Program-made: the position numbers and the translations under genes
In this document: one piece after another, positions 1-64,000 of the stretch
How positions within the stretch are numbered: position 1 is the first letter of the stretch
How the letters are laid out: the number at the start of each line of letters is the position of its first letter
The notes under the pieces: model-generated
What the model saw: the letters and a program-made list of their open reading frames with translations, nothing else
Database searches by the model: none
Told to the model about the DNA's origin: nothing
NCBI RefSeq assembly: GCF_008365385.1
Contig: NZ_QOVF01000001.1
Coordinates: 1,240,001-1,304,000 of the forward strand
From: Halopseudomonas laoshanensis
GTDB lineage: Bacteria; Pseudomonadota; Gammaproteobacteria; Pseudomonadales; Pseudomonadaceae
DNA: 64,000 bases
Direction: 5' to 3'

Positions 1-926
1 TTGTCTTCGGAGTAATTGATCGCGCTGCGGTAGTGGCTGGATACCAGCAGATAACGCACCACCTCAGGGTGATACTTCTCCAGCACCTCGCGAATGGTGA
101 AGAAGTTACCCAGAGACTTGGACATCTTCTCGCCATCTACACGCACCGCACCGGCATGCATCCAGGCCATGGCGTAGGGCTTTTCGTTGGCCGCTTCACT
201 CTGGGCGATCTCGTTTTCATGGTGCGGGAACACCAGATCCGGCCCGCCACCGTGAATATCGAAGGTATCGCCCAGACAGCAATTGGACATCACCGAGCAC
301 TCGATATGCCAACCCGGACGCCCGTCGCCCCAGGGTGACGGCCAGCTCGGCTCGCCAGGCTTGACGCCTTTCCAGAGTACGAAATCCAGCGGATCTTCCT
401 TGGCTTCGTCGACTTCCACCCGCGCACCGATGCGCAGGTCTTCAATCTTCTTGCGCGACAGCTTGCCGTAGCCGACGAACTTGGCCACACGATAGTAAAC
501 GTCACCGTTTCCCGGTGCGTAAGCGTACCCCTTGTCGATCAGCGTCTGAATCATCGCATGCATGCCCGGCACATGGTCACTGGCCTTGGGCTCCATGTCC
601 GGGCGCAGCACGTTCAGCCGCGCCTCGTCCTCGTGCATGGCAGCGATCATGCGTCCGGTCAGATCAAGGAAGCCCTCACCGTTCTCGTTGGCGCGGCGGA
701 TGATCTTGTCGTCAATATCAGTGATATTGCGCACATAGGTCAGCTTGTAACCGCGAAAGCGCAACCAGCGAGCAACTACATCAAAGGCCACCATGACGCG
801 GGCATGACCGATATGGCAGTAGTCATAAACAGTCATGCCGCACACGTACAGGCGTACGTGGTTGTCTTCCAGCGGCTTGAGTGGAGCTTTGGTCTTGCTC
901 AGGGTGTTGTAGATCGACAGCGTCAT
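1..926 (-). CDS. cysS: cysteinyl-tRNA synthetase, 3' end cut off by window edge
   Basis: Class I synthetase that charges tRNA-Cys in the cytoplasm. About 308 N-terminal residues are present; the usual length is about 460, so the anticodon-binding end lies outside the window. The reading frame from the ATG at 926 begins [10 protein letters not shown] and contains the HIGH signature as CHIGHA, the zinc-site cysteine just before it ([15 protein letters not shown]), a [11 protein letters not shown] stretch and the KMSKS loop as EKMSKSLGN. The ATG shares its A with the TAA stop of glnS (TAATG), so the two genes are probably translationally coupled and co-transcribed. The family call is secure. Confidence 0.97.
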
Positions 927-2593
927 TATTGGCCCCAGGAGTCTCTGAGTGTCACGGTACGATTGAATACCGGCTGGCCCGGTTTGGAATCCTTGCGATC
1001 AACACAGAAATAGCCTTCACGCTCGAACTGGAAGCGCTCTTCCGCTTCGGCACTGGCTAATGACGGCTCCGCGCGGCAGCCCTTGAGCACCAACAGGGAA
1101 TCGGGATTGATGTTCTCTAGGAAGGTATTGCCCTCCTCGTTCTTGTCCGGATTCGGCGCGCGGAACAGACGGTCGTACAGCCGCACTTCGCATTCAACGC
1201 TTTGCGCTGCCGGCACCCAGTGAATCACGCCTTTGACCTTGCGGCCTTCGGGGTTCTTGCCCAGCGTTTCCGGATCGTATGAGCACAATAGCTCAACAAT
1301 ATTGCCCTGCTCGTCGGTTACCGCTTCATCAGCACGGATCACGTAACTGCCGCGCAGGCGCACTTCGCCGCCTGGCAGCAAGCGCTTGTAGCCCTTCGGC
1401 GGATCGACCATGAAATCGTCCTGATCAATATATAGCTCGCGGCTGAACGGCAGCTCGCGTACGCCCATATCGTCCTTGGGATGACGCGGCAGATGCAGTT
1501 GCTCGGTCTGGCCTTCCGGGTAGTTGGTGATGGTCACTTTCAACGGGCGCAAGACGCACATGGCGCGTGGTGCGCTGGCATCCAGATCCTCACGAATACA
1601 GAACTCGAGTACGCCCATATCCACAACCGCATCGGAGCGGGTAACACCGATACGCTCACAAAACTCGCGCAGCGAGCCAGGGGTATAGCCACGGCGGCGG
1701 AAGGCGCTCAGGGTCGACATGCGCGGATCATCCCAGCCATCCACATGACCTTCGTCGACCAATTGCTTGAGCTTGCGCTTGCTGGTCACGGTGTAATTCA
1801 GATTCAGGCGCGCGAATTCGTACTGACGCGGCGTGGCCGGCACCGGCAGATTGCTCAGGCACCACTCATACAACGGCCGGTGATCTTCGAACTCCAGAGT
1901 ACAGATGGAGTGGGTAACCCCTTCCAGCGCATCAGACTGACCATGGGTAAAGTCATAGCTGGGGTACACGCACCACTTGTCACCGGTCTGGTGATGATGC
2001 GCGTGGCGGATGCGATACAGGATCGGATCACGCAGGTTCATGTTTGGCGCAGCCATATCGATCTTGGCGCGCAGCACCTTGGCGCCATCGGCAAACTCAC
2101 CCGCTGTCATGCGCGCGAACAGATCCAGGTTTTCATCCACACCGCGATCACGGAACGGGCTGTTGCGGCCCGGCTCGGTCAGATTGCCGCGGTATTCGCG
2201 CGCCTGCTCCGGCGTCAGATCACAGACGTAGGCCTTGCCAGCCTTGATCAGCTCAATGGCCCAGGCATGCAGTTGGTCGAAATAGTCCGAGGCGTAGCGC
2301 ACGTTGCCGGCCCACTGGAACCCCAACCACTCCACATCCTGCTTGATCGCATCGATGTACTCCTGCTCTTCCTTGGCCGGGTTGGTGTCATCGAAGCGCA
2401 GATGACAATCGCCACCGAACTCCTGAGCTAGGCCGAAGTTCAGGCAGATGGATTTGGCGTGACCAATGTGCAGATAGCCGTTTGGCTCAGGCGGGAAACG
2501 GGTCACTATTTTGCTGTGCTTGCCGCTGTCCAGGTCAGCCCGAACGATCTGCCTGAGGAAGTGGGCGGGTGCGGTAGTTTCCGGTTTGTTCAT
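926..2593 (-). CDS. glnS: glutaminyl-tRNA synthetase
   Basis: Class Ic synthetase that attaches glutamine to tRNA-Gln. From the chosen start the protein is 555 aa, the normal length for bacterial GlnRS. The HIGH motif is at about residues 42-45 ([12 protein letters not shown]) and the KMSKS equivalent is VTSKR at about 269-273. An in-frame ATG eleven codons upstream (2626) would give [10 protein letters not shown] before the family-typical [16 protein letters not shown] prefer the inner ATG at 2593 because homologues start there; neither site has a strong Shine-Dalgarno sequence. The stop overlaps the cysS start, and ppiB starts divergently 166 bases away, so the shared gap must hold both promoters. 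Confidence 0.97.
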
Positions 2594-2759
2594 AAGGTGT
2601 GCGAGGCTCGTTACGGGTGACGCCATCGGGCATCACGGATTTTGGCTAGGCCATAGTGGCCAAAACGCTTATCATACCGCAAAGTGTCAAGCGCCTGAAC
2701 GCGGTCTGTGCCTCAGTCGCTGGATTCATTCAACTTTATTTGTCCGAGGATTGCCTTAC

Positions 2760-3254
2760 ATGGTCAAGCTGCATACCAACCACGGTGTCATCACCCTGGA
2801 ACTCTTTGCCGACAAGGCGCCGGAAACTGTCGCAAACTTCGAGCAGTACGTGCGTGACGGTCATTACGACAACACCATCTTCCACCGCGTCATTTCCAAC
2901 TTCATGGTCCAGGGCGGTGGTTTTGAGCCGGGCATGAAGCAGAAAGAAGCGCGCGCGCCAATCAAGAACGAAGCCGACAATGGCGTAGCCAACGCGATGG
3001 GCACCGTCGCCATGGCCCGCACCATGGAGCCGCACTCCGCCAGTGCGCAATTCTTTATCAACGTGGCCGACAACGATTTCCTCAACCACAGCGCGCCTAC
3101 TGTTCAAGGCTGGGGTTACACGGTATTCGGCAAGGTGGTTGAAGGCATGGACGTGGTCAACAAGATCAAGGCCGTTCCTACTACCATGCGCGCCGGCCAT
3201 CAGGATGTTCCCGCTGACGATGTGATCATCGAACGCGCCGAACTGACCGAGTAA
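2760..3254 (+). CDS. ppiB: cytoplasmic peptidyl-prolyl cis-trans isomerase B (cyclophilin)
   Basis: Cyclophilin-type rotamase, 164 aa, the usual size of the cytoplasmic PpiB. It starts [16 protein letters not shown] and has no signal peptide, which separates it from periplasmic PpiA. The active-site segments are visible: [14 protein letters not shown] (catalytic Arg in FHRV), [12 protein letters not shown] and the later YTVFGKV. A GAGGA ribosome-binding site lies about 10 bases before the ATG at 2760. A longer in-frame extension upstream is possible but would put unrelated sequence before the conserved start. lpxH follows after 11 bases, an arrangement also seen in other pseudomonads. Confidence 0.96.
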
Positions 3255-3265
3255 AGCCGCTACTG

Positions 3266-3988
3266 ATGCGCTATCTGTTTATTTCAGACCTGCATCTTGA
3301 AACAGAACGCCCGGACATTACCCGGGCGTTTCTGTATTGTCTGGAACATCGTGCCCGCCAGGTCGACGAGCTGTATATCCTCGGCGATTTTTTTGAAGTC
3401 TGGCTCGGTGACGATGACCCTAACCCCCTCGCCGCTCAGGTGATCCGTGTGCTTGCCGAGCTGGCTGAAGCCGGGGTTAACGTTTTTGTGATGCATGGCA
3501 ATCGCGACTTTCTGATTGGCAAACGCTTTTGCCGTGCCGCACGCTGCACCCTGCTCCCCGACCCCTATGTCGCCAATCTCAATGGCGAGCGCGTGCTGCT
3601 GATGCATGGCGACAGCCTGTGCATTGATGACCTGGGCTATATGAAGATGCGCCGGCTGCTGCGTAATCCGCTGAGCCTGTTCATTCTGCGCAACCTGTCG
3701 CTCAAACAGCGACACAAGATCGGCCGCAAGCTACGCTCGGAAAGCCAGATCCAGACCCGCCAAAAACCCAGCGACATTACCGACGTCAACCTCGGCCAGG
3801 TCGCGAAAGTCATGCGCGAACATCAGGTTCGCACGCTGATTCATGGCCATACCCACAGACCCGCGGTGCATACGCTGATGATTGATGGCGAGCCTGCCGA
3901 ACGGATTGTGCTGGGGGATTGGGATAAGGCTGGCTGGGTGCTGGAAGTGGATGAGGATGGTAAACGGCTGGAGAGTTTTCCGCTCTAG
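3266..3988 (+). CDS. lpxH: UDP-2,3-diacylglucosamine diphosphatase
   Basis: Calcineurin-like metallophosphoesterase that cleaves UDP-2,3-diacylglucosamine to lipid X, the fourth step of lipid A synthesis at the inner membrane surface. The 240-aa protein shows the complete di-manganese site: DLHLE at the N terminus, [11 protein letters not shown] at about residues 41-51, [15 protein letters not shown] and HGHTHRP near the C terminus. It follows ppiB by 11 bases and is probably co-transcribed. Downstream the DNA consists of short palindromic repeats with no further gene for almost 600 bases. Confidence 0.97.
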
Positions 3989-4134
3989 GCAGACGGTTTA
4001 ATGATTCCGGGACAAAGGTCAACGTGGATTCCCGCTTTCGCGGGAATGACGGTATCCGTGCTCAGGGGATCAAATCTGCGGCGGTGATGTTGATCTGAAA
4101 GTCCGCCTGGATTCCCGCCTGCGCGGGAATGACG

Positions 4135-4546
4135 CTGTGGGAGCGGCAAGCCGCAAATTACAAGCATTCAAAATCGAGTCAGACTTTTCCCGACCCGGGT
4201 CTGGGTCTGAAAAGCCAAATGGATTCCCGCTTTCGCGCGAATGACGTAGTTTGGGATATCGGTATTATCCTGCTACGCCTTTCTTACGGCCCCGTTCCCA
4301 CTCCTCCATATCTTCAACACCTCTGTCATTCCCGCACAGGCGGGAATCCAATCGGACTCATGCCCAGAATCACTAAACCCAATCCACACTCCTGTCCGAG
4401 TCGTTCAGGCTAGCCCTTACGCCTACAAACCCACAAACCCACCCCAATCCGGTCATTCCCGCGCAGGCGGGAATCCATTTTGACTGTGACTTTGACTTTC
4501 CAAAAGCCCAATAAAAAACCCCGGCTCTCGCGAACCGGGGTTTTCT
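4135..4546 (-). repeat. left copy of an imperfect inverted repeat that brackets the etf locus
   Basis: Read on the minus strand, this segment runs: terminator, GGAAAGTCAAAGTCA, a REP palindrome, a spacer ending in AGTCCG, a second REP, a GGAGG-GGAACGG block, CCGATATCCCAAA, a third REP, then GCTTGTAATTTG. The same order of words occurs on the plus strand at 8245-8616. By eye the two are clearly homologous through most blocks, with divergent spacers between them. Confidence 0.7.
4511..4545 (-). terminator. rho-independent terminator of etfBA
   Basis: Arms AAAACCCCGG (4515-4524) and CCGGGGTTTT (4535-4544) with a 10-base loop form a strong hairpin. Read on the minus strand it is followed by a T-run (GGGGTTTTTTATTGG). 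It lies 27 bases past the etfA stop. Confidence 0.92.
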
Positions 4547-4571
4547 TAAGGCGTGTAGCGTTAAGCGGCTA

Positions 4572-5501
4572 TTACACCTTGCTTTCCAACTCCGGAATCG
4601 CTTCAAACAGATCCGCAACCAGACCGTAATCGGCAACCGAGAAGATCGGCGCTTCTTCGTCCTTGTTGATCGCGACGATCACTTTGGAGTCTTTCATACC
4701 GGCCAAGTGCTGAATCGCACCGGAGATACCGACAGCGATATACAGGTTCGGCGCAACGATCTTGCCGGTCTGACCGACCTGCATGTCGTTGGGCACAAAG
4801 CCTGCGTCAACCGCGGCACGCGAAGCGCCCACAGCCGCGCCAAGCTTGTCGGCCAGCGAGTACAGGTGCTTGAAGTTGTCACCGTTCTGCATGCCACGGC
4901 CGCCGGAGATAACGATCTTGGCACCGGCCAGTTCTGGACGGTCGGACTTGGCCAGCTCTTCGCCAACAAAGCTCGATACACCGGCATCCTGGGCGCTAGA
5001 AACTGCCTCGACGCTGGCGCTGCCGCCTTCGGCGGCAACGGCGTCAAAGCCGGTAGCACGCACGGTGATGACCTTGACCGCAGCGCTGGACTGCACGGTG
5101 GCAATCGCGTTACCGGCATAGATCGGGCGCTTGAAGGTATCAGCGCTATCGACCGCAATGATCTCGGAGATCTGATCCACGTCCAGCAGCGCAGCCACGC
5201 GAGGGGCGTAGTTTTTGCCGTTGGTGCTGGCAGCGCAGAGGATGTGGCTGTGGCTCTTGCCGACTTCGGCAATCAGCAGCGCCAGGTTTTCTGGCAACTG
5301 GTGGCCATAGGCAGCATTATCCGCCAGCAGCACCTTGGTCACGCCTTCAGCCTTGGCCACTTGATCAGCGACCGCAGAGCAGCCTTCACCAGCAACCAGT
5401 ACGTCGATATCACCACCGATCGCTTTAGCGGCAGCCAGGGTGTTCAGCGTCGCGGCGTTCAGTTCGGCGTTGTTGTGTTCAGCAATAACTAGAATCGTCA
5501 T
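4572..5501 (-). CDS. etfA: electron transfer flavoprotein subunit alpha
   Basis: The alpha subunit of the soluble heterodimeric ETF, which carries FAD and passes electrons from acyl-CoA dehydrogenases to ETF:quinone oxidoreductase. The 309-aa protein has the usual N-terminal half ([19 protein letters not shown]). The C-terminal FAD-binding domain contains SGGRGMQ, then [18 protein letters not shown] and [21 protein letters not shown], all standard for the family. The start is one base after the etfB stop, so the two are translated as a pair, giving the expected 1:1 subunit ratio. Confidence 0.97.
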
Positions 5502-5502
5502 C

Positions 5503-6252
5503 TCAGATCACCTTGGCTTCGTTCTTGAGTTTGTCGACCAGCTCGTCGACGCTCTTGACCTTGATACCCGCGCTGCGGGCAGCCGGCGCTTCGACCTTGA
5601 TGGTCTTGACGGTAGAGGACACGCTCACGCCGAGATCTTCCGGCTTGAGGTTTTCCATCGGCTTTTTCTTGGCCTTCATGATGTTCGGCAGCGACGCGTA
5701 GCGTGGCTCGTTCAGGCGCAGGTCGGTGGTGACGATCGCCGGCAATTTCAGGTCGACTGTCTGCAGGCCGCCATCGATTTCACGGGTGACCTTGACGCTC
5801 TCGCCGGAGACTTCAACAGCAGAGGCGAAGGTGCCCTGGCCGTAGCCGCTCAGCGCAGCCAGCATCTGGCCGGTCTGGTTGTTGTCGGAATCAATCGCCT
5901 GCTTGCCGAGGATCACCAGCTGGGGCTGTTCTTTATCGACAACAGCCTTGAGCAGCTTGGCAATCGCCAGCGAGCTCAGGTCATCGGCGGACTCGACCAG
6001 AATGGCGCGGTCAGCACCCAGAGCCAGTGCAGTACGCAGTTGCTCCTGAGCAGCCACGGGGCCGACGGAAACGGCGATTACTTCAGTCGCAACGCCTTTT
6101 TCTTTCAGGCGCACGGCCTCTTCCACGGCGATTTCGCAGAAGGGGTTCATGGACATCTTGACGTTGGCGAGATCGACACCGGAATGGTCCGCTTTGACGC
6201 GAACCTTGACGTTGTAATCGACCACGCGCTTAACGGCGACGAGTATCTTCAC
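5503..6252 (-). CDS. etfB: electron transfer flavoprotein subunit beta
   Basis: The beta subunit of ETF, which binds AMP and docks on dehydrogenases. The 249-aa protein starts [20 protein letters not shown], continues with the conserved [19 protein letters not shown], and keeps the ADRAILVE and [16 protein letters not shown] segments that form the nucleotide site. It is first in a two-gene minus-strand operon with etfA and is transcribed divergently from etfD. The 300-base gap between the divergent genes must hold both promoters and contains a conspicuous AT-rich palindrome at 6297-6324. Confidence 0.97.
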
Positions 6253-6296
6253 AGGGGCCTCTCTATTGATAGATGACTAAACGAGACACGGTCGAT

Positions 6297-6324
6297 CGTG
6301 ACCATATTTAAAATATTGTTCACG
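6297..6324. promoter_or_regulatory. imperfect 28-base palindrome in the etfB/etfD divergent promoter region
   Basis: Outer arms CGTGA and TCACG flank a near-symmetric AT core (ATATTT-A-AAATAT). It sits 45-72 bases upstream of the etfB start. It looks like an operator for a dimeric regulator. The element does not match the GAAAC-N4-GTTTC form of PsrA, which controls etf genes in P. aeruginosa. The rest of the 6253-6552 gap shows no gene; a short open frame there has no family features. Confidence 0.45.
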
Positions 6325-6452
6325 TTTCGACCATTAAAATAGCTCGCGTACGGATCGTGATCTTGCCCCGCCCGCCGCGTCGGGTCAATATTGGCATACA
6401 TGCATCTGCGCATAAAGTCGCATTGTCAAAGCTGATGAGACATATCTATGCA

Positions 6453-6481
6453 TTGGAGCATGCCCTGCAGACTGTTATACT
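6453..6481 (+). promoter_or_regulatory. candidate sigma-70 promoter of etfD
   Basis: A TATACT -10 box at 6476-6481 lies 17 bases after TTGGAG at 6453-6458. The -10 matches five of six consensus positions and the -35 three of six. It is 72 bases before the etfD GTG start. Confidence 0.4.
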
Positions 6482-6552
6482 CGCGGGTTACACGATCACG
6501 GAAGATCACTCACACAATCGATTCAGATTAGGCCTAGAGTAGGAGATACATA

Positions 6553-8217
6553 GTGGAACGCGAATTCATGGAGTTTGACGTTGTCATCGTAGGCGCCGGG
6601 CCTTCTGGTCTTGCCGCCGCTTGTCGCATCAAGAAACAAGCCGCCGAAACCGGCCAGGAAGTCAGCGTTTGCGTTGTAGAGAAAGGTTCCGAAGTCGGCG
6701 CTCACATCCTCTCTGGGGCAATCTTCGAGCCGCGCGCTCTGGAAGAGCTCTTCCCCGATTGGAAAGAGCTGGGTGCTCCGCTGAACACTCCCGTCACCCG
6801 TGACGACATTTACATGCTGACCAGCGAAGAGAAATCCAGCAAAGTGCCCGGTCTGTTCGTACCCAAGACCATGCACAACGAAGGCAACTACATCATCTCC
6901 CTGGGCAATCTGTGCCGGTGGATGGCTCAGCAGGCCGAGAACCTTGGCGTAGAAGTCTACCCGGGCTTTGCCGCCCAGGAAGCGCTGATCGATGAGAACG
7001 GCGTTGTTACCGGTATCCTCACTGGCGACCTGGGTGTCGACCGTGAAGGCAATCCGAAGGAAGGCTTTTACACTCCCGGCATGGAACTGCGTGCCAAGTA
7101 CACTTTGTTCGCTGAAGGTTGCCGCGGCCACATCGGCAAGCAACTGATCAAGCGCTTCAATCTCGATTCCGACGCGGATGCCCAGCATTACGGTATCGGC
7201 ATCAAGGAAATCTGGGACATTGATCCCTCCAAGCACGAAGAAGGCCTGGTAGTGCACACCGCCGGCTGGCCGCTGGATATCACCAAGAATGAAAACACCG
7301 GCGGTTCTTTCCTGTATCACATCGAAGGCAATCAGATTGTTGTCGGCCTGATCGTTGATCTGTCCTACAGCAACCCGCACCTGTCCCCCTTCGATGAGTT
7401 CCAGCGTTACAAGCATCACCCAGTGATCAAGCAGTACCTGGAAGGCGGCAAGCGCGTTTCCTACGGTGCCCGTGCGATCTGCAAAGGTGGTTTGAACTCC
7501 CTGCCGAAAATGGTCTTCCCCGGTGGCGCACTGATCGGTTGCGATCTGGGCACTTTGAACTTTGCCAAGATCAAGGGCAGCCACACCGCCATGAAGTCCG
7601 GCATGCTTGCAGCAGACGCCGTGCTCGAAGCACTGAAAGCGGGTCGCACTGGTGGTGATGAGTTGACCGGTTATGTTGACGGCTTCAAGTCCAGCTGGCT
7701 GTACGATGAGCTGTTCGGTTCACGCAACTTCGGTCCGGCGATTCACAAGTTCGGTCCGTTGCTGGGTGGCGCGTTCAACTTTGTCGACCAGAACCTGTTC
7801 GGCGGCAAGATCCCGATGACCCTGCACGACACCACGCCGGATTATGCCTGCATGAAAAAGGCAGCCGACGCACCCAAGATCGCCTATCCGAAGCCGGACG
7901 GCGTGATCAGCTTCGACAAGCTGTCCTCGGTATTTCTGTCCAATACCAACCACGAAGAGGATCAGCCGGTTCACCTGAAGCTCAAGGATCCGAGCATTCC
8001 GATCGAGAAAAACCTGCCGCTATACGATGAGCCTGCTCAGCGTTACTGCCCGGCCGGTGTTTACGAGGTCGTCACCGCTGATAACGGCGACAAGCGCTTC
8101 CAGATCAATGCTCAGAACTGTGTTCACTGCAAGACCTGTGACATCAAGGATCCTTCGCAGAACATCAACTGGGTAGCGCCTGAAGGTACTGGCGGGCCGA
8201 ATTACCCTAATATGTAA
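6553..8217 (+). CDS. etfD: electron transfer flavoprotein-ubiquinone oxidoreductase
   Basis: Membrane-associated flavo-iron-sulfur enzyme that passes electrons from ETF to ubiquinone. The 554-aa length is standard. The N terminus has the FAD-binding VIVGAGPSGLAAA (about residues 10-22) followed by EKGSEVGAHILSG. The C terminus has the [4Fe-4S] ligands as YCPAGVYE and NCVHCKTCDIKDPSQNI, ending GGPNYPNM. The start is a GTG (MEREFMEFDVV) preceded by TAGGAGA; the family conserves the MEREYMEFD beginning, so an internal ATG five codons on is less likely. It is divergent from etfBA and has its own strong terminator. Confidence 0.97.
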   Translation: MEREFMEFDVVIVGAGPSGLAAACRIKKQAAETGQEVSVCVVEKGSEVGAHILSGAIFEPRALEELFPDWKELGAPLNTPVTRDDIYMLTSEEKSSKVPGLFVPKTMHNEGNYIISLGNLCRWMAQQAENLGVEVYPGFAAQEALIDENGVVTGILTGDLGVDREGNPKEGFYTPGMELRAKYTLFAEGCRGHIGKQLIKRFNLDSDADAQHYGIGIKEIWDIDPSKHEEGLVVHTAGWPLDITKNENTGGSFLYHIEGNQIVVGLIVDLSYSNPHLSPFDEFQRYKHHPVIKQYLEGGKRVSYGARAICKGGLNSLPKMVFPGGALIGCDLGTLNFAKIKGSHTAMKSGMLAADAVLEALKAGRTGGDELTGYVDGFKSSWLYDELFGSRNFGPAIHKFGPLLGGAFNFVDQNLFGGKIPMTLHDTTPDYACMKKAADAPKIAYPKPDGVISFDKLSSVFLSNTNHEEDQPVHLKLKDPSIPIEKNLPLYDEPAQRYCPAGVYEVVTADNGDKRFQINAQNCVHCKTCDIKDPSQNINWVAPEGTGGPNYPNM

Positions 8218-8244
8218 ACGGCACGTGCAAGCGTCTAGCTTGAT

Positions 8245-8616
8245 GAAAACCCGGCTCGCGAGAGCCGGGTTTTTTATGCGCTGCTGGAAAGTCAAAGTCA
8301 AAATGGATTCCCGCTTTCGCGGGAATGACGGGACAGGTTGGATGAGCGGGTGTTGGCGGGTTTGAATGAAGCGGGAGCAATCAATATGTTTCGTTAGCGG
8401 GTCATAAGTCCGCTTGGATTCCCGCCTGCGCGGGAATGACAAGGGTGCCGAAAATGGGGAGGTGTAGGAACGGAGCAGTAGAAAGGGAGTGGCAGAAAAA
8501 ACCGATATCCCAAAATACGTCATTCCCGCGAAGGCGGGAATCCAAGCGGTGTCAGGAAGACCCCAACCCTTTACATCCACGACCACGACTGGCTTGTAAC
8601 TTATAGCTTGCAGCTG
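8245..8616 (+). repeat. right copy of the inverted repeat bracketing the etf locus, with three REP palindromes
   Basis: This gene-free stretch holds palindromes at 8305-8331 and 8416-8440 (plus orientation) and 8519-8543 (minus orientation). The words around them (GGAAAGTCAAAGTCA, AAGTCCGCTTGG, GGAACGG, CCGATATCCCAAA, GCTTGTAACTT) recur in the same order on the minus strand at 4135-4546. The repeat reaches the stop codon of the transglutaminase gene at 8617. No gene is supported here. Confidence 0.7.
8246..8276 (+). terminator. rho-independent terminator of etfD
   Basis: Perfect 12-bp stem (AAAACCCGGCTC at 8246-8257, GAGCCGGGTTTT at 8262-8273) with a GCGA loop, running into TTTTTT. It is closely similar in sequence to the etfA terminator, as expected if both belong to one duplicated segment. 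Confidence 0.95.
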
Positions 8617-9528
8617 CTAAATCGGCAAAGACACCAACGCCTCATCCCGCACCGGCAACACATCCACCGCCACTGTCAGCTTATGCTCACCACCACCGGT
8701 CATCACCCCCTTGAGCGGAGTCACATCGGCAAAATCCCGGCCCCAGCCGAGCACAATGTAGCGCTCATCCGGCACACAGCCGTTGGTGGGATCGATCTCC
8801 AGCCAGCCCCAACCGGGAATAAATACCGCCAACCAGGCATGGGTCGCGTCGGCGCCGAGCAGCTTTTCCTGGCCTGCTGGGGGCATGGTTTCCATATAGC
8901 CGCTGATATAGCGTGCAGCAAGCCCCAGCGACCGCAGACAGCCAATGGCCAGATGAGCGAAATCCTGGCAAACACCGCGCCTGCTGGCGAGCACTTCCTT
9001 GAGCGGCGTGGCCACTGTGGTGAAGTCCGGGTCGTAGACGAACTCGTTGAATATCCGCTGATTGAGATCCAGCACCGCATCGAGCAAATTGCGCCCTGCA
9101 GCAAAGCTGCTCAGCGCATAGTTGGCCAGACTCTCGTGCTGATGGATAAAGGGCGAGTCGAGCATGAACAGCCGCGCTTCCAGACAATCACGATTGCTGT
9201 AGCGAATATCGGCTGCGGTTTCGCGCACGGCCTGTTCCCAGGCTATGGTAGAAAAGAAATCCTGCGTCGGCCGCGGTCGAGTTTCGATCTCGCTGGTGAC
9301 GTTTACCTGCAACTCTTCATGTAGCGATTCGAGGGAAAAATACACCACTCGATTACCGAAGAAATCAATACGCTCACGCATCCTCACCGGATTCGGTGAG
9401 ATTTCCAGCTTGGCGTTGGTACACCATTGCCAGGGCAGATTGCGTGGCAGAATGCGCGCCTCGTTATGGCTCAGGCTGACGGGGCCGCTGTATTCATAGA
9501 GCGTGCTGTGGCGTAACTGGTATTTCAT
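8617..9528 (-). CDS. transglutaminase-like protein (N-terminal bundle plus transglutaminase core)
   Basis: The 303-aa protein belongs to the COG1305 transglutaminase-like family. The N-terminal part (about 1-85, MKYQLRHSTLYEYSGPVSLSHNEAR) is the small beta domain found before many bacterial transglutaminase cores. The papain-like triad is intact: Cys187 in RRGVCQDFAHLA, His230 in DATHAWLAVFIPGWGW, Asp246 in EIDPTNG. There is no signal peptide, so it acts in the cytoplasm. Family members cleave or form amide bonds; the substrate is unknown. It is last in a minus-strand operon after an ATP-grasp/alpha-E fusion (14-base gap), a neighbourhood predicted to make or process a peptide. Confidence 0.9.
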   Translation of the reverse strand: MKYQLRHSTLYEYSGPVSLSHNEARILPRNLPWQWCTNAKLEISPNPVRMRERIDFFGNRVVYFSLESLHEELQVNVTSEIETRPRPTQDFFSTIAWEQAVRETAADIRYSNRDCLEARLFMLDSPFIHQHESLANYALSSFAAGRNLLDAVLDLNQRIFNEFVYDPDFTTVATPLKEVLASRRGVCQDFAHLAIGCLRSLGLAARYISGYMETMPPAGQEKLLGADATHAWLAVFIPGWGWLEIDPTNGCVPDERYIVLGWGRDFADVTPLKGVMTGGGEHKLTVAVDVLPVRDEALVSLPI

Positions 9529-9542
9529 TTGCCGGAGCCCTA

Positions 9543-12137
9543 TTAGGAGTTGTTGCTGTATTGCATGGTGACCAACTGGCGAGGCGGTTCCACGTGGCTG
9601 AAATGACTGTGCGACAAGGCGTTGGACAATTCAGACATTGGCTCAATCAGTTGATCCAGTAGCTGAGCAAGGAGCTCGCGTGCCTCTTCGGAAGTCTCCA
9701 GATCCGCCAGCATGCTGATATCCACCAGATGCAGCTTGCTGGTCGCCTCGATGATCAGGCGCTTTTCCAGGTTGCGGTAAGGCGAGCTGCCCTGGGACGG
9801 CAACCGGGTGATCTGCCGTTCCAGACGTTTGAGCATATAACCGACCGAGCGCGGATTGGTTTCATCGAACAGCAGCAGATCGAGAATCGCCGCGGGATGC
9901 AGCTGGGACCGATAGCGGCGACGGTACACGGTAAAGTTGTCGGTAGACGCGAGCACCACTTCCCATAATGGAATGCCCGGTTGAGTCGCAGTCAGCAGCG
10001 CCAGCTTGAGCAATTGCAGACTGCCCAGCGTGCGTTCGATAAAACGCCCCATGTCCAGAAAGCGCCAGCCGTAATGGTGCGGCATGGTTTCATTGCACAG
10101 GCCGAAAAACGCCGAAAGATCCAGCACCATGGCCTCCAGCAAACGCTGGCCAACCACTACGCCACGGGTTCTGGGCATGCTGTTGAAACGCTGACGCAGG
10201 CTGTTGATCGCGCGCCAGCTGTCATCGCCCAGATGATCGCGCACTGCTCTGCTGTTGCGCACGAAATGACCGAAAAGCATCGGCAGCCCTTCTGGCTGAT
10301 CATCGGCGAACAACAGCAACAGACGATCCCGCGTGAGGATGTGTTCAGGTGAAAACCGGGAATGGCCGCGGGCCGCATCCAGCTCCTCTTCCAGGGTCTC
10401 TGGATCCAGGCTGATGTCCAGCGCCGCCAACAAGTCAGGCAGGATATTACTGTTACTCTCGTGCCGATCATCCTGCAGCAGCCGCCCCAGGGCTTCGCGC
10501 AACAGGCGCGCACGGGTATCCAGACGTTCGCCATAGCGGCCCATCCAGAACAGGCTCTCCGCTACTCGGCAAGGCAGATCTTTGCCATCCCGGGTCACCA
10601 CTATGGGTCCCTGAGCCTGGCGCAACATACTGATATGCGGTTGCGGTACCGGCGCCAGCACCCACACATCCTTGACCGTACGGCTTTGCATCAGCGGCGC
10701 GCCAGGCTCGCCAACCCAGGCCAGCCCGCCGGGCATCACACGGAAATGCCGTTCGTGTACCGGTTTGCCCAGATCCTCCGGCTCGACCAGACTGAAAAAC
10801 CGCAGCGTCGTATGTTGCCGCTCCAGCTTTCTGGTCTGCGGATTAAAGCCTGGGGTAACCGAAGACACCACCGGACGCTGCGCGGTAAAGAGATAGGGAC
10901 GCTGCTGCAGATCACGGCGCAGTCCCTGGATAGCTTCCAGACTCATCTGCCCTGCCCTGAAAACTTTCCCGGGCTGGCTGATGTCGCGCAGTATCCACTC
11001 ATCCAACGACTGGTTAACCTGCGCCAGGCCTTCGCTATTCCCGCACCAGAGCGTCTCACGGCAGCGTAACAGCAGGGTTTCACCCAACAGCCGTTGGCAT
11101 AGACCCGGCAGGAACGCAGCGAGTGCCGGATGCTCAAGGATTCCGGCGCCCAGGGCGTTGGCAATCCGCACTTCACCATTGCGCGCCGCCTGCAGCAAGC
11201 CCGGCACGCCAAGCAAGGAGTCGGGGCGCAGCTCCAGCGGGTCGCACCAGGGGTCATTGATCTGCCGAACGATCACGTCAACCTGGGTCAAACCGCCCAG
11301 CGTACGTACTGATACCTGCCCCTCGCGCACGACCAGATCATCACCCTCGACCAGCGCAAAGTTCATATAGTTGGCCAGCCAGGCATGCTCGAAGTAACCA
11401 GGGCTGCCCGGACCGGGTGACAACAGCACGATATTCGGCTGTTCGCGACCGGAACCGGCCAGACCGGCAAGACAGCGATGCTGGGCCTGATGAAAGCCGG
11501 CCAGACGGTTGATCGGTGCTTCCCGGTAGATACTCGGCAACGCACGGGCCAGCGTAATTCGGTTTTCCAATGCATAGCCGGCACCGGACGGTGACTGCGT
11601 CCAGTCGCCCAGCACCTGCCACTGCCCCTGCTCATCGCGGATCAGGTCAGTACCATGAAAAATCAGCAGCGGGCGGTCCAGCTGGGACGGCGAATCGGCA
11701 GCGGCAAACAGAAAGCCGGGATGGGTAAATACCAGCTCCGGCGGCAATAGCCCTTCATTGATGACGTTACGGTCACCGTAAAGATCATCGAGCAAGTGTT
11801 CCAGCAGCCGGCTGCGCTGCTTCAACCCGGCTTCAAGAGTCTGCCATTCATGGGTATTGATCACCCATGGCAAGCAATCCAGCTGCCAGGAGCGCAGTTG
11901 GCCAGGGTCGTCCTCGTAGGGATTGAAAGTAACGCCGTTCTCATGCAGCAGGTTCTGCGCTTCTTCGCTGCGGCTGACCAGAAAGTCCGGACCCAGCGCA
12001 GAGAACTCCTCGATAAGGGCTTGCCAATGGCTGCGCGGCTGCTGATCGCTGCCCAGCAGTTCGTCATGCTCTTCATGTCCGGGATAATCCCCGAGAAGCG
12101 ATTTAAGCGATGGATCCAGATTACCCGATAACAGCAT
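9543..12137 (-). CDS. circularly permuted type 2 ATP-grasp protein fused to a C-terminal alpha-E domain
   Basis: The 864-aa protein combines COG2308 (about residues 30-500) and COG2307 alpha-E (about 505-850, starting CRVAESLFWMGRYGERLDTRARLL). ATP-grasp members join carboxylates to amines with ATP; the alpha-E domain is an all-helical partner of unknown activity. Family landmarks are present: FNPYEDDPGQLRSWQLDCLP, GDDLVVREGQV and DSLLGVPGLLQAARNGEV. However, the segment that reads VVKPANESGGYG in the split homologue at 15781 is here ILRDISQPGKVFRAG (about 383-398), lacking the Lys and the Gly-Gly-Tyr-Gly loop. ATP binding may therefore be weak or lost. An AGGA site precedes the ATG. The gene lies between two transglutaminase genes. 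Confidence 0.88.
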   Translation of the reverse strand: MLLSGNLDPSLKSLLGDYPGHEEHDELLGSDQQPRSHWQALIEEFSALGPDFLVSRSEEAQNLLHENGVTFNPYEDDPGQLRSWQLDCLPWVINTHEWQTLEAGLKQRSRLLEHLLDDLYGDRNVINEGLLPPELVFTHPGFLFAAADSPSQLDRPLLIFHGTDLIRDEQGQWQVLGDWTQSPSGAGYALENRITLARALPSIYREAPINRLAGFHQAQHRCLAGLAGSGREQPNIVLLSPGPGSPGYFEHAWLANYMNFALVEGDDLVVREGQVSVRTLGGLTQVDVIVRQINDPWCDPLELRPDSLLGVPGLLQAARNGEVRIANALGAGILEHPALAAFLPGLCQRLLGETLLLRCRETLWCGNSEGLAQVNQSLDEWILRDISQPGKVFRAGQMSLEAIQGLRRDLQQRPYLFTAQRPVVSSVTPGFNPQTRKLERQHTTLRFFSLVEPEDLGKPVHERHFRVMPGGLAWVGEPGAPLMQSRTVKDVWVLAPVPQPHISMLRQAQGPIVVTRDGKDLPCRVAESLFWMGRYGERLDTRARLLREALGRLLQDDRHESNSNILPDLLAALDISLDPETLEEELDAARGHSRFSPEHILTRDRLLLLFADDQPEGLPMLFGHFVRNSRAVRDHLGDDSWRAINSLRQRFNSMPRTRGVVVGQRLLEAMVLDLSAFFGLCNETMPHHYGWRFLDMGRFIERTLGSLQLLKLALLTATQPGIPLWEVVLASTDNFTVYRRRYRSQLHPAAILDLLLFDETNPRSVGYMLKRLERQITRLPSQGSSPYRNLEKRLIIEATSKLHLVDISMLADLETSEEARELLAQLLDQLIEPMSELSNALSHSHFSHVEPPRQLVTMQYSNNS

Positions 12138-12196
12138 GAGTTAGTTCCTGAGCGGCGCTCGAAGCGAGCGCCGGTGTGCGCTGCAGCAAAAAACTA

Positions 12197-15100
12197 TTAT
12201 AGACCAGAGGCAGGCACGGCAGCACGTCGCAGGTCGAGTGTATGCGGGTATTCCTGGCCGGGAGCCTGCTCAATTCGTTTCATCTCTCCCTGGGTATGTC
12301 CATGCGACCAGAAACGCGCCATACGGCGAGCTTCAGCTTCATTGGCATTCACCGGGAAGGTTTCATAATTGCGCCCTGCCGGATGCACTACGTGATAGGT
12401 GCAGCCGCCCAGGGAACGGTTGTTCCAGCTGTCGACCAGGTCGAATACCAGGGGCGCATGTACCTCAATCATCGGATGCATAGCCGAAGGCGGCTGCCAG
12501 GCACGATAGCGTACTGCAGCCACGCCCTCCCCAGGGATGCCGGTAAACTGCAATGGCACCTTGTAACCATTGCAGGTCAGTACGTGGCGTGAAGGATTGA
12601 AGTCGCTGACTTTCACTTCCATACGTTCGACCGACGAATCCACATAGCGGGCAGTACCGCCCCCGCTGACCTCCTCCCCCAACACGTGCCAAGGCTCGAT
12701 AGCCTGGCGCAACTCCATACCCACACCGTCGTAGCGCACTTCGCCGCAATGCGGGAAGCGGAACTCCAGGAAGGGTGCAAACCAGTCAGCTTCAAAGGCA
12801 AAGCCATGCGCATTCAGATCGGCAATCACATCGCGCAGATCCTGCCAGATAAAGTGCGGCATCATCCAGCGATCGTGCAGTGCTGTACCCCAGCGCACCA
12901 GTGGCTTGCGGTAGGGTTTGGCGTAGAAGCGAGCGACCAGCGCCCTGATCAACAATTGCTGCATCAGACTCATTTGCGCGTGCGGCGGCATTTCGAAACC
13001 GCGCAGCTCAAGCAGCCCCAACCGCCCGGTAGCGGTGTCGGGCGAATAGAGCTTGTCGATGCAGAACTCCGCGCGGTGGGTATTGCCGGTGATATCAGTC
13101 AGCAAATGCCGCAGCAGGCGGTCCACCAGCCAGGGCTGGGGCACTTCGCCCTCGGGCATCTGCGAGAGCGCGATCTCCAGCTCGTACAAAGCTTCATGGC
13201 GTGCTTCATCGACCCGGGGTGCCTGGCTGGTCGGGCCGATAAACAGCCCGGAAAACAGGTAAGACAGGCTCGGGTGGTGCTGCCAGAAGGTCAACATACT
13301 GGCGAGCAAGTCCGGGCGGCGCAGAAACGGCGAATCCGCAGGCGTTTTACCGCCCAGCGTGACATGGTTGCCACCGCCAGTACCGGTATGCCGACCATCG
13401 AGCATGAATTTCTCGGTACCCAGCCGGGTCAGGCGCGCTTCTTCGTAGAGGATATGCGTATTGTCGACCAGATCGCGCCAGTTGGATGCCGGCATCACGT
13501 TGACTTCAATCACACCCGGATCAGGCGTAATCATGAACTTCTCGATGCGCGAATCCGAAGGCGGAGCATAACCCTCAATGCACACGGGCATCTTCAGGTG
13601 AGCAGCGGTCTGCTCGATAGAGGCCAGCAGCTCGAGGTATTCCTCAAGTTGAGCCAATGGCGGCAGGAAGATAAACAGTTTGCCGTCACGCTCTTCCAGA
13701 CACAGCGCCGTGCCGATAACACCCTCTTCACTCAGATCGGTCAACTGCTCCTGCCAATCCTGGCCAACTGACTGATGATGGCGGCCGTCTGTCTGGTTGC
13801 TGGCCGCCTGCACTTCGCTGTAGCGGCTGGCCACTTCACCATGAACATCCGACAGTGCCGGCGGCGTGTCGAACAACGAGCGCGGCTGTGGCTCATCAAG
13901 CTTGCGCAGCGGCAAAGCGGAAAGTGGTAAACGCAGGCCCATGGGCGAGTCGCCGGGAACCAGGTACAGATTCTGCCGGCGGATCGGCCAGCGGCTGCTT
14001 TGCCAGCGATCGGTGCTCAGATCACGGGCCAATGGCAACGCCAGGCCGGTCATCTTGTCCAGGCCGCGTTCAAGCAACCGCACCAGTCTGGCGCGGCCCT
14101 CGTCATCCTGCAGCTCGTCATCACTGAGTTTCACGTCGCTGGGCTGTTGCTGCTCGAGCCACAGGTAATAGTAGGTATCTTCAAAACAGGGAATCAGATA
14201 GCGCTCATCCAATTCCAATCGCTTGGTCAGCTCAGCAGCAAAACGCTGCACGTCCTTTTCGCCGAACTGGTAGTCTTTTTCCACATCTGCCAGCCACTGG
14301 TCATCCTGCCACATGGGCTTGCCGTCGCGGCGCCAGTAGCAGGCCAGGGCCCAGCGCGGCAGCGGCTCACCTGGGTACCATTTGCCCTGCTGGTAGTGCA
14401 TCAGGGAATGTGGCGCGTAATGCGGGCGCAGACGCCGCAGCAATTTCTCGGCGAGCCCTCTTTTGGTCGGCCCTTGCGCGGCGATGGTCCATTCTGGTGC
14501 ATCCATGTCGTCAACTGATACAAAAGTGGGCTCGCCGCCCATGGTCAGACGCACGTCAAGCTCTTCAAGTTGCTGATCAACCTGATCGCCCAGCGCATCA
14601 ATTCGTGCCCACTGGTCTTCGGTATAGGGTTTGGTCACGCGCGGATCTTCATGCACGCGCGTGACGCTCATCTTGAAGTCGAACTCCACCTTGCACGGCT
14701 CGGAAGCACCGGTGATAGGTGCCGCACTGGAAGGCTCTGGTGTCGCCGCCAAGGGAATATGCCCTTCCCCAGCAAACAGGCCGGATGTGGGATCCAGACC
14801 AATCCAGCCCGCACCGGGAATGAATACTTCGGTCCAGGCATGCAGATCGGTAAAGTCCACTTCGGTCCCTGAGGGACCGTCGAGCGCTTTTACATCAGCG
14901 GTTAGCTGAATCAGATAGCCCGACACGAAGCGCGCTGCCAGACCCAACTGGCGAAATATCTCCACCAGCAGCCAGGACGAATCACGGCATGAACCACGCT
15001 GCAGGGTCAGGGTTTCCTCCGCGCTCTGCACGCCCGGTTCCATGCGGATCAGGTATTCGATGTCCTGCGACAAACGCTGATTGATCGATACCAGGAAGTC

Positions 15101-15526
15101 CGCCACGGACCTGGGCTCTTTGCTGACGGTGGTCAACCATGCCGCAAGCAAGGGGCCTGGCTCATTCTTTTCCAGGTACGGCCCCAACTCCTTGCTCAAC
15201 GCCTTGGGATATTCGAAGGGGATCTGCTCGGCGTAATCCTCGACGAAAAAATCGAAGGGATTGACCACCGTCATCGGTACCACCAGCTCTACGTCCACAT
15301 ACAGATGGTCGATCTTGTCCGGAAACACGACGCGGGCCACATGATTGCCGAAGGGGTCCTGCTGCCAGTTGATAAAGTGCTGACCACCCTCTATTTTCAA
15401 GCTGTAGGCGTCAATCGGCGTGCGGCAGTGTGGCGCGGGCTTCAGACGAATATGGTGAGCTCCAACCGCTACCGTTCTATCGAAGTCATAACGAGTGGAA
15501 TGTTTAAGCGCTACACGAATAGTCAT
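12197..15526 (-). CDS. large transglutaminase-like protein with DUF2126 region
   Basis: The 1109-aa protein has a transglutaminase core near the N terminus followed by the long DUF2126 (COG4196) region from about residue 290. The triad is visible: Cys180 in LQRGSCRDSSWLL, His229 in TDLHAWTEVFIPGAGW and Asp245 in GLDPTSG. DUF2126 has glutamine-synthetase-like or amidoligase-like features by published prediction; no activity is established. Here it includes the conserved LTMGGEPTFVSVDD and DGRHTGTGGGNHVTLGG stretches. There is no signal peptide or membrane segment. It is the first gene of the minus-strand arm and is preceded by a near-consensus sigma-54 promoter 43 bases upstream. The length is typical of the family. 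Confidence 0.9.
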   Translation of the reverse strand: MTIRVALKHSTRYDFDRTVAVGAHHIRLKPAPHCRTPIDAYSLKIEGGQHFINWQQDPFGNHVARVVFPDKIDHLYVDVELVVPMTVVNPFDFFVEDYAEQIPFEYPKALSKELGPYLEKNEPGPLLAAWLTTVSKEPRSVADFLVSINQRLSQDIEYLIRMEPGVQSAEETLTLQRGSCRDSSWLLVEIFRQLGLAARFVSGYLIQLTADVKALDGPSGTEVDFTDLHAWTEVFIPGAGWIGLDPTSGLFAGEGHIPLAATPEPSSAAPITGASEPCKVEFDFKMSVTRVHEDPRVTKPYTEDQWARIDALGDQVDQQLEELDVRLTMGGEPTFVSVDDMDAPEWTIAAQGPTKRGLAEKLLRRLRPHYAPHSLMHYQQGKWYPGEPLPRWALACYWRRDGKPMWQDDQWLADVEKDYQFGEKDVQRFAAELTKRLELDERYLIPCFEDTYYYLWLEQQQPSDVKLSDDELQDDEGRARLVRLLERGLDKMTGLALPLARDLSTDRWQSSRWPIRRQNLYLVPGDSPMGLRLPLSALPLRKLDEPQPRSLFDTPPALSDVHGEVASRYSEVQAASNQTDGRHHQSVGQDWQEQLTDLSEEGVIGTALCLEERDGKLFIFLPPLAQLEEYLELLASIEQTAAHLKMPVCIEGYAPPSDSRIEKFMITPDPGVIEVNVMPASNWRDLVDNTHILYEEARLTRLGTEKFMLDGRHTGTGGGNHVTLGGKTPADSPFLRRPDLLASMLTFWQHHPSLSYLFSGLFIGPTSQAPRVDEARHEALYELEIALSQMPEGEVPQPWLVDRLLRHLLTDITGNTHRAEFCIDKLYSPDTATGRLGLLELRGFEMPPHAQMSLMQQLLIRALVARFYAKPYRKPLVRWGTALHDRWMMPHFIWQDLRDVIADLNAHGFAFEADWFAPFLEFRFPHCGEVRYDGVGMELRQAIEPWHVLGEEVSGGGTARYVDSSVERMEVKVSDFNPSRHVLTCNGYKVPLQFTGIPGEGVAAVRYRAWQPPSAMHPMIEVHAPLVFDLVDSWNNRSLGGCTYHVVHPAGRNYETFPVNANEAEARRMARFWSHGHTQGEMKRIEQAPGQEYPHTLDLRRAAVPASGL

Positions 15527-15568
15527 GAATCGTTTCCCGGAGCAATGGCAAGGTTAGCCCAAGAGCAT

Positions 15569-15585
15569 AGCAACGCCTGTGCCAA
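15569..15585 (-). promoter_or_regulatory. near-consensus sigma-54 promoter for the minus arm of the transglutaminase cluster
   Basis: On the minus strand the sequence reads TTGGCACAGGCGTTGCT. This matches the YTGGCACG-R-N3-TTGCW consensus at all positions but one, with exact GG-N10-GC spacing. It ends 43 bases before the ATG at 15526, leaving room for a 5' leader of about 30 bases. Confidence 0.7.
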
Positions 15586-15613
15586 GCGCCCTGGGTAAAC
15601 TCTTTTGAATATA

Positions 15614-15673
15614 GCTGGTCTGTGTTGAGGATAACTCTTTTGGCATCCAGCAGTATGACAATCATGGACCAGC
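15614..15673. promoter_or_regulatory. inverted repeat between the divergent promoters, candidate activator site
   Basis: GCTGGTC at 15614-15620 and GACCAGC at 15667-15673 form a 7-bp inverted pair 46 bases apart. It lies between the two candidate sigma-54 promoters, where an enhancer-binding protein would be expected. The sequence does not clearly match the NtrC site, so the cognate activator is unknown. Confidence 0.3.
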
Positions 15674-15726
15674 ACATATCTACTAACATCAATCCTAATG
15701 GCTAAAGCGGCAAATGCGTATTAGGC

Positions 15727-15742
15727 TGGTATAGCAATTGCA
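15727..15742 (+). promoter_or_regulatory. candidate sigma-54 promoter for the plus arm of the transglutaminase cluster
   Basis: TGGTATAGCAATTGCA has exact GG-N10-GC spacing and a perfect TTGCA -12 element, but the -24 element is only partly matched (TGGTATA against TGGCACG). It lies 38 bases before the ATG at 15781. Confidence 0.45.
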
Positions 15743-15780
15743 GCGTTTCGTCCCATCACCCAGCACACAAGAGTGGCTTA

Positions 15781-17235
15781 ATGAGCAAAGTTAATTGGGA
15801 AGACTACGCCTCTAAGGGTTTTTTTGACGAACTCATCTCTGCTTCCGGACAGGCAAGACCGGAAGCAGCCATGCTTTGCCAGTATCTCGCCGATCTGGAC
15901 GCGCGCGAGCTGAGCGAGCATAAAACGGCGGCTGAGGTCGCCATCCAGCTGATGGGCATCACCTTCACGGTGTATACCGAAGGCAACATGATCGACCGCG
16001 CCTGGCCGTTCGACATCGTGCCCCGCATCATACCGCTGGCCGAATGGCAGAAGACCGAAGCCGGTTTGAAGCAGCGGGTACAAGCGCTGAACATGTTTAT
16101 CGATGATTTATACCACGATCAGAAGATCATCAAGGACAAGGTCTTCCCTGCCGAAATCCTCGCCAAGTCAGTGAACTTCCGCAAACAATGCGTCGGCGTC
16201 CACCCCCCGCACAATATCTGGGCGCATATCTGCGGCTCTGACCTGGTGCGCGACAAGGACGGCACGCTCTATGTGCTCGAAGACAACCTGCGCATACCCT
16301 CTGGCGTGTCGTACATGCTGGAGAATCGCAACGTCACCAAACGGGTGTTGCCCGATCTCTTTGCTACCGGCCGCATCCAACCGGTGGATGATTACACCTC
16401 GCAGCTGTATGACATGCTCGCCTCCATGTCCCCGCGCCCCGGCGACGACCCCTGTATCGTCATTTTGACGCCGGGCATCTACAACTCCGCCTATTACGAG
16501 CACGCCTACCTGGCGCAGCAAATGGGCATTGAGGTGGTTGAGGGCTCCGACCTGGTGGTCGGTGAAGACGACTGTGTATATATGCGCCGTATCGACGGCC
16601 TGAGCCGCGTCGACGTGATCTACCGCCGTGTTGATGATCTGTTTATTGATCCCGAGGTGTTCAATCCGGACTCAGCCCTGGGCGTCAAAGGCCTGATGCG
16701 CGCCTGGCGCAAGGGTAAGGTAGCGCTGGCCAACGCGCCGGGTGCTGGCGTAGCCGACGACAAGGTGGTCTACGCCTTCGTGCCAGCGATCATCAAATAC
16801 TATCTCGACCAGGAACCGCTGTTGCCGAACGTCCCCAGCTACCTGTGCATGTTCGACGACGACCGCAAGTACGTGCTCGACAACCTCGACAAGTTGGTGG
16901 TCAAACCGGCCAATGAGTCTGGTGGCTACGGCATGCTGATCGGGCCGCATTCAACGAAAAAGGAACGCGATAAATTCGCTGAATTGATCAAGGCAGATCC
17001 GCGCAACTATATGGCCCAGCCTACTCTGGCCCTCTCTACCTCACCTACCCTGTGCGAAAACGGCGTTGAGCCGCGCCATGTTGATCTACGCCCATTCATC
17101 CTCTCCGGCGAGACCCCGTGGGTAACCACCGGCGGCTTGACCCGCGTTGCCCTGACCAAAGGTTCACTGGTGGTCAATTCGTCCCAGGGTGGCGGCAGTA
17201 AAGACACCTGGATCGTCGACATGGCGGGGAACTGA
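15781..17235 (+). CDS. circularly permuted type 2 ATP-grasp protein
   Basis: The 484-aa cytoplasmic protein of COG2308 is predicted to be an ATP-dependent carboxylate-amine ligase. Its nucleotide-binding motif is intact: KLVVKPANESGGYGMLIG at about residues 370-387. Other landmarks are FEHAYL-type YYEHAYLAQQMG, GSDLVVGEDDC, RVDVIYRRVDD and DSALGVKGLMRAWRKGKV. It is the plus-strand counterpart of the ATP-grasp half of the fusion at 9543 and is likely the catalytically competent copy. It is separated by two bases from the alpha-E gene that follows, so both products are probably made together and act as a complex. Substrate and product are unknown. Confidence 0.92.
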   Translation: MSKVNWEDYASKGFFDELISASGQARPEAAMLCQYLADLDARELSEHKTAAEVAIQLMGITFTVYTEGNMIDRAWPFDIVPRIIPLAEWQKTEAGLKQRVQALNMFIDDLYHDQKIIKDKVFPAEILAKSVNFRKQCVGVHPPHNIWAHICGSDLVRDKDGTLYVLEDNLRIPSGVSYMLENRNVTKRVLPDLFATGRIQPVDDYTSQLYDMLASMSPRPGDDPCIVILTPGIYNSAYYEHAYLAQQMGIEVVEGSDLVVGEDDCVYMRRIDGLSRVDVIYRRVDDLFIDPEVFNPDSALGVKGLMRAWRKGKVALANAPGAGVADDKVVYAFVPAIIKYYLDQEPLLPNVPSYLCMFDDDRKYVLDNLDKLVVKPANESGGYGMLIGPHSTKKERDKFAELIKADPRNYMAQPTLALSTSPTLCENGVEPRHVDLRPFILSGETPWVTTGGLTRVALTKGSLVVNSSQGGGSKDTWIVDMAGN

Positions 17236-17237
17236 TT

Positions 17238-18200
17238 ATGCTTTCAAGAGTTGCGGAAAATATCTACTGGTTGGCTCGCTACATTGAAAGAGCTGAAGAC
17301 ACTGCCCGACTGCTGAGCGTCAACAGTCACCTACTGCTCGACCTGCCCCGCTCTACCAAACTCGGCTGGTCTGAAATCATCGCCATCACCGGTAATGACG
17401 AATTGTTCGATGAGCACTACGAGACCCGTGATGAAGCCAGCGTGCTGTTGTTCATGTGCGGCGACCGGCGCTATTCAGGTTCGATCATCAGTTCACTGGC
17501 GGGCGCCCGGGAGAATTTGCGCACCACACGCGAGGTGATTCCGAGGGAAATATGGGAAGAAATCAACCAGTTATATCTGAACGTTCAGGAACAAGTTGAA
17601 GCCGGGATTACACCACGACGGCGCGATGCGTTTCTCAACCGGGTGATTCGTAGTTGCCAGACGGTGAATGGACTGGTCGAAGGTATGCTCAGCTATACCA
17701 CTGCCCGCACCTTCCTGATGATTGGCCGCCAGCTGGAACGCGCGGACATGACCACGCGCATCATCGACGTGCGTTCGGCCAACCTGCTGCCACGCAGTCC
17801 CGAAGAACTGACTCCGTTCGAAAATCTGCAGTGGATGAGTGTACTCAAATCACTCAGCGGTTTTCAGATGTACCGCCAGCATGTTCGCTTGCGCATCCGT
17901 GGCCCGGATGTGCTGCAATTTCTTCTACAGGATCGGATGTTCCCCCGCGCGGTAGCCTGCAGCCTTGAGCGTCTGGCCATTGCGTTGAAGAATCTGCCGA
18001 TGCACGAGCTGGCTTTGGAAGAAGTTGAAACTTGCAGGAAACATATTGCCGAAGCAGAGATCATACGTATGGCAGCAGAGCCGGATCTGCTGCATGCATT
18101 CGTGGACGAGATCCAGATAGATTTCACCGAATTGCACGATGCCATTCGCAAGACCTATTTTGCCGAACCGGAAGAGGCAACCCAATCACAGGAGCAATGA
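17238..18200 (+). CDS. stand-alone alpha-E domain protein
   Basis: The 320-aa all-helical protein of COG2307 (DUF403, alpha-E domain) starts MLSRVAENIYWLARYIERAEDTARLL, the classic N-terminal signature. The name comes from conserved Glu/Arg residues on predicted helices; no biochemical function is established. It is encoded two bases after the ATP-grasp gene, matching the fusion of the same two domains at 9543-12137. That is strong context for a stable ATP-grasp/alpha-E complex. It is followed after 49 bases by the metallopeptidase gene, in the same direction. Confidence 0.92.
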   Translation: MLSRVAENIYWLARYIERAEDTARLLSVNSHLLLDLPRSTKLGWSEIIAITGNDELFDEHYETRDEASVLLFMCGDRRYSGSIISSLAGARENLRTTREVIPREIWEEINQLYLNVQEQVEAGITPRRRDAFLNRVIRSCQTVNGLVEGMLSYTTARTFLMIGRQLERADMTTRIIDVRSANLLPRSPEELTPFENLQWMSVLKSLSGFQMYRQHVRLRIRGPDVLQFLLQDRMFPRAVACSLERLAIALKNLPMHELALEEVETCRKHIAEAEIIRMAAEPDLLHAFVDEIQIDFTELHDAIRKTYFAEPEEATQSQEQ

Positions 18201-18249
18201 CCTGCCCGCTCCGGCGCAGGTCGGAGCGTCCCTTCATGGATATTCACCC

Positions 18250-19395
18250 ATGAGCTATTTTGATCAGTTGGTTCAGCGCAGCGATGGTAGTCAGCTATTT
18301 GATTACCATCCCAACGGCCATGTGCAGCGCTGCCAGTGCGGCCAGACGGTGTTCTTCGACAACCAGTTTTGTCTGCGTTGCGGTTCGGCGCTGGCCTATC
18401 ATCCAGAGCAGGGCAAGCTCTGCAGCATTGAGCAGGAGCCCAACAGCGACAAATGGGTAATCCGCTCTGATGGGCCTTTGGCAGGCCAATCCTTCAGGCT
18501 CTGCCAGCATCGCCAGAGCGCGGCTCAATGCAACTGGCTGGTCAGCAAGGAAGAGAACGCGCCTTACTGTGTAGCCTGCGCTCTGAACCTGACCATCCCC
18601 GACCTGAGCATTCCAACCAATGCCGATTACTGGCTTACCACTGAGCAAGCCAAACGTCGGCTGATAGCCCAGCTGACCATGCTTGGTTTGCCCACGGTGT
18701 CCAAAAACCTGGACGCGAAACAGGGCCTTGGCTTCAAGCTGCTACGTCCCATTCCCGAAGGCCCCGCAGTGCTTACCGGGCATATGGACGGCGTGATTAC
18801 GCTGAATATAGAAGAAGCTGACCCCGCGCATCGCGAATCGGTCAGGCAGAACATGCACGAACCCTACCGCACCATGCTCGGGCATTTTCGCCACGAGTCC
18901 GGGCATTACTACTGGGATCGCCTGGTTATGGATACGCCCTGGCTGCCAGTATTCCGGGACCTGTTTGGTGACGAGCGCCTGGATTACAAACAAGCGCTGG
19001 AAACACATTACTACCAGGGCCCGCCGGCAGATTGGTTTCACACCTTTATCAGCAGCTATGCCGCATCGCATCCCTGGGAAGACTGGGCAGAAACCTGGGC
19101 GCATTACCTGCATATGACCGACACGCTGAATGTGGCGCTGGATTTCGGCATCCGCCTAGACACCCTCAAGCTGCATATCGATGAATTCAACGCTAGCCAT
19201 TTGCAGGGCTGCCCCAGAGGTAACGACGATCAGGAGGTGTTCCTGGCCTTTATCAATCGCTGGGTGCAGCTGAGCAGTGTGCTGAACGTGTTGGCCCGCA
19301 GCATGGGTCAGGCCGATATCTATCCTTTCGTGCTGACCACCCCCAGTTTGCGCAAGCTCTATCTTGTGCACAGCATCGTGGCGGATGTCGGCTAA
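18250..19395 (+). CDS. zinc-ribbon putative zinc metallopeptidase (Peptidase_Mx type)
   Basis: The 381-aa protein has an N-terminal zinc ribbon with Cys28, Cys30, Cys41 and Cys44 (RCQCGQTVFFDNQFCLRCG). More cysteines lie at about 58, 85, 94, 107 and 110. The C-terminal domain has the HExxH motif as HESGH at residues 215-219 (GHFRHESGHYYWDRL). This combination matches the putative zinc-binding metallopeptidase family seen next to transglutaminase/ATP-grasp/alpha-E genes. I start it at the ATG at 18250; an earlier in-frame ATG at 18139 would overlap the alpha-E gene by 62 bases. No signal peptide is seen. It may trim or recycle the product of the ligase system; this is inference. Confidence 0.82.
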   Translation: MSYFDQLVQRSDGSQLFDYHPNGHVQRCQCGQTVFFDNQFCLRCGSALAYHPEQGKLCSIEQEPNSDKWVIRSDGPLAGQSFRLCQHRQSAAQCNWLVSKEENAPYCVACALNLTIPDLSIPTNADYWLTTEQAKRRLIAQLTMLGLPTVSKNLDAKQGLGFKLLRPIPEGPAVLTGHMDGVITLNIEEADPAHRESVRQNMHEPYRTMLGHFRHESGHYYWDRLVMDTPWLPVFRDLFGDERLDYKQALETHYYQGPPADWFHTFISSYAASHPWEDWAETWAHYLHMTDTLNVALDFGIRLDTLKLHIDEFNASHLQGCPRGNDDQEVFLAFINRWVQLSSVLNVLARSMGQADIYPFVLTTPSLRKLYLVHSIVADVG

Positions 19396-19764
19396 TCAGG
19401 CCGCCACAATCGGAATACGCTCCAATACGTCCGGCAAGGGTGGTAACCCATGTCGGGCGCGAGCCCGCTGACAGTCCTCATTGCCCAACCCGTTTTCGCC
19501 ATGCCAGGCGAACTCGCGGCAACTCGTTGAGCGTTTTTCATAAATATTGCAACGCACGCCTTCGCCCACCTGCCCCATCAGTGCAGTGCAGCGAGGGATC
19601 GGTTGGTTGGTGCCTTGCATACAGCTCAAAAAGGGAGAGATCTGCTCCGTCAGATGTTGCGGGACCAGCCCGCCGGGGGAGTCGTCCGTCTCGCCCCAGT
19701 AAAACGAAACCCTGAATGTAGCGCAACACGCGCCGCAGTTCAGACAGGGTGATGGTTGGCTCAT
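19396..19764 (-). CDS. YkgJ family cysteine-cluster protein
   Basis: The 122-aa protein has the family's metal-binding cysteine pattern: [11 protein letters not shown] at the N terminus, then [20 protein letters not shown] and C in [11 protein letters not shown]. The family is predicted to bind zinc or an iron-sulfur centre; its role is unknown. Its stop codon abuts the stop of the upstream metallopeptidase gene with no bases between, so the two convergent transcripts have no room for an intergenic terminator. Confidence 0.88.
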
Positions 19765-19971
19765 TTAATTGCTGTACTCACATGGCTTCGGAGCATGACT
19801 TGTACAACCTCTGCAGGCGCCGCACAAGAGGGGCTCCAGCGCTTTTACAAGTATTTTTTCCGGGCACTATTCATTGCCTTATGAAAAGACATAGCCAGCA
19901 TCATTGCAGCCACCCCTGCGAGGCGTTAACAGGTAAGATCGAGGTTTGTCAGTACAGCCAATGGATAGCTC

Positions 19972-21201
19972 ATGAACAGCCAGACGCCCCCCTCTACCGT
20001 GATTGCCGGAATGGACACCCAGCGCCTCGAGCGCATAGCCACACACCTGGACCGGGCTTATCTGCAGCCGGGCAAACTGCCTGGCGCAATGACCCTGGTC
20101 GCCCGTCGCGGGGAAATCACTTACCTGCACTCCCAGGGTTTGATGGACGTGGAGCGCAACAAGCCAGTGCAGCGCGACACCCTGTTCCGTATCTATTCAA
20201 TGACCAAGCCGGTCACCTCCATTGCGTTGATGCAGTTGTACGAACAAGGCCGCTTTCTACTCGATGATCCGGTGCACAAGTACATTCCCTCCTGGGCAAA
20301 GTTGCGCGTTTACAAGTCCGGCATTCACCCGCAGTTTCTCACCACCGCACCTGAGCGGCCGATGAGCATCCGTGACCTGCTGACTCACCAGTCCGGCCTG
20401 ACCTACGGCTTTATGAACCGCACCAATGTGGACGCGGCTTACCGGGCACTGAAACTCGACGGCGGCACCGGGCATACCCTGGAGCGGCTGGTAGATGAGT
20501 TATCGCGCCTGCCGCTGGAATTCTCTCCCGGCAGCGCCTGGAATTACTCCGTGTCCACCGATGTGGTCGGCTATCTGGTTCAGGTATTGTCGGGTATGAC
20601 CCTGGATGAGTATCTGGCGGAACATGTGTTCAAACCCCTCGGCATGATCGATACCGCCTTTACCGTACCTACCGACAAGATTGAGCGGCTGGCAGCCTGT
20701 TACCAATACCAGCCAGGGGATCAGTTCAGCTTGCAGGACGATCCAGCGCATTCCGCGTTTACCCGTGCACACGGTTATTTATCTGGCGGCGGCGGCCTGG
20801 TCAGCAGCATGGATGATTACTACCGTTTTGCGCAGGCGCTGGCTAACCGCGGCGAGTATCAGGGCGCGCGGATCATCGGGCGCAAGACGCTGGAGTTCAT
20901 GCGCATGAATCACTTGCCAGGCAATCAGGACCTGCCGGGTGTGTCCGTGGGTGCGTTCAGTGAAACGCCCTACGAAGGCTCCGGTTTTGGACTGGGTTTC
21001 TCGGTGAAGACCGATGTCGCGAAGTCACAAACTAACGGCTCGGTGGGGGAATACGGTTGGGGCGGCATGGCCAGCACCAACTTCTTTATCGATCCGCAGG
21101 AAGACCTGCTGATGATCTTCCTGACCCAACTGATACCTTCGTCGAGTTATCAGATACGCCAGGAACTGCGGGCCATCATCAACGGCGCATTGGTAGACTA
21201 A
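19972..21201 (+). CDS. serine hydrolase of the beta-lactamase/family VIII esterase type
   Basis: The 409-aa protein is related to class C beta-lactamases and to EstB-like esterases. The catalytic SxxK motif is SMTK at residues 76-79 ([18 protein letters not shown]), followed by [12 protein letters not shown]. The second motif with Tyr is [13 protein letters not shown], and the third box is replaced by GWGGMAS, as in family VIII esterases. There is no signal peptide at [10 protein letters not shown], so it is probably cytoplasmic and more likely an esterase than a cell-wall enzyme. It is a single gene, convergent with the lipocalin gene. The physiological substrate cannot be told. Confidence 0.87.
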
Positions 21202-21237
21202 AAATTGCCAGGCTAGAAATTGCCAGGCTGGAAAATC

Positions 21238-21268
21238 GACCGGGCTACGCCATCAGCGCAGCCCGGTC
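21238..21268 (-). terminator. hairpin between the esterase and lipocalin genes
   Basis: GACCGGGCT (21238-21246) and AGCCCGGTC (21260-21268) form a 9-bp stem. On the minus strand it is followed by GATTTTCC, a short T-run, so it best serves the amidotransferase-blc operon. Two tandem copies of AAATTGCCAGGCT lie just left of it (21202-21230). Confidence 0.6.
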
Positions 21269-21270
21269 TA

Positions 21271-21792
21271 TCATTCGTGTTCTACCCAGATCAACTCATC
21301 GGTATCAAAACCCAGTGCCGCGGCACGCTCGACAAACGCCTGCTTGTCTTCCTCGGCCACTTCCGGCTCGCGGGCCAGAAGCCACAGATAATCGGTATTG
21401 GGGCCGGAAACCCAGGAGTATTGATAGTTTTCCTTGTCCAGACCGAAGATGCCATAAGCACCATAAAACGGGCCAAAGAACGACACTTTCAAATAGCCGG
21501 TCTGCTCGTCCTCAACAAAGTAAGCCTTGCCTTCAGCCTCGTTCCACTCGCCCTTTTCTTCCGAGTAGCCCTTGTTCAGTACCTTGATGCCACCATCTTC
21601 GCGCAGACTGTATTCAGCCGTCACTCTGCTCAGACCCTCTTCGAAGGAATGGTCCAGGCGGGCAATTTCATACCAGGTGCCCAGGTAGCGATTGGGCTCA
21701 AAGCCGGTGACCGGCTCTACGTTATCCGGCAGTTTTACGCAGCCGGCCAATACCAATGCCAACAAGCCGACTAATACGCCTATTTTCTTCAA
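21271..21792 (-). CDS. blc: outer-membrane lipocalin
   Basis: The 173-aa lipoprotein is of the bacterial lipocalin (Blc) family, which binds lysophospholipids or fatty acids at the outer membrane. The signal peptide MKKIGVLVGLLALVLAGC ends in the lipobox LAGC (Cys18). The lipocalin signature follows as NRYLGTWYEIARLDHSFE, and the last strand has LWLLAREPEV. The only fitting start is a TTG at 21792. Its last two bases overlap the stop of the upstream amidotransferase gene (TTGA), so its translation is probably coupled to that gene. Confidence 0.92.
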   Translation of the reverse strand: MKKIGVLVGLLALVLAGCVKLPDNVEPVTGFEPNRYLGTWYEIARLDHSFEEGLSRVTAEYSLREDGGIKVLNKGYSEEKGEWNEAEGKAYFVEDEQTGYLKVSFFGPFYGAYGIFGLDKENYQYSWVSGPNTDYLWLLAREPEVAEEDKQAFVERAAALGFDTDELIWVEHE

Positions 21793-22493
21793 GTGCCGCT
21801 CCTTTTCTGGTGCAGATACTCCAGCACCTCGCCCATTAATACCGTTGCCTGTTCAAGTTCATCCTCGGGGATGCTCAGCAGGCGTTCGGCAGATTGGACC
21901 CATTCTTCAGGTTCCAGTTCAGCGGCGGGTGTCGCCTCGACAAAGGCCTTTACTTGCGCTGGAGTAGATTCGAGGTGGCATTGCAGTCCTATGACCCGGT
22001 CGCCGAGCTGAAACGCCTGATGGTCGCATGCGGGGCTGCTGGCCAGAAGCACGGCACCGACCGGCAGCTCGAAGGTTTCGCCATGCCAATGCAGCACCTT
22101 TGTCTGTGCCGGAAAGCGAAAAACATCGCTACGTCCATGATCAGTGGCCTGGATCGGGAACCAGCCGATTTCGCGCACGCTATTGGGCATGACCCGGCTG
22201 CCCATTACATTGGCGATCAATTGCGCCCCCAGGCAAACGCCCAACACAGGCAGGCCATGGTCGATTGCGCTGCGTATAAAGGCTTTCTCAGGCACGAGCC
22301 AGGGATGCTCCTGCTCGTCGTTCACACTCATGACGCCGCCCATGATCACCAGCAGGTCGATGTCGCCCAGCGGAGGCAGCTCCTCGTCCAGATGCAGTCG
22401 CGTGCAGGTGATGTGGTAACCCCGGCTTTCCAGCCAGGGACGGATACTGCCAAGACGTTCAAAGTCAGCATGTTGAAGATAATGCGCGCGCAT
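21789..22493 (-). CDS. class I glutamine amidotransferase-like protein
   Basis: The 234-aa protein has a GATase1 domain of the kind related to GMP synthase and gamma-glutamyl hydrolases. The catalytic Cys is in VLGVCLGAQLIA and the His-Glu pair in GLQCHLEST. The oxyanion region VIMGGVMSVND is also visible. No synthetase domain is attached, so it may act alone on a glutamine-like or gamma-glutamyl substrate. I start it at the ATG at 22493 (MRAHYLQHADFERLG); a TTG four codons upstream is possible. It is followed by blc with overlapping start and stop codons. Confidence 0.85.
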   Translation of the reverse strand: MRAHYLQHADFERLGSIRPWLESRGYHITCTRLHLDEELPPLGDIDLLVIMGGVMSVNDEQEHPWLVPEKAFIRSAIDHGLPVLGVCLGAQLIANVMGSRVMPNSVREIGWFPIQATDHGRSDVFRFPAQTKVLHWHGETFELPVGAVLLASSPACDHQAFQLGDRVIGLQCHLESTPAQVKAFVEATPAAELEPEEWVQSAERLLSIPEDELEQATVLMGEVLEYLHQKRSGT

Positions 22494-22564
22494 GAAGCCC
22501 CCCAATTTCTAATCCAACGCGTGTGGCCGGCTGGCCTGCACCCGAGTCTAAAATACCGCCCGAT

Positions 22565-23626
22565 TTATATCCATCCGCGGCGGCGGAACGTAAACAGCAA
22601 CGCAGCTGACACGCCCAACATCAACAGCAGCACTGCCGGATAGCCCCAACGCCACCCCAGTTCTGGCATAAATTCGAAATTCATCCCATACACGCCAGCG
22701 ATAAAGGTCAGCGGCATGAACACCGTGGCAATGATGGTCAGAACCTTCATCACTTCATTCATCCGATTGCTGACACTGGAAAGATACAGATCAAGCATGC
22801 CCACCAGCAGCTCGCGCAGGGTATCAATGGTGTCCATCACATGGATGGTATGGTCGTAGACATCGCGCAGGAATACTTGGGTTTCCGCGCTGATCAATGG
22901 GCTTTCATCGCGGGACAGCCGGCTTAATACCTCGCGCAATGGCCAGACCGCCTTGCGAAACATCAGCATCTCGCGCTTGTAATGATGAATCCGTTTCAAG
23001 GTGGCAGGCTCGGGCCGGTCAATCAGCTCATCTTCAAGCGCTTCAATCTCATCACCCAAGGCTTCCAGCGTCAGGAAGTAATGGTCCACCACCGCGTCGA
23101 GAAGGGCGTAAGCGAGATAATCGGCCGGCATTGAACGGATCTGCCGGCCATCTTCCAGGCGACTGCGCACGCCATCGAACAGGTCACTGGGCAGCTCTTG
23201 CAGGGAGAGTACGAAATGATCACCGAGGATCAGACTAAGCTGCTCTGACTGAACTTCCCGAGTCGCTTCGTCATAGCGCAGAATGCGCAAAACCAAGTAC
23301 AGATAGCCGTCATAATCCTCGACCTTGGGCCGCTGATCGACGCTAAGAATATCCTCCATTACCAGGGGATGCAGGTTGAACGCCTGACCAACCGCCTCGA
23401 CCACCTCCACCTGATGCACGCCATCGACATTCAACCAGGCAACGTGCTTGCCTTTGCTAACCCTGTAATCGCCCGCTGTTTCGATAAGCCGGTCAGAGAT
23501 CTCGTGCTGGTCATATTCAATGACCCGAATGGCCGGCTGCTCCGCACGCGGTGTACCAAGATGAATCAGCGTACCTGGCTCGGAACCGGCCTTGCGGCCG
23601 CGCTTGACCACTAGCTTGCGCGCCAT
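22565..23626 (-). CDS. corA: CorA-family magnesium/cobalt transporter
   Basis: The 353-aa protein of the CorA family has a large cytoplasmic N-terminal domain. Two C-terminal membrane helices follow (about residues 290-312 and 325-347). The signature YGMNFEFMPELGWRWGYP at the end of the first helix holds the GMN selectivity motif. The C terminus ends in basic RRRGWI, as usual. A purine-rich GGGAAGGGA ribosome-binding site precedes MARKLVVKRG. It is a single gene on the minus strand, followed by the amidotransferase gene after about 70 bases. Zinc or nickel transport by some family members cannot be ruled out. Confidence 0.93.
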   Translation of the reverse strand: MARKLVVKRGRKAGSEPGTLIHLGTPRAEQPAIRVIEYDQHEISDRLIETAGDYRVSKGKHVAWLNVDGVHQVEVVEAVGQAFNLHPLVMEDILSVDQRPKVEDYDGYLYLVLRILRYDEATREVQSEQLSLILGDHFVLSLQELPSDLFDGVRSRLEDGRQIRSMPADYLAYALLDAVVDHYFLTLEALGDEIEALEDELIDRPEPATLKRIHHYKREMLMFRKAVWPLREVLSRLSRDESPLISAETQVFLRDVYDHTIHVMDTIDTLRELLVGMLDLYLSSVSNRMNEVMKVLTIIATVFMPLTFIAGVYGMNFEFMPELGWRWGYPAVLLLMLGVSAALLFTFRRRGWI

Positions 23627-23674
23627 TCCCTTCCCTCCCAGCGTGATATTGAAGCCATCATGCCAGAGCGAGGG

Positions 23675-25579
23675 TTATCTGGCACTCATCGGAGGTACTG
23701 GCTTGGCTGAATACATCGCGCGATCGGCCACGCTGACCAGCAACTCGATATCCTGAGCATCCTCCGGGTACATCGCCACCCCGATACTCATGCCGATCGA
23801 CACCCAGATATCATCGGTCAGATGTATCGGCTGCAGCACCGCGTGCGACAGCTTGTGGCGAATGACTGACAGAGCCGCGCGATTGGATACCGACTCGATA
23901 ACCAGCACAAATTCGTCACCGCCCACCCGCGCTACCGTATCCACCTCGCGCAGGCTAGCCTTGAGCCTGTCAGCCACTTCAATCAGCACCCGATCACCCG
24001 CCTGATGGCCGTGCTGGTCATTGATCGCCTTGAACCAGTCCAGGTCAATCATCATCAGGGCAAAACTGCTGTCATTGCGCTTGGCTCTGAGCAACGCTCC
24101 TTCCAGACGGTCATTCAGCAATTTGCGATTGGCCAGACCGGTCAAGGCATCGTGGTTAGCCTGCTGCTCCAGCAGTTGCTTGCTGAGCTGCAGCTGCACG
24201 TTCGCCGCTTCCAGAGCCAAGGTACGCTCGGCCACCCGGCTCTCAAGCAGGCGCTCATTGTCACGCAGCGCCGCGAGCATCTCGCGATTGACCGCCAGGG
24301 CATCCTGCTGGGCCTGATCCTGGGCATGCTGAATACTGTTGATACGATCAGCCAAGGCCAGCGACAGCAGGAGCATTTCCGCAGCCGAACCGAACAGCAA
24401 GGCATTGGCGGTAAAGGCGTTGGACGGCAGTGTGCCGAGATTGTGCAGCGCCATGACCAGAATGCTCAACAACAACGAGATCCACGCCAATACGAAGAAA
24501 CGTGCACCGGGATGCCGTCGGTACAGGCTCACGCCGCCCATGATCAGCGCGGTAAAAGCGAACACCAGCGAAGTGAGATTCACTACCACCGCGGCGATGA
24601 AATAGGACACAAATACCGTACACAGGAACGTCAGAGCGTAGATCACCCCGATCAGGGGCATGACCCACTGCATCTTCATGCTACGCGGCGTACCTGCCAG
24701 AAAACGCTGCACGAATATTGCGCCAAACAATCCCGCCAGCGAAACGCTGGCGGTGGGTGAAAGATGCGTCAGCAATGCATTATCTGGCCAGATAAATTGC
24801 CCGACCAACCCCGCCAGCCCGGCTTGACCGAATGCGAGGAAGGCTACAAAAGGGACGTAGATGAGGTACAACTTTTCGCGCAGGGAAAAGTACAGAAACA
24901 GGTTGTAGATCAGCAGCCCCAGGGCTAGCCCGTAGTACAGACTCAGGAACGAATAGCTGAGCTGGTCACTGGCCCAAAGTGCGTCTGGCTGCCACAGCGT
25001 GACCGGCACAGACAGGGTGCCTTGCGAGGTCACACGCAGGTAGAGGCTGTGTTCGGTATCCGGTTTGAGCGACAGCTCAAAGAGATGATGACGATGCTTC
25101 AGCGCCTTGGCTGAAAAGGGCAATAAATCACCGGCATGCTCATGGCGGTATTCAGCATTCTGCTCGGCAATATATAAATCTATGTTATCCAGCGAGGCAT
25201 GGCCTACTTCCAGCAACCAGCGTTCAGGCAACATACGGGCGGTCTTGAAGCTGAGTCGCAACCAGACTTCATCCCGGGTCAGCCCAAAATTGGTTGCGGA
25301 CACCGAGTGCGGCTCAGGGGCATTGAACTGGTCGCTTTGCATCAGGACTTGAGTCAGCGTCAGCCCTGGCCCGGCATTCTGCAGCGAGGCAAAATGCCTC
25401 GACAGTGCGTAGCTGCTTTCATCGCCAATGCGCAGCTCAGCGGAAAAAGCGGTAGTGCTCAGGAAAAAACTGGCCAACAAACAGAAAAGCCACCACCTCA
25501 CACGAGCGGCCGCTTTGTTGGTGAGTCGAAAGCCACCGGAGGTTGTCACTGAATTCAACACGGTAACTGAATTCAACAA
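23675..25579 (-). CDS. membrane diguanylate cyclase with 7TMR-DISM sensor
   Basis: The 634-aa protein has a signal sequence (RWWLFCLLASFFLSTTAFSA), a periplasmic 7TMR-DISMED2 domain (about 45-190) and seven membrane helices (about 205-400). A coiled-coil linker and a C-terminal GGDEF domain (about 470-634) follow. The active site is intact (ARVGGDEFVLVIE). The inhibitory I-site RxxD (REVD) lies exactly five residues before it. It should make cyclic di-GMP in response to a periplasmic, possibly carbohydrate, ligand. The start is uncertain: the first codons are TTG or GTG, and the N-terminal LNSVT is tandemly repeated, with no ATG before the signal sequence. Confidence 0.88.
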   Translation of the reverse strand: MLNSVTVLNSVTTSGGFRLTNKAAARVRWWLFCLLASFFLSTTAFSAELRIGDESSYALSRHFASLQNAGPGLTLTQVLMQSDQFNAPEPHSVSATNFGLTRDEVWLRLSFKTARMLPERWLLEVGHASLDNIDLYIAEQNAEYRHEHAGDLLPFSAKALKHRHHLFELSLKPDTEHSLYLRVTSQGTLSVPVTLWQPDALWASDQLSYSFLSLYYGLALGLLIYNLFLYFSLREKLYLIYVPFVAFLAFGQAGLAGLVGQFIWPDNALLTHLSPTASVSLAGLFGAIFVQRFLAGTPRSMKMQWVMPLIGVIYALTFLCTVFVSYFIAAVVVNLTSLVFAFTALIMGGVSLYRRHPGARFFVLAWISLLLSILVMALHNLGTLPSNAFTANALLFGSAAEMLLLSLALADRINSIQHAQDQAQQDALAVNREMLAALRDNERLLESRVAERTLALEAANVQLQLSKQLLEQQANHDALTGLANRKLLNDRLEGALLRAKRNDSSFALMMIDLDWFKAINDQHGHQAGDRVLIEVADRLKASLREVDTVARVGGDEFVLVIESVSNRAALSVIRHKLSHAVLQPIHLTDDIWVSIGMSIGVAMYPEDAQDIELLVSVADRAMYSAKPVPPMSAR

Positions 25580-25698
25580 ACTAAGAGTAGACAGGGCAGG
25601 AACTCCGTTTCGATTGCGGCGCCATAGCCGTACCTTCCAGGGCGGAAAATGATATCAAACCGCCATGCGAACCTGTCTACTACTTTAGTTGATTTTTA

Positions 25699-27141
25699 TT
25701 AGTTGTCAGCCTGCCCGCCAGTCTGGTCGAGTACGCCGCCGCTGGCATTTTGCACTTGCTCGGGCGCAAACCATTTCAGTTTATCGTGGAGTTTCACCAC
25801 TTCGCCGACAATCAATAACGTCGGCGGCTTGATCTCAGTGCTTTCAACTAACGCTGGCAGAGTGGCCAAAGTACCAATAAGCACCTTCTGGTTTGCCGTC
25901 GTACCCTGCTGAATAAGCGCCATGGGCGTATCCGCAGCGCGTCCGTGTTTGATCAGCTGCTGGCAGATATCCGGCAAACCCACCAGGCCCATATAGAACA
26001 CCAGCGTTTGGCCCGGCGCCACCAGATCAGCCCAGGGTAGATTGGTGGTGCCATCCTTGAGATGCCCGGTTACGAAGCGTACGGACTGGGCATGATCGCG
26101 GTGAGTCAGGGGGATACCTGCATAGGCCGAACAACCGTTAGCCGCAGTGATGCCCGGCACCACCTGGAACGGTATGCCATGCGCCGCCAACTCTTCGATT
26201 TCTTCCCCGCCGCGCCCGAAAATAAACGGGTCGCCACCTTTAAGCCGCAATACGCGCTTGCCTTCGCGGGCGAGGCGCACCAACAACTGGTTTATCTGTT
26301 CCTGCGGCACTGCATGCTCTGCACGCGCTTTACCGACATAAATACGCTCAGCATCGCGGCGGCAAAGATCAATGATTGGCGTCGGCACCAGACGGTCATA
26401 CAGCACCACGTCCGCCTGCTGCATCAGTCGCAGTGCGCGGAAGGTCAGCAGGTCCGGATCACCAGGACCGGCGCCGACCAGATAGACTTCACCAACGTAA
26501 TGCTGCCCGGCCTGCTCAGCCAACCGTCTTGCAAGCAGATCCTCGGCGGCCTGATCCTGGCCGGCGAAAATACGTTCGGCGATATCGCCCTGAAACACAT
26601 TTTCCCAGAATACCCGGCGTTGATTGATTTGCGGAAAGCTGGCCTTCACCTGACTGCGAAATCGCTTGGCCAGTTGCGCCAACTTGCCATAGGTATGCGG
26701 GAATAGCGTCTCGATTCGCGCCCGGGTCAAGCGTGCCAACACGGGCGCGTGGCTGCCACTGGACACGGCAATAATCAGCGGCGAGCGATCGACAATCGCC
26801 GGGAAGATCACCGTACACAGATCCGGTGCATCCACCGCGTTGACCGGCAGGAAGCGTGCTTGCGCATCGGCGGAGACACGAGCATTAAGCGGCTCGTCGT
26901 CGGTGGCTGCGATGACCAGATGAACACCGTTCAGATCCTCGGACTGATAGCCGCGCAGCACACATTCACCGCCGCCCTGCTCCACCAGCAAACGCAACGG
27001 CTCCTCGATCTCCGGTGCGACCACGCGCAACACCGCGCCGGATTCGGACAGCAGCCGCGATTTGCGCAGCGCAATCTCGCCACCGCCAATGACCAGCACC
27101 CAGCGGCCCTGGAGGTTATGAAACAGCGGTAGATATTCCAT
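25699..27141 (-). CDS. cysG: siroheme synthase (dehydrogenase/ferrochelatase plus uroporphyrinogen-III methyltransferase)
   Basis: The trifunctional 480-aa CysG makes siroheme for sulfite and nitrite reductases. The N-terminal domain starts [21 protein letters not shown] with the NAD-binding GGGEIALRK. The ferrochelatase serine region is [14 protein letters not shown]. The C-terminal SUMT domain (about 215-460) shows [30 protein letters not shown] and [23 protein letters not shown] start it at 27141, one base after the serS stop; a longer frame would overlap serS. It is last in the ftsK-lolA-rarA-crcB-serS-cysG chain. Confidence 0.96.
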
Positions 27142-27142
27142 A

Positions 27143-28432
<1,290 letters not shown>

Positions 28433-28464
28433 TCATCTTATGGTTGCGGGTTGCAGCCTGGTGA

Positions 28465-28836
28465 CTATCGAGTCAATGCCAGGCCGGCCCAGGTGGCGAG
28501 CAGGCAAACGCACACGCTGAGCAGAATATATCCAATGGCCAATAAGGCCTCACCGTTCTCCATCAGCCGCAAGGCGTCGAGGGAAAAGGTCGAAAACGTG
28601 GTAAAGGCGCCAAGGAAACCGATAAACAGACCTTGGCGCAGCAGCGGCGAAAATTCCGGGCGATGCAGCCACAGGCCGTAAAGTATACCTATCAGCAGAC
28701 AACCAATCAGGTTGACCGCAAAGGTAGCGAGCGGAAAGGCCTTAGGCCAGGCAGTCATGGTCCAATGCGCCACACCGAATCGCGCTAGTGCACCGACGGA
28801 TCCACCCACTGCAATAGCTAAGACGCTACTCAACAT
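28465..28836 (-). CDS. crcB: fluoride exporter of the Fluc/CrcB family
   Basis: Small membrane channel, 123 aa from the chosen ATG, with four predicted helices. It carries [11 protein letters not shown] at the N terminus, NLIGCLLIG in helix 2 and the polar track [13 protein letters not shown] in helix 3. These are the family landmarks for dual-topology fluoride channels. The start at 28836 overlaps the last eleven bases of rarA, suggesting translational coupling. No fluoride riboswitch is possible in this overlap, so expression follows the operon. Confidence 0.95.
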
Positions 28837-30175
28837 CCTTTGGCTGCCTCCTTTGCATCGGGCTTGCCGCATCCAGACTGCGCAAGTACTGCAACTTTTG
28901 CCCGATCTTTAGCTCAAGCCCTCGATTGACCGGATTATAATAACGTCTCGGCTCCAAGGCTTCAGGAAAATAATCCTCTCCGGCGGCGTAGGCTTCCGGC
29001 TCATTGTGCGCGTAGCGATAGCCCTGGCTATATCCCAGCTCTTTCATCAGTTTGGTCGGCGCGTTCCGCAGGTGCAGCGGCGGCTCGTGGGAGGTCTGGC
29101 TGGCGACGTCCTTCATTGCCGCGTTGAAGGCGTTGTAAACCGCATTGCTCTTCGGCGCGCAGGCCAGATAGACGATGGCCTGTGCTACCGCCAACTCGCC
29201 CTCCGGACTGCCCAGTCGCTCTTGCACATCCCAGGCATTCAGGCACAGGGTCAGCGCCCGCGGATCGGCATTACCGATATCCTCGCTGGCCATACGTACC
29301 ACTCGGCGGGCGATATACAGCGGATCACAACCACCGTCGAGCATGCGCGCGAACCAATACAGCGACGCATCAGGATTGGAGCCGCGCACGGACTTGTGCA
29401 GCGCGGAAATCTGGTCGTAAAAGGCTTCACCGCCCTTGTCGAAGCGCCGGCGCGTGTCATTCAGCAGATCGCTCACCAATGCGGTATCAATGGTGCCGCC
29501 GTCCTCGACCAGGTCAGCGGCAATTTCCAGCAGATTCAGTACCCGGCGCGCATCACCGTCGGCAGCTTCAAGCAGGATATGCTTGGCCTCGCTGCTGATT
29601 GTCAGCCGGTGGTTACCCAACCCTCTTTCGCTATCGGCCAGCGCACGCTCAAGCAAGTCGCCCAGCGCCTCCGCATCCAAGGATTTGAGCACGTAGACCC
29701 GAGCCCGTGAGAGCAAGGCGTTGTTCAATTCAAACGAAGGGTTTTCGGTGGTCGCACCGATGAAAAGTAGCGTGCCGTCTTCAACGTAAGGCAGGAAGGC
29801 GTCCTGCTGCGCCTTGTTGAAGCGATGCACCTCGTCGACAAACAGGATCGTCTGACGACCATTCTGCGAGGCTTGCTGCCGCGCCAGATCCACCGCCTGG
29901 CGGATATCCTTGACCCCGGCCATCACCGCCGACAACGTAACGAAGTGCGCATCGGCCAGCGTGGCAATCAAGCGCGCGAGTGTGGTCTTGCCGACACCGG
30001 GAGGGCCCCAGAAGATCATCGAGTGCAGCGCGCCCTGTTCCAGCGCGACTCGCAACGGCCGGCCGGCAGCCAGGAGATGCGCCTGCCCGGCGTACTCTTC
30101 CAGATTCGCCGGCCGCATGCGTGCAGCCAGCGGTTGGTGAGATTTTTGCTCCGGAAACAGCCCGCCCTTACTCAC
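28826..30175 (-). CDS. rarA: replication-associated recombination protein A (AAA+ ATPase)
   Basis: The 449-aa AAA+ protein of the RarA/MgsA family acts at stalled replication forks. The Walker A motif is [13 protein letters not shown] (about residues 57-69) and Walker [11 protein letters not shown]. Sensor 1 is [12 protein letters not shown], and the C-terminal tetramerisation domain contains [27 protein letters not shown]. It starts with GTG at 30175, inside the last codons of lolA, an eight-base overlap. The lolA-rarA-serS order is typical of gammaproteobacteria. Confidence 0.96.
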
Positions 30176-30803
30176 TGATGACGTCGATCCCGTCAGGAAT
30201 ATCGAAAGTAAACTGCTCCTCGTTCATGCTCTGATTCAGCTGCACGTCCTGGAACAGGATGTTGGTGCGTTGGCCAACGGCATCGCTCATCTGCATGTCG
30301 TTGATAACGCCATCACGGAACGACAGACGCAGGCTGTCGAACAGCGTGTCACTGACTTTGGGCGTCAAGGTGAAGTCGATCACATTGCCCGAATCTTCCC
30401 AGGTAATAGTGAAGTTTTCCTGCAGCTTGCTGACATCGCCCGAGAGCAACAAAGCGGGTGTATGGGTCAGACGCTGGTCCATTTCCTGAATGGTGACCTG
30501 CTCCAGATCCGGATCGTAGAGCCAAATTGTCTGGCCGTTGGATACCAGCTCCTGTTCGGCGGGTGCATCGGTATGCCAGCGGAACATGCCTGGACGCTTC
30601 AGCGCCAGATTACCGGTGGTTTCCTGCATGCTCGCGCCATTGGCGCTGAGGGTCATCTGGGAAAAATCCGCGGTCATGGTGCTGGCGTTAGACAGCAAGG
30701 TGTTCAAGCGCTGCGCGGCAGCGTCTTCGTCAGCCATGACCATGGCTGGCAGGCTGAACAGGCAAAGCGCTGCGAGGCTGTGACGAAAAAGGCTTTTCAA
30801 CAT
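30168..30803 (-). CDS. lolA: periplasmic outer-membrane lipoprotein carrier
   Basis: The 211-aa periplasmic chaperone ferries lipoproteins from LolCDE to LolB. The signal peptide [20 protein letters not shown] is cleaved after AMVMA. The mature part has the conserved [29 protein letters not shown] and [14 protein letters not shown] segments that form the hydrophobic barrel. It is located 53 bases after ftsK, the usual position, and overlaps the rarA start. Confidence 0.96.
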
Positions 30804-30856
30804 GGCAGAGTGGGTTCTCCGAGTGCTCTATCGAGCTTCATTGGGCGTCGGCCCGC

Positions 30857-33274
30857 TCAGTCACGCACCGGTGGCGGTGCAATGACCTCACGCGAGCCAT
30901 TGGTATTCATCGAGGTTACGACCCCGGCCATCTCCATGGCTTCGATCATCCTTGCGGCACGGTTATAACCGATCTTCAGCTTGCGCTGCACGGCCGAAAT
31001 CGAGGCTCTTCTGCTTTCACAGACAAAGCGTACTGCTTCGTCATACAGCGCATCTTCTTCGCTGTCACCGCCGCCCATGCCACCAGATGTGTCAAAACCG
31101 CTACCGGCGCCATCATCCGCGCCATCGAGGATGTCCTGAATATAATTCGGCTCACCGCGCTTTTTCCATTCATCGACCAGACGATGAACCTCTTCGTCGG
31201 AAACGAAAGCGCCGTGCACCCGTACTGGCAAGCTGGTCCCTGGCGGCATATAGAGCATATCGCCATGGCCCAACAGTTGTTCGGCACCACCCTGATCAAG
31301 GATGGTCCTGGAATCGATCTTGCTCGATACCTGGAAAGCCATACGTGTCGGGATGTTGGCCTTGATCAGACCGGTAATGACGTCAACCGACGGCCGCTGG
31401 GTTGCCAGGATCAGGTGAATACCGGCGGCACGCGCCTTTTGCGCGATCCGTGCAATCAACTCTTCAACCTTCTTGCCGACAATCATCATCATGTCAGCAA
31501 ATTCGTCGATCACTACTACGATCACCGGCAGCGTTTCTAGTTCCGGGGCGACATCCTCCATGGATTCGCGGCGGTACAGCGGATCAGTCAGGGGTGTACC
31601 GGCCTTTTCCGCATCCTTGACCTTGCGGTTGTAGCCGGCAAGGTTACGCACGCCCATCGCAGCCATCAGCTTATAGCGACGCTCCATCTCCGCCACGCAC
31701 CAGCGCAATGCATTAGCGGCTTCTTTCATGTCGGTTACGACCGGCGCCAACAGATGCGGGATGCCCTCATAGATAGACAGTTCGAGCATCTTCGGGTCAA
31801 TCATGATCAGGCGCACTTCTTCCGGCGGCGACTTGAACAGAATGCTTAGCAGCATGGCGTTCACGCCCACCGATTTACCCGAGCCTGTAGTACCGGCTAC
31901 GAGCAGGTGCGGCATCTTGGCCAGGTCAGCCATCACTGGATTGCCGCCAATATCATGGCCCAGCGCCAGGGTTACCGGCGACGTAGCCTCGTCGAACTCG
32001 CGGGTCTGCAGTACTTCCGAGAGCCGCACTATCTCGCGGTCCTCGTTGGGAATCTCGATACCTACGGTGGTCTTGCCGGGAATGACTTCGACCACGCGCA
32101 CGCTGATAACCGCCAGCGAGCGCGCCAGATCCTTGGCCAGATTGGAAATCTTGCTGACTTTTACACCAGCGGCCGGCTGAATTTCGAAACGGGTAATCAC
32201 CGGGCCTGGTTGGACTTTCTCGACCTCGGCCTCTACGCCAAAGTCCTTGAGCTTGAGCTCCAGCAGGCGCGACATGCCTTCCAGTGACTCGGCGGAAAAA
32301 CCCTTCTGTTTCTTGCTCGCAGGATCCAGCAGCGAGATCGGCGGCAGTGAACCGGGCTCGACTGACTCACTGAACAACTTGGATTGTTTTTCCTTGTTCA
32401 GGCGCACGCTCGGCTCTACCGGCTTGGTATCCAACGGCACGATTTCCGGCGGCTGGCGATTCTCCTGGGAAGCCACATGCTTGGCAAGCGACTCGTGGCG
32501 CTGTGCCCGCGATGCTTCAGCCTGCCGCTGCTCTGCCGGGCTGAACACCGGCTCGTTACGTGGCGGGCTCTTCTGCGGGCGGCCAGGCAAATCGCGCTCT
32601 ACTGCGGAAGAGGCCCGGCGGGCACGCCAGCTGTGCCAGGCACGCTTGAGCAAATCGAGCAGATCCAGGGTGATGCGTCCAGTCAGCTCCATGACCTTGA
32701 ACCAGGACAGGTTGGTAAACAGCGTCAAACCGAACAGGAACAATGTCAGGAACAGCAAGGTACTGCCTTGCATGTTAAGTACTGGCTGGGACAAATCGGA
32801 CAACAGCTCGCCCAGCACCCCGCCCGCTTCGGCGCCTTCAGGGAATGTTTCCGGCGGCGTACCGTGCAATGCAGCCAACGCGGTACCGGCGAACAAGGTG
32901 AGGAAGAAGCCAATCAGGCGCCAGGAAAATAACCAGCCGTTCCAGATGAACGGCAGATGACGGCGGCGAAACATCTGCACAGCCTTGACGATCACGATGA
33001 TCGGGAACAGATAGGCGAGATACCCGAGACTCAGCAACAGCACATCGGCAATCCACGCGCCCATGCTGCCGGCAGCATTGCCAACCTGGTCCACATCGCC
33101 ACTGCGGGTCCAACCGGGATCCGACGTCTGATAAGTAAACAGCGCCATACACAGGTATAAACACAGGGCAACCATGGCCAGCAACGCGCCTTCGCGAAGA
33201 CGCAATGTTAACTGTTCACGCCATAGGGGCAGCGCTGTTCGGGCTTTGGTATCCTTCAAAACGGGTGTATCCAT
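30857..33274 (-). CDS. ftsK: DNA translocase FtsK
   Basis: The 805-aa septal DNA pump clears the chromosome terminus and activates XerCD at dif. Four or five N-terminal membrane helices (about 25-200) are followed by a charged linker (about 210-310). The motor domain has Walker [17 protein letters not shown] and Walker [17 protein letters not shown]. The C-terminal gamma winged helix (about 735-800) shows [24 protein letters not shown], which reads KOPS sites. The linker is short compared with E. coli FtsK, as in other pseudomonads. It is divergent from aat. Confidence 0.97.
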
Positions 33275-33388
33275 CGTTGGTCAGCCGGTCATTGTACGAG
33301 TCCGGCAGGAAAATTCACAATCACTGCCGACAGACTGAAGGCAGATGATTACCAGAAGTCGCTAGATTGACTACCTAAACAAGTTTGC

Positions 33389-33414
33389 GTTCCATTGTAT
33401 TATGGAACTATATT
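33389..33414. promoter_or_regulatory. palindrome with adjoining -10-like box between ftsK and aat
   Basis: GTTCCAT (33389-33395) and ATGGAAC (33402-33408) form a perfect 7-bp inverted pair with a 6-base spacer. It is directly followed by TATATT (33409-33414), a possible -10 box reading toward aat. It could be an operator for either divergent gene. The remaining 33275-33510 gap is AT-rich and gene-free. Confidence 0.35.
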
Positions 33415-33510
33415 CATAAATGACAATAACTTATATCAGCTTCTTGATAAACCTTTTAAATCTTGCGATTGGCTTGACCGACCCTTTCGCTTAACACCAC
33501 CAGGCGCAAC

Positions 33511-34221
33511 ATGCTTCAACTGACTTGGCTTGATGAACAGGATCTGGAGTTCCCCTCCGCTGATCTGGCGCTGGATGAGCCGCCTGGCCTGCTGGCCGTG
33601 GGTGGCGACCTTTCGCCTGCGCGCCTGGTGAAAGCCTACCGCTCCGGCATCTTCCCCTGGTATCAGGATGGTCAGCCACTGCTCTGGTGGTGCCCCGATC
33701 CGCGCACGGTGCTGCAGCCGTCACAACTGCACGTTTCGCGGAGCATGCGCAAATTCCTCAGGCAAACGGATTTTCGCGTGTCGCTCAACAGCGCCTTCGC
33801 CGATGTAATGCAAGGCTGCGCCGAGCCGCGAGATTACACCTCTGCCACCTGGATTACCCAGGATATGCAACAGGCCTACCGCGAACTGCATCGGCTCGGC
33901 ATTGCTCACTCGGTAGAAGTCTGGGAAGCTGACCAACTGGTTGGCGGGCTCTACGGCCTGGCACTGGGAAGGGTTTTTTTTGGCGAATCCATGTTCAGCC
34001 GGCGAACCAATGCCTCAAAAATGGCATTTATCCATCTGGCAGACCAGTTGGCGCACTGGGGTTTCGAACTGATCGACTGTCAGATGCCCACCGATCACCT
34101 GTTCAGCTTCGGCGCTCAAAGCCTGGACAGGAGCCAATTTATCCAGCGTTTGTCCACTCTTTGCCCGGAAGGAAGCGAGAGCGCATGGGGAACTTCATCA
34201 GGTGAAAAACTGCCCCTATAA
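33511..34221 (+). CDS. aat: leucyl/phenylalanyl-tRNA-protein transferase
   Basis: N-degron enzyme that adds Leu or Phe to proteins with N-terminal Arg or Lys, marking them for ClpS-ClpAP. The 236-aa protein has the conserved [71 protein letters not shown] and [18 protein letters not shown] stretches. It is followed after 30 bases by bpt, another N-degron transferase. No clpA or clpS is in the window. Confidence 0.97.
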
Positions 34222-34251
34222 TGAATACAGCAATTTGTAGAGCCCGCGATC

Positions 34252-34959
34252 ATGACTAACCTTGCCCACCTCAAGTTTTATGCGACGCAGCCGCATGCGT
34301 GCAGTTACTTGCCGGAGCAGCGGGCAACCACCCTGTTTCTCGATCCGCAACAGCCGATTGATCTGGAGACCTACAGCCAATTGTCCGAGCTGGGTTTCCG
34401 GCGCAGCGGCGATCACCTCTATCGCCCGCACTGCCAGGCTTGTTCGGCCTGTATTGCCTCGCGCATTGCCGTCGACGACTTCATTCCCAACCGTCAGCAG
34501 GCGCGCATTCTCAAGCGCAACAGTGATCTGCGCGTCAGCGCGCACCCACCCGCCCTGACCGAAGAGAATTATCAGCTGTATGCACGTTACATAGAATCGC
34601 GCCATCGGGACGGCGACATGTATCCCCCCAGCCGCGAGCAGTTTGCTTCCTTCCTGGTGCGTGACTGGTCGTTCAGTCAGTTTCATGAATTTCGCCTGGG
34701 TGATGAACTCGTCGCGATCGCCGTGACCGACCAGATGCAAAACGGCCTATCCGCGGTATACACCTTCTACGCACCCGAGCACGCTCGCCGGAGCCTGGGG
34801 CGTTACGCGATTCTCTGGCAGATTGAGCAAGCGCGGCGCCAGCAATTGCATGCCGTGTATCTTGGCTACTGGATCAAGGGCTGCCGGAAAATGAATTACA
34901 AGACCGAATACCGCCCGCTGGAGATGTTGGTCAACCAGCGTTGGGTGCGGCTCAACTGA
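34252..34959 (+). CDS. bpt: aspartate/glutamate leucyltransferase (Bpt, ATE1 family)
   Basis: The 235-aa enzyme is of the arginyl-tRNA-protein transferase fold. In gammaproteobacteria it usually transfers leucine to N-terminal Asp or Glu. The N-terminal cysteine motif is [16 protein letters not shown], and the C-terminal GNAT-like domain has [21 protein letters not shown] and [22 protein letters not shown]. The start [20 protein letters not shown] is conserved. It is co-directional with aat. Leucyl rather than arginyl specificity is family knowledge, not visible in the sequence. Confidence 0.94.
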
Positions 34960-35114
34960 GAATGCTCTTGGCAAGATTGCCCGCCAGATAGCGATATTTG
35001 CCAGTTTTTATCAATGAAACTTGGCTGTTGTGCTCTTTTCAGGCACAATTGCTCACCTTTTTTGCGGGCACGACTTGAATCGCCCGCTGATTTTCCGACA
35101 TGTGAGAGGCCTTA

Positions 35115-35333
35115 ATGGCGAAAGAAGACAGTATTGAAATGGAAGGCACCATTGTAGACACATTGCCGAATACCATGTTCCGCGTCGAACTGGAGAACGG
35201 TCACGTTGTTACTGCCCACATTTCAGGCAAGATGCGCAAGAACTACATCCGCATCCTGACCGGTGACAAGGTTCGCGTTGAATTGACGCCCTATGACCTG
35301 ACCAAGGGTCGTATCACCTACCGCGCTCGTTAA
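35115..35333 (+). CDS. infA: translation initiation factor IF-1
   Basis: The 72-aa OB-fold protein binds the ribosomal A site during initiation. It starts [20 protein letters not shown] and ends [13 protein letters not shown], nearly identical to other bacterial IF-1 proteins. A GAGAGG ribosome-binding site lies before the ATG. The hairpin CCGGGC-N7-GCCCGG at 35335-35353 directly after the stop may end transcription, but its T-run is weak. Confidence 0.98.
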
Positions 35334-35404
35334 TCCGGGCTGTTTCTGCCCGGTTGCCCTGGCCACCCCTGGCCAACATCAACGCCAGCTTGTATCGCAT
35401 CCGA

Positions 35405-35429
35405 ATAACATTCGGGTGGGCGTTGTTAT
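35405..35429. promoter_or_regulatory. inverted repeat upstream of modA, candidate ModE-type operator
   Basis: ATAACA (35405-35410) and TGTTAT (35424-35429) form an inverted pair with a 13-base spacer, 71 bases before modA. The half-sites resemble the TATAAC/GTTATA words of ModE boxes, but the spacer is longer than usual. No modE gene is in the window. Confidence 0.3.
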
Positions 35430-35499
35430 GTCTGCCGAAAGCCGGAAAATTGTGGAAGAATGGTAGCGCTTCACCCTCTCTCCTTCCACGGCAGCTTTT

Positions 35500-36285
35500 A
35501 TGCTTAAACTCAGTACCTGGCGCACCCTGATAACGGCATCGATCCTTCTGATCTCCGGGTCCGTTTCAGCCGCTAGCAGTCCCCCAGTCATCGCCGCAGC
35601 ATCAGATCTTCAATTTGCCTTGACTGAGATTGCCGAGGACTTTACCCGGGAGTCAGGCCAGCGGGTCAAGCTAGCCTTCGGATCATCCGGCGTTTTCTAT
35701 CGTCAGATCATGCAGGGCGGCCCCTTCGAGCTGTATCTCTCCGCGGACGAAGCCTATGTCGAACGTTTAGCCACCAATGGCATGACGCAAGATGCCGGCA
35801 CCCTGTATGCGCTAGGTCGACTCGCACTGGTGATACCGGATACTGCCGCGCGCAACGCAGACAAACAGCTGGGTGATATGCGCGAAGGAAACGTCGACAG
35901 CAGCATTCAGCGCTTTGCGATAGCCAATCCGGAGCATGCGCCTTACGGCCAGCGGGCCGAAGAAGCCCTTCGTCATATCCGGCTCTGGGACATTCTGAAA
36001 GATCGCCTGGTACTCGGCGAAAACGTCTCCCAAGCCGCTCAGTTTGTCGCCAGCGGCAACGCTCAGGCAGGCATAGTGGCGTACTCGCTGGCCCTTGCAC
36101 CGGCACTGCAGGAACACACCAGCATGGCGCTGTTGCCGGCCGCTTGGCACCAACCGCTGCGCCAGCGTATGGTTCTGACGAACAAGGCTGGCCCGGTCAG
36201 CGAAGCTTTCTATCAATATATGCAGACGCCTGCGGCCAGGGCGGTGATGCAGCGCTACGGCTTTGATTTGAACAACGGAGAATAA
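35500..36285 (+). CDS. modA: molybdate ABC transporter periplasmic binding protein
   Basis: The 261-aa periplasmic protein captures molybdate. The signal peptide MLKLSTWRTLITASILLISG is cleaved near SVSA-AS. The mature part begins PPVIAAASDLQFALTEIAEDF, with the anion-binding SDLQ and LAFGSSGVFYRQI loops and IANPEHAPYGQRAEEALR later in the chain. It is the first gene of modABC, with modB eight bases downstream. Molybdate supplied here would feed the molybdenum hydroxylase encoded at 57.8-61.5 kb. Confidence 0.95.
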   Translation: MLKLSTWRTLITASILLISGSVSAASSPPVIAAASDLQFALTEIAEDFTRESGQRVKLAFGSSGVFYRQIMQGGPFELYLSADEAYVERLATNGMTQDAGTLYALGRLALVIPDTAARNADKQLGDMREGNVDSSIQRFAIANPEHAPYGQRAEEALRHIRLWDILKDRLVLGENVSQAAQFVASGNAQAGIVAYSLALAPALQEHTSMALLPAAWHQPLRQRMVLTNKAGPVSEAFYQYMQTPAARAVMQRYGFDLNNGE

Positions 36286-36293
36286 ACACACCC

Positions 36294-36968
36294 ATGGATT
36301 GGTCGGCTCTCAGATTGTCGCTGGAACTGGCGTTCTGGACACTGGTGATACTGCTGCCCGCCGGTATTCTGATCGGCCGCGCGCTGGCCTGGCACCAGTT
36401 CCGCGGCAAGATTCTGGTCGAAGCCTTGCTTGCCCTGCCCCTGGTGTTGCCACCGACGGTGCTGGGTTTTTACCTGCTGCTAGCGATGAGCGCGGACTCA
36501 CCAGTCGGGCGTCTCTGGCAATCGCTGTTTGGCGCGCAACTGACTTTCTCCTTCAGCAGCCTGCTGATCGCCTCAGTCATCTTCAATTTACCCTTTGCCA
36601 TCCAGCCAATGCAGCGAGCGTTCGAATCCATACCCCGGGATGTGCGCGAAGCCGCTCGGTGCTGCGGCATGTCGCGCTGGCGCGCGCTGCGCCGCATCGA
36701 GCTGCCGCTGGCGTGGCCGGGTATTCTCTCCGCATTGGTGTTGACGTTCGCGCATACGCTAGGCGAATTTGGCGTAGTGCTAATGGTCGGCGGCAATATT
36801 CCCGACGAAACCCGCACCATCGCTATCGCCATTTATGATCGGGTCCAGGCCTTTGATGATCTGGGCGCCGGCAGGATGTCAGCCGTTCTACTGTTGATCT
36901 CGATTTTGGCCATCAGTCTTTCCTACCTGGCCACGGCGCGGCTTTATCGAGGCCAACGGCATGACTGA
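36294..36968 (+). CDS. modB: molybdate ABC transporter permease
   Basis: The 224-aa inner-membrane permease has about five helices. The EAA loop that contacts the ATPase is visible as DVREAARCCGMSRWRALRRIELP (about 119-141). It starts MDWSALRLSLELAFWTLVILLP and contains the LPLVLPPTVLGFYLL segment typical of ModB/CysU permeases. It overlaps modC by eight bases. Confidence 0.95.
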   Translation: MDWSALRLSLELAFWTLVILLPAGILIGRALAWHQFRGKILVEALLALPLVLPPTVLGFYLLLAMSADSPVGRLWQSLFGAQLTFSFSSLLIASVIFNLPFAIQPMQRAFESIPRDVREAARCCGMSRWRALRRIELPLAWPGILSALVLTFAHTLGEFGVVLMVGGNIPDETRTIAIAIYDRVQAFDDLGAGRMSAVLLLISILAISLSYLATARLYRGQRHD

Positions 36969-38055
36969 CGGATTACGTCTGAGCCTGAGCCAGCAGAACG
37001 AGATACCGCTTAACGCGACGATCAGTTGCGAACCGGGCAAAGTGACCGCACTGATCGGCCCTTCCGGCAGCGGGAAATCCACCCTGTTACGCAGCATTGC
37101 CGGGCTGAACCAGCCACAGGCCGGGACCATCATGTGCGCCGGAGAAACCTGGTTCGACAGCCAAAACCAGATCAACCTGCCGACGCAGGCCCGCAGGATC
37201 GGTATGGTTTTTCAGCACTTTGCGTTATTTCCCCACCTAAGTGCCCGGGCCAACATTATCGAAGCCTTGCAGGATCACCCGCGCGCTCAGCGACAGGCCA
37301 TCGCCGAGTCCTGGCTTGAGCGCGTGCATCTGCATGGTCTGGGTGATCGACTGCCGCACCAGCTGTCCGGCGGGCAGCAACAGCGTGTCGCAGTGGCCCG
37401 GGCGCTAGCCCGAGAACCCAAGGTGCTGCTGCTGGATGAGCCTTTCTCGGCGGTGGATCGGCGTACCCGCGAGGCTCTGTACCTTGAGCTGGCAGAGTTG
37501 CGCGGCGAGCTACGCATGCCGGTGCTGCTAGTTACCCACGATGTTCAGGAAGCAACCTTGCTGGCTGATCAGATGTGCATCATTTCAGCCGGTAACTGCC
37601 TGCAAACCGGCACACCCAACCAGCTATTGCAGGCGCCAGCCAGCGCGCAAGTGGCTCAACTGCTGGGCGCACGAAACCTGTTTCCTGCGCAGATTATCAG
37701 TCACACAGCAGACCACAGCCTGCTGCGCTGGCAAAACCTGAGCATCAAGACAAAGCCCTGCCATGAACTTGCCAACGGCGAGCCAGTGGACTGGTTCATA
37801 CCTGAGACCGGCATACTGCTGATGCCCCTGAATGAAAGACCCGGCACCGCGCTGGACAATCCGGTGGAAGTGATCGTCGAGAGTATCTTGCTGTTGGGTG
37901 ATGAGTGTCGCGTCACTCTCAAAGCGGGTGACTTCGAGCTGGCCATGCGCGTACCCCAGCATGTCGCCCAGCGCTATGCGTTGGCTGCCGGTCAGCGCCT
38001 CCAGGTGCGACTGCGCGGTGAAACGATTCACGCCATGCCGCGCCAGCCTGGTTAA
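36961..38055 (+). CDS. modC: molybdate ABC transporter ATP-binding protein
   Basis: The 364-aa ATPase of the molybdate importer has Walker A GPSGSGKSTLLR (about 32-43), Q-loop VFQHFALFPH, signature LSGGQQQRVAVARAL and Walker B VLLLDEPFSAVD. A C-terminal TOBE (molybdate-binding-like) domain at about 290-360 is the usual ModC extension that senses molybdate. The gene overlaps modB, and a strong bidirectional terminator follows. Confidence 0.95.
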   Translation: MTDGLRLSLSQQNEIPLNATISCEPGKVTALIGPSGSGKSTLLRSIAGLNQPQAGTIMCAGETWFDSQNQINLPTQARRIGMVFQHFALFPHLSARANIIEALQDHPRAQRQAIAESWLERVHLHGLGDRLPHQLSGGQQQRVAVARALAREPKVLLLDEPFSAVDRRTREALYLELAELRGELRMPVLLVTHDVQEATLLADQMCIISAGNCLQTGTPNQLLQAPASAQVAQLLGARNLFPAQIISHTADHSLLRWQNLSIKTKPCHELANGEPVDWFIPETGILLMPLNERPGTALDNPVEVIVESILLLGDECRVTLKAGDFELAMRVPQHVAQRYALAAGQRLQVRLRGETIHAMPRQPG

Positions 38056-38078
38056 CAAAACTACCGTCAGCAGACAGC

Positions 38079-38118
38079 AAAAAGCCGCCCCCAGGATGTC
38101 CCGGGGGCGGCTTTTTTA
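38079..38118. terminator. bidirectional rho-independent terminator between modC and an acyl-CoA dehydrogenase gene
   Basis: AAAAAGCCGCCCCC (38079-38092) pairs with GGGGGCGGCTTTTT (38103-38116) around a 10-base loop, with T-runs on both strands. It serves both convergent genes. Confidence 0.94.
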
Positions 38119-38132
38119 TTGCTATGGCTGTA

Positions 38133-39341
<1,209 letters not shown>

Positions 39342-39441
39342 AGTTGCGGGCCTTTTTTGATGACGATGGTGTAGCGACCCTGATGATGCTAGATGAGGCT
39401 CCCCGAATTATCTAACCTATTTTCTGCGTGTATAAAGCCGT

Positions 39442-39465
39442 ATAAGCAATATATACTTCACTTAT
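39442..39465. promoter_or_regulatory. AT-rich inverted repeat between the dehydrogenase and LysR genes
   Basis: ATAAG (39442-39446) and CTTAT (39461-39465) flank a TATATA core in the 187-base divergent gap. This is the kind of dyad bound by LysR-type regulators, but the match is short. Confidence 0.3.
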
Positions 39466-39528
39466 TATGATTGGGTGATGTCTCGAAGTGAGTCACCTTG
39501 CCGAAGCCCTACCGAAGGACACGTTGCG

Positions 39529-40470
39529 ATGAACCTCAGTAAAGTCGACTTGAACCTGTTCATTGTATTTGATGCCATCTATACCGAAGCCAATCTGACC
39601 CGCGCCGGACAGATTGTTGGCATCACCCAGCCTGCAGTGAGCAACGCCCTCGCCCGTCTGCGCGAGACCTTCAATGATCCGTTGTTCGTCAGAACCGCCC
39701 AGGGCATGGTGCCTACACCCATGGCGCAGAACATCATCACGCCGGTGCGCCACGCCCTGCAATTGCTGCGCGTATCTGTGCAAGAAAGCCGAAGCTTCAA
39801 TCCCGATCAGGCGACCAAGACCTACCGTATCAGCATGACCGATTTGACCGAGGCGGTAATTTTGCCTCACCTGGCGTCACGTATTCGCCGCCTGGCTGCC
39901 AACATCAACATCGACAGCTTCCTGACCAAGCGCCGTGAAACGACCAAGGAACTGGCTGCAGGTCGCCTGGATTTCGCTATCGATGCGCCGCTGAATACCG
40001 ATACCCAGGTGCGTCACGTCAAACTGTTCGAAGACCGCTACGTCTGCGTTATGCGCCGCGACCATCCGCTGACCGCAAAAACCAAGATCACTCTGGATGA
40101 TTACCTCAGCCAATCGCACATCCATATCTCCAGCCGCCGCAATGGCTTGGGGCATGTGGATCTGTCGTTGGGCAAAATCGGCCTGCAGCGCCGCGTGGTA
40201 TTGCGCTCGCAGCATTACCAGATGGCGCCACTGGTGCTGGAATCAACCGACATGGTCATGACGGTGCCCGAGCGCTTCGCCCGCCGGCATCAGCTGCATT
40301 ACTCCGAGCTGCCAATCGACGACGTGCCACCGATCGAAACGCACCTGTTCTGGCACGAAAGCACCGACCAGGATCCGGCCAACCGCTGGATGCGTGAACA
40401 GATCATAGAGCTGTCGCAGCAGCTGGAACGCAAGATCATGCGCGAGCGCGAAGCCGCCGCCACCGAGTAA
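39529..40470 (+). CDS. LysR-family transcriptional regulator
   Basis: The 313-aa regulator has an N-terminal winged helix (about 6-65, LNLFIVFDAIYTEANLTRAGQ, then QPAVSNALARLRETFNDPLFVRT). A periplasmic-binding-like effector domain follows (about 90-300). The sequence style (PLFVRTAQGMVPTPMA) places it near the NodD/LeuO group. I start it at 39529 (MNLSKVDLNLF), with GAAGGAC upstream; an in-frame ATG at 39475 would add 18 unconserved residues. It is divergent from the acyl-CoA dehydrogenase gene, its likely target. The effector is unknown. Confidence 0.92.
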   Translation: MNLSKVDLNLFIVFDAIYTEANLTRAGQIVGITQPAVSNALARLRETFNDPLFVRTAQGMVPTPMAQNIITPVRHALQLLRVSVQESRSFNPDQATKTYRISMTDLTEAVILPHLASRIRRLAANINIDSFLTKRRETTKELAAGRLDFAIDAPLNTDTQVRHVKLFEDRYVCVMRRDHPLTAKTKITLDDYLSQSHIHISSRRNGLGHVDLSLGKIGLQRRVVLRSQHYQMAPLVLESTDMVMTVPERFARRHQLHYSELPIDDVPPIETHLFWHESTDQDPANRWMREQIIELSQQLERKIMREREAAATE

Positions 40471-40584
40471 TTTTCAAGCAGAGCCGCAGGTGTTTAGCCT
40501 GCGGTTCTGACAACTGCCTCCCCCATTTTCTGCCTCCCCATTCAATTTCGTCATTCAGCATCGACATCCCCCACCAATGATCAA

Positions 40585-40622
40585 TTGACAGAGTTCGCAC
40601 GCTTCTTTACGTTAACGTAAAG
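40585..40622 (+). promoter_or_regulatory. liu promoter with perfect 18-bp MerR-type operator
   Basis: A perfect TTGACA -35 box (40585-40590) precedes the perfect palindrome CTTTACGTTAACGTAAAG (40605-40622), which overlaps the expected -10 region 24 bases before liuR. This agrees with the ACGT-centred dyads described for LiuR in proteobacteria. Autoregulation of the operon is the natural reading. Confidence 0.75.
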
Positions 40623-40645
40623 GTTAACCAAAGGACTGTCCGCCC

Positions 40646-41041
40646 ATGACCAGCTACTCCATCTCCGATCTCGCCCGCGAACTGGATATCACCACCCGTG
40701 CGATACGTTTCTACGAGGAACAAGGGCTGTTAAGCCCAGAGCGCCGCGGTCAGGAAAGAATCTACGCCGCCCGCGACAAGGTCACTTTGAAATTGATTCT
40801 GCGGGGCAAACGCATTGGCTTTTCTCTGGCCGAGTGCCGTGAACTGATCAGCCTCTATGACCCGGCCGGCGGCAACCATAAGCAGTTGCAAACCATGCTC
40901 GACAAGATTACCGAACGCCGCGCGCAGCTGGACCAGCAAATGCTCGATATTCAGCAGATGCAGATCGAACTCGACACCGCCGAAGAACGCTGCCACGCGG
41001 CACTGATCAGCGCCCGCGCTGGCCAACCGGTTAGCGCTTGA
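40646..41041 (+). CDS. liuR: MerR-family regulator of leucine/isovalerate catabolism
   Basis: The 131-aa protein has an N-terminal MerR winged helix (about 3-70, YSISDLARELDITTRAIRFYEEQGLLSP) and a C-terminal dimerisation helix (about 80-120). It has no metal-binding cysteine cluster, so it is not a metal sensor. It is the first gene of liuRABCDE, the same order as in P. aeruginosa, and sits behind the 40605-40622 palindrome. The effector is probably a branched-chain acyl-CoA; this is family inference. Confidence 0.93.
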   Translation: MTSYSISDLARELDITTRAIRFYEEQGLLSPERRGQERIYAARDKVTLKLILRGKRIGFSLAECRELISLYDPAGGNHKQLQTMLDKITERRAQLDQQMLDIQQMQIELDTAEERCHAALISARAGQPVSA

Positions 41042-41080
41042 GCCTCGCCCCGACAACAACAATGCTGCACAGGTGACCAC

Positions 41081-42244
41081 ATGCATTACAGCTCTTTGAA
41101 CTTCGGCCTGGACGATACCGTGAACATGCTCCGGGAGCAGGTCCAGGCCTTCTGCCGCAGTGAACTTGCACCGCGCGCCGCGCAGATCGACAAGGACAAT
41201 CTGTTCCCCGCCGAGATGTGGCGCCGATTTGGTGACATGGGATTACTCGGCATTACCGTCAGCGAAGAGTTTGGCGGTGCCGGCCTGGGCTACCTGGCGC
41301 ATGTGGTGGCCATGGAGGAAATCAGTCGCGCCTCTGCCTCCGTCGGGCTTTCCTACGGCGCCCACTCCAATTTGTGCGTGAACCAGATCAATCGCAATGG
41401 CAGCCAGGAGCAGAAAGCCCGCTACCTGCCCGGACTGATCAGCGGTGAGTATATCGGCGCGCTGGCGATGAGTGAACCGAACGCCGGCTCGGATGTGGTG
41501 AGCATGAAACTGCGCGCCGACAAGCGTGGCGAGAATTACGTGCTAAACGGCACCAAAATGTGGATCACCAACGGACCGGATGCGCATGTGTATGTGATCT
41601 ACGCCAAGACCGAGCCGGAAAAGGGCCCCCACGGCATCACCGCCTTTATTGTCGAACGCGATTGGGCTGGCTTCTCCCGCGGGCCCAAATTGGACAAACT
41701 GGGCATGCGCGGCTCCAACACCTGCGAACTGATCTTCGACAACGTCGAAGTGCCCGCGGAAAACGTGCTGGGCACTGTCAATGCAGGCGTCAAGGTGCTG
41801 ATGAGCGGCCTGGACTACGAGCGCGTGGTGCTGTCCGGCGGCCCGGTTGGCATCATGCAGGCCTGCATGGACGAAGTGGTGCCCTATATCCACGACCGCA
41901 AACAGTTCGGCCAGAGCATCGGCGAATTCCAGCTGATCCAGGGCAAGGTGGCGGACATGTATACCCAACTCAACGCCAGCCGCGCTTACCTCTATGCGGT
42001 GGCCCAGGCCTGTGACCGCGGCGAAGCGACACGCAAGGACGCCGCCGGGGTGATTCTCTATACCGCCGAGCGCGCCACTCAGATGGCCCTGGAAGCGATC
42101 CAGATTCTCGGCGGCAATGGCTATATCAATGACTACCCCACCGGCCGATTACTGCGTGACGCCAAGCTCTATGAAATTGGTGCTGGCACCAGCGAGATAC
42201 GGCGGATGTTGATTGGCCGGGAGCTGTTTAATGAAACGCGCTGA
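41081..42244 (+). CDS. liuA: isovaleryl-CoA dehydrogenase
   Basis: The 387-aa FAD dehydrogenase converts isovaleryl-CoA to 3-methylcrotonyl-CoA in leucine breakdown and reduces ETF. Signatures are [36 protein letters not shown] and [34 protein letters not shown]. The catalytic Glu sits in [14 protein letters not shown], the position specific to isovaleryl-CoA dehydrogenases, not the usual C-terminal position. It follows liuR by 39 bases. Confidence 0.96.
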
Positions 42245-42277
42245 GTTCAGCGGCAAGCAGCTTCGGGAGGCAGTGCT

Positions 42278-43885
42278 ATGAGTGTACTGCGTACCCAGCT
42301 CAACCCAGCGGCGGCGGATTTTGCCAGCAACCGTGATGCCATGCGCCAACTGGTGGACAATCTGCAAAGCCTGTTGAACAAGGTCGCTGAAGGCGGTGGC
42401 GCAATGGCGCAGGAGCGGCACTTGTCGCGCGGTAAGCTGCTGCCGCGCCAGCGTATCGATACATTGCTGGATGCCGGCTCGCCCTTTCTGGAAATCGGTC
42501 AGTTGGCCGCGCATGAGGTTTACGGCGAAGACGTACCAGCGGCGGGGATCATTGCTGGCATCGGCCTGGTGGAAGGCGTGGAATGCATGATCGTCGCTAA
42601 CGATGCCACGGTCAAAGGTGGCTCCTACTATCCGCTGACGGTAAAGAAACACCTGCGCGCACAGACCATCGCCCAGCAGAACCGCTTGCCCTGTATCTAT
42701 CTGGTTGATTCGGGGGGTGCCAACCTGCCCCGTCAGGATGAAGTCTTTCCGGACCGCGAACATTTCGGCCGCATCTTTTTCAACCAGGCCAATATGAGTG
42801 CTCAGGGCATTGCGCAGATTGCCGTGGTCATGGGCTCCTGCACCGCCGGTGGCGCCTATGTGCCGGCGATGGCGGATGAAGCCATCATGGTCCGTGATCA
42901 GGCAACCATCTTTCTCGCTGGCCCACCGCTGGTCAAAGCCGCGACCGGTGAAGTGGTCAGCGCCGAAGAGTTAGGCGGCGCCGATGTGCATTGCAGAACC
43001 TCAGGTGTGGCCGACCATTACGCCGAGAATGACGAACACGCCCTCGCCCTCGCCCGCCGCTGTATTGCCAATCTGAACTGGCGTAAACAGGGCGAACTGA
43101 ATCTGCGCGCGACCATCGAGCCACGCTACCCGGCAGAAGATCTATACGCGATAATCCCAGCCGATCCCAAGCAGCCCTTCGATGTGCGTGAAGTGATCGC
43201 CAGGCTGGTGGATGACAGCCAGTTCGATGAATTCAAAGCGCTGTATGGCACCACGCTGGTGTGCGGTTTCGCGCATTTGCATGGGCATCCAGTAGCGATT
43301 CTGGCCAACAACGGCATCCTGTTTGCCGAGTCGGCGCAAAAAGGCGCGCACTTTATTGAGCTAGCCTGCCAGCGCGGCATTCCGCTGGTGTTCCTGCAGA
43401 ACATCACCGGTTTTATGGTCGGACAGAAATACGAAGCTGGCGGTATTGCCAAGCACGGCGCCAAGCTGGTGACCGCTGTTGCCTGTGCTCAGGTGCCGAA
43501 ATTTACCGTGATCATTGGTGGCAGCTTCGGTGCCGGGAACTACGGCATGTGTGGCCGCGCCTATGATCCGCGCTTCCTGTGGATGTGGCCCAACGCACGG
43601 ATCTCGGTGATGGGAGCCGAACAGGCCGCCGGTGTGCTGGTGCAGGTCAAGCAGGAACAGGCCGAGCGCAGCGGTACTACCTTCACTGAAGAACAGCAGG
43701 CACAGCTGCGCGACCCGATTCTGGAGCAATACGAGCGCCAGGGGCATCCTTATTATTCCAGCGCCCGGCTCTGGGATGACGGCGTGATCGACCCGGCCCA
43801 GACCCGTGACATACTCGGGCTTGCGCTGTCCGCCTCATTGAACGCGCCAATAGCCCAGACCCGCTTTGGGGTCTTCAGGATATAA
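42278..43885 (+). CDS. liuB: methylcrotonyl-CoA carboxylase carboxyltransferase (beta) subunit
   Basis: The 535-aa subunit moves the carboxyl group from biotin to 3-methylcrotonyl-CoA, giving 3-methylglutaconyl-CoA. The two crotonase-like halves are visible, with [20 protein letters not shown] in the N-terminal half and [27 protein letters not shown] in the C-terminal half. The latter [12 protein letters not shown] text is specific to methylcrotonyl rather than propionyl carboxylases. It works with the LiuD biotin subunit encoded two genes downstream. Confidence 0.96.
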
Positions 43886-43941
43886 GCGCGGCTGAAACGT
43901 CCAGCTTCAGACCAAAAACACCCTATTACACAGAGAACCAC

Positions 43942-44742
43942 ATGCCCGACTTCAATACCCTGCAACTTGAGTTCTCCACCAGCGGCATCGCCACGCTCTG
44001 GCTTAATCGGCCGGAGAAGAACAATGCGTTCAACGCCGAGATGATTCGCGAGCTGCTGTTGGCCTTTGACGAAGTCGAAGCGCGACCGGAGCTGCGTTTT
44101 ATGTTGCTGCGCGGCCGCGGCAAACACTTTTCCGCGGGGGCAGATCTGACCTGGATGCAGGAAAGCGCCAAGCTGGATTACAACGCCAATCTGAACGACT
44201 CGCGTGAACTGGCGCAAGTAATGGCCAGCCTCTATCAGCTGAAACTGCCAACGTTGGCGGTAGTGCAAGGTGCGGCCTTTGGCGGCGCGTTGGGGCTGAT
44301 CAGCTGCTGCGATATGGCTATCGGCAGTAAAGATGCGCTGTTTTCTCTCTCGGAAGTGCGCATTGGCATTCTCCCGGCGGTGATCAGCCCTTATGTGGTC
44401 AAGGCGATTGGCGAACGTGCCGCGCGACGTTACGCTCTGACCGCCGAACGCTTCGACGGCCTGCGTGCAGAACAGCTTGGATTACTCGCCGCCACCTACC
44501 CCGCTGACGCCTTGGACCAAGCAGTAGCAGACTGGACGGCCAACCTGCTACTCAACGGCCCCGCCGCGATGCGCGCGACCAAAGCGCTGATGCAGGAGGT
44601 CAAACACGGCGAACTGACCACGGCTCTACGCCGCTATACCGAAGCCTCCATCGCTCGGGTGCGCGTTAGCCCTGAAGGGCAGGAAGGGCTGACGGCGTTC
44701 CTCGACAAGCGCAAGCCGAGCTGGCAACAGAATCAGGAATAG
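43942..44742 (+). CDS. liuC: methylglutaconyl-CoA hydratase
   Basis: The 266-aa crotonase-fold enzyme hydrates 3-methylglutaconyl-CoA to HMG-CoA. The oxyanion-hole segments are KHFSAGADLTWMQESA (about 58-73) and GAAFGGALGLISCCDMAIGS (about 108-127). The FSLSEVRIGILPAVISPYVV region carries the catalytic Glu. It lies between liuB and liuD in the conserved operon order. Confidence 0.94.
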   Translation: MPDFNTLQLEFSTSGIATLWLNRPEKNNAFNAEMIRELLLAFDEVEARPELRFMLLRGRGKHFSAGADLTWMQESAKLDYNANLNDSRELAQVMASLYQLKLPTLAVVQGAAFGGALGLISCCDMAIGSKDALFSLSEVRIGILPAVISPYVVKAIGERAARRYALTAERFDGLRAEQLGLLAATYPADALDQAVADWTANLLLNGPAAMRATKALMQEVKHGELTTALRRYTEASIARVRVSPEGQEGLTAFLDKRKPSWQQNQE

Positions 44743-44749
44743 GCCCACG

Positions 44750-46699
44750 ATGAGCACACCCATCACCACGTTGTTGGTCGCTAACCGCGGCGAAATCGCC
44801 TGCCGCATCATGCGCACCGCCAAGGCCATGGGTATTCGTACCGTGGCCGTGCACAGCGAGATAGACCGCCACGCAAGACATGTACGTGAAGCGGATATGG
44901 CTATCAATCTCGGCGGCGCCAAACCCGCTGACAGCTATCTACGCACCGAGCTGATTCTGGCGGCGGCGCTCACATCCGGAGCTCAGGCAATACACCCAGG
45001 CTATGGCTTTTTGTCCGAGAACGCCGATTTTGCGAGGGCGTGCGAAAGCCAAGGGCTGATCTTTATCGGCCCGCCGGCCAGCGCCATCGATGCCATGGGC
45101 AGCAAATCTGCCGCGAAGAATCTAATGGAGAAAGCTGGCGTGCCGTTGGTGCCCGGCTACCATGGCGAAGACCAAAGCCTGGAGTGCTTCCGCCGTGAAG
45201 TTGCATCGATGGGCTATCCGGTGCTGCTCAAGGCGGTGGCGGGCGGCGGCGGCAAAGGCATGAAAGTAGTGGAAAGCGATGCCGAGCTGGCTGATGCGCT
45301 CGAGTCCGCTCAACGTGAGGCCCAGGCCAGTTTTGGCGATAGTCGGATGCTGGTTGAGCGCTATCTGATCAAGCCCCGGCATATCGAGATCCAGGTATTC
45401 GCTGATCAGCATGGCCACTGTATTCACCTGAATGAACGTGACTGCTCGATCCAGCGCCGCCACCAGAAAGTCATTGAAGAAGCGCCAGCCCCTGGGCTAA
45501 GCCCGGAGTTGCGCGAAGCCATGGGCGACGCTGCAGTAAAAGCCGCACAGGCGATTGGTTATGTAGGCGCCGGCACGGTCGAGTTTCTGTTGGACGAGCA
45601 ACAACGCTTTTATTTTATGGAAATGAATACCCGGCTGCAGGTCGAGCATCCCGTCACGGAAGCGATCACCGGGCAGGATCTGGTTGCCTGGCAATTGAGT
45701 GTTGCCCAGGGCAAGCCGCTGCCATTGGAGCAGGCTCAGGTGCCGCTCAATGGTCATGCGATCGAAGCGCGGCTGTACGCCGAGGATCCCTCCAACGGCT
45801 TTCTACCCGCCAGCGGGCGTTTGGCACTTTACCGTGAACCGGCTGACGGGCCCGGTCGACGTATGGATAGCGGCGTGGACCAAGGCGATGACGTCTCCCC
45901 CTTCTACGATCCAATGCTGGCGAAACTGATTGCCTGGGGTGAAACCCGCGAAGCGGCTCGCCTCAACCTGCTTGGCATGTTGCGGGAAACGGCCATTGGG
46001 GGCTTGCAGACCAATCTGAGCTTCCTGACGGGCATTATCGAACACCCGGCCTTTGCCGACGCGCAGCTGGATACCGGCTTTATTCCGCGCCATGAAACTG
46101 CTCTGATCCCTGATCGCCCGACGTTGGACGACGACTTCTGGGCTCTGGCCGGCTGCTCCTGGCTGCTGAGCAAGCGGAAAACACAGCCCATGCCCTCCCC
46201 CTGGCAAACACTAAACTCTGGCTGGCGTAGCGGCCTGCGAGCAATCAGCCGACTGCACCTGCGTTGTGGTGAGCAAGATCGACAGCTGGATGTGAATATC
46301 ACGCCGGACTGTCAGTTTGATCACACAGAGCAAGTGCTGACTGTGATGCAGGATGGCGTCACCCAACGTCACCCCCTGCTGGTCACCGAGCAATCGGTGT
46401 TTCTGCGCTGGCATGGCCAGTGGCAGCAACTCGAGGCCTTCGATCCCATCTCCGAAGCAGAGCAGGCTCATCACCACAGCGGTGGTCTTCAGGCGCCGAT
46501 GAATGGCAGTATTGTGCGCCTGATGGTCCAGGTGGGCGATCAGGTCGAAGCCGGCAGCGTACTGCTGGTACTCGAAGCAATGAAGATGGAGCACAGTATC
46601 CGCGCGCCGCACGCAGGCAATATCACCATGCTGTTCTGCAGCGAAGGTGATCTGGTCGCCGAGGGTGCCGTACTGGTCGAGTTGGAGGAGAGCCAATGA
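44750..46699 (+). CDS. liuD: methylcrotonyl-CoA carboxylase biotin-containing (alpha) subunit
   Basis: The 649-aa subunit carries biotin carboxylase and biotin carrier domains. The N-terminal TLLVANRGEIACRIMRTAKAM, the ATP-grasp glycine loop AGGGGKGMKVV, the EMNTRLQVEHPVTEAITG signature and the C-terminal biotin site EAMKMEH (Lys modified) are all present. It overlaps liuE by four bases (ATGA). Length and layout are standard for MccA/LiuD. Confidence 0.96.
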   Translation: MSTPITTLLVANRGEIACRIMRTAKAMGIRTVAVHSEIDRHARHVREADMAINLGGAKPADSYLRTELILAAALTSGAQAIHPGYGFLSENADFARACESQGLIFIGPPASAIDAMGSKSAAKNLMEKAGVPLVPGYHGEDQSLECFRREVASMGYPVLLKAVAGGGGKGMKVVESDAELADALESAQREAQASFGDSRMLVERYLIKPRHIEIQVFADQHGHCIHLNERDCSIQRRHQKVIEEAPAPGLSPELREAMGDAAVKAAQAIGYVGAGTVEFLLDEQQRFYFMEMNTRLQVEHPVTEAITGQDLVAWQLSVAQGKPLPLEQAQVPLNGHAIEARLYAEDPSNGFLPASGRLALYREPADGPGRRMDSGVDQGDDVSPFYDPMLAKLIAWGETREAARLNLLGMLRETAIGGLQTNLSFLTGIIEHPAFADAQLDTGFIPRHETALIPDRPTLDDDFWALAGCSWLLSKRKTQPMPSPWQTLNSGWRSGLRAISRLHLRCGEQDRQLDVNITPDCQFDHTEQVLTVMQDGVTQRHPLLVTEQSVFLRWHGQWQQLEAFDPISEAEQAHHHSGGLQAPMNGSIVRLMVQVGDQVEAGSVLLVLEAMKMEHSIRAPHAGNITMLFCSEGDLVAEGAVLVELEESQ

Positions 46700-47598
46700 C
46701 ATTGCCGCAAAAGGTGCGCCTGGTCGATGTCGGCCCGCGTGATGGCCTGCAGAATGAATCTCAGCCGATCAGCGTGGCCGACAAGGTGCGCCTGGTTGAC
46801 GATCTGACCGCCGCCGGGCTCAGCCATATTGAGGTAGGCAGCTTTGTATCTCCCAAATGGGTGCCGCAAATGGCCGGCTCGGCTGAGGTGTTCGCGGGTA
46901 TTCAGCAACGTGCCGGTGTGTCCTATTCGGCACTCACGCCCAATCTCAAGGGCCTGGAAGCCGCCCTTGAGGCTGGCGTGCGAGAAGTCGCCGTATTTGC
47001 TGCCGCTTCCGAAGCGTTCTCCCAGCGCAATATCAATTGCTCTATCGCCGAAAGCATCGAGCGCTTCACACCGGTGCTCGAAGCTGCGCAGGCTGCAGGA
47101 ATCAAAGTGCGCGGTTATATCTCCTGCGTGCTGGGTTGCCCTTATGAGGGCGAGGTCGGTGCAGACCAGGTCGCCGGTATCGCGCGCGATTTGCACGCGA
47201 TGGGCTGTTATGAGGTGTCGCTGGGAGACACCATCGGCACCGGTACGCCAGGCGCGACGCGTAAAATGATTGAAGCCTGCGCAGTGCATGTTCCGCGTGA
47301 CCGCCTGGCCGGGCATTTTCATGATACCTACGGCCAGGCGCTGGCGAATATTTATGCCAGCCTGCTCGAAGGTGTCAGCGTGTTCGACAGTTCGGTCGCG
47401 GGATTGGGCGGCTGCCCCTACGCCAAGGGCGCGACAGGTAATGTGGCTACCGAAGATGTGCTCTATATGCTCAATGGGCTGGACATTGAAACCGGGATTG
47501 ATCTGGACTTGCTGGTTGATGCGGGTGCGCGAATCAGCCAGGTGATTGGGCGGGAGAATGGTTCGAGAGTGGCGCGGGCTATATTGGCTGCTCGGTAG
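46696..47598 (+). CDS. liuE: hydroxymethylglutaryl-CoA lyase
   Basis: The 300-aa TIM-barrel enzyme splits HMG-CoA to acetoacetate and acetyl-CoA, ending the leucine pathway. The N-terminal LVDVGPRDGLQNE and the C-terminal signature SVAGLGGCPYAKGATGNVATED with the active-site Cys are intact. Metal ligands are in the HFHDTYGQALANI segment. It is the last gene of liuRABCDE. Confidence 0.96.
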   Translation: MTLPQKVRLVDVGPRDGLQNESQPISVADKVRLVDDLTAAGLSHIEVGSFVSPKWVPQMAGSAEVFAGIQQRAGVSYSALTPNLKGLEAALEAGVREVAVFAAASEAFSQRNINCSIAESIERFTPVLEAAQAAGIKVRGYISCVLGCPYEGEVGADQVAGIARDLHAMGCYEVSLGDTIGTGTPGATRKMIEACAVHVPRDRLAGHFHDTYGQALANIYASLLEGVSVFDSSVAGLGGCPYAKGATGNVATEDVLYMLNGLDIETGIDLDLLVDAGARISQVIGRENGSRVARAILAAR

Positions 47599-47620
47599 TC
47601 TACTGAATCTCACGGTTGCA

Positions 47621-47646
47621 CTTTCGCGGCGCCGCCGCCGCGAAAG
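47621..47646. other. strong GC-rich hairpin after liuE
   Basis: CTTTCGCGGCG (47621-47631) and CGCCGCGAAAG (47636-47646) form an 11-bp perfect stem with a 4-base loop between two convergent genes. There is no T-run on the plus strand, so it is not a classical terminator. It could stabilise mRNA ends or act with Rho. Confidence 0.6.
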
Positions 47647-47665
47647 GCTCTATAATACAAAAATC

Positions 47666-49123
47666 TTAAGCCACTTCCTCATCAACCTTCTCTACTGCTC
47701 TGTTTTTACTCAGCAATCCCTTGGCCAAAACACCCAGCGTCATCACCGCCCGCTCGGTTTCCTGATTCCACGGCACGCCACAGTTCAGCCGCAAGCAATG
47801 GTTGAATTGATCGGAATTACTGAACACCGCACCCGGCGCAATGCTGATGCCATGTGCCAGCGCCTGGGTAAACAGCAGCTGAGCATCGATATTACCCGGC
47901 AGGCTGACCCACAGAATAAACCCGCCGCGGGGCCGAGTGATCTGCGTGCCTTCAGGAAAGTACTGCTGCACTGCCAGCTGGAAATGGCTGAGATTGCGCC
48001 GGTATTCCTGGCGTATATAGCGCAGGTGTCTGTCGTACCCACCGTTCTCCAGGTACGCGGCCACCGCCATCTGGCTGACGCTACAGGCGGACAGCGTGGT
48101 AAAGGTCTGCAGCTTCTCGATGGTGTCCTGATGCTTGCCGGCAATCACCCATCCGGTACGTACACCCGGGGAGATGGTTTTGGAGAAGCTTGAGCAATAC
48201 AGCACGGTATCCGAGCAATCGAACGCCTTGAGCGCTTTGGAGCGGCCCGGGTCGAACATCAGCTCACCATAGATATCGTCTTCCACCACCGGAATACCGC
48301 GTTGCGCCATCATGCTCACCAGCTTGCGCTGGCGGTTTTCAGACATGGTAGCGCCCATCGGGTTACCGGCGCGGGTGGTCACTACCAGCGCCTTGATCGG
48401 CCATTTTTCCGCAGCTTTTTCCAGCGACTCCAGGCTCAAGCCAGTCTCAGGATCGGTAGGAATTTCGATTACTTTCAAGCCCAGCAATTGGCACAACTGC
48501 ACCAGGCCGTAGTAACTAGGCGACTCACTGGCAATCAGATCGCCGGGGCTGGTCAGCGCGCGCAGGCACAGTTGCAAGGCTTCCACGCAGCCGTTGGTAA
48601 TCACGATCTCAGATGGATCAACCACCGCGCCGGCATCACGCATGCGAATCGCAATCTGGCGTCGTAACGGCTCATAACCTGGGCTGAAGATATAGCTATA
48701 GGCCTGCCTGCTATGAAAGCGCGTGACCTTGCTCATCTGTTGGTGCAGCGCACGCAGCGGTAAAAATTCGCTCGAGGGTACGGCGGCGCCAAGCGGCATC
48801 ATATCGCCGCGGCGCGAGAGGCTGAGAATCTCACTGATAATGCCGCTGCGGGTAACCGCGTAAGGCGGCTCGACGCGCGAAATGGGTGGCGTCGGGGCTG
48901 TCAATGCGGGGGTCTGATGCACGTAATACCCGGACTGTGGGCGTGCACGAATCAGGCCCTGGTCTTCGAGGGTGGCGTAGGCATGCAGAACCGTGGCGTG
49001 ACTGACGCCCTTCTGCGTGCTCAGCTTGCGTACTGAGGGCACGCGCTCACCGGGCTGATAAAAACCTTTGTGAATATCGTCGGCCAGCTGACGGGCTATC
49101 TGCTGGTATAAAAGGCTGGTCAT
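47666..49123 (-). CDS. MocR/GntR-family regulator with aminotransferase-like domain
   Basis: The 485-aa protein has an N-terminal GntR winged helix (about 1-75, YQQIARQLADDIHKGFYQPGERVPSVRKLS) fused to a fold type I PLP domain. The PLP-lysine region is YCSSFSKTISPGVRTGWVIAG, with Asp in VVEDDIYGEL and NGCVEALQLCLRAL as the phosphate site. MocR proteins sense PLP or amino compounds and regulate nearby genes. No clear target is adjacent; the upstream gene encodes a periplasmic binding protein in the same direction, 150 bases away. The effector is unknown. Confidence 0.92.
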   Translation of the reverse strand: MTSLLYQQIARQLADDIHKGFYQPGERVPSVRKLSTQKGVSHATVLHAYATLEDQGLIRARPQSGYYVHQTPALTAPTPPISRVEPPYAVTRSGIISEILSLSRRGDMMPLGAAVPSSEFLPLRALHQQMSKVTRFHSRQAYSYIFSPGYEPLRRQIAIRMRDAGAVVDPSEIVITNGCVEALQLCLRALTSPGDLIASESPSYYGLVQLCQLLGLKVIEIPTDPETGLSLESLEKAAEKWPIKALVVTTRAGNPMGATMSENRQRKLVSMMAQRGIPVVEDDIYGELMFDPGRSKALKAFDCSDTVLYCSSFSKTISPGVRTGWVIAGKHQDTIEKLQTFTTLSACSVSQMAVAAYLENGGYDRHLRYIRQEYRRNLSHFQLAVQQYFPEGTQITRPRGGFILWVSLPGNIDAQLLFTQALAHGISIAPGAVFSNSDQFNHCLRLNCGVPWNQETERAVMTLGVLAKGLLSKNRAVEKVDEEVA

Positions 49124-49273
49124 GGCGTCTCTCCCTGCGTCACTGAATACCCTAACGCAGGGAGGGAACAGTGATCACCGTACAGTTGCTCGAGAATGAG
49201 CCTGTACAGAATAGCAAAGCCACCAAGTGTGCAGGTGCAAAAGCTTTAGAAACAAACTGTTCTGCTTAGCAAC

Positions 49274-50140
49274 CTATTCCGCTAACGGCTCCTCTGTAAT
49301 CGACCCAGGGTCTGGGGCGAACTGACCAGCCCATAGCTCCCGGTATTTTTCCAGCAACCGTCGTGGCTCACCTTTACTGGTAAGGTCCTGCATGTTCTGC
49401 GCAAGAATCGCGCGCAATTGCGGTGAGTTGCAGGCCGAATTGTGCGACAGCGTGTAATACAACTGCTCATTGATCAGCGAGCCTTCGAGAATTTCCAGCT
49501 CACCTTCGATACCCAGTTGCTGCGCCAGGGCCAATCCCTGGTAGCGCTCATAGATCACGTAATCCACCCGTCCGCGCACCAGCGTCTGAAAGGACTGCTC
49601 GATGGACGAGACCTTGTCGATCTGCAAATGGTCACGAGAAAAGGTATCGAAGGCCATGCCGTAGCTGTTATTCAACAGGGTGCTGCCCTTCTTGTCGCGC
49701 AGGTCATCCCACCCGCTGTAAGGGAACACCTCCCCTCGCTTGACGAACAGCACGCTCGGTACTTCGACATAGGGCGGGTAAACATAATCCATGAAACCCA
49801 GCCGCTCACGGGTCAGAAAGGCTCCTGCGAGCATATCCACCCGGCCGCTGCGAACTTCTTCCTGCGCGCGGGACCAGGGGCCAACATTCAACACTTCCGC
49901 CTTGACGCCGGTACCCTCCAACGCCATATCCAGCAGCTCGACGGCAGCACCGGTGAGGTGCTTATCGTCCGCGGGATCAACCCAGAGAATCGGTGGATAC
50001 TGCGGGTTACCGGTAACGACAATACGCTCACAAACGCCGTTGGCTGCCTGCGCTGCGCCAGCGCTCAGCAGCCCGAGTAACAAGGTGGGCAGTACTAGTG
50101 TGCGATGAATCCCAGCTTTGGCCGTTCGCTTGATCGCCAT
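49274..50140 (-). CDS. periplasmic amino-acid-type solute-binding protein without transporter genes
   Basis: The 288-aa protein has a signal peptide (TLVLPTLLLGLLSAGAAQA, cleaved before ANGVC) and an SBP_bac_3 fold. Landmarks are LLDMALEGTGVKAEVLNVGPWSRAQEEVRSGRVDMLAGAFLTRERL and FQTLVRGRVDYVIYERYQGL. No permease or ATPase gene is next to it. Such orphan proteins may feed a transporter elsewhere or a sensor. The ligand is not predictable. Confidence 0.85.
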   Translation of the reverse strand: MAIKRTAKAGIHRTLVLPTLLLGLLSAGAAQAANGVCERIVVTGNPQYPPILWVDPADDKHLTGAAVELLDMALEGTGVKAEVLNVGPWSRAQEEVRSGRVDMLAGAFLTRERLGFMDYVYPPYVEVPSVLFVKRGEVFPYSGWDDLRDKKGSTLLNNSYGMAFDTFSRDHLQIDKVSSIEQSFQTLVRGRVDYVIYERYQGLALAQQLGIEGELEILEGSLINEQLYYTLSHNSACNSPQLRAILAQNMQDLTSKGEPRRLLEKYRELWAGQFAPDPGSITEEPLAE

Positions 50141-50207
50141 CTGAACTCCTTAAATTGGGGTCTGGAATTCGTATCCAATGCCTCAGTATAGACACTTCAC
50201 GGCTGAT

Positions 50208-50843
50208 TTATAGCGCTGTGCCTGCCGCGTTCTTCGCAGGTGCATCCAGCGCGCCGCTATGAAATCGGAACTCGGTATCATTTTCCATTACCGCCTGACC
50301 TTCCAGCTGCGCAAACAGGGCGATGCGGTCATCAATCGGCCCCTCGGCAAACTGCCGGGCAAGGCCCAGATAGTCCTGATAATGCCGCGCTTCCGACTTC
50401 AATAACGAACGATAGAAATCGCCCAGTTCGGCATCCAGGTGTGGCGCCAGACAGGCAAAACGCTCGCAGGAACGTGCCTCGATAAAAGCGCCAACGATGA
50501 GCGTATCCACCAACCTGCCGGGCTCGACGGTGCGCACATGCTGGCGCAGTCGCTGGGCGTAATGGCTGGCAGACAGCCCGCGATAAACCACGCCGCGTTT
50601 CTGCATAAGCGCAGTCACCTGCTCAAAATGCCGTAGCTCCTCGCGCGCCAGTCGCGACATTTTCTGTAGCAGCACAGGTTTGTCGATGTAACGGAACATC
50701 AGGTTGAGCGCCGTTGAAGCCGCCTTCTTTTCGCAATTAGCGTGATCAATCAACAGTTCTTCCGGATGCGCCAGCGCCTGATCGACCCAGGCATCAGGTG
50801 TACGGCAGGGCAAAAAATCAATTAATTCTTGCGGCAAATTCAT
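50208..50843 (-). CDS. miaE: tRNA 2-methylthio-N6-isopentenyladenosine-37 hydroxylase
   Basis: The 211-aa ferritin-like di-iron oxygenase hydroxylates ms2i6A37 in tRNA to ms2io6A. The metal-binding helices are visible as DHANCEKKAASTALNLMFRY, REELRHFEQVTALM, EARSCERFACL and SEARHYQDYLGLA, which carry the Glu and ExxH ligands. It is a single gene on the minus strand, with divergent usp genes. The substrate maker MiaB is outside the window, while its relative RimO is encoded at 61.6 kb. Confidence 0.94.
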   Translation of the reverse strand: MNLPQELIDFLPCRTPDAWVDQALAHPEELLIDHANCEKKAASTALNLMFRYIDKPVLLQKMSRLAREELRHFEQVTALMQKRGVVYRGLSASHYAQRLRQHVRTVEPGRLVDTLIVGAFIEARSCERFACLAPHLDAELGDFYRSLLKSEARHYQDYLGLARQFAEGPIDDRIALFAQLEGQAVMENDTEFRFHSGALDAPAKNAAGTAL

Positions 50844-51017
50844 CAGCGTAATCAGGTCTCAAGCAGCGGTAACGGGGGATAAGGGTTTGATTATCCATGA
50901 CAACTGCAGCGAACGCACCTACCTGGATTGATCCATATCAACAGCGGATACGCGAAAACAGGCTACATTTAAGGAAGAAATCAAAATAGCAACTCACGCG
51001 CAGTAACGGAGAAAGCC

Positions 51018-51878
51018 ATGCAAGCGATCAAACGAATTCTCGTCGTCATCGATCCTACCCAGACGGATCAACTGGCACTCAATCGAGCCAAGCTCATAGC
51101 CGGCGTTATCGATGCGGAATTGCACCTGTTGGTCTGCGAAGACCGTGACGATCACGTGCGCACTCTGGACAAGCACTGTGCCGACCTCAAGGCCGCAGGC
51201 CTAGAGGCCACCTCCAGCCAAGCCTGGCACGGCAACCTTACCGATACCGTCATTCATGTACTGAGCAGCCAGGGCTGCGAGCTGGTGGTGAAACAACATC
51301 TGCCGGACAACCCGCTGAAAAAGGCGCTGCTGACACCCGATGACTGGAAGCTGCTGCGCTACTGCCCTGCCCCGGTCCTGCTGGTGAAAACCACTGCGTC
51401 CTGGATGAAGGGCAACGTACTGGCGGCGGTGGATGTGGGTAATCACGATGATCAGCACCATGTGCTGCACGACACCATCGTCAGCCACGCCGCTGACATA
51501 GTCGAGATGATCAACGGTGATCTGCACCTGGTCAGCGCCCACCCCGCGCCGATGCTCTCTGCGGCCGACCCGATCTATCAGTTACGCGAAAACATTGCCA
51601 CGCGCTACCGCGATCAGGCCCAACGTTACGCCGAGGCAAACGGGCTGGATCTGGAGCACATGCACATTGCTGAAGGCCCGGCAGACACCTTGATTCCCAA
51701 GGTAGCCCGGCAGATTGGCGCCAGCGTCACGGTCATTGGCACGGTCGCACGCAAGGGCATTGCCGGCGCCTTGATTGGCAATACCGCCGAGGTGATCCTC
51801 GATCAACTGGATTCAGACATTCTGGTGCTCAAGCCGGAAGATACCCTGGCTCATCTGGAACGGATTCTGGAAAAATAA
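51018..51878 (+). CDS. tandem universal stress protein (UspE-like)
   Basis: The 286-aa protein has two Usp domains, about 1-140 and 145-286. The first starts MQAIKRILVVIDPTQTDQLAL. The second ends with the ATP-binding GTVARKGIAGALIGNTAEVILDQL (G-2x-G-9x-G[S/T] type) and the closing DILVLKP. The first domain lacks that glycine motif, as in UspE. A soluble cytoplasmic stress protein is expected; the partner is unknown. Confidence 0.9.
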   Translation: MQAIKRILVVIDPTQTDQLALNRAKLIAGVIDAELHLLVCEDRDDHVRTLDKHCADLKAAGLEATSSQAWHGNLTDTVIHVLSSQGCELVVKQHLPDNPLKKALLTPDDWKLLRYCPAPVLLVKTTASWMKGNVLAAVDVGNHDDQHHVLHDTIVSHAADIVEMINGDLHLVSAHPAPMLSAADPIYQLRENIATRYRDQAQRYAEANGLDLEHMHIAEGPADTLIPKVARQIGASVTVIGTVARKGIAGALIGNTAEVILDQLDSDILVLKPEDTLAHLERILEK

Positions 51879-51898
51879 CGGCTCGTCTCCAGCCAGGC

Positions 51899-52360
51899 TC
51901 AGTCGCAGGAGCCTGGCTGGGGAGTAACATGCCGCTGGTAATAGGCCAGCGAAAGATCGAAGAAGGTCTGGTCGATGTCATCGCGCAATTGCTTGAGACT
52001 GACGCTGGCATAGGCCGGACGCAACCGTAGCCCGGTACCCTGAACCCCCTCCTCCATGCATCGTGTCAACAAGCGGTACGCCTGGCACGCCAACGGCTGT
52101 TCGCTCCAATACACCACCTTGCGTTCGCTCAGCGCCTGATGCAGCGCCAGGCTGGATACAATCTCGATCCGCGCATTTACCACCCGCTCCAGCAACTGCT
52201 CCAGGCGCTGCCATACCGCAGCCTTCTCATCGCTGGCGTAGCCATTCCACAGGATGATTTCATGGCTGAAACGCTTGCAGCCCCTGCATACCTGATCGCC
52301 GTAAACGGTCGAACACAGCCCGATGCAGGGTGTTTTATCGGTATAGGCGGGGTCAGACAT
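51899..52360 (-). CDS. DUF1289 cysteine-motif protein
   Basis: The 153-aa protein has an N-terminal DUF1289 domain: PCIGLCSTVYGDQVCRGCKRFSHEI, with the C-x3-C-x7-C-x2-C pattern likely to bind a metal. The remaining two thirds are helical and unlike anything I recognise. I start it at the ATG at 52360 with GGAGAGAG upstream; a frame nine codons longer exists. It is convergent with the usp gene, 20 bases apart. Confidence 0.8.
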   Translation of the reverse strand: MSDPAYTDKTPCIGLCSTVYGDQVCRGCKRFSHEIILWNGYASDEKAAVWQRLEQLLERVVNARIEIVSSLALHQALSERKVVYWSEQPLACQAYRLLTRCMEEGVQGTGLRLRPAYASVSLKQLRDDIDQTFFDLSLAYYQRHVTPQPGSCD

Positions 52361-52745
52361 GCACTCTCTCCAGCAGGCAGGACGCACAGGGTAAACCAGG
52401 CGGCGCTCTACTTGAACTCTATCAAGGCCGTTTAAACTAAGGTCAAAGGACTTGGCCGCTTAACTTTACCCGGCGCTTACTGTAGAATCAGCCCGCCGTT
52501 AGGGCTGTGTGTCAGGCGTCACCGCAACCCCATCCGTATCTGCCGCGCCACCATCAGGTCAGTTACCGGGTTGCCCGCCACCCGCACCAGGCTCATGCCT
52601 GCACCCAGCCGTATCCGGCACGTAAGGGGAAGCACTGAATAACTCCCTTCATCAAGCTGTTCAAAGATGCTTATTCAGTGCTTCTCTGGGTCCGTGAGGA
52701 TGACCGTTCCGCCACAAGCAGAACAGACTGATGAGGGTAATAATT
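52361..52745. promoter_or_regulatory. 385-base acnB upstream region with candidate promoter
   Basis: No gene is supported here. A candidate sigma-70 promoter toward acnB is TTAACT (52460-52465), 17 bases, TAGAAT (52483-52488). It would give a leader of about 250 bases. That leader contains the perfect inverted repeat at 52629-52684. Confidence 0.5.
52629..52684. repeat. 14-bp perfect inverted repeat, possible remnant element or leader hairpin
   Basis: GAAGCACTGAATAA (52629-52642) and TTATTCAGTGCTTC (52671-52684) are perfect inverted copies separated by 28 bases, 61 bases before the acnB start. The word CACTGAATAA resembles terminal repeats of IS5-type elements, so this may be a tiny non-autonomous element. 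No clear target-site duplication was found. Confidence 0.6.
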
Positions 52746-55340
52746 GTGCTTGAAGCCTATCGCAAACACGTAGAAGAACGCGCAGCACAGGGCATCGTGC
52801 CCCAGCCGCTGAACGCCGAACAAACCGCCGGTCTGGTTGACCTGCTGAAAAATCCACCGGCTGGCGAAGAAGAGTTTCTGCTCGATCTGCTGACCAACCG
52901 TGTACCCCCGGGCGTAGACGAAGCTGCCTACGTCAAGGCTGGCTTCCTGTCCGCCGTCGCCAAGGGCGAAGTCTCCTCTCCACTGCTGACCAAACTGCGT
53001 GCCGTTGAGCTGCTGGGTACCATGCAGGGTGGCTACAACATCGTCACCATGGTTGAGCTACTGGACAATGAAGAGCTGGCCGCAGCCGCTGCCAAGGAAC
53101 TCAAGCACACGTTGCTGATGTTCGATGCCTTCCATGACGTTGCCGACCGCGCGAAAAAGGGCAATGCCCACGCCAAGGAAGTGCTGCAATCCTGGGCCGA
53201 TGGCGAGTGGTTCACCAACCGCCCCGCCGTAGCCGAGAAAATCAGCCTGAGCGTATTCAAGGTGCCTGGCGAAACCAACACCGACGACCTGTCACCCGCT
53301 CCGGATGCCTGGTCACGCCCTGACATCCCGCTGCACGCTCTGGCCATGCTGAAAATGGCCCGTGACGGTATCGTGCCGGACGAGCAAGGCGCCATCGGTC
53401 CGCTGAAGATGATCGAAGAGGTCAAATCCAAAGGCTTCCCGGTTGCTTACGTCGGTGACGTAGTCGGTACTGGCTCCTCGCGTAAATCTGCCACCAACTC
53501 GGTATTGTGGTTCTTCGGCGACGACGTTCCTTACGTGCCGAACAAGCGCGCAGGCGGCTTCTGCTTTGGTAACAAGATCGCTCCTATCTTCTACAACACC
53601 ATGGAAGATGCCGGCGCACTGCCGATCGAGTTCGATGTCAACGACATGAACACCGGCGACGTTATCGACGTCTACGTTTATGACGGCAAGGTATGCAAGC
53701 ACGGTACTGACGAAGTCATCACTACTTTCGAACTCAAGACTCAGGTTCTGCTCGATGAAGTACGCGCCGGTGGCCGTATTCCGCTGATCATTGGCCGTGG
53801 CCTGACCGACAAGGCTCGCGCCGAACTGGGTCTGCCGCAAGCTAACCTGTTCCGCATGCCCGACGTACCCGCTGCCAGCACCAAGGGTTTCACCCTGGCG
53901 CAGAAGATGGTCGGCAAGGCTTGTGGCGTAGAAGGCGTTCGCCCTGGCACGTACTGCGAGCCGAAGATGACCACTGTGGGTTCACAGGACACCACTGGCC
54001 CGATGACCCGTGACGAGCTGAAAGACCTGGCTTGCCTGGGCTTCTCCGCTGACCTGGTAATGCAGTCGTTCTGTCACACCGCGGCTTACCCCAAGCCCAT
54101 CGACGTGACCACGCACCACACGTTGCCTGACTTCATCCACAACCGTGGTGGTGTTGCACTGCGTCCTGGCGACGGCATCATCCACAGCTGGTTGAACCGC
54201 ATGCTGCTGCCTGACACCGTCGGCACCGGTGGCGATTCGCACACCCGCTTCCCGATGGGCATTTCCTTCCCGGCCGGTTCCGGCCTGGTTGCCTTTGCTG
54301 CGGCCACTGGCGTTATGCCGTTGGACATGCCGGAATCCGTTCTGGTGCGCTTCAAGGGTGAAATGCAGCCCGGTATCACCCTGCGTGATCTGGTGCATGC
54401 AATCCCCTACTACGCAATTCAGGAAGGTCACCTGACCGTTGAGAAGAAAGGCAAGAAGAACGTCTTCTCTGGCCGTATTCTCGAGATCGAAGGTCTGGAC
54501 CACCTGACTGCCGAGCAGGCATTCGAACTGTCTGATGCGTCTGCCGAGCGTTCTGCTGCCGGCTGTACCATCAACCTGAGCGAAGAGTCGGTTGCCGAGT
54601 ACCTGAAGTCCAACATCGTCCTGCTGCGCTGGATGATTGCCAACGGTTATCAGGACCCACGTACCCTGGAGCGTCGCGCCCAGGCCATGGAAGCCTGGCT
54701 GGCTGAGCCGAAGCTGATGAAAGCTGACGCCGACGCCGAATACGCCGCCGTGATTGAAATCGATCTGGCCGACGTAAAAGAGCCCGTTCTGTGTGCGCCG
54801 AACGATCCGGACGATGCCCGTCTGTTGTCTCAGGTAGCTGGCGAGAAGATTGATGAAGTCTTCATCGGCTCCTGCATGACCAACATCGGTCACTTCCGCG
54901 CCGCCGGTAAACTGCTGGAGAAAAACAAGGGTGCCTTGCCGACCCGTCTGTGGCTGGCTCCGCCAACCAAAATGGATCAGTTCCAGCTGACCGAAGAAGG
55001 CTACTACGGCATCTACGGCAAAGCTGGTGCGCGCATGGAAATGCCTGGCTGCTCGCTGTGCATGGGTAACCAGGCACGTGTGGCTGCCAAGTCCACCGTG
55101 GTTTCCACCTCCACACGGAACTTCCCGAACCGTCTGGGTGATGGCGCCGATGTGTACCTGGCCTCTGCCGAGCTGGCTTCGGTTGCTTCGATTCTGGGTC
55201 GCCTGCCGACCGTTGAGGAATACATGGGCTACGCTGCTGAACTCAACAGCATGTCCGCCGATATCTATCGCTACATGAACTTCAACGAAATCGAGTCTTA
55301 CCAGAAAGCCGCAGCGTCCATTCCGGTCGCTCAGCTGTAA
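52746..55340 (+). CDS. acnB: aconitate hydratase B
   Basis: The 864-aa aconitase interconverts citrate and isocitrate in the TCA cycle and can act as an RNA-binding regulator when its cluster is lost. The N-terminal HEAT-like region (about 1-160) is followed by the swivel domain ([23 protein letters not shown]). The catalytic domains carry the cluster cysteines in [14 protein letters not shown] and [12 protein letters not shown]. The family-standard start [13 protein letters not shown] points to the GTG at 52746, with GAGGG upstream. An ATG five codons earlier is possible but unconserved. Confidence 0.96.
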
Positions 55341-55354
55341 GCAACAAGCAAGTC

Positions 55355-55383
55355 AAAAACCCCGCCTCGTGCGGGGTTTTTTT
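55355..55383 (+). terminator. rho-independent terminator of acnB
   Basis: AAAACCCCGC (55356-55365) and GCGGGGTTTT (55371-55380) with a CTCGT loop, followed by TTT. It starts 15 bases after the acnB stop. Confidence 0.95.
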
Positions 55384-55496
55384 ATGCCTGCAAGGCCCTG
55401 CCAAAGGGCCTACAGAGCAACTCGATTGAACGTTTTAAAATCTCTTGGGTCAATAATTCTGACAATTTGGAACAACCTAATGTGAGAGAACACGAT

Positions 55497-55715
55497 ATGA
55501 AGAAATCCATTCTGGCGAGTATTTGCGCTCTTGGCATGCTGACCCTGGTTGGTTGTGCCAGCGATTATGTAATCAGCACCAACGATGGCCGCATGATCGA
55601 TAGCCAGGACAAGCCCGAGATCGACGAAGACACCGGCATGATCATGTACGAGGACGAAGAAGGCCGGGAAAATCAGATCCCGCAATCTGACGTCAAGGAA
55701 ATCAAGGAGCGCTGA
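55497..55715 (+). CDS. small YgdI/YgdR-type lipoprotein
   Basis: The 72-aa protein starts MKKSILASICALGMLTLVGC with lipobox LVGC (Cys20). The short acidic SH3-like domain has the family signature DYVISTNDGRMIDSQDKPEID and ends IPQSDVKEIKER. It is an outer- or inner-membrane lipoprotein of unknown role. I start at the ATG at 55497, directly before the signal peptide. It is a single gene with its own terminator. Confidence 0.9.
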   Translation: MKKSILASICALGMLTLVGCASDYVISTNDGRMIDSQDKPEIDEDTGMIMYEDEEGRENQIPQSDVKEIKER

Positions 55716-55733
55716 GTTTCGCCAGCCTTCTCA

Positions 55734-55766
55734 ACCGCCGCCCACTCAGTGGCCGGCGGTTTTTTG
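55734..55766 (+). terminator. rho-independent terminator after the lipoprotein gene
   Basis: ACCGCCG (55734-55740) and CGGCGGT (55754-55760), with a nested CCAC/GTGG stem in the loop, then TTTTTTG. Confidence 0.93.
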
Positions 55767-56058
55767 TTCTTTACGGTTTAGGAAATGGCAGCAACATGAA
55801 GGTCAAAATAGATTCCCGCCTGCGCGGGAATGACGGGGTTTGGAGTACCCTTGGGTACAGGAGTGAGGCACGCTAGATATCCTGGGGGCGATGCGGCCGC
55901 AACCTCGTCATCCTCGCGAACGCGGGGACCCATTTTTCGAGCTTAAGGGCCTGGAGCCGAACCTATGATGCAGCTCGGAGTCGATTTCCGCATGAGCATT
56001 AATAATGCTGAACGGCTTTAATGATGAACCTACCAACCATCTTGAACGGAGCACCAGC
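55767..56058. repeat. gene-free stretch with one REP palindrome and a diverged copy
   Basis: One unit (GATTCCCGCCTGCGCGGGAA core, 55811-55836) matches the palindromes near the etf locus. A diverged unit in the opposite direction lies at 55904-55932 (GTCATCCTCGCGAACGCGGG). No gene is supported until xdhC. Confidence 0.8.
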
Positions 56059-57051
56059 GTGGATAGCGTAGATCTCGCAGTACTCAAGCGCGCCAGTGAC
56101 TGGCTACATGACGGTCACGCTGTGAAGTTGTACACCGTCATTCAGACCTGGGGCAGCGCGCCACGGCCGGTCGGGTCATTGCTCGCCCTGCGTGCCGACG
56201 GTCGTATCGAAGGCTCGGTATCCGGCGGCTGCATAGAAGATGACCTACTTGCCCGTCAGGCTGACGCAGATGCACGCCCTGCAGGCTGCGAACTCATTAC
56301 CTACGGCATCACCCGTGAGGAATCGGCGCGCTTCGGCTTGCCCTGTGGCGGCACCTTGCGTCTGGTTAGCGAGCCGCTGAAGTCTTCCGAGTGGATAGAC
56401 GCACTACTCGCCAGCTGCACGCAGCATCAACGTGTGTGTCGAGAGCTGCAATTATCCACCGGCGCAGTGCAGCTGCACCCGGTAACGCGGGATGAAACCT
56501 TCCAGTTTGACGGAGAAACCCTGCGTGCGCCCTTTGGCCCGGGTTGGCGCATTCTGATGATCGGCGCCGGCCAATTATCACGCTACGCAGCCGATCTGGC
56601 GATAGGTTTGGGTTTTGAAGTGCTGATCTGCGATCCACGCGAAGCCTACAATCAGGATTGGCCAGTAGCCGGTGTGCGCTTTGTTGATGGCATGCCTGAT
56701 GACGCGGTGCTGGCCATCCAGCCGGACGCACACACCGCCATCGTCGCGCTGACCCACGATCCACGCCTGGACGACATGGCACTGCTCACCGCGCTCGAAT
56801 CGGATGCTTTTTACGTGGGCGCATTGGGCTCACGCGGCAACAGTGCCAAGCGCAAGGAACGGCTGATCTCGTTGGGCATCTCCAGTGCCAAGGTTGAGCG
56901 GTTGCACGGCCCTATCGGCCTGGCGATTGGCAGCCGTACCCCGGCGGAAATTGCGTTGTCGATGATGGCTGAGGTAGTCGCCATCAAGAATGCCATCCTG
57001 GCTGGCGAACGCGAAAATCAGGCCGATCAACAGCAGCGTAGCTGCGCGTGA
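56059..57051 (+). CDS. xdhC: XdhC-family molybdenum cofactor insertion chaperone
   Basis: The 330-aa protein of the XdhC/CoxI family binds and inserts sulfurated molybdenum cofactor into hydroxylases. The N-terminal domain has TVIQTWGSAPRPVGSLLALR, GSVSGGCIEDDL and FGLPCGGTLRLV. The Rossmann-like C-terminal domain has LMIGAGQLSRYAADLA, TAIVALTHDPRLDDMAL and GALGSRGNSAKR. I prefer the GTG at 56059 (MDSVDLAVLKRA) with GGAG upstream, as homologues begin there; an ATG at 56005 is possible. It overlaps the next gene by four bases. Confidence 0.92.
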   Translation: MDSVDLAVLKRASDWLHDGHAVKLYTVIQTWGSAPRPVGSLLALRADGRIEGSVSGGCIEDDLLARQADADARPAGCELITYGITREESARFGLPCGGTLRLVSEPLKSSEWIDALLASCTQHQRVCRELQLSTGAVQLHPVTRDETFQFDGETLRAPFGPGWRILMIGAGQLSRYAADLAIGLGFEVLICDPREAYNQDWPVAGVRFVDGMPDDAVLAIQPDAHTAIVALTHDPRLDDMALLTALESDAFYVGALGSRGNSAKRKERLISLGISSAKVERLHGPIGLAIGSRTPAEIALSMMAEVVAIKNAILAGERENQADQQQRSCA

Positions 57052-57653
57052 GTTCCTGGACTCCGGTTGCCGGCTGCACCTTGATTCTAGCGGCGGGCCA
57101 GGGCGAGCGTTATCGCCAGCACCGCGGCGAAGACAAGCTTCTGGCTCCCAGCCGAGCTAATGATGCCAGCGCCGCTCCCATTTTATTAGCCACTCTGCGG
57201 GCCTGCGCCGGACTCACTGAGCGCTGCGTGCTGGTGCTATCGGACGATCAGCCAGAGCGTATCGCACTGGCGCAGCAACATGCGCCGGCATTGGGAATCG
57301 AGTTGCTGTGCATCAGCTCCCACGGCCTGGGCCACAGCCTCGCCCAGGCGACTGAAGCAACCGAGTCCGCGCCCGGCTGGCTGGTCGCGCTGGCGGATAT
57401 GCCCTACTTACAAGCTTCTACCTGGCAGCGGATGGCTCAGGCCATTCAGCCAGACGCTTTAGTGTTGCCTACATTCCAGGGCCAGCGCGGACACCCGCGC
57501 GTCATCGGCAGCCGGTACGCCCGCCAGCTACGCGAACTGGACAGCGATCAAGGCGCTCAGCACCTGTTCAGACTGCCAACGGTGCAAGAAATTGAAATAG
57601 ATGACCGCGGCATACTGCTGGATGTCGACGTCCCAACTGATCGCATTCAGTAA
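57048..57653 (+). CDS. mocA: MocA-like molybdenum cofactor cytidylyltransferase
   Basis: The 201-aa nucleotidyltransferase starts CTLILAAGQGERYRQHRGEDKLL, the NTP-binding LAAGxGxR...DK signature. Later it has LVALADMPYLQAST and GQRGHPRVIGSRY, typical of MocA/NboR-like enzymes. These make the cytosine-dinucleotide form of the cofactor used by bacterial aldehyde oxidoreductases. It begins with GTG overlapping the xdhC stop (GTGA). Its place between xdhC and the hydroxylase subunits supports that role. Specificity for CTP is inference. Confidence 0.85.
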   Translation: MSSWTPVAGCTLILAAGQGERYRQHRGEDKLLAPSRANDASAAPILLATLRACAGLTERCVLVLSDDQPERIALAQQHAPALGIELLCISSHGLGHSLAQATEATESAPGWLVALADMPYLQASTWQRMAQAIQPDALVLPTFQGQRGHPRVIGSRYARQLRELDSDQGAQHLFRLPTVQEIEIDDRGILLDVDVPTDRIQ

Positions 57654-57772
57654 TAACCGCCGTCAGAAATTCCTGAACGATTTGCTCCCCTCCCAGTCGT
57701 AATTTCTAGACGCACACACTGCGCAACTTTCGGCGCGCCGCCTTTGGCGCCCACCCCTACCGTGAGGCACGC

Positions 57773-58312
57773 ATGAGTTCAACAACCGACCCCCAGGGCG
57801 CAACGACCGTTGCGACCTGCCCCATGATCATTGAAATCAACGGCGAAACTCGTCAACTGGACGTCTACCCCTGGACCACCCTGCTGGACCTGCTCCGCGA
57901 GCAGATCGGCCTGACCGGCACCAAGAAGGGTTGCGACCACGGCCAGTGTGGCGCCTGTACCGTGCTGCTGAATGGCACCCGCATCAATTCCTGCCTGACT
58001 CTGGCGGTCATGCATGACGGCGCCAAGCTGACCACAGTGGAAGGTCTCGCCAACGGCGATGAGCTGCATCCCATGCAGGCCGCCTTTATCAAGCGCGACG
58101 CCTTCCAATGTGGTTATTGCACCCCCGGGCAGATCTGCTCCGCCATCGGCATGACAGCCGAAGGCCGCGCGGAAACGCCGGATGAATTACGCGAACAAAT
58201 GAGCGGCAACCTGTGCCGCTGCGGTGCCTACCCGAACATTCTCTCCGCCATTGAAGACGCCATGCCGGAAACGCGTAAGCAATTGGCCGACAGCACCGAG
58301 GTGAGCCGATGA
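57773..58312 (+). CDS. paoA: molybdenum hydroxylase [2Fe-2S] subunit (PaoA/YagT-like)
   Basis: The 179-aa small subunit has two [2Fe-2S] clusters. Plant-ferredoxin-type ligands are in [22 protein letters not shown], and the second cluster is in [13 protein letters not shown] plus [11 protein letters not shown]. It is similar to E. coli PaoA but lacks the twin-arginine signal peptide of that protein, so this complex is probably cytoplasmic. It overlaps the next gene by four bases (ATGA). Confidence 0.9.
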
Positions 58313-59292
58313 ACCCGTTCAACTACGCACGCCCCGCCGGGGTGGATGAAGCCATCGGTCTATTCAAGGCCAACAGCCGCTATATCGCCGGCGGCACCAA
58401 CTTGCTGGACCTGATGAAAGAGAATGTCACGCGCCCAGAGCAACTGATCGACATCACCCGCTTGCCGCTTAAAGACATAGAAGAAACTGAAGACGGCGGC
58501 CTGCGTATCGGCGCATTGGTCAGCAACTCCGACCTGGCCTGGGACGAGCGCATCGAACAGCGTTACCCACTCCTATCCAAGGCTATTCTCGCCGGTGCAT
58601 CACCACAGTTGCGCAATATGGCTACCACCGGTGGCAACCTGCTGCAACGCACCCGCTGCTATTACTTTTACGACGCCGGCACGCCCTGCAACAAGCGCGA
58701 GCCCGGCTCCGGTTGCCCGGCGCGGGACGGCCTGAACCGCATCCATGCGATCCTGGGTCACAGCGCGCAATGCATCGCCGTGCACCCCTCTGATATGTGC
58801 GTAGCGCTGGCTGCATTGGAAGCTACCGTGATCGTCAAAGGTCGCCAGGGCGAACGACGCATCACCTTTGCGGACTTCCATCGTCTGCCCGGCAGCGCAC
58901 CCGAGCTGGACAACACCATGGCTGATGGCGAGCTGATTACCGCTATTGAGCTGCCCGCAGAAAACTATGCCACTCACTACTCCTACCTGAAGATTCGCGA
59001 CCGCGCCTCCTACGCCTTTGCACTGGTGTCAGTCGCCGCTGCCCTGGAGATGGATGGCCAGGTTATTCGCAGTGCCCGTGTGGCACTCGGTGGCGTGGCA
59101 CATAAGCCATGGCGCAGCGAGGAAGCCGAAGCGCTATTGGTGGGTAAGACCGCCGGTGCGGCAGCATTTGGCGAACTGGCCGACGCATTACTCGCCGGTG
59201 CCAGTGCCTTCAGTGATAACGAATTCAAAATCGAGCTGGCCCGCCGCGCCATTGTGCGCGCGCTGAGCGACGCCGTAGAAGGAGCCGCATGA
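58309..59292 (+). CDS. paoB: molybdenum hydroxylase FAD subunit with extra iron-sulfur motif (PaoB/YagS-like)
   Basis: The 327-aa FAD subunit has the binding motifs [14 protein letters not shown] (about 25-38) and [13 protein letters not shown] (about 105-117). Extra cysteines at 117, 127, 136 and 155 ([20 protein letters not shown]) match the [4Fe-4S] site that distinguishes PaoB from ordinary xanthine dehydrogenase FAD subunits. It overlaps both neighbours by four bases, so the three subunits are translated as a set. Confidence 0.92.
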
Positions 59293-61496
59293 TGAACGCC
59301 AAAACCTCCCCCGTCGGCAAGCCGCTGGACCGTGTAGATGGTCCGCTGAAGGTCCAGGGCCAGGCGCAATACGCCGCTGAATTTTCTCTGCCAGGCCTGC
59401 TCTATGGCAGCGTAGTCAACAGCACCATTGCCCGCGGCCGTATCGCGCATATTCATACCCGCGCGGCAGAAGCCGTACCCGGCGTTGAGCTGGTACTGAC
59501 CCACGATAATCGTCCGCCGATTGCCGGCTATGACAAACCCTATGAAGACGACGACGCTGCAGACGGCTCGCCGTTTCGACCGCTTTTCAATGACCGCATC
59601 CTCTACAGCGGCCAACCGATAGCGCTGGTAGTGGCAGAAAACCTGGAGCTGGCACGTTATGCTGGCAGCCTGATCAAGGTCGAGTACGAGAAAGAAAATC
59701 ACGCCACCGACCTGATGGCCAATCTCGAACAGATGCACAAAGCCCCGGCTGACCTGCCCGACCCGCGCGGTGATACCCAGCAGGCGCTGAATAGCGCTGC
59801 GGTCAAGGTCGAGGTCGAATACACCACGCCGGTCGAGCATCACAACCCGATGGAACCGCACGCCTCCACCGTGCATTACCTGGTCGATGGCAAGCTGGAA
59901 ATCTACGACAAGACCCAGGGCGTGCAGAACTGCATGCGGTATCTGGAAGACGTGTTCGGCATGAAAGACCAGATCCGCATCCTCTCGCCCTATGTAGGCG
60001 GCGCTTTCGGCTCTGGTCTGCGGCCGCAATACCAGTTGCCGCTGGCAGTCATGGCTGCGCTCAAACTCAAGCGCTCGGTGCGGGTTACGCTCAAACGCCA
60101 ACAGATGTTCACCTTCGGCTATCGCCCGCGCAGCGTTCAGCGTTTGACTATTGGCGCTTCCAGCGACGGTCAGTTGCAAGCGATTTACCACCAGGCTATC
60201 GCCCAGACTTCCTCCTTCGAGGACTTCACCGAGCAGGAAGTCGAATGGTCCGGCATGCTCTACAAATGCCCCAACGTTAAGCTGGATTACCAACTGGTGC
60301 CGCTGGACGTGTACACACCACTGGATATGCGTGCACCCGGCGCGACCATCGGCGTGTATGCGCTGGAATGCGCAATGGATGAACTGGCCTACGCCGCCAA
60401 TATCGACCCGGTCGAGCTTCGCCTGAAGAACTTCACCGCGCACAACGCCAATGAAGACAAGCCCTACTCCAGCAAAGCCCTGCGCGAATGCTACGAGCAA
60501 GGCGCCGAGCGCTTCGGTTGGTCCAAGCGCAGCATGCAGCCACGCAGCATGCAGGACGGTCATCAACTGGTCGGCTGGGGCATGGCCAGCGGTGTATGGG
60601 AGGCCATGCAAATGCCCGCCAGCGCCAAGGCCTGCATCGACGCCACCGGCAAGCTGATCGTCAGCAGCGCGACCACGGATATCGGCACCGGCACCTATAC
60701 CGTCATGACCCAGATCGCCGCCGAGGCTATGGGCTTCCCGATGGAGCAGGTGGAGTTCAAGCTGGGCGATTCAAGCATGTCTGAAGCGCCATTGCAGGGC
60801 GGCTCATTCACCGTGTCTTCAGTCGGCAGTGCAGTACAGAAAGCTTGCCTGGAGCTGCGCCGCAAGCTGCTGGATACCGTGCAGCAAAGCCCGGCCTCCC
60901 CGTTCAGCGGCAAGACGCTGGAAGAAATCGACTTTGCCGACGGTTGGCTGTTCGTCAAAAACGACCCCGAGCAGAAGGTCAAACTGACGGATATCGCCGC
61001 CGAAACCGGCGCGATGGAAGCCGAGGCCAGCGTCAAGCCAGGTGAAGAGCGCGATGGTTACGCCACCGGCACGCACTCGGCGGTATTCGTCGAAGTGAAA
61101 GTGGATGAAGATACCGGCATGGTCAAGGTCAGCCGCGTGGTCAGCGCCATCGCTGCTGGGCGCATCGTCAACCCGAAGACCGCAGGCAACCAGATTGTCG
61201 GCGGCGTGGTCTGGGGCGTCGGTCAGGCCCTGCATGAAGAAACCCAGATGGATCATCACCTGGGCCGTTTCATGAACCACAATTTTGCCGAGTACCACAT
61301 ACCAGTACAGGCGGACATTGGCGATATCGATGTGATCTTCGTTGAAGAACACGACGAGATCGTCAACGCGCTGGGCTCCAAGGGCGTGGGTGAAATTGGC
61401 ATTGTCGGCGTCGCCGCTGCGGTGTCCAACGCCATCTTCCACGCCACCGGCAAGCGCGTGCGCGACCTGCCGATTACCCTGGATAAACTGATGTAA
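59289..61496 (+). CDS. paoC: molybdenum hydroxylase molybdopterin subunit (PaoC/YagR-like)
   Basis: The 735-aa catalytic subunit of the xanthine oxidase family starts [23 protein letters not shown]. It includes [57 protein letters not shown] and the base Glu near residue 702 in [12 protein letters not shown]. PaoABC oxidises aromatic aldehydes in E. coli; the substrate here is not proven, so the symbol rests on similarity. It works with XdhC and MocA upstream. Confidence 0.92.
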
Positions 61497-61630
61497 CGCC
61501 GGCCCGACAAACCTCTTCCTCATGCGCACCTGACCAGCGGCAACACCCGCTGCTGGTCAGTCAGCGACCTCGCCGCTAGAATACGCCGTCTTTATTCTGT
61601 GGCCACGGCCGCGCGCCCCTGAGGAGCAAT

Positions 61631-62962
61631 ATGTCTACTTCCGCATCGATCAACCCCAAAGTCGGGTTCGTATCACTCGGCTGCCCCAAGGCGTTAGTGG
61701 ATTCGGAACGCATCCTCACTCAGCTGCGTATGGAAGGCTATGACGTAGTCGGCTCCTATGAAGACGCCGATGTGGTAGTGGTTAACACCTGCGGCTTTAT
61801 CGACACCGCCAAGGCCGAATCCCTCGACGCCATCGGCGAAGCCATCGCTGCCAACGGCCGGGTTATCGTCACCGGTTGCATGGGCGTGGAAGAAAGCGTC
61901 ATCCGCGATGTGCACCCCAGCGTGATGGCTGTCACCGGCCCGCAGCAATACGAGCAAGTGGTCAATGCCGTGCACGAAGTCGTGCCGCCGCGCGCTGATC
62001 ACAACCCCTTGATCGATCTGGTACCACCGCAAGGCATCAAGCTCACGCCCCGCCACTACGCCTACCTGAAAATATCCGAAGGCTGTAACCACAGCTGCAG
62101 CTTCTGCATCATCCCCAGCATGCGCGGCAAACTGGTCAGCCGCCCGATTGGCGATGTGCTGGGTGAAGCCGAGCGCCTGGCCAAGGCCGGCGTGAAGGAA
62201 CTGCTGGTTATCTCCCAGGACACCAGCGCCTACGGCGTTGATATCAAATACCGCACCGGTTTCTGGAACGGCCGCCCGGTCAAATCACGCATGACCGAAA
62301 TGTGCGAAGCGCTTAGCGAGCTGGGCATCTGGGTACGCCTGCACTACGTTTACCCCTACCCGCACGTAGATGAACTGATTCCGCTGATGGCCCAAGGCAA
62401 GATCCTGCCGTACCTGGATATCCCCTTCCAGCACGCCAGCCCGAAAGTGCTCAAGGCCATGAAACGCCCTGCCTTTGAAGACAAGACCCTGGCGCGCATC
62501 AAGAAATGGCGCGAGATCTGCCCGGAGCTGACCATCCGTTCGACCTTTATTGTCGGCTTCCCCGGTGAAACCGAAGAAGACTTCCAGTACCTGCTCGACT
62601 GGCTGACCGAAGCCCAGCTCGACCGCGTCGGCTGCTTCAAATACTCCGCCGTCGAAGGCGCCCCCGCCAACCTGTTGGCCGACTCAGTACCTGAAGAGGT
62701 CAAGGAAGAACGCTGGGAACGCTTTATGGCTCACCAGCAAGTGATCAGCAGCGCGCGCCTGCAGCAGAAGATCGGCAACGTGATTCAGGTAGTGATCGAC
62801 GAAGTGGACGAAGACGGTCCTATCGGCCGCTCCATGGCCGACGCCCCGGAGATCGACGGCAACGTCTATATCGACACCGAACAAGACCTGCAGCCAGGCG
62901 ATATGATCACCGTCAGAGTCACCGACGCTGATGAATATGATCTTTGGGCTGAGCAGATCTAA
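61631..62962 (+). CDS. rimO: ribosomal protein uS12 methylthiotransferase
   Basis: The 443-aa radical SAM enzyme adds a methylthio group to Asp89 of ribosomal protein S12. The N-terminal MTTase domain has [19 protein letters not shown] and [16 protein letters not shown] with cluster cysteines. The radical SAM triad is CNHSCSFC (about residues 155-162), followed by [12 protein letters not shown], and a C-terminal TRAM domain lies at about 375-443. It is a single gene with GAGGAGC before its ATG. Confidence 0.97.
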
Positions 62963-63439
62963 CCAACACCGCCCCGCGTCAACGGCTCCCTGCAAATGGC
63001 CGAGCCCCTCGGCCATTAATCAGTTCCACGACGCCCGACATTTTCCCCGACACAAACCTTGGCACCACCAAAAAACTCCGGCACTATCCAGTGACTGCAA
63101 GCCCGCTTGTCAGCACCCTTCCCCTCTCGGCACGGATGCCCGATAAACCCGCCTGCACACAGTTTTTGCATAACCCTGCCATTGCAGGTTCCTGAAGCTG
63201 TGCAGAACGGGCGGTAGCGTGCTTGAACAACGATTACAAGAGCAATTGGCTCGCAAACCGGGATAGAGAGCGAACTCGGTACGGCCATAATGGAGTTATA
63301 TCGAATGCAGTCTAAGGTGCTTAATATAGTAGAGAACGCGTGATGTACGTTGTGGTTTTTATTATAAATTCCTTAAAATAATAAGAACATTAAAACGCTT
63401 ATTAATGATGCGCTCGATCTAATCACCGTTAGGAGCAAC
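62963..63439. other. 477-base gene-free transition to AT-rich DNA with two hairpins
   Basis: No gene is supported here. A perfect 10-bp hairpin (AATGGCCGAG at 62995-63004, CTCGGCCATT at 63008-63017) follows rimO but lacks a T-run. A second structured stretch at 63153-63205 has outer arms CTGCACA/CTGTGCAG and an inner CCTGC/GCAGG stem. From about 63290 the sequence becomes strongly AT-rich. Confidence 0.7.
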
Positions 63440-64000
63440 ATGCATATACCAAGTGAACGAGTCTACTCTGAGATGCGCTCCGAAGCCGCTTCACTTTGGA
63501 TAGTGCCTGCTAATGAAGGTGAAGAAATCGCGATTCTAATTAAAGCACCAAGCTCATCCATAAAAGCATTGATTGCTGGCTGTACCTTAGAGTTTTTATT
63601 TGGAAAGCATAATGAATATCTATGTAACGGTGTGAGAATTCACGATATGCCCGATGCGCCAATATTGATATCTGGTGCACAGCGAAATAATGAAGAGCAT
63701 CGAGCATTATTAAGGCTACTAAACGACCTTACAGGTCCAGTATTTCTTTTCAATGAAATGGATGTATGTCTTGCCTGGACAAATCTAACAATAACTGAAT
63801 CTGATGCAAGCAGGCTAAAGGAAAGTATTGGAGAGAGTTCTTCCATATATACAGGTAATTTTACAAGCGATTGCTCGCATGCACTTGATTGCTTCTGTTA
63901 CTCAGCTGATCAAACAAAAACATATCCAGGTGCTTCATTAATTCCCCTTGAGCTTGTAGGGCCTGGCCTAGAGCCGTGGAGGATTAATAATAATAGCTTT
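63440..64000 (+). CDS. unrecognised AT-rich gene, 3' end cut off by window edge
   Basis: An uninterrupted 187-codon frame starts MHIPSERVYSEMRSEAASLW and runs off the window. An AGGAG ribosome-binding site lies 5-9 bases before the ATG. The visible part has no signal peptide or membrane helix. Cysteines cluster at about residues 146-156 (DCSHALDCFCYS). I recognise no family. Codon use is rich in AT-ending codons, unlike every other gene in the window, and this together with the AT-rich upstream region suggests recent transfer. Confidence 0.7.
   Translation, partial: MHIPSERVYSEMRSEAASLWIVPANEGEEIAILIKAPSSSIKALIAGCTLEFLFGKHNEYLCNGVRIHDMPDAPILISGAQRNNEEHRALLRLLNDLTGPVFLFNEMDVCLAWTNLTITESDASRLKESIGESSSIYTGNFTSDCSHALDCFCYSADQTKTYPGASLIPLELVGPGLEPWRINNNSF

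Follow-up and report, generated by a model that had tools for sequence, protein, structure and literature searches.

Genes of the two arms and the gap between them

The window, i.e. the whole 64-kb stretch of Halopseudomonas laoshanensis DNA that we analysed, encodes a six-gene cluster split into two divergent arms. The minus arm starts with a 1109-aa protein in which a transglutaminase (N-terminal region and core) is fused to a DUF2126 putative amidoligase (12197–15526, minus strand; Pfam PF08379, PF01841 and PF09899). It continues with an 864-aa fusion of a circularly permuted ATP-grasp with Alpha-E (9543–12137, minus strand; PF14403/PF04174 and PF04168) and ends with a 303-aa transglutaminase-like protein (8617–9528, minus strand; PF08379 and PF01841). 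The plus arm encodes a 484-aa circularly permuted ATP-grasp protein (15781–17235, plus strand; PF14403, E = 2e-164), a 320-aa Alpha-E protein (17238–18200, plus strand; PF04168, E = 2e-83) and a putative metallopeptidase with zinc-ribbon and Peptidase_Mx domains (18139–19395, plus strand; PF10005 and PF15887). The open frames of the latter two overlap by 62 bases (18139–18200), and the real start of the Peptidase_Mx gene therefore probably lies downstream of 18139. A serine beta-lactamase-family protein is encoded at 19972–21201; its top NCBIfam match is the methyl acetate hydrolase AcmB (168.8 bits against a cut-off of 550 bits) and it is probably an esterase.

The first-pass annotation of this DNA regarded the system as unknown, which is not wholly the case. 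Adjacent genes of the ATP-grasp, Alpha-E, transglutaminase and DUF2126 Pfam families place it, by its domain set, among the predicted amidoligase clusters for peptide modification. The predicted product is an ATP-dependent system acting on peptides, which would both form and cleave amide bonds.

The arms are separated by an intergenic gap of 254 bp, between the minus-arm ATG at 15526 and the plus-arm ATG at 15781. The gap contains one −24/−12 element of the sigma-54 type per arm: TGGCACAGGCGTTGCT for the minus arm (15569–15584, minus strand) and TGGTATAGCAATTGCA for the plus arm (15727–15742, plus strand). On the forward strand the former appears as AGCAACGCCTGTGCCAA at 15569–15585, the reverse complement of TTGGCACAGGCGTTGCT. 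Both elements have the GG-N10-GC spacing and both face outward. The minus-arm element has one mismatch relative to a TGGCACG-N4-TTGCW-like consensus, and the plus-arm element has three (T for C, T for C, A for G) and a perfect TTGCA. When all positions of the window were scored on both strands with a weight matrix written after the published consensus, the minus element came first (18.6 bits) and the plus element second (14.4 bits). These coordinates, spacings and ranks confirm the earlier claim of two outward sigma-54-type elements in one gap, and the distances given for them to the start codons (43 bases for the minus arm, 38 for the plus arm) are correct within one base of counting convention. 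From the standard −12 spacing, transcription of the minus arm is predicted to start around 15558, with a leader of about 32 nt; the predicted start for the plus arm is around 15753, with a leader of about 28 nt.

Between the elements lies a spacer (15585–15726) where an enhancer would be expected. It includes an ATGACA at 15655–15660 and no recognisable NtrC dyad. First-order Markov simulations give 1–4 sites of at least 14.3 bits in 64 kb, and the plus site taken alone is therefore unremarkable. The chance that the second-best site lands in the same gap and faces outward is about 0.002. The pair had been called unlikely by chance on its position, and this value agrees, but it is the conservation described below that decides the matter.

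Conservation within and beyond Halopseudomonas

As the first-pass annotation had proposed, we searched related genomes for the two elements. Among 37 Halopseudomonas genomes, the ATP-grasp gene is present in 22 (this genome included) and absent from 15. Both elements are kept genus-wide: the plus element in 22/22 cluster-bearing genomes and the minus element in 21/22. The exception is L019, whose gap is expanded to 530 bp and gave no match to the minus pattern. In both elements the GG, the GC and most flanking bases are invariant, forming islands within a spacer that is otherwise unalignable and whose length ranges between 85 and 149 bp (379 in L019). Searching the 37 genomes for the exact plus pattern, TGGTAYRGCAATTGCW, gave 22 matches, 21 of them directly upstream of the ATP-grasp gene. 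The pattern is found in 21 of the 22 genomes with the cluster (L014/G001 is one base off) and in none of the 15 congeners without it. The remaining exact copy in the genus is at G002:C12:458891-458906 (TGGTACAGCAATTGCT). The cluster itself has a patchy distribution (22/37 genomes) and is missing from some near-complete genomes, which suggests repeated loss or transfer.

To look beyond the genus, we scanned species genomes using an ATP-grasp protein alignment and collected 80 loci on protein alone. A sigma-54 site of at least 13 bits within 300 bp upstream was present for 26 of 77 ATP-grasp homologues (34%) and for 9 of 398 neighbouring genes (2.3%; Fisher exact test, p ~ 1e-15, with loci counted without correction for shared ancestry). 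Four of the nine matches among the controls precede transglutaminase, DUF2126 or Alpha-E genes of the same clusters. The 77 homologues include two from Halopseudomonas (L031 and L032), which leave the picture unchanged. Tepidiphilus (L052), Cellvibrionales (L062), Porticoccaceae (L081) and Poribacteria (L094) have elements that are perfect or nearly so, and candidate sites span Proteobacteria, Verrucomicrobia, Planctomycetes and Poribacteria. Sites were found in 27/65 loci where the ATP-grasp gene comes first versus 1/15 where a partner gene lies ahead of it, counts that are uncorrected for kinship. None was found upstream in six loci labelled as cyanobacteria, actinobacteria or an archaeon, i.e. 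groups that generally lack rpoN.

Many relatives have a single operon, in the order ATP-grasp, Alpha-E, DUF2126 and ATP-grasp-Alpha-E, with one promoter in front. Two divergent arms are found in Halopseudomonas, Halomonas/Vreelandella (L033, L036, L115), Salinicola (L035), Plasticicumulans (L034) and a Magnetococcales genome (L058). Outward elements precede both arms in Plasticicumulans (13.0 and 14.5 bits) and in Halomonas L033/L115 (16.9 and 11.5 bits). They are weaker in Magnetococcales (15.7 and 9.6 bits), and Vreelandella L036 has the plus element only (13.9 and 5.7 bits). Salinicola has neither, and is one of several relatives without a recognisable sigma-54 site. Position and spacing of the elements are conserved before orthologous genes in this genus and in other genera.

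The genome encodes rpoN (PF04552, E = 1e-71) and 13 strong sigma-54 activator genes. Genome-wide, sigma-54 sites were ranked by pattern only; perfect TGGCACN5TTGCW sites in this genome precede genes of a recognisably sigma-54 type, e.g. glnA, an apparent ureD and a flagellar rod gene. At another locus (L125, G000:C10:4000-6500), a urtA-like gene that has a sigma-54 element is preceded by repeated TGACAATGTCA palindromes. A sigma-54 activator gene is located about 2.7 kb away (C10:7947), possibly a dedicated activator with its own sites.

We consider it very probable that the gap holds two genuine divergent sigma-54 (RpoN) promoters, each serving one arm of the six-gene cluster, a judgement that concerns the promoters and leaves NtrC aside. 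Sigma-54 RNA polymerase would bind both as closed complexes, and an enhancer-binding activator in the spacer of about 140 bp would open both by looping. If a single activator acts in this way, the two arms would be co-expressed, and then only under the inducing condition. The splitting of the cluster around two outward promoters suggests selection for the co-expression of its halves.

Candidate activators and competing readings

The first-pass annotation placed the system under an enhancer-binding activator, for example one responding to nitrogen status. The sigma-54 part of this claim is strongly supported by the footprint in the genus, the enrichment before the same gene in other genera and phyla, and a published equivalent in Burkholderia cenocepacia. 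The nitrogen part is plausible by homology, but the best match to the NtrC dyad (TGCACY-N5-RGTGCA) in the window's gap reaches 1.6 bits (p = 0.89), i.e. no such dyad was found there, whereas congeners or relatives bearing a site score 11–17 bits. Most congeners likewise lack an NtrC-like dyad in the gap. A single Halopseudomonas subclade (L006, L007, L010-L013) has the dyad TGCCCCGATCCAGTGCA, or one close to it, abutting the −24 element. In Burkholderia multivorans (L113), which has the same gene set, a near-perfect NtrC site (TGCACCGCCGTGGTGCG) lies 66 bp above the sigma-54 element AGGCACGCTCCTTGCA. In Halomonas L033/L115, the two promoters flank a pair of NtrC-like sites, and about five of 30 distant site-bearing loci have the dyad at p ≤ 0.01. 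The lack of a dyad here is weak evidence, because the NtrC matrix, which finds glnA, the apparent ureD and a chemoreceptor gene in this genome, also misses the urtA-like promoter.

Published reports also link such genes with nitrogen. Mutation of ntrC lowers the ATP-grasp, Alpha-E, transglutaminase and large transglutaminase genes of B. cenocepacia H111 6–9 fold, and the cluster genes are targets shared by sigma-54 and NtrC (PMC5491218). In marine metagenomes, correlations link transglutaminase N, DUF403, DUF404 and DUF407 with urea metabolism domains (PMC3597751), which fits nitrogen control. The cluster genes go unmentioned in the main text of a conserved-regulon survey (PMC3162934) and in the main texts of nitrogen papers on P. 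stutzeri and Paraburkholderia. We searched for an activator gene beside the cluster using the GAFTGA motif and found none in the window or in any homologous locus, while two control activators were recovered. This result is compatible with control by a global activator, e.g. NtrC. On balance, and by homology with Burkholderia and Halomonas, we favour NtrC, responding to nitrogen limitation, as the likeliest activator, with modest confidence.

The promoters may instead depend on sigma-54 with an activator other than NtrC, e.g. CbrB or another of the 13, possibly acting through a weakly conserved [AG]TGACA core. This is a possibility of some weight, although we place it on the unlikely side of even. 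It would account for a gap without an NtrC dyad, but the urtA-like promoter also lacks a clear one and the absence is not decisive. In the plus orientation, the core occurs in 10 of 14 representative spacers, versus 0.84 expected in shuffles (maximum 5), and in most congeners (spacers L001-L022) it lies some 50–86 bp above the plus −24 element. It could be the enhancer half-site of another activator, or the recurrence of this short string could simply reflect shared ancestry rather than constraint. Moreover, the copy in the window (ATGACA) is a weak one, and L004 and L005 have no such element. Dyads are seen at the position of the core in some spacers (L008, CAGTGTTACAAACACTG; L022, CAGTGACATACTCACTG). 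CbrB subsites (TGTTAC/GTAACA; PMC6296734) are present in some spacers, e.g. TGTAACACTAGCAGTGTTACA in L008, but the matches are scattered and their layout is inconsistent among spacers, for which we rejected CbrB sites as the enhancer. A 20-bp motif from an unsupervised search of the spacers (TAACAC-N5-TGTGACA) was also discarded as an enhancer, since it is in about half of the representatives and absent from the window.

A further reading accepts that the elements bind sigma-54 but assigns basal expression to a sigma-70 promoter in the spacer, with sigma-54 contributing induction or serving as a roadblock. It finds a precedent in the related Anbu operon of P. putida: nitrogen limitation still induces PP_2686-2688 14–20 fold when rpoN is mutated (PMC7801951), and induction by nitrogen limitation may therefore part ways with dependence on sigma-54. 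We deem it unlikely for this cluster, where the two sigma-54 elements are the sole strongly conserved blocks in the gap. Finally, functionless chance matches to GG-N10-GC are expected by score for sites like the plus element (1–4 per 64 kb), but this explanation is effectively refuted by the conservation of the elements throughout the genus, their co-occurrence with the cluster and their enrichment before homologues in other genera.

Clusters of this type are widespread, and their biochemical role is a prediction. The conserved sigma-54 promoters suggest that the clusters are used in response to a specific inducing signal, likely a shortage of nitrogen, rather than during ordinary growth. If true, inducible control would explain why the clusters appear silent in standard conditions, and would provide a condition in which to find the product. 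A more speculative scenario, which we find rather doubtful, is that sigma-54 control is widespread and possibly ancestral in ATP-grasp/Alpha-E/DUF2126 clusters, with some lineages having exchanged the activator: NtrC would act in Burkholderia and Halomonas, and another one, reading [AG]TGACA, in Halopseudomonas.

Comparison with known systems

Iyer et al. (2009), as cited in PMC5666114 and PMC3597751, reportedly described amidoligase/ATP-grasp peptide-modification clusters and predicted the functions of their genes. The domain set of these predicted clusters (CP_ATPgrasp, Alpha-E, transglutaminase and the DUF2126 putative amidoligase) is also that of the Halopseudomonas cluster. Two other systems were considered and set aside as different: the Caulobacter NtrC target hvyA, which is a transglutaminase homologue, and the membrane-linked rloABC of P. 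aeruginosa, which also combines transglutaminase and ATP-grasp.

The Anbu operon of P. putida (PP_2685-2688: Anbu, transglutaminase, Alpha-E and ATP-grasp), for which induction by nitrogen limitation was reported (PMC5666114, PMC6376114, PMC7801951), shares the ATP-grasp, Alpha-E and transglutaminase families with the Halopseudomonas cluster. The latter differs in lacking Anbu and in having DUF2126 and Peptidase_Mx in addition. Membership in an Anbu operon was rejected: the single PF00227 match in the genome is HslV-like and lies beside argS and SPOR-like gene(s), far from the cluster.

A close parallel in gene kinds comes from B. cenocepacia H111, where I35_5080-5083 (BCAM1233-1236; PMC5491218) encode a DUF404/DUF407 ATP-grasp, a DUF403 Alpha-E, a transglutaminase and a large transglutaminase protein. 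In the B. multivorans counterpart of this operon, the ATP-grasp gene is preceded by a single sigma-54 element together with an NtrC site. The B. cenocepacia genes form a one-direction operon with one promoter, whereas those of Halopseudomonas are arranged in two divergent arms with two promoters, include an extra Peptidase_Mx gene and have no recognisable NtrC site. The cluster type and its control by NtrC and sigma-54 are already known in Burkholderia, and what the present analysis adds is the pairing of divergent promoters and the breadth of the association with sigma-54.
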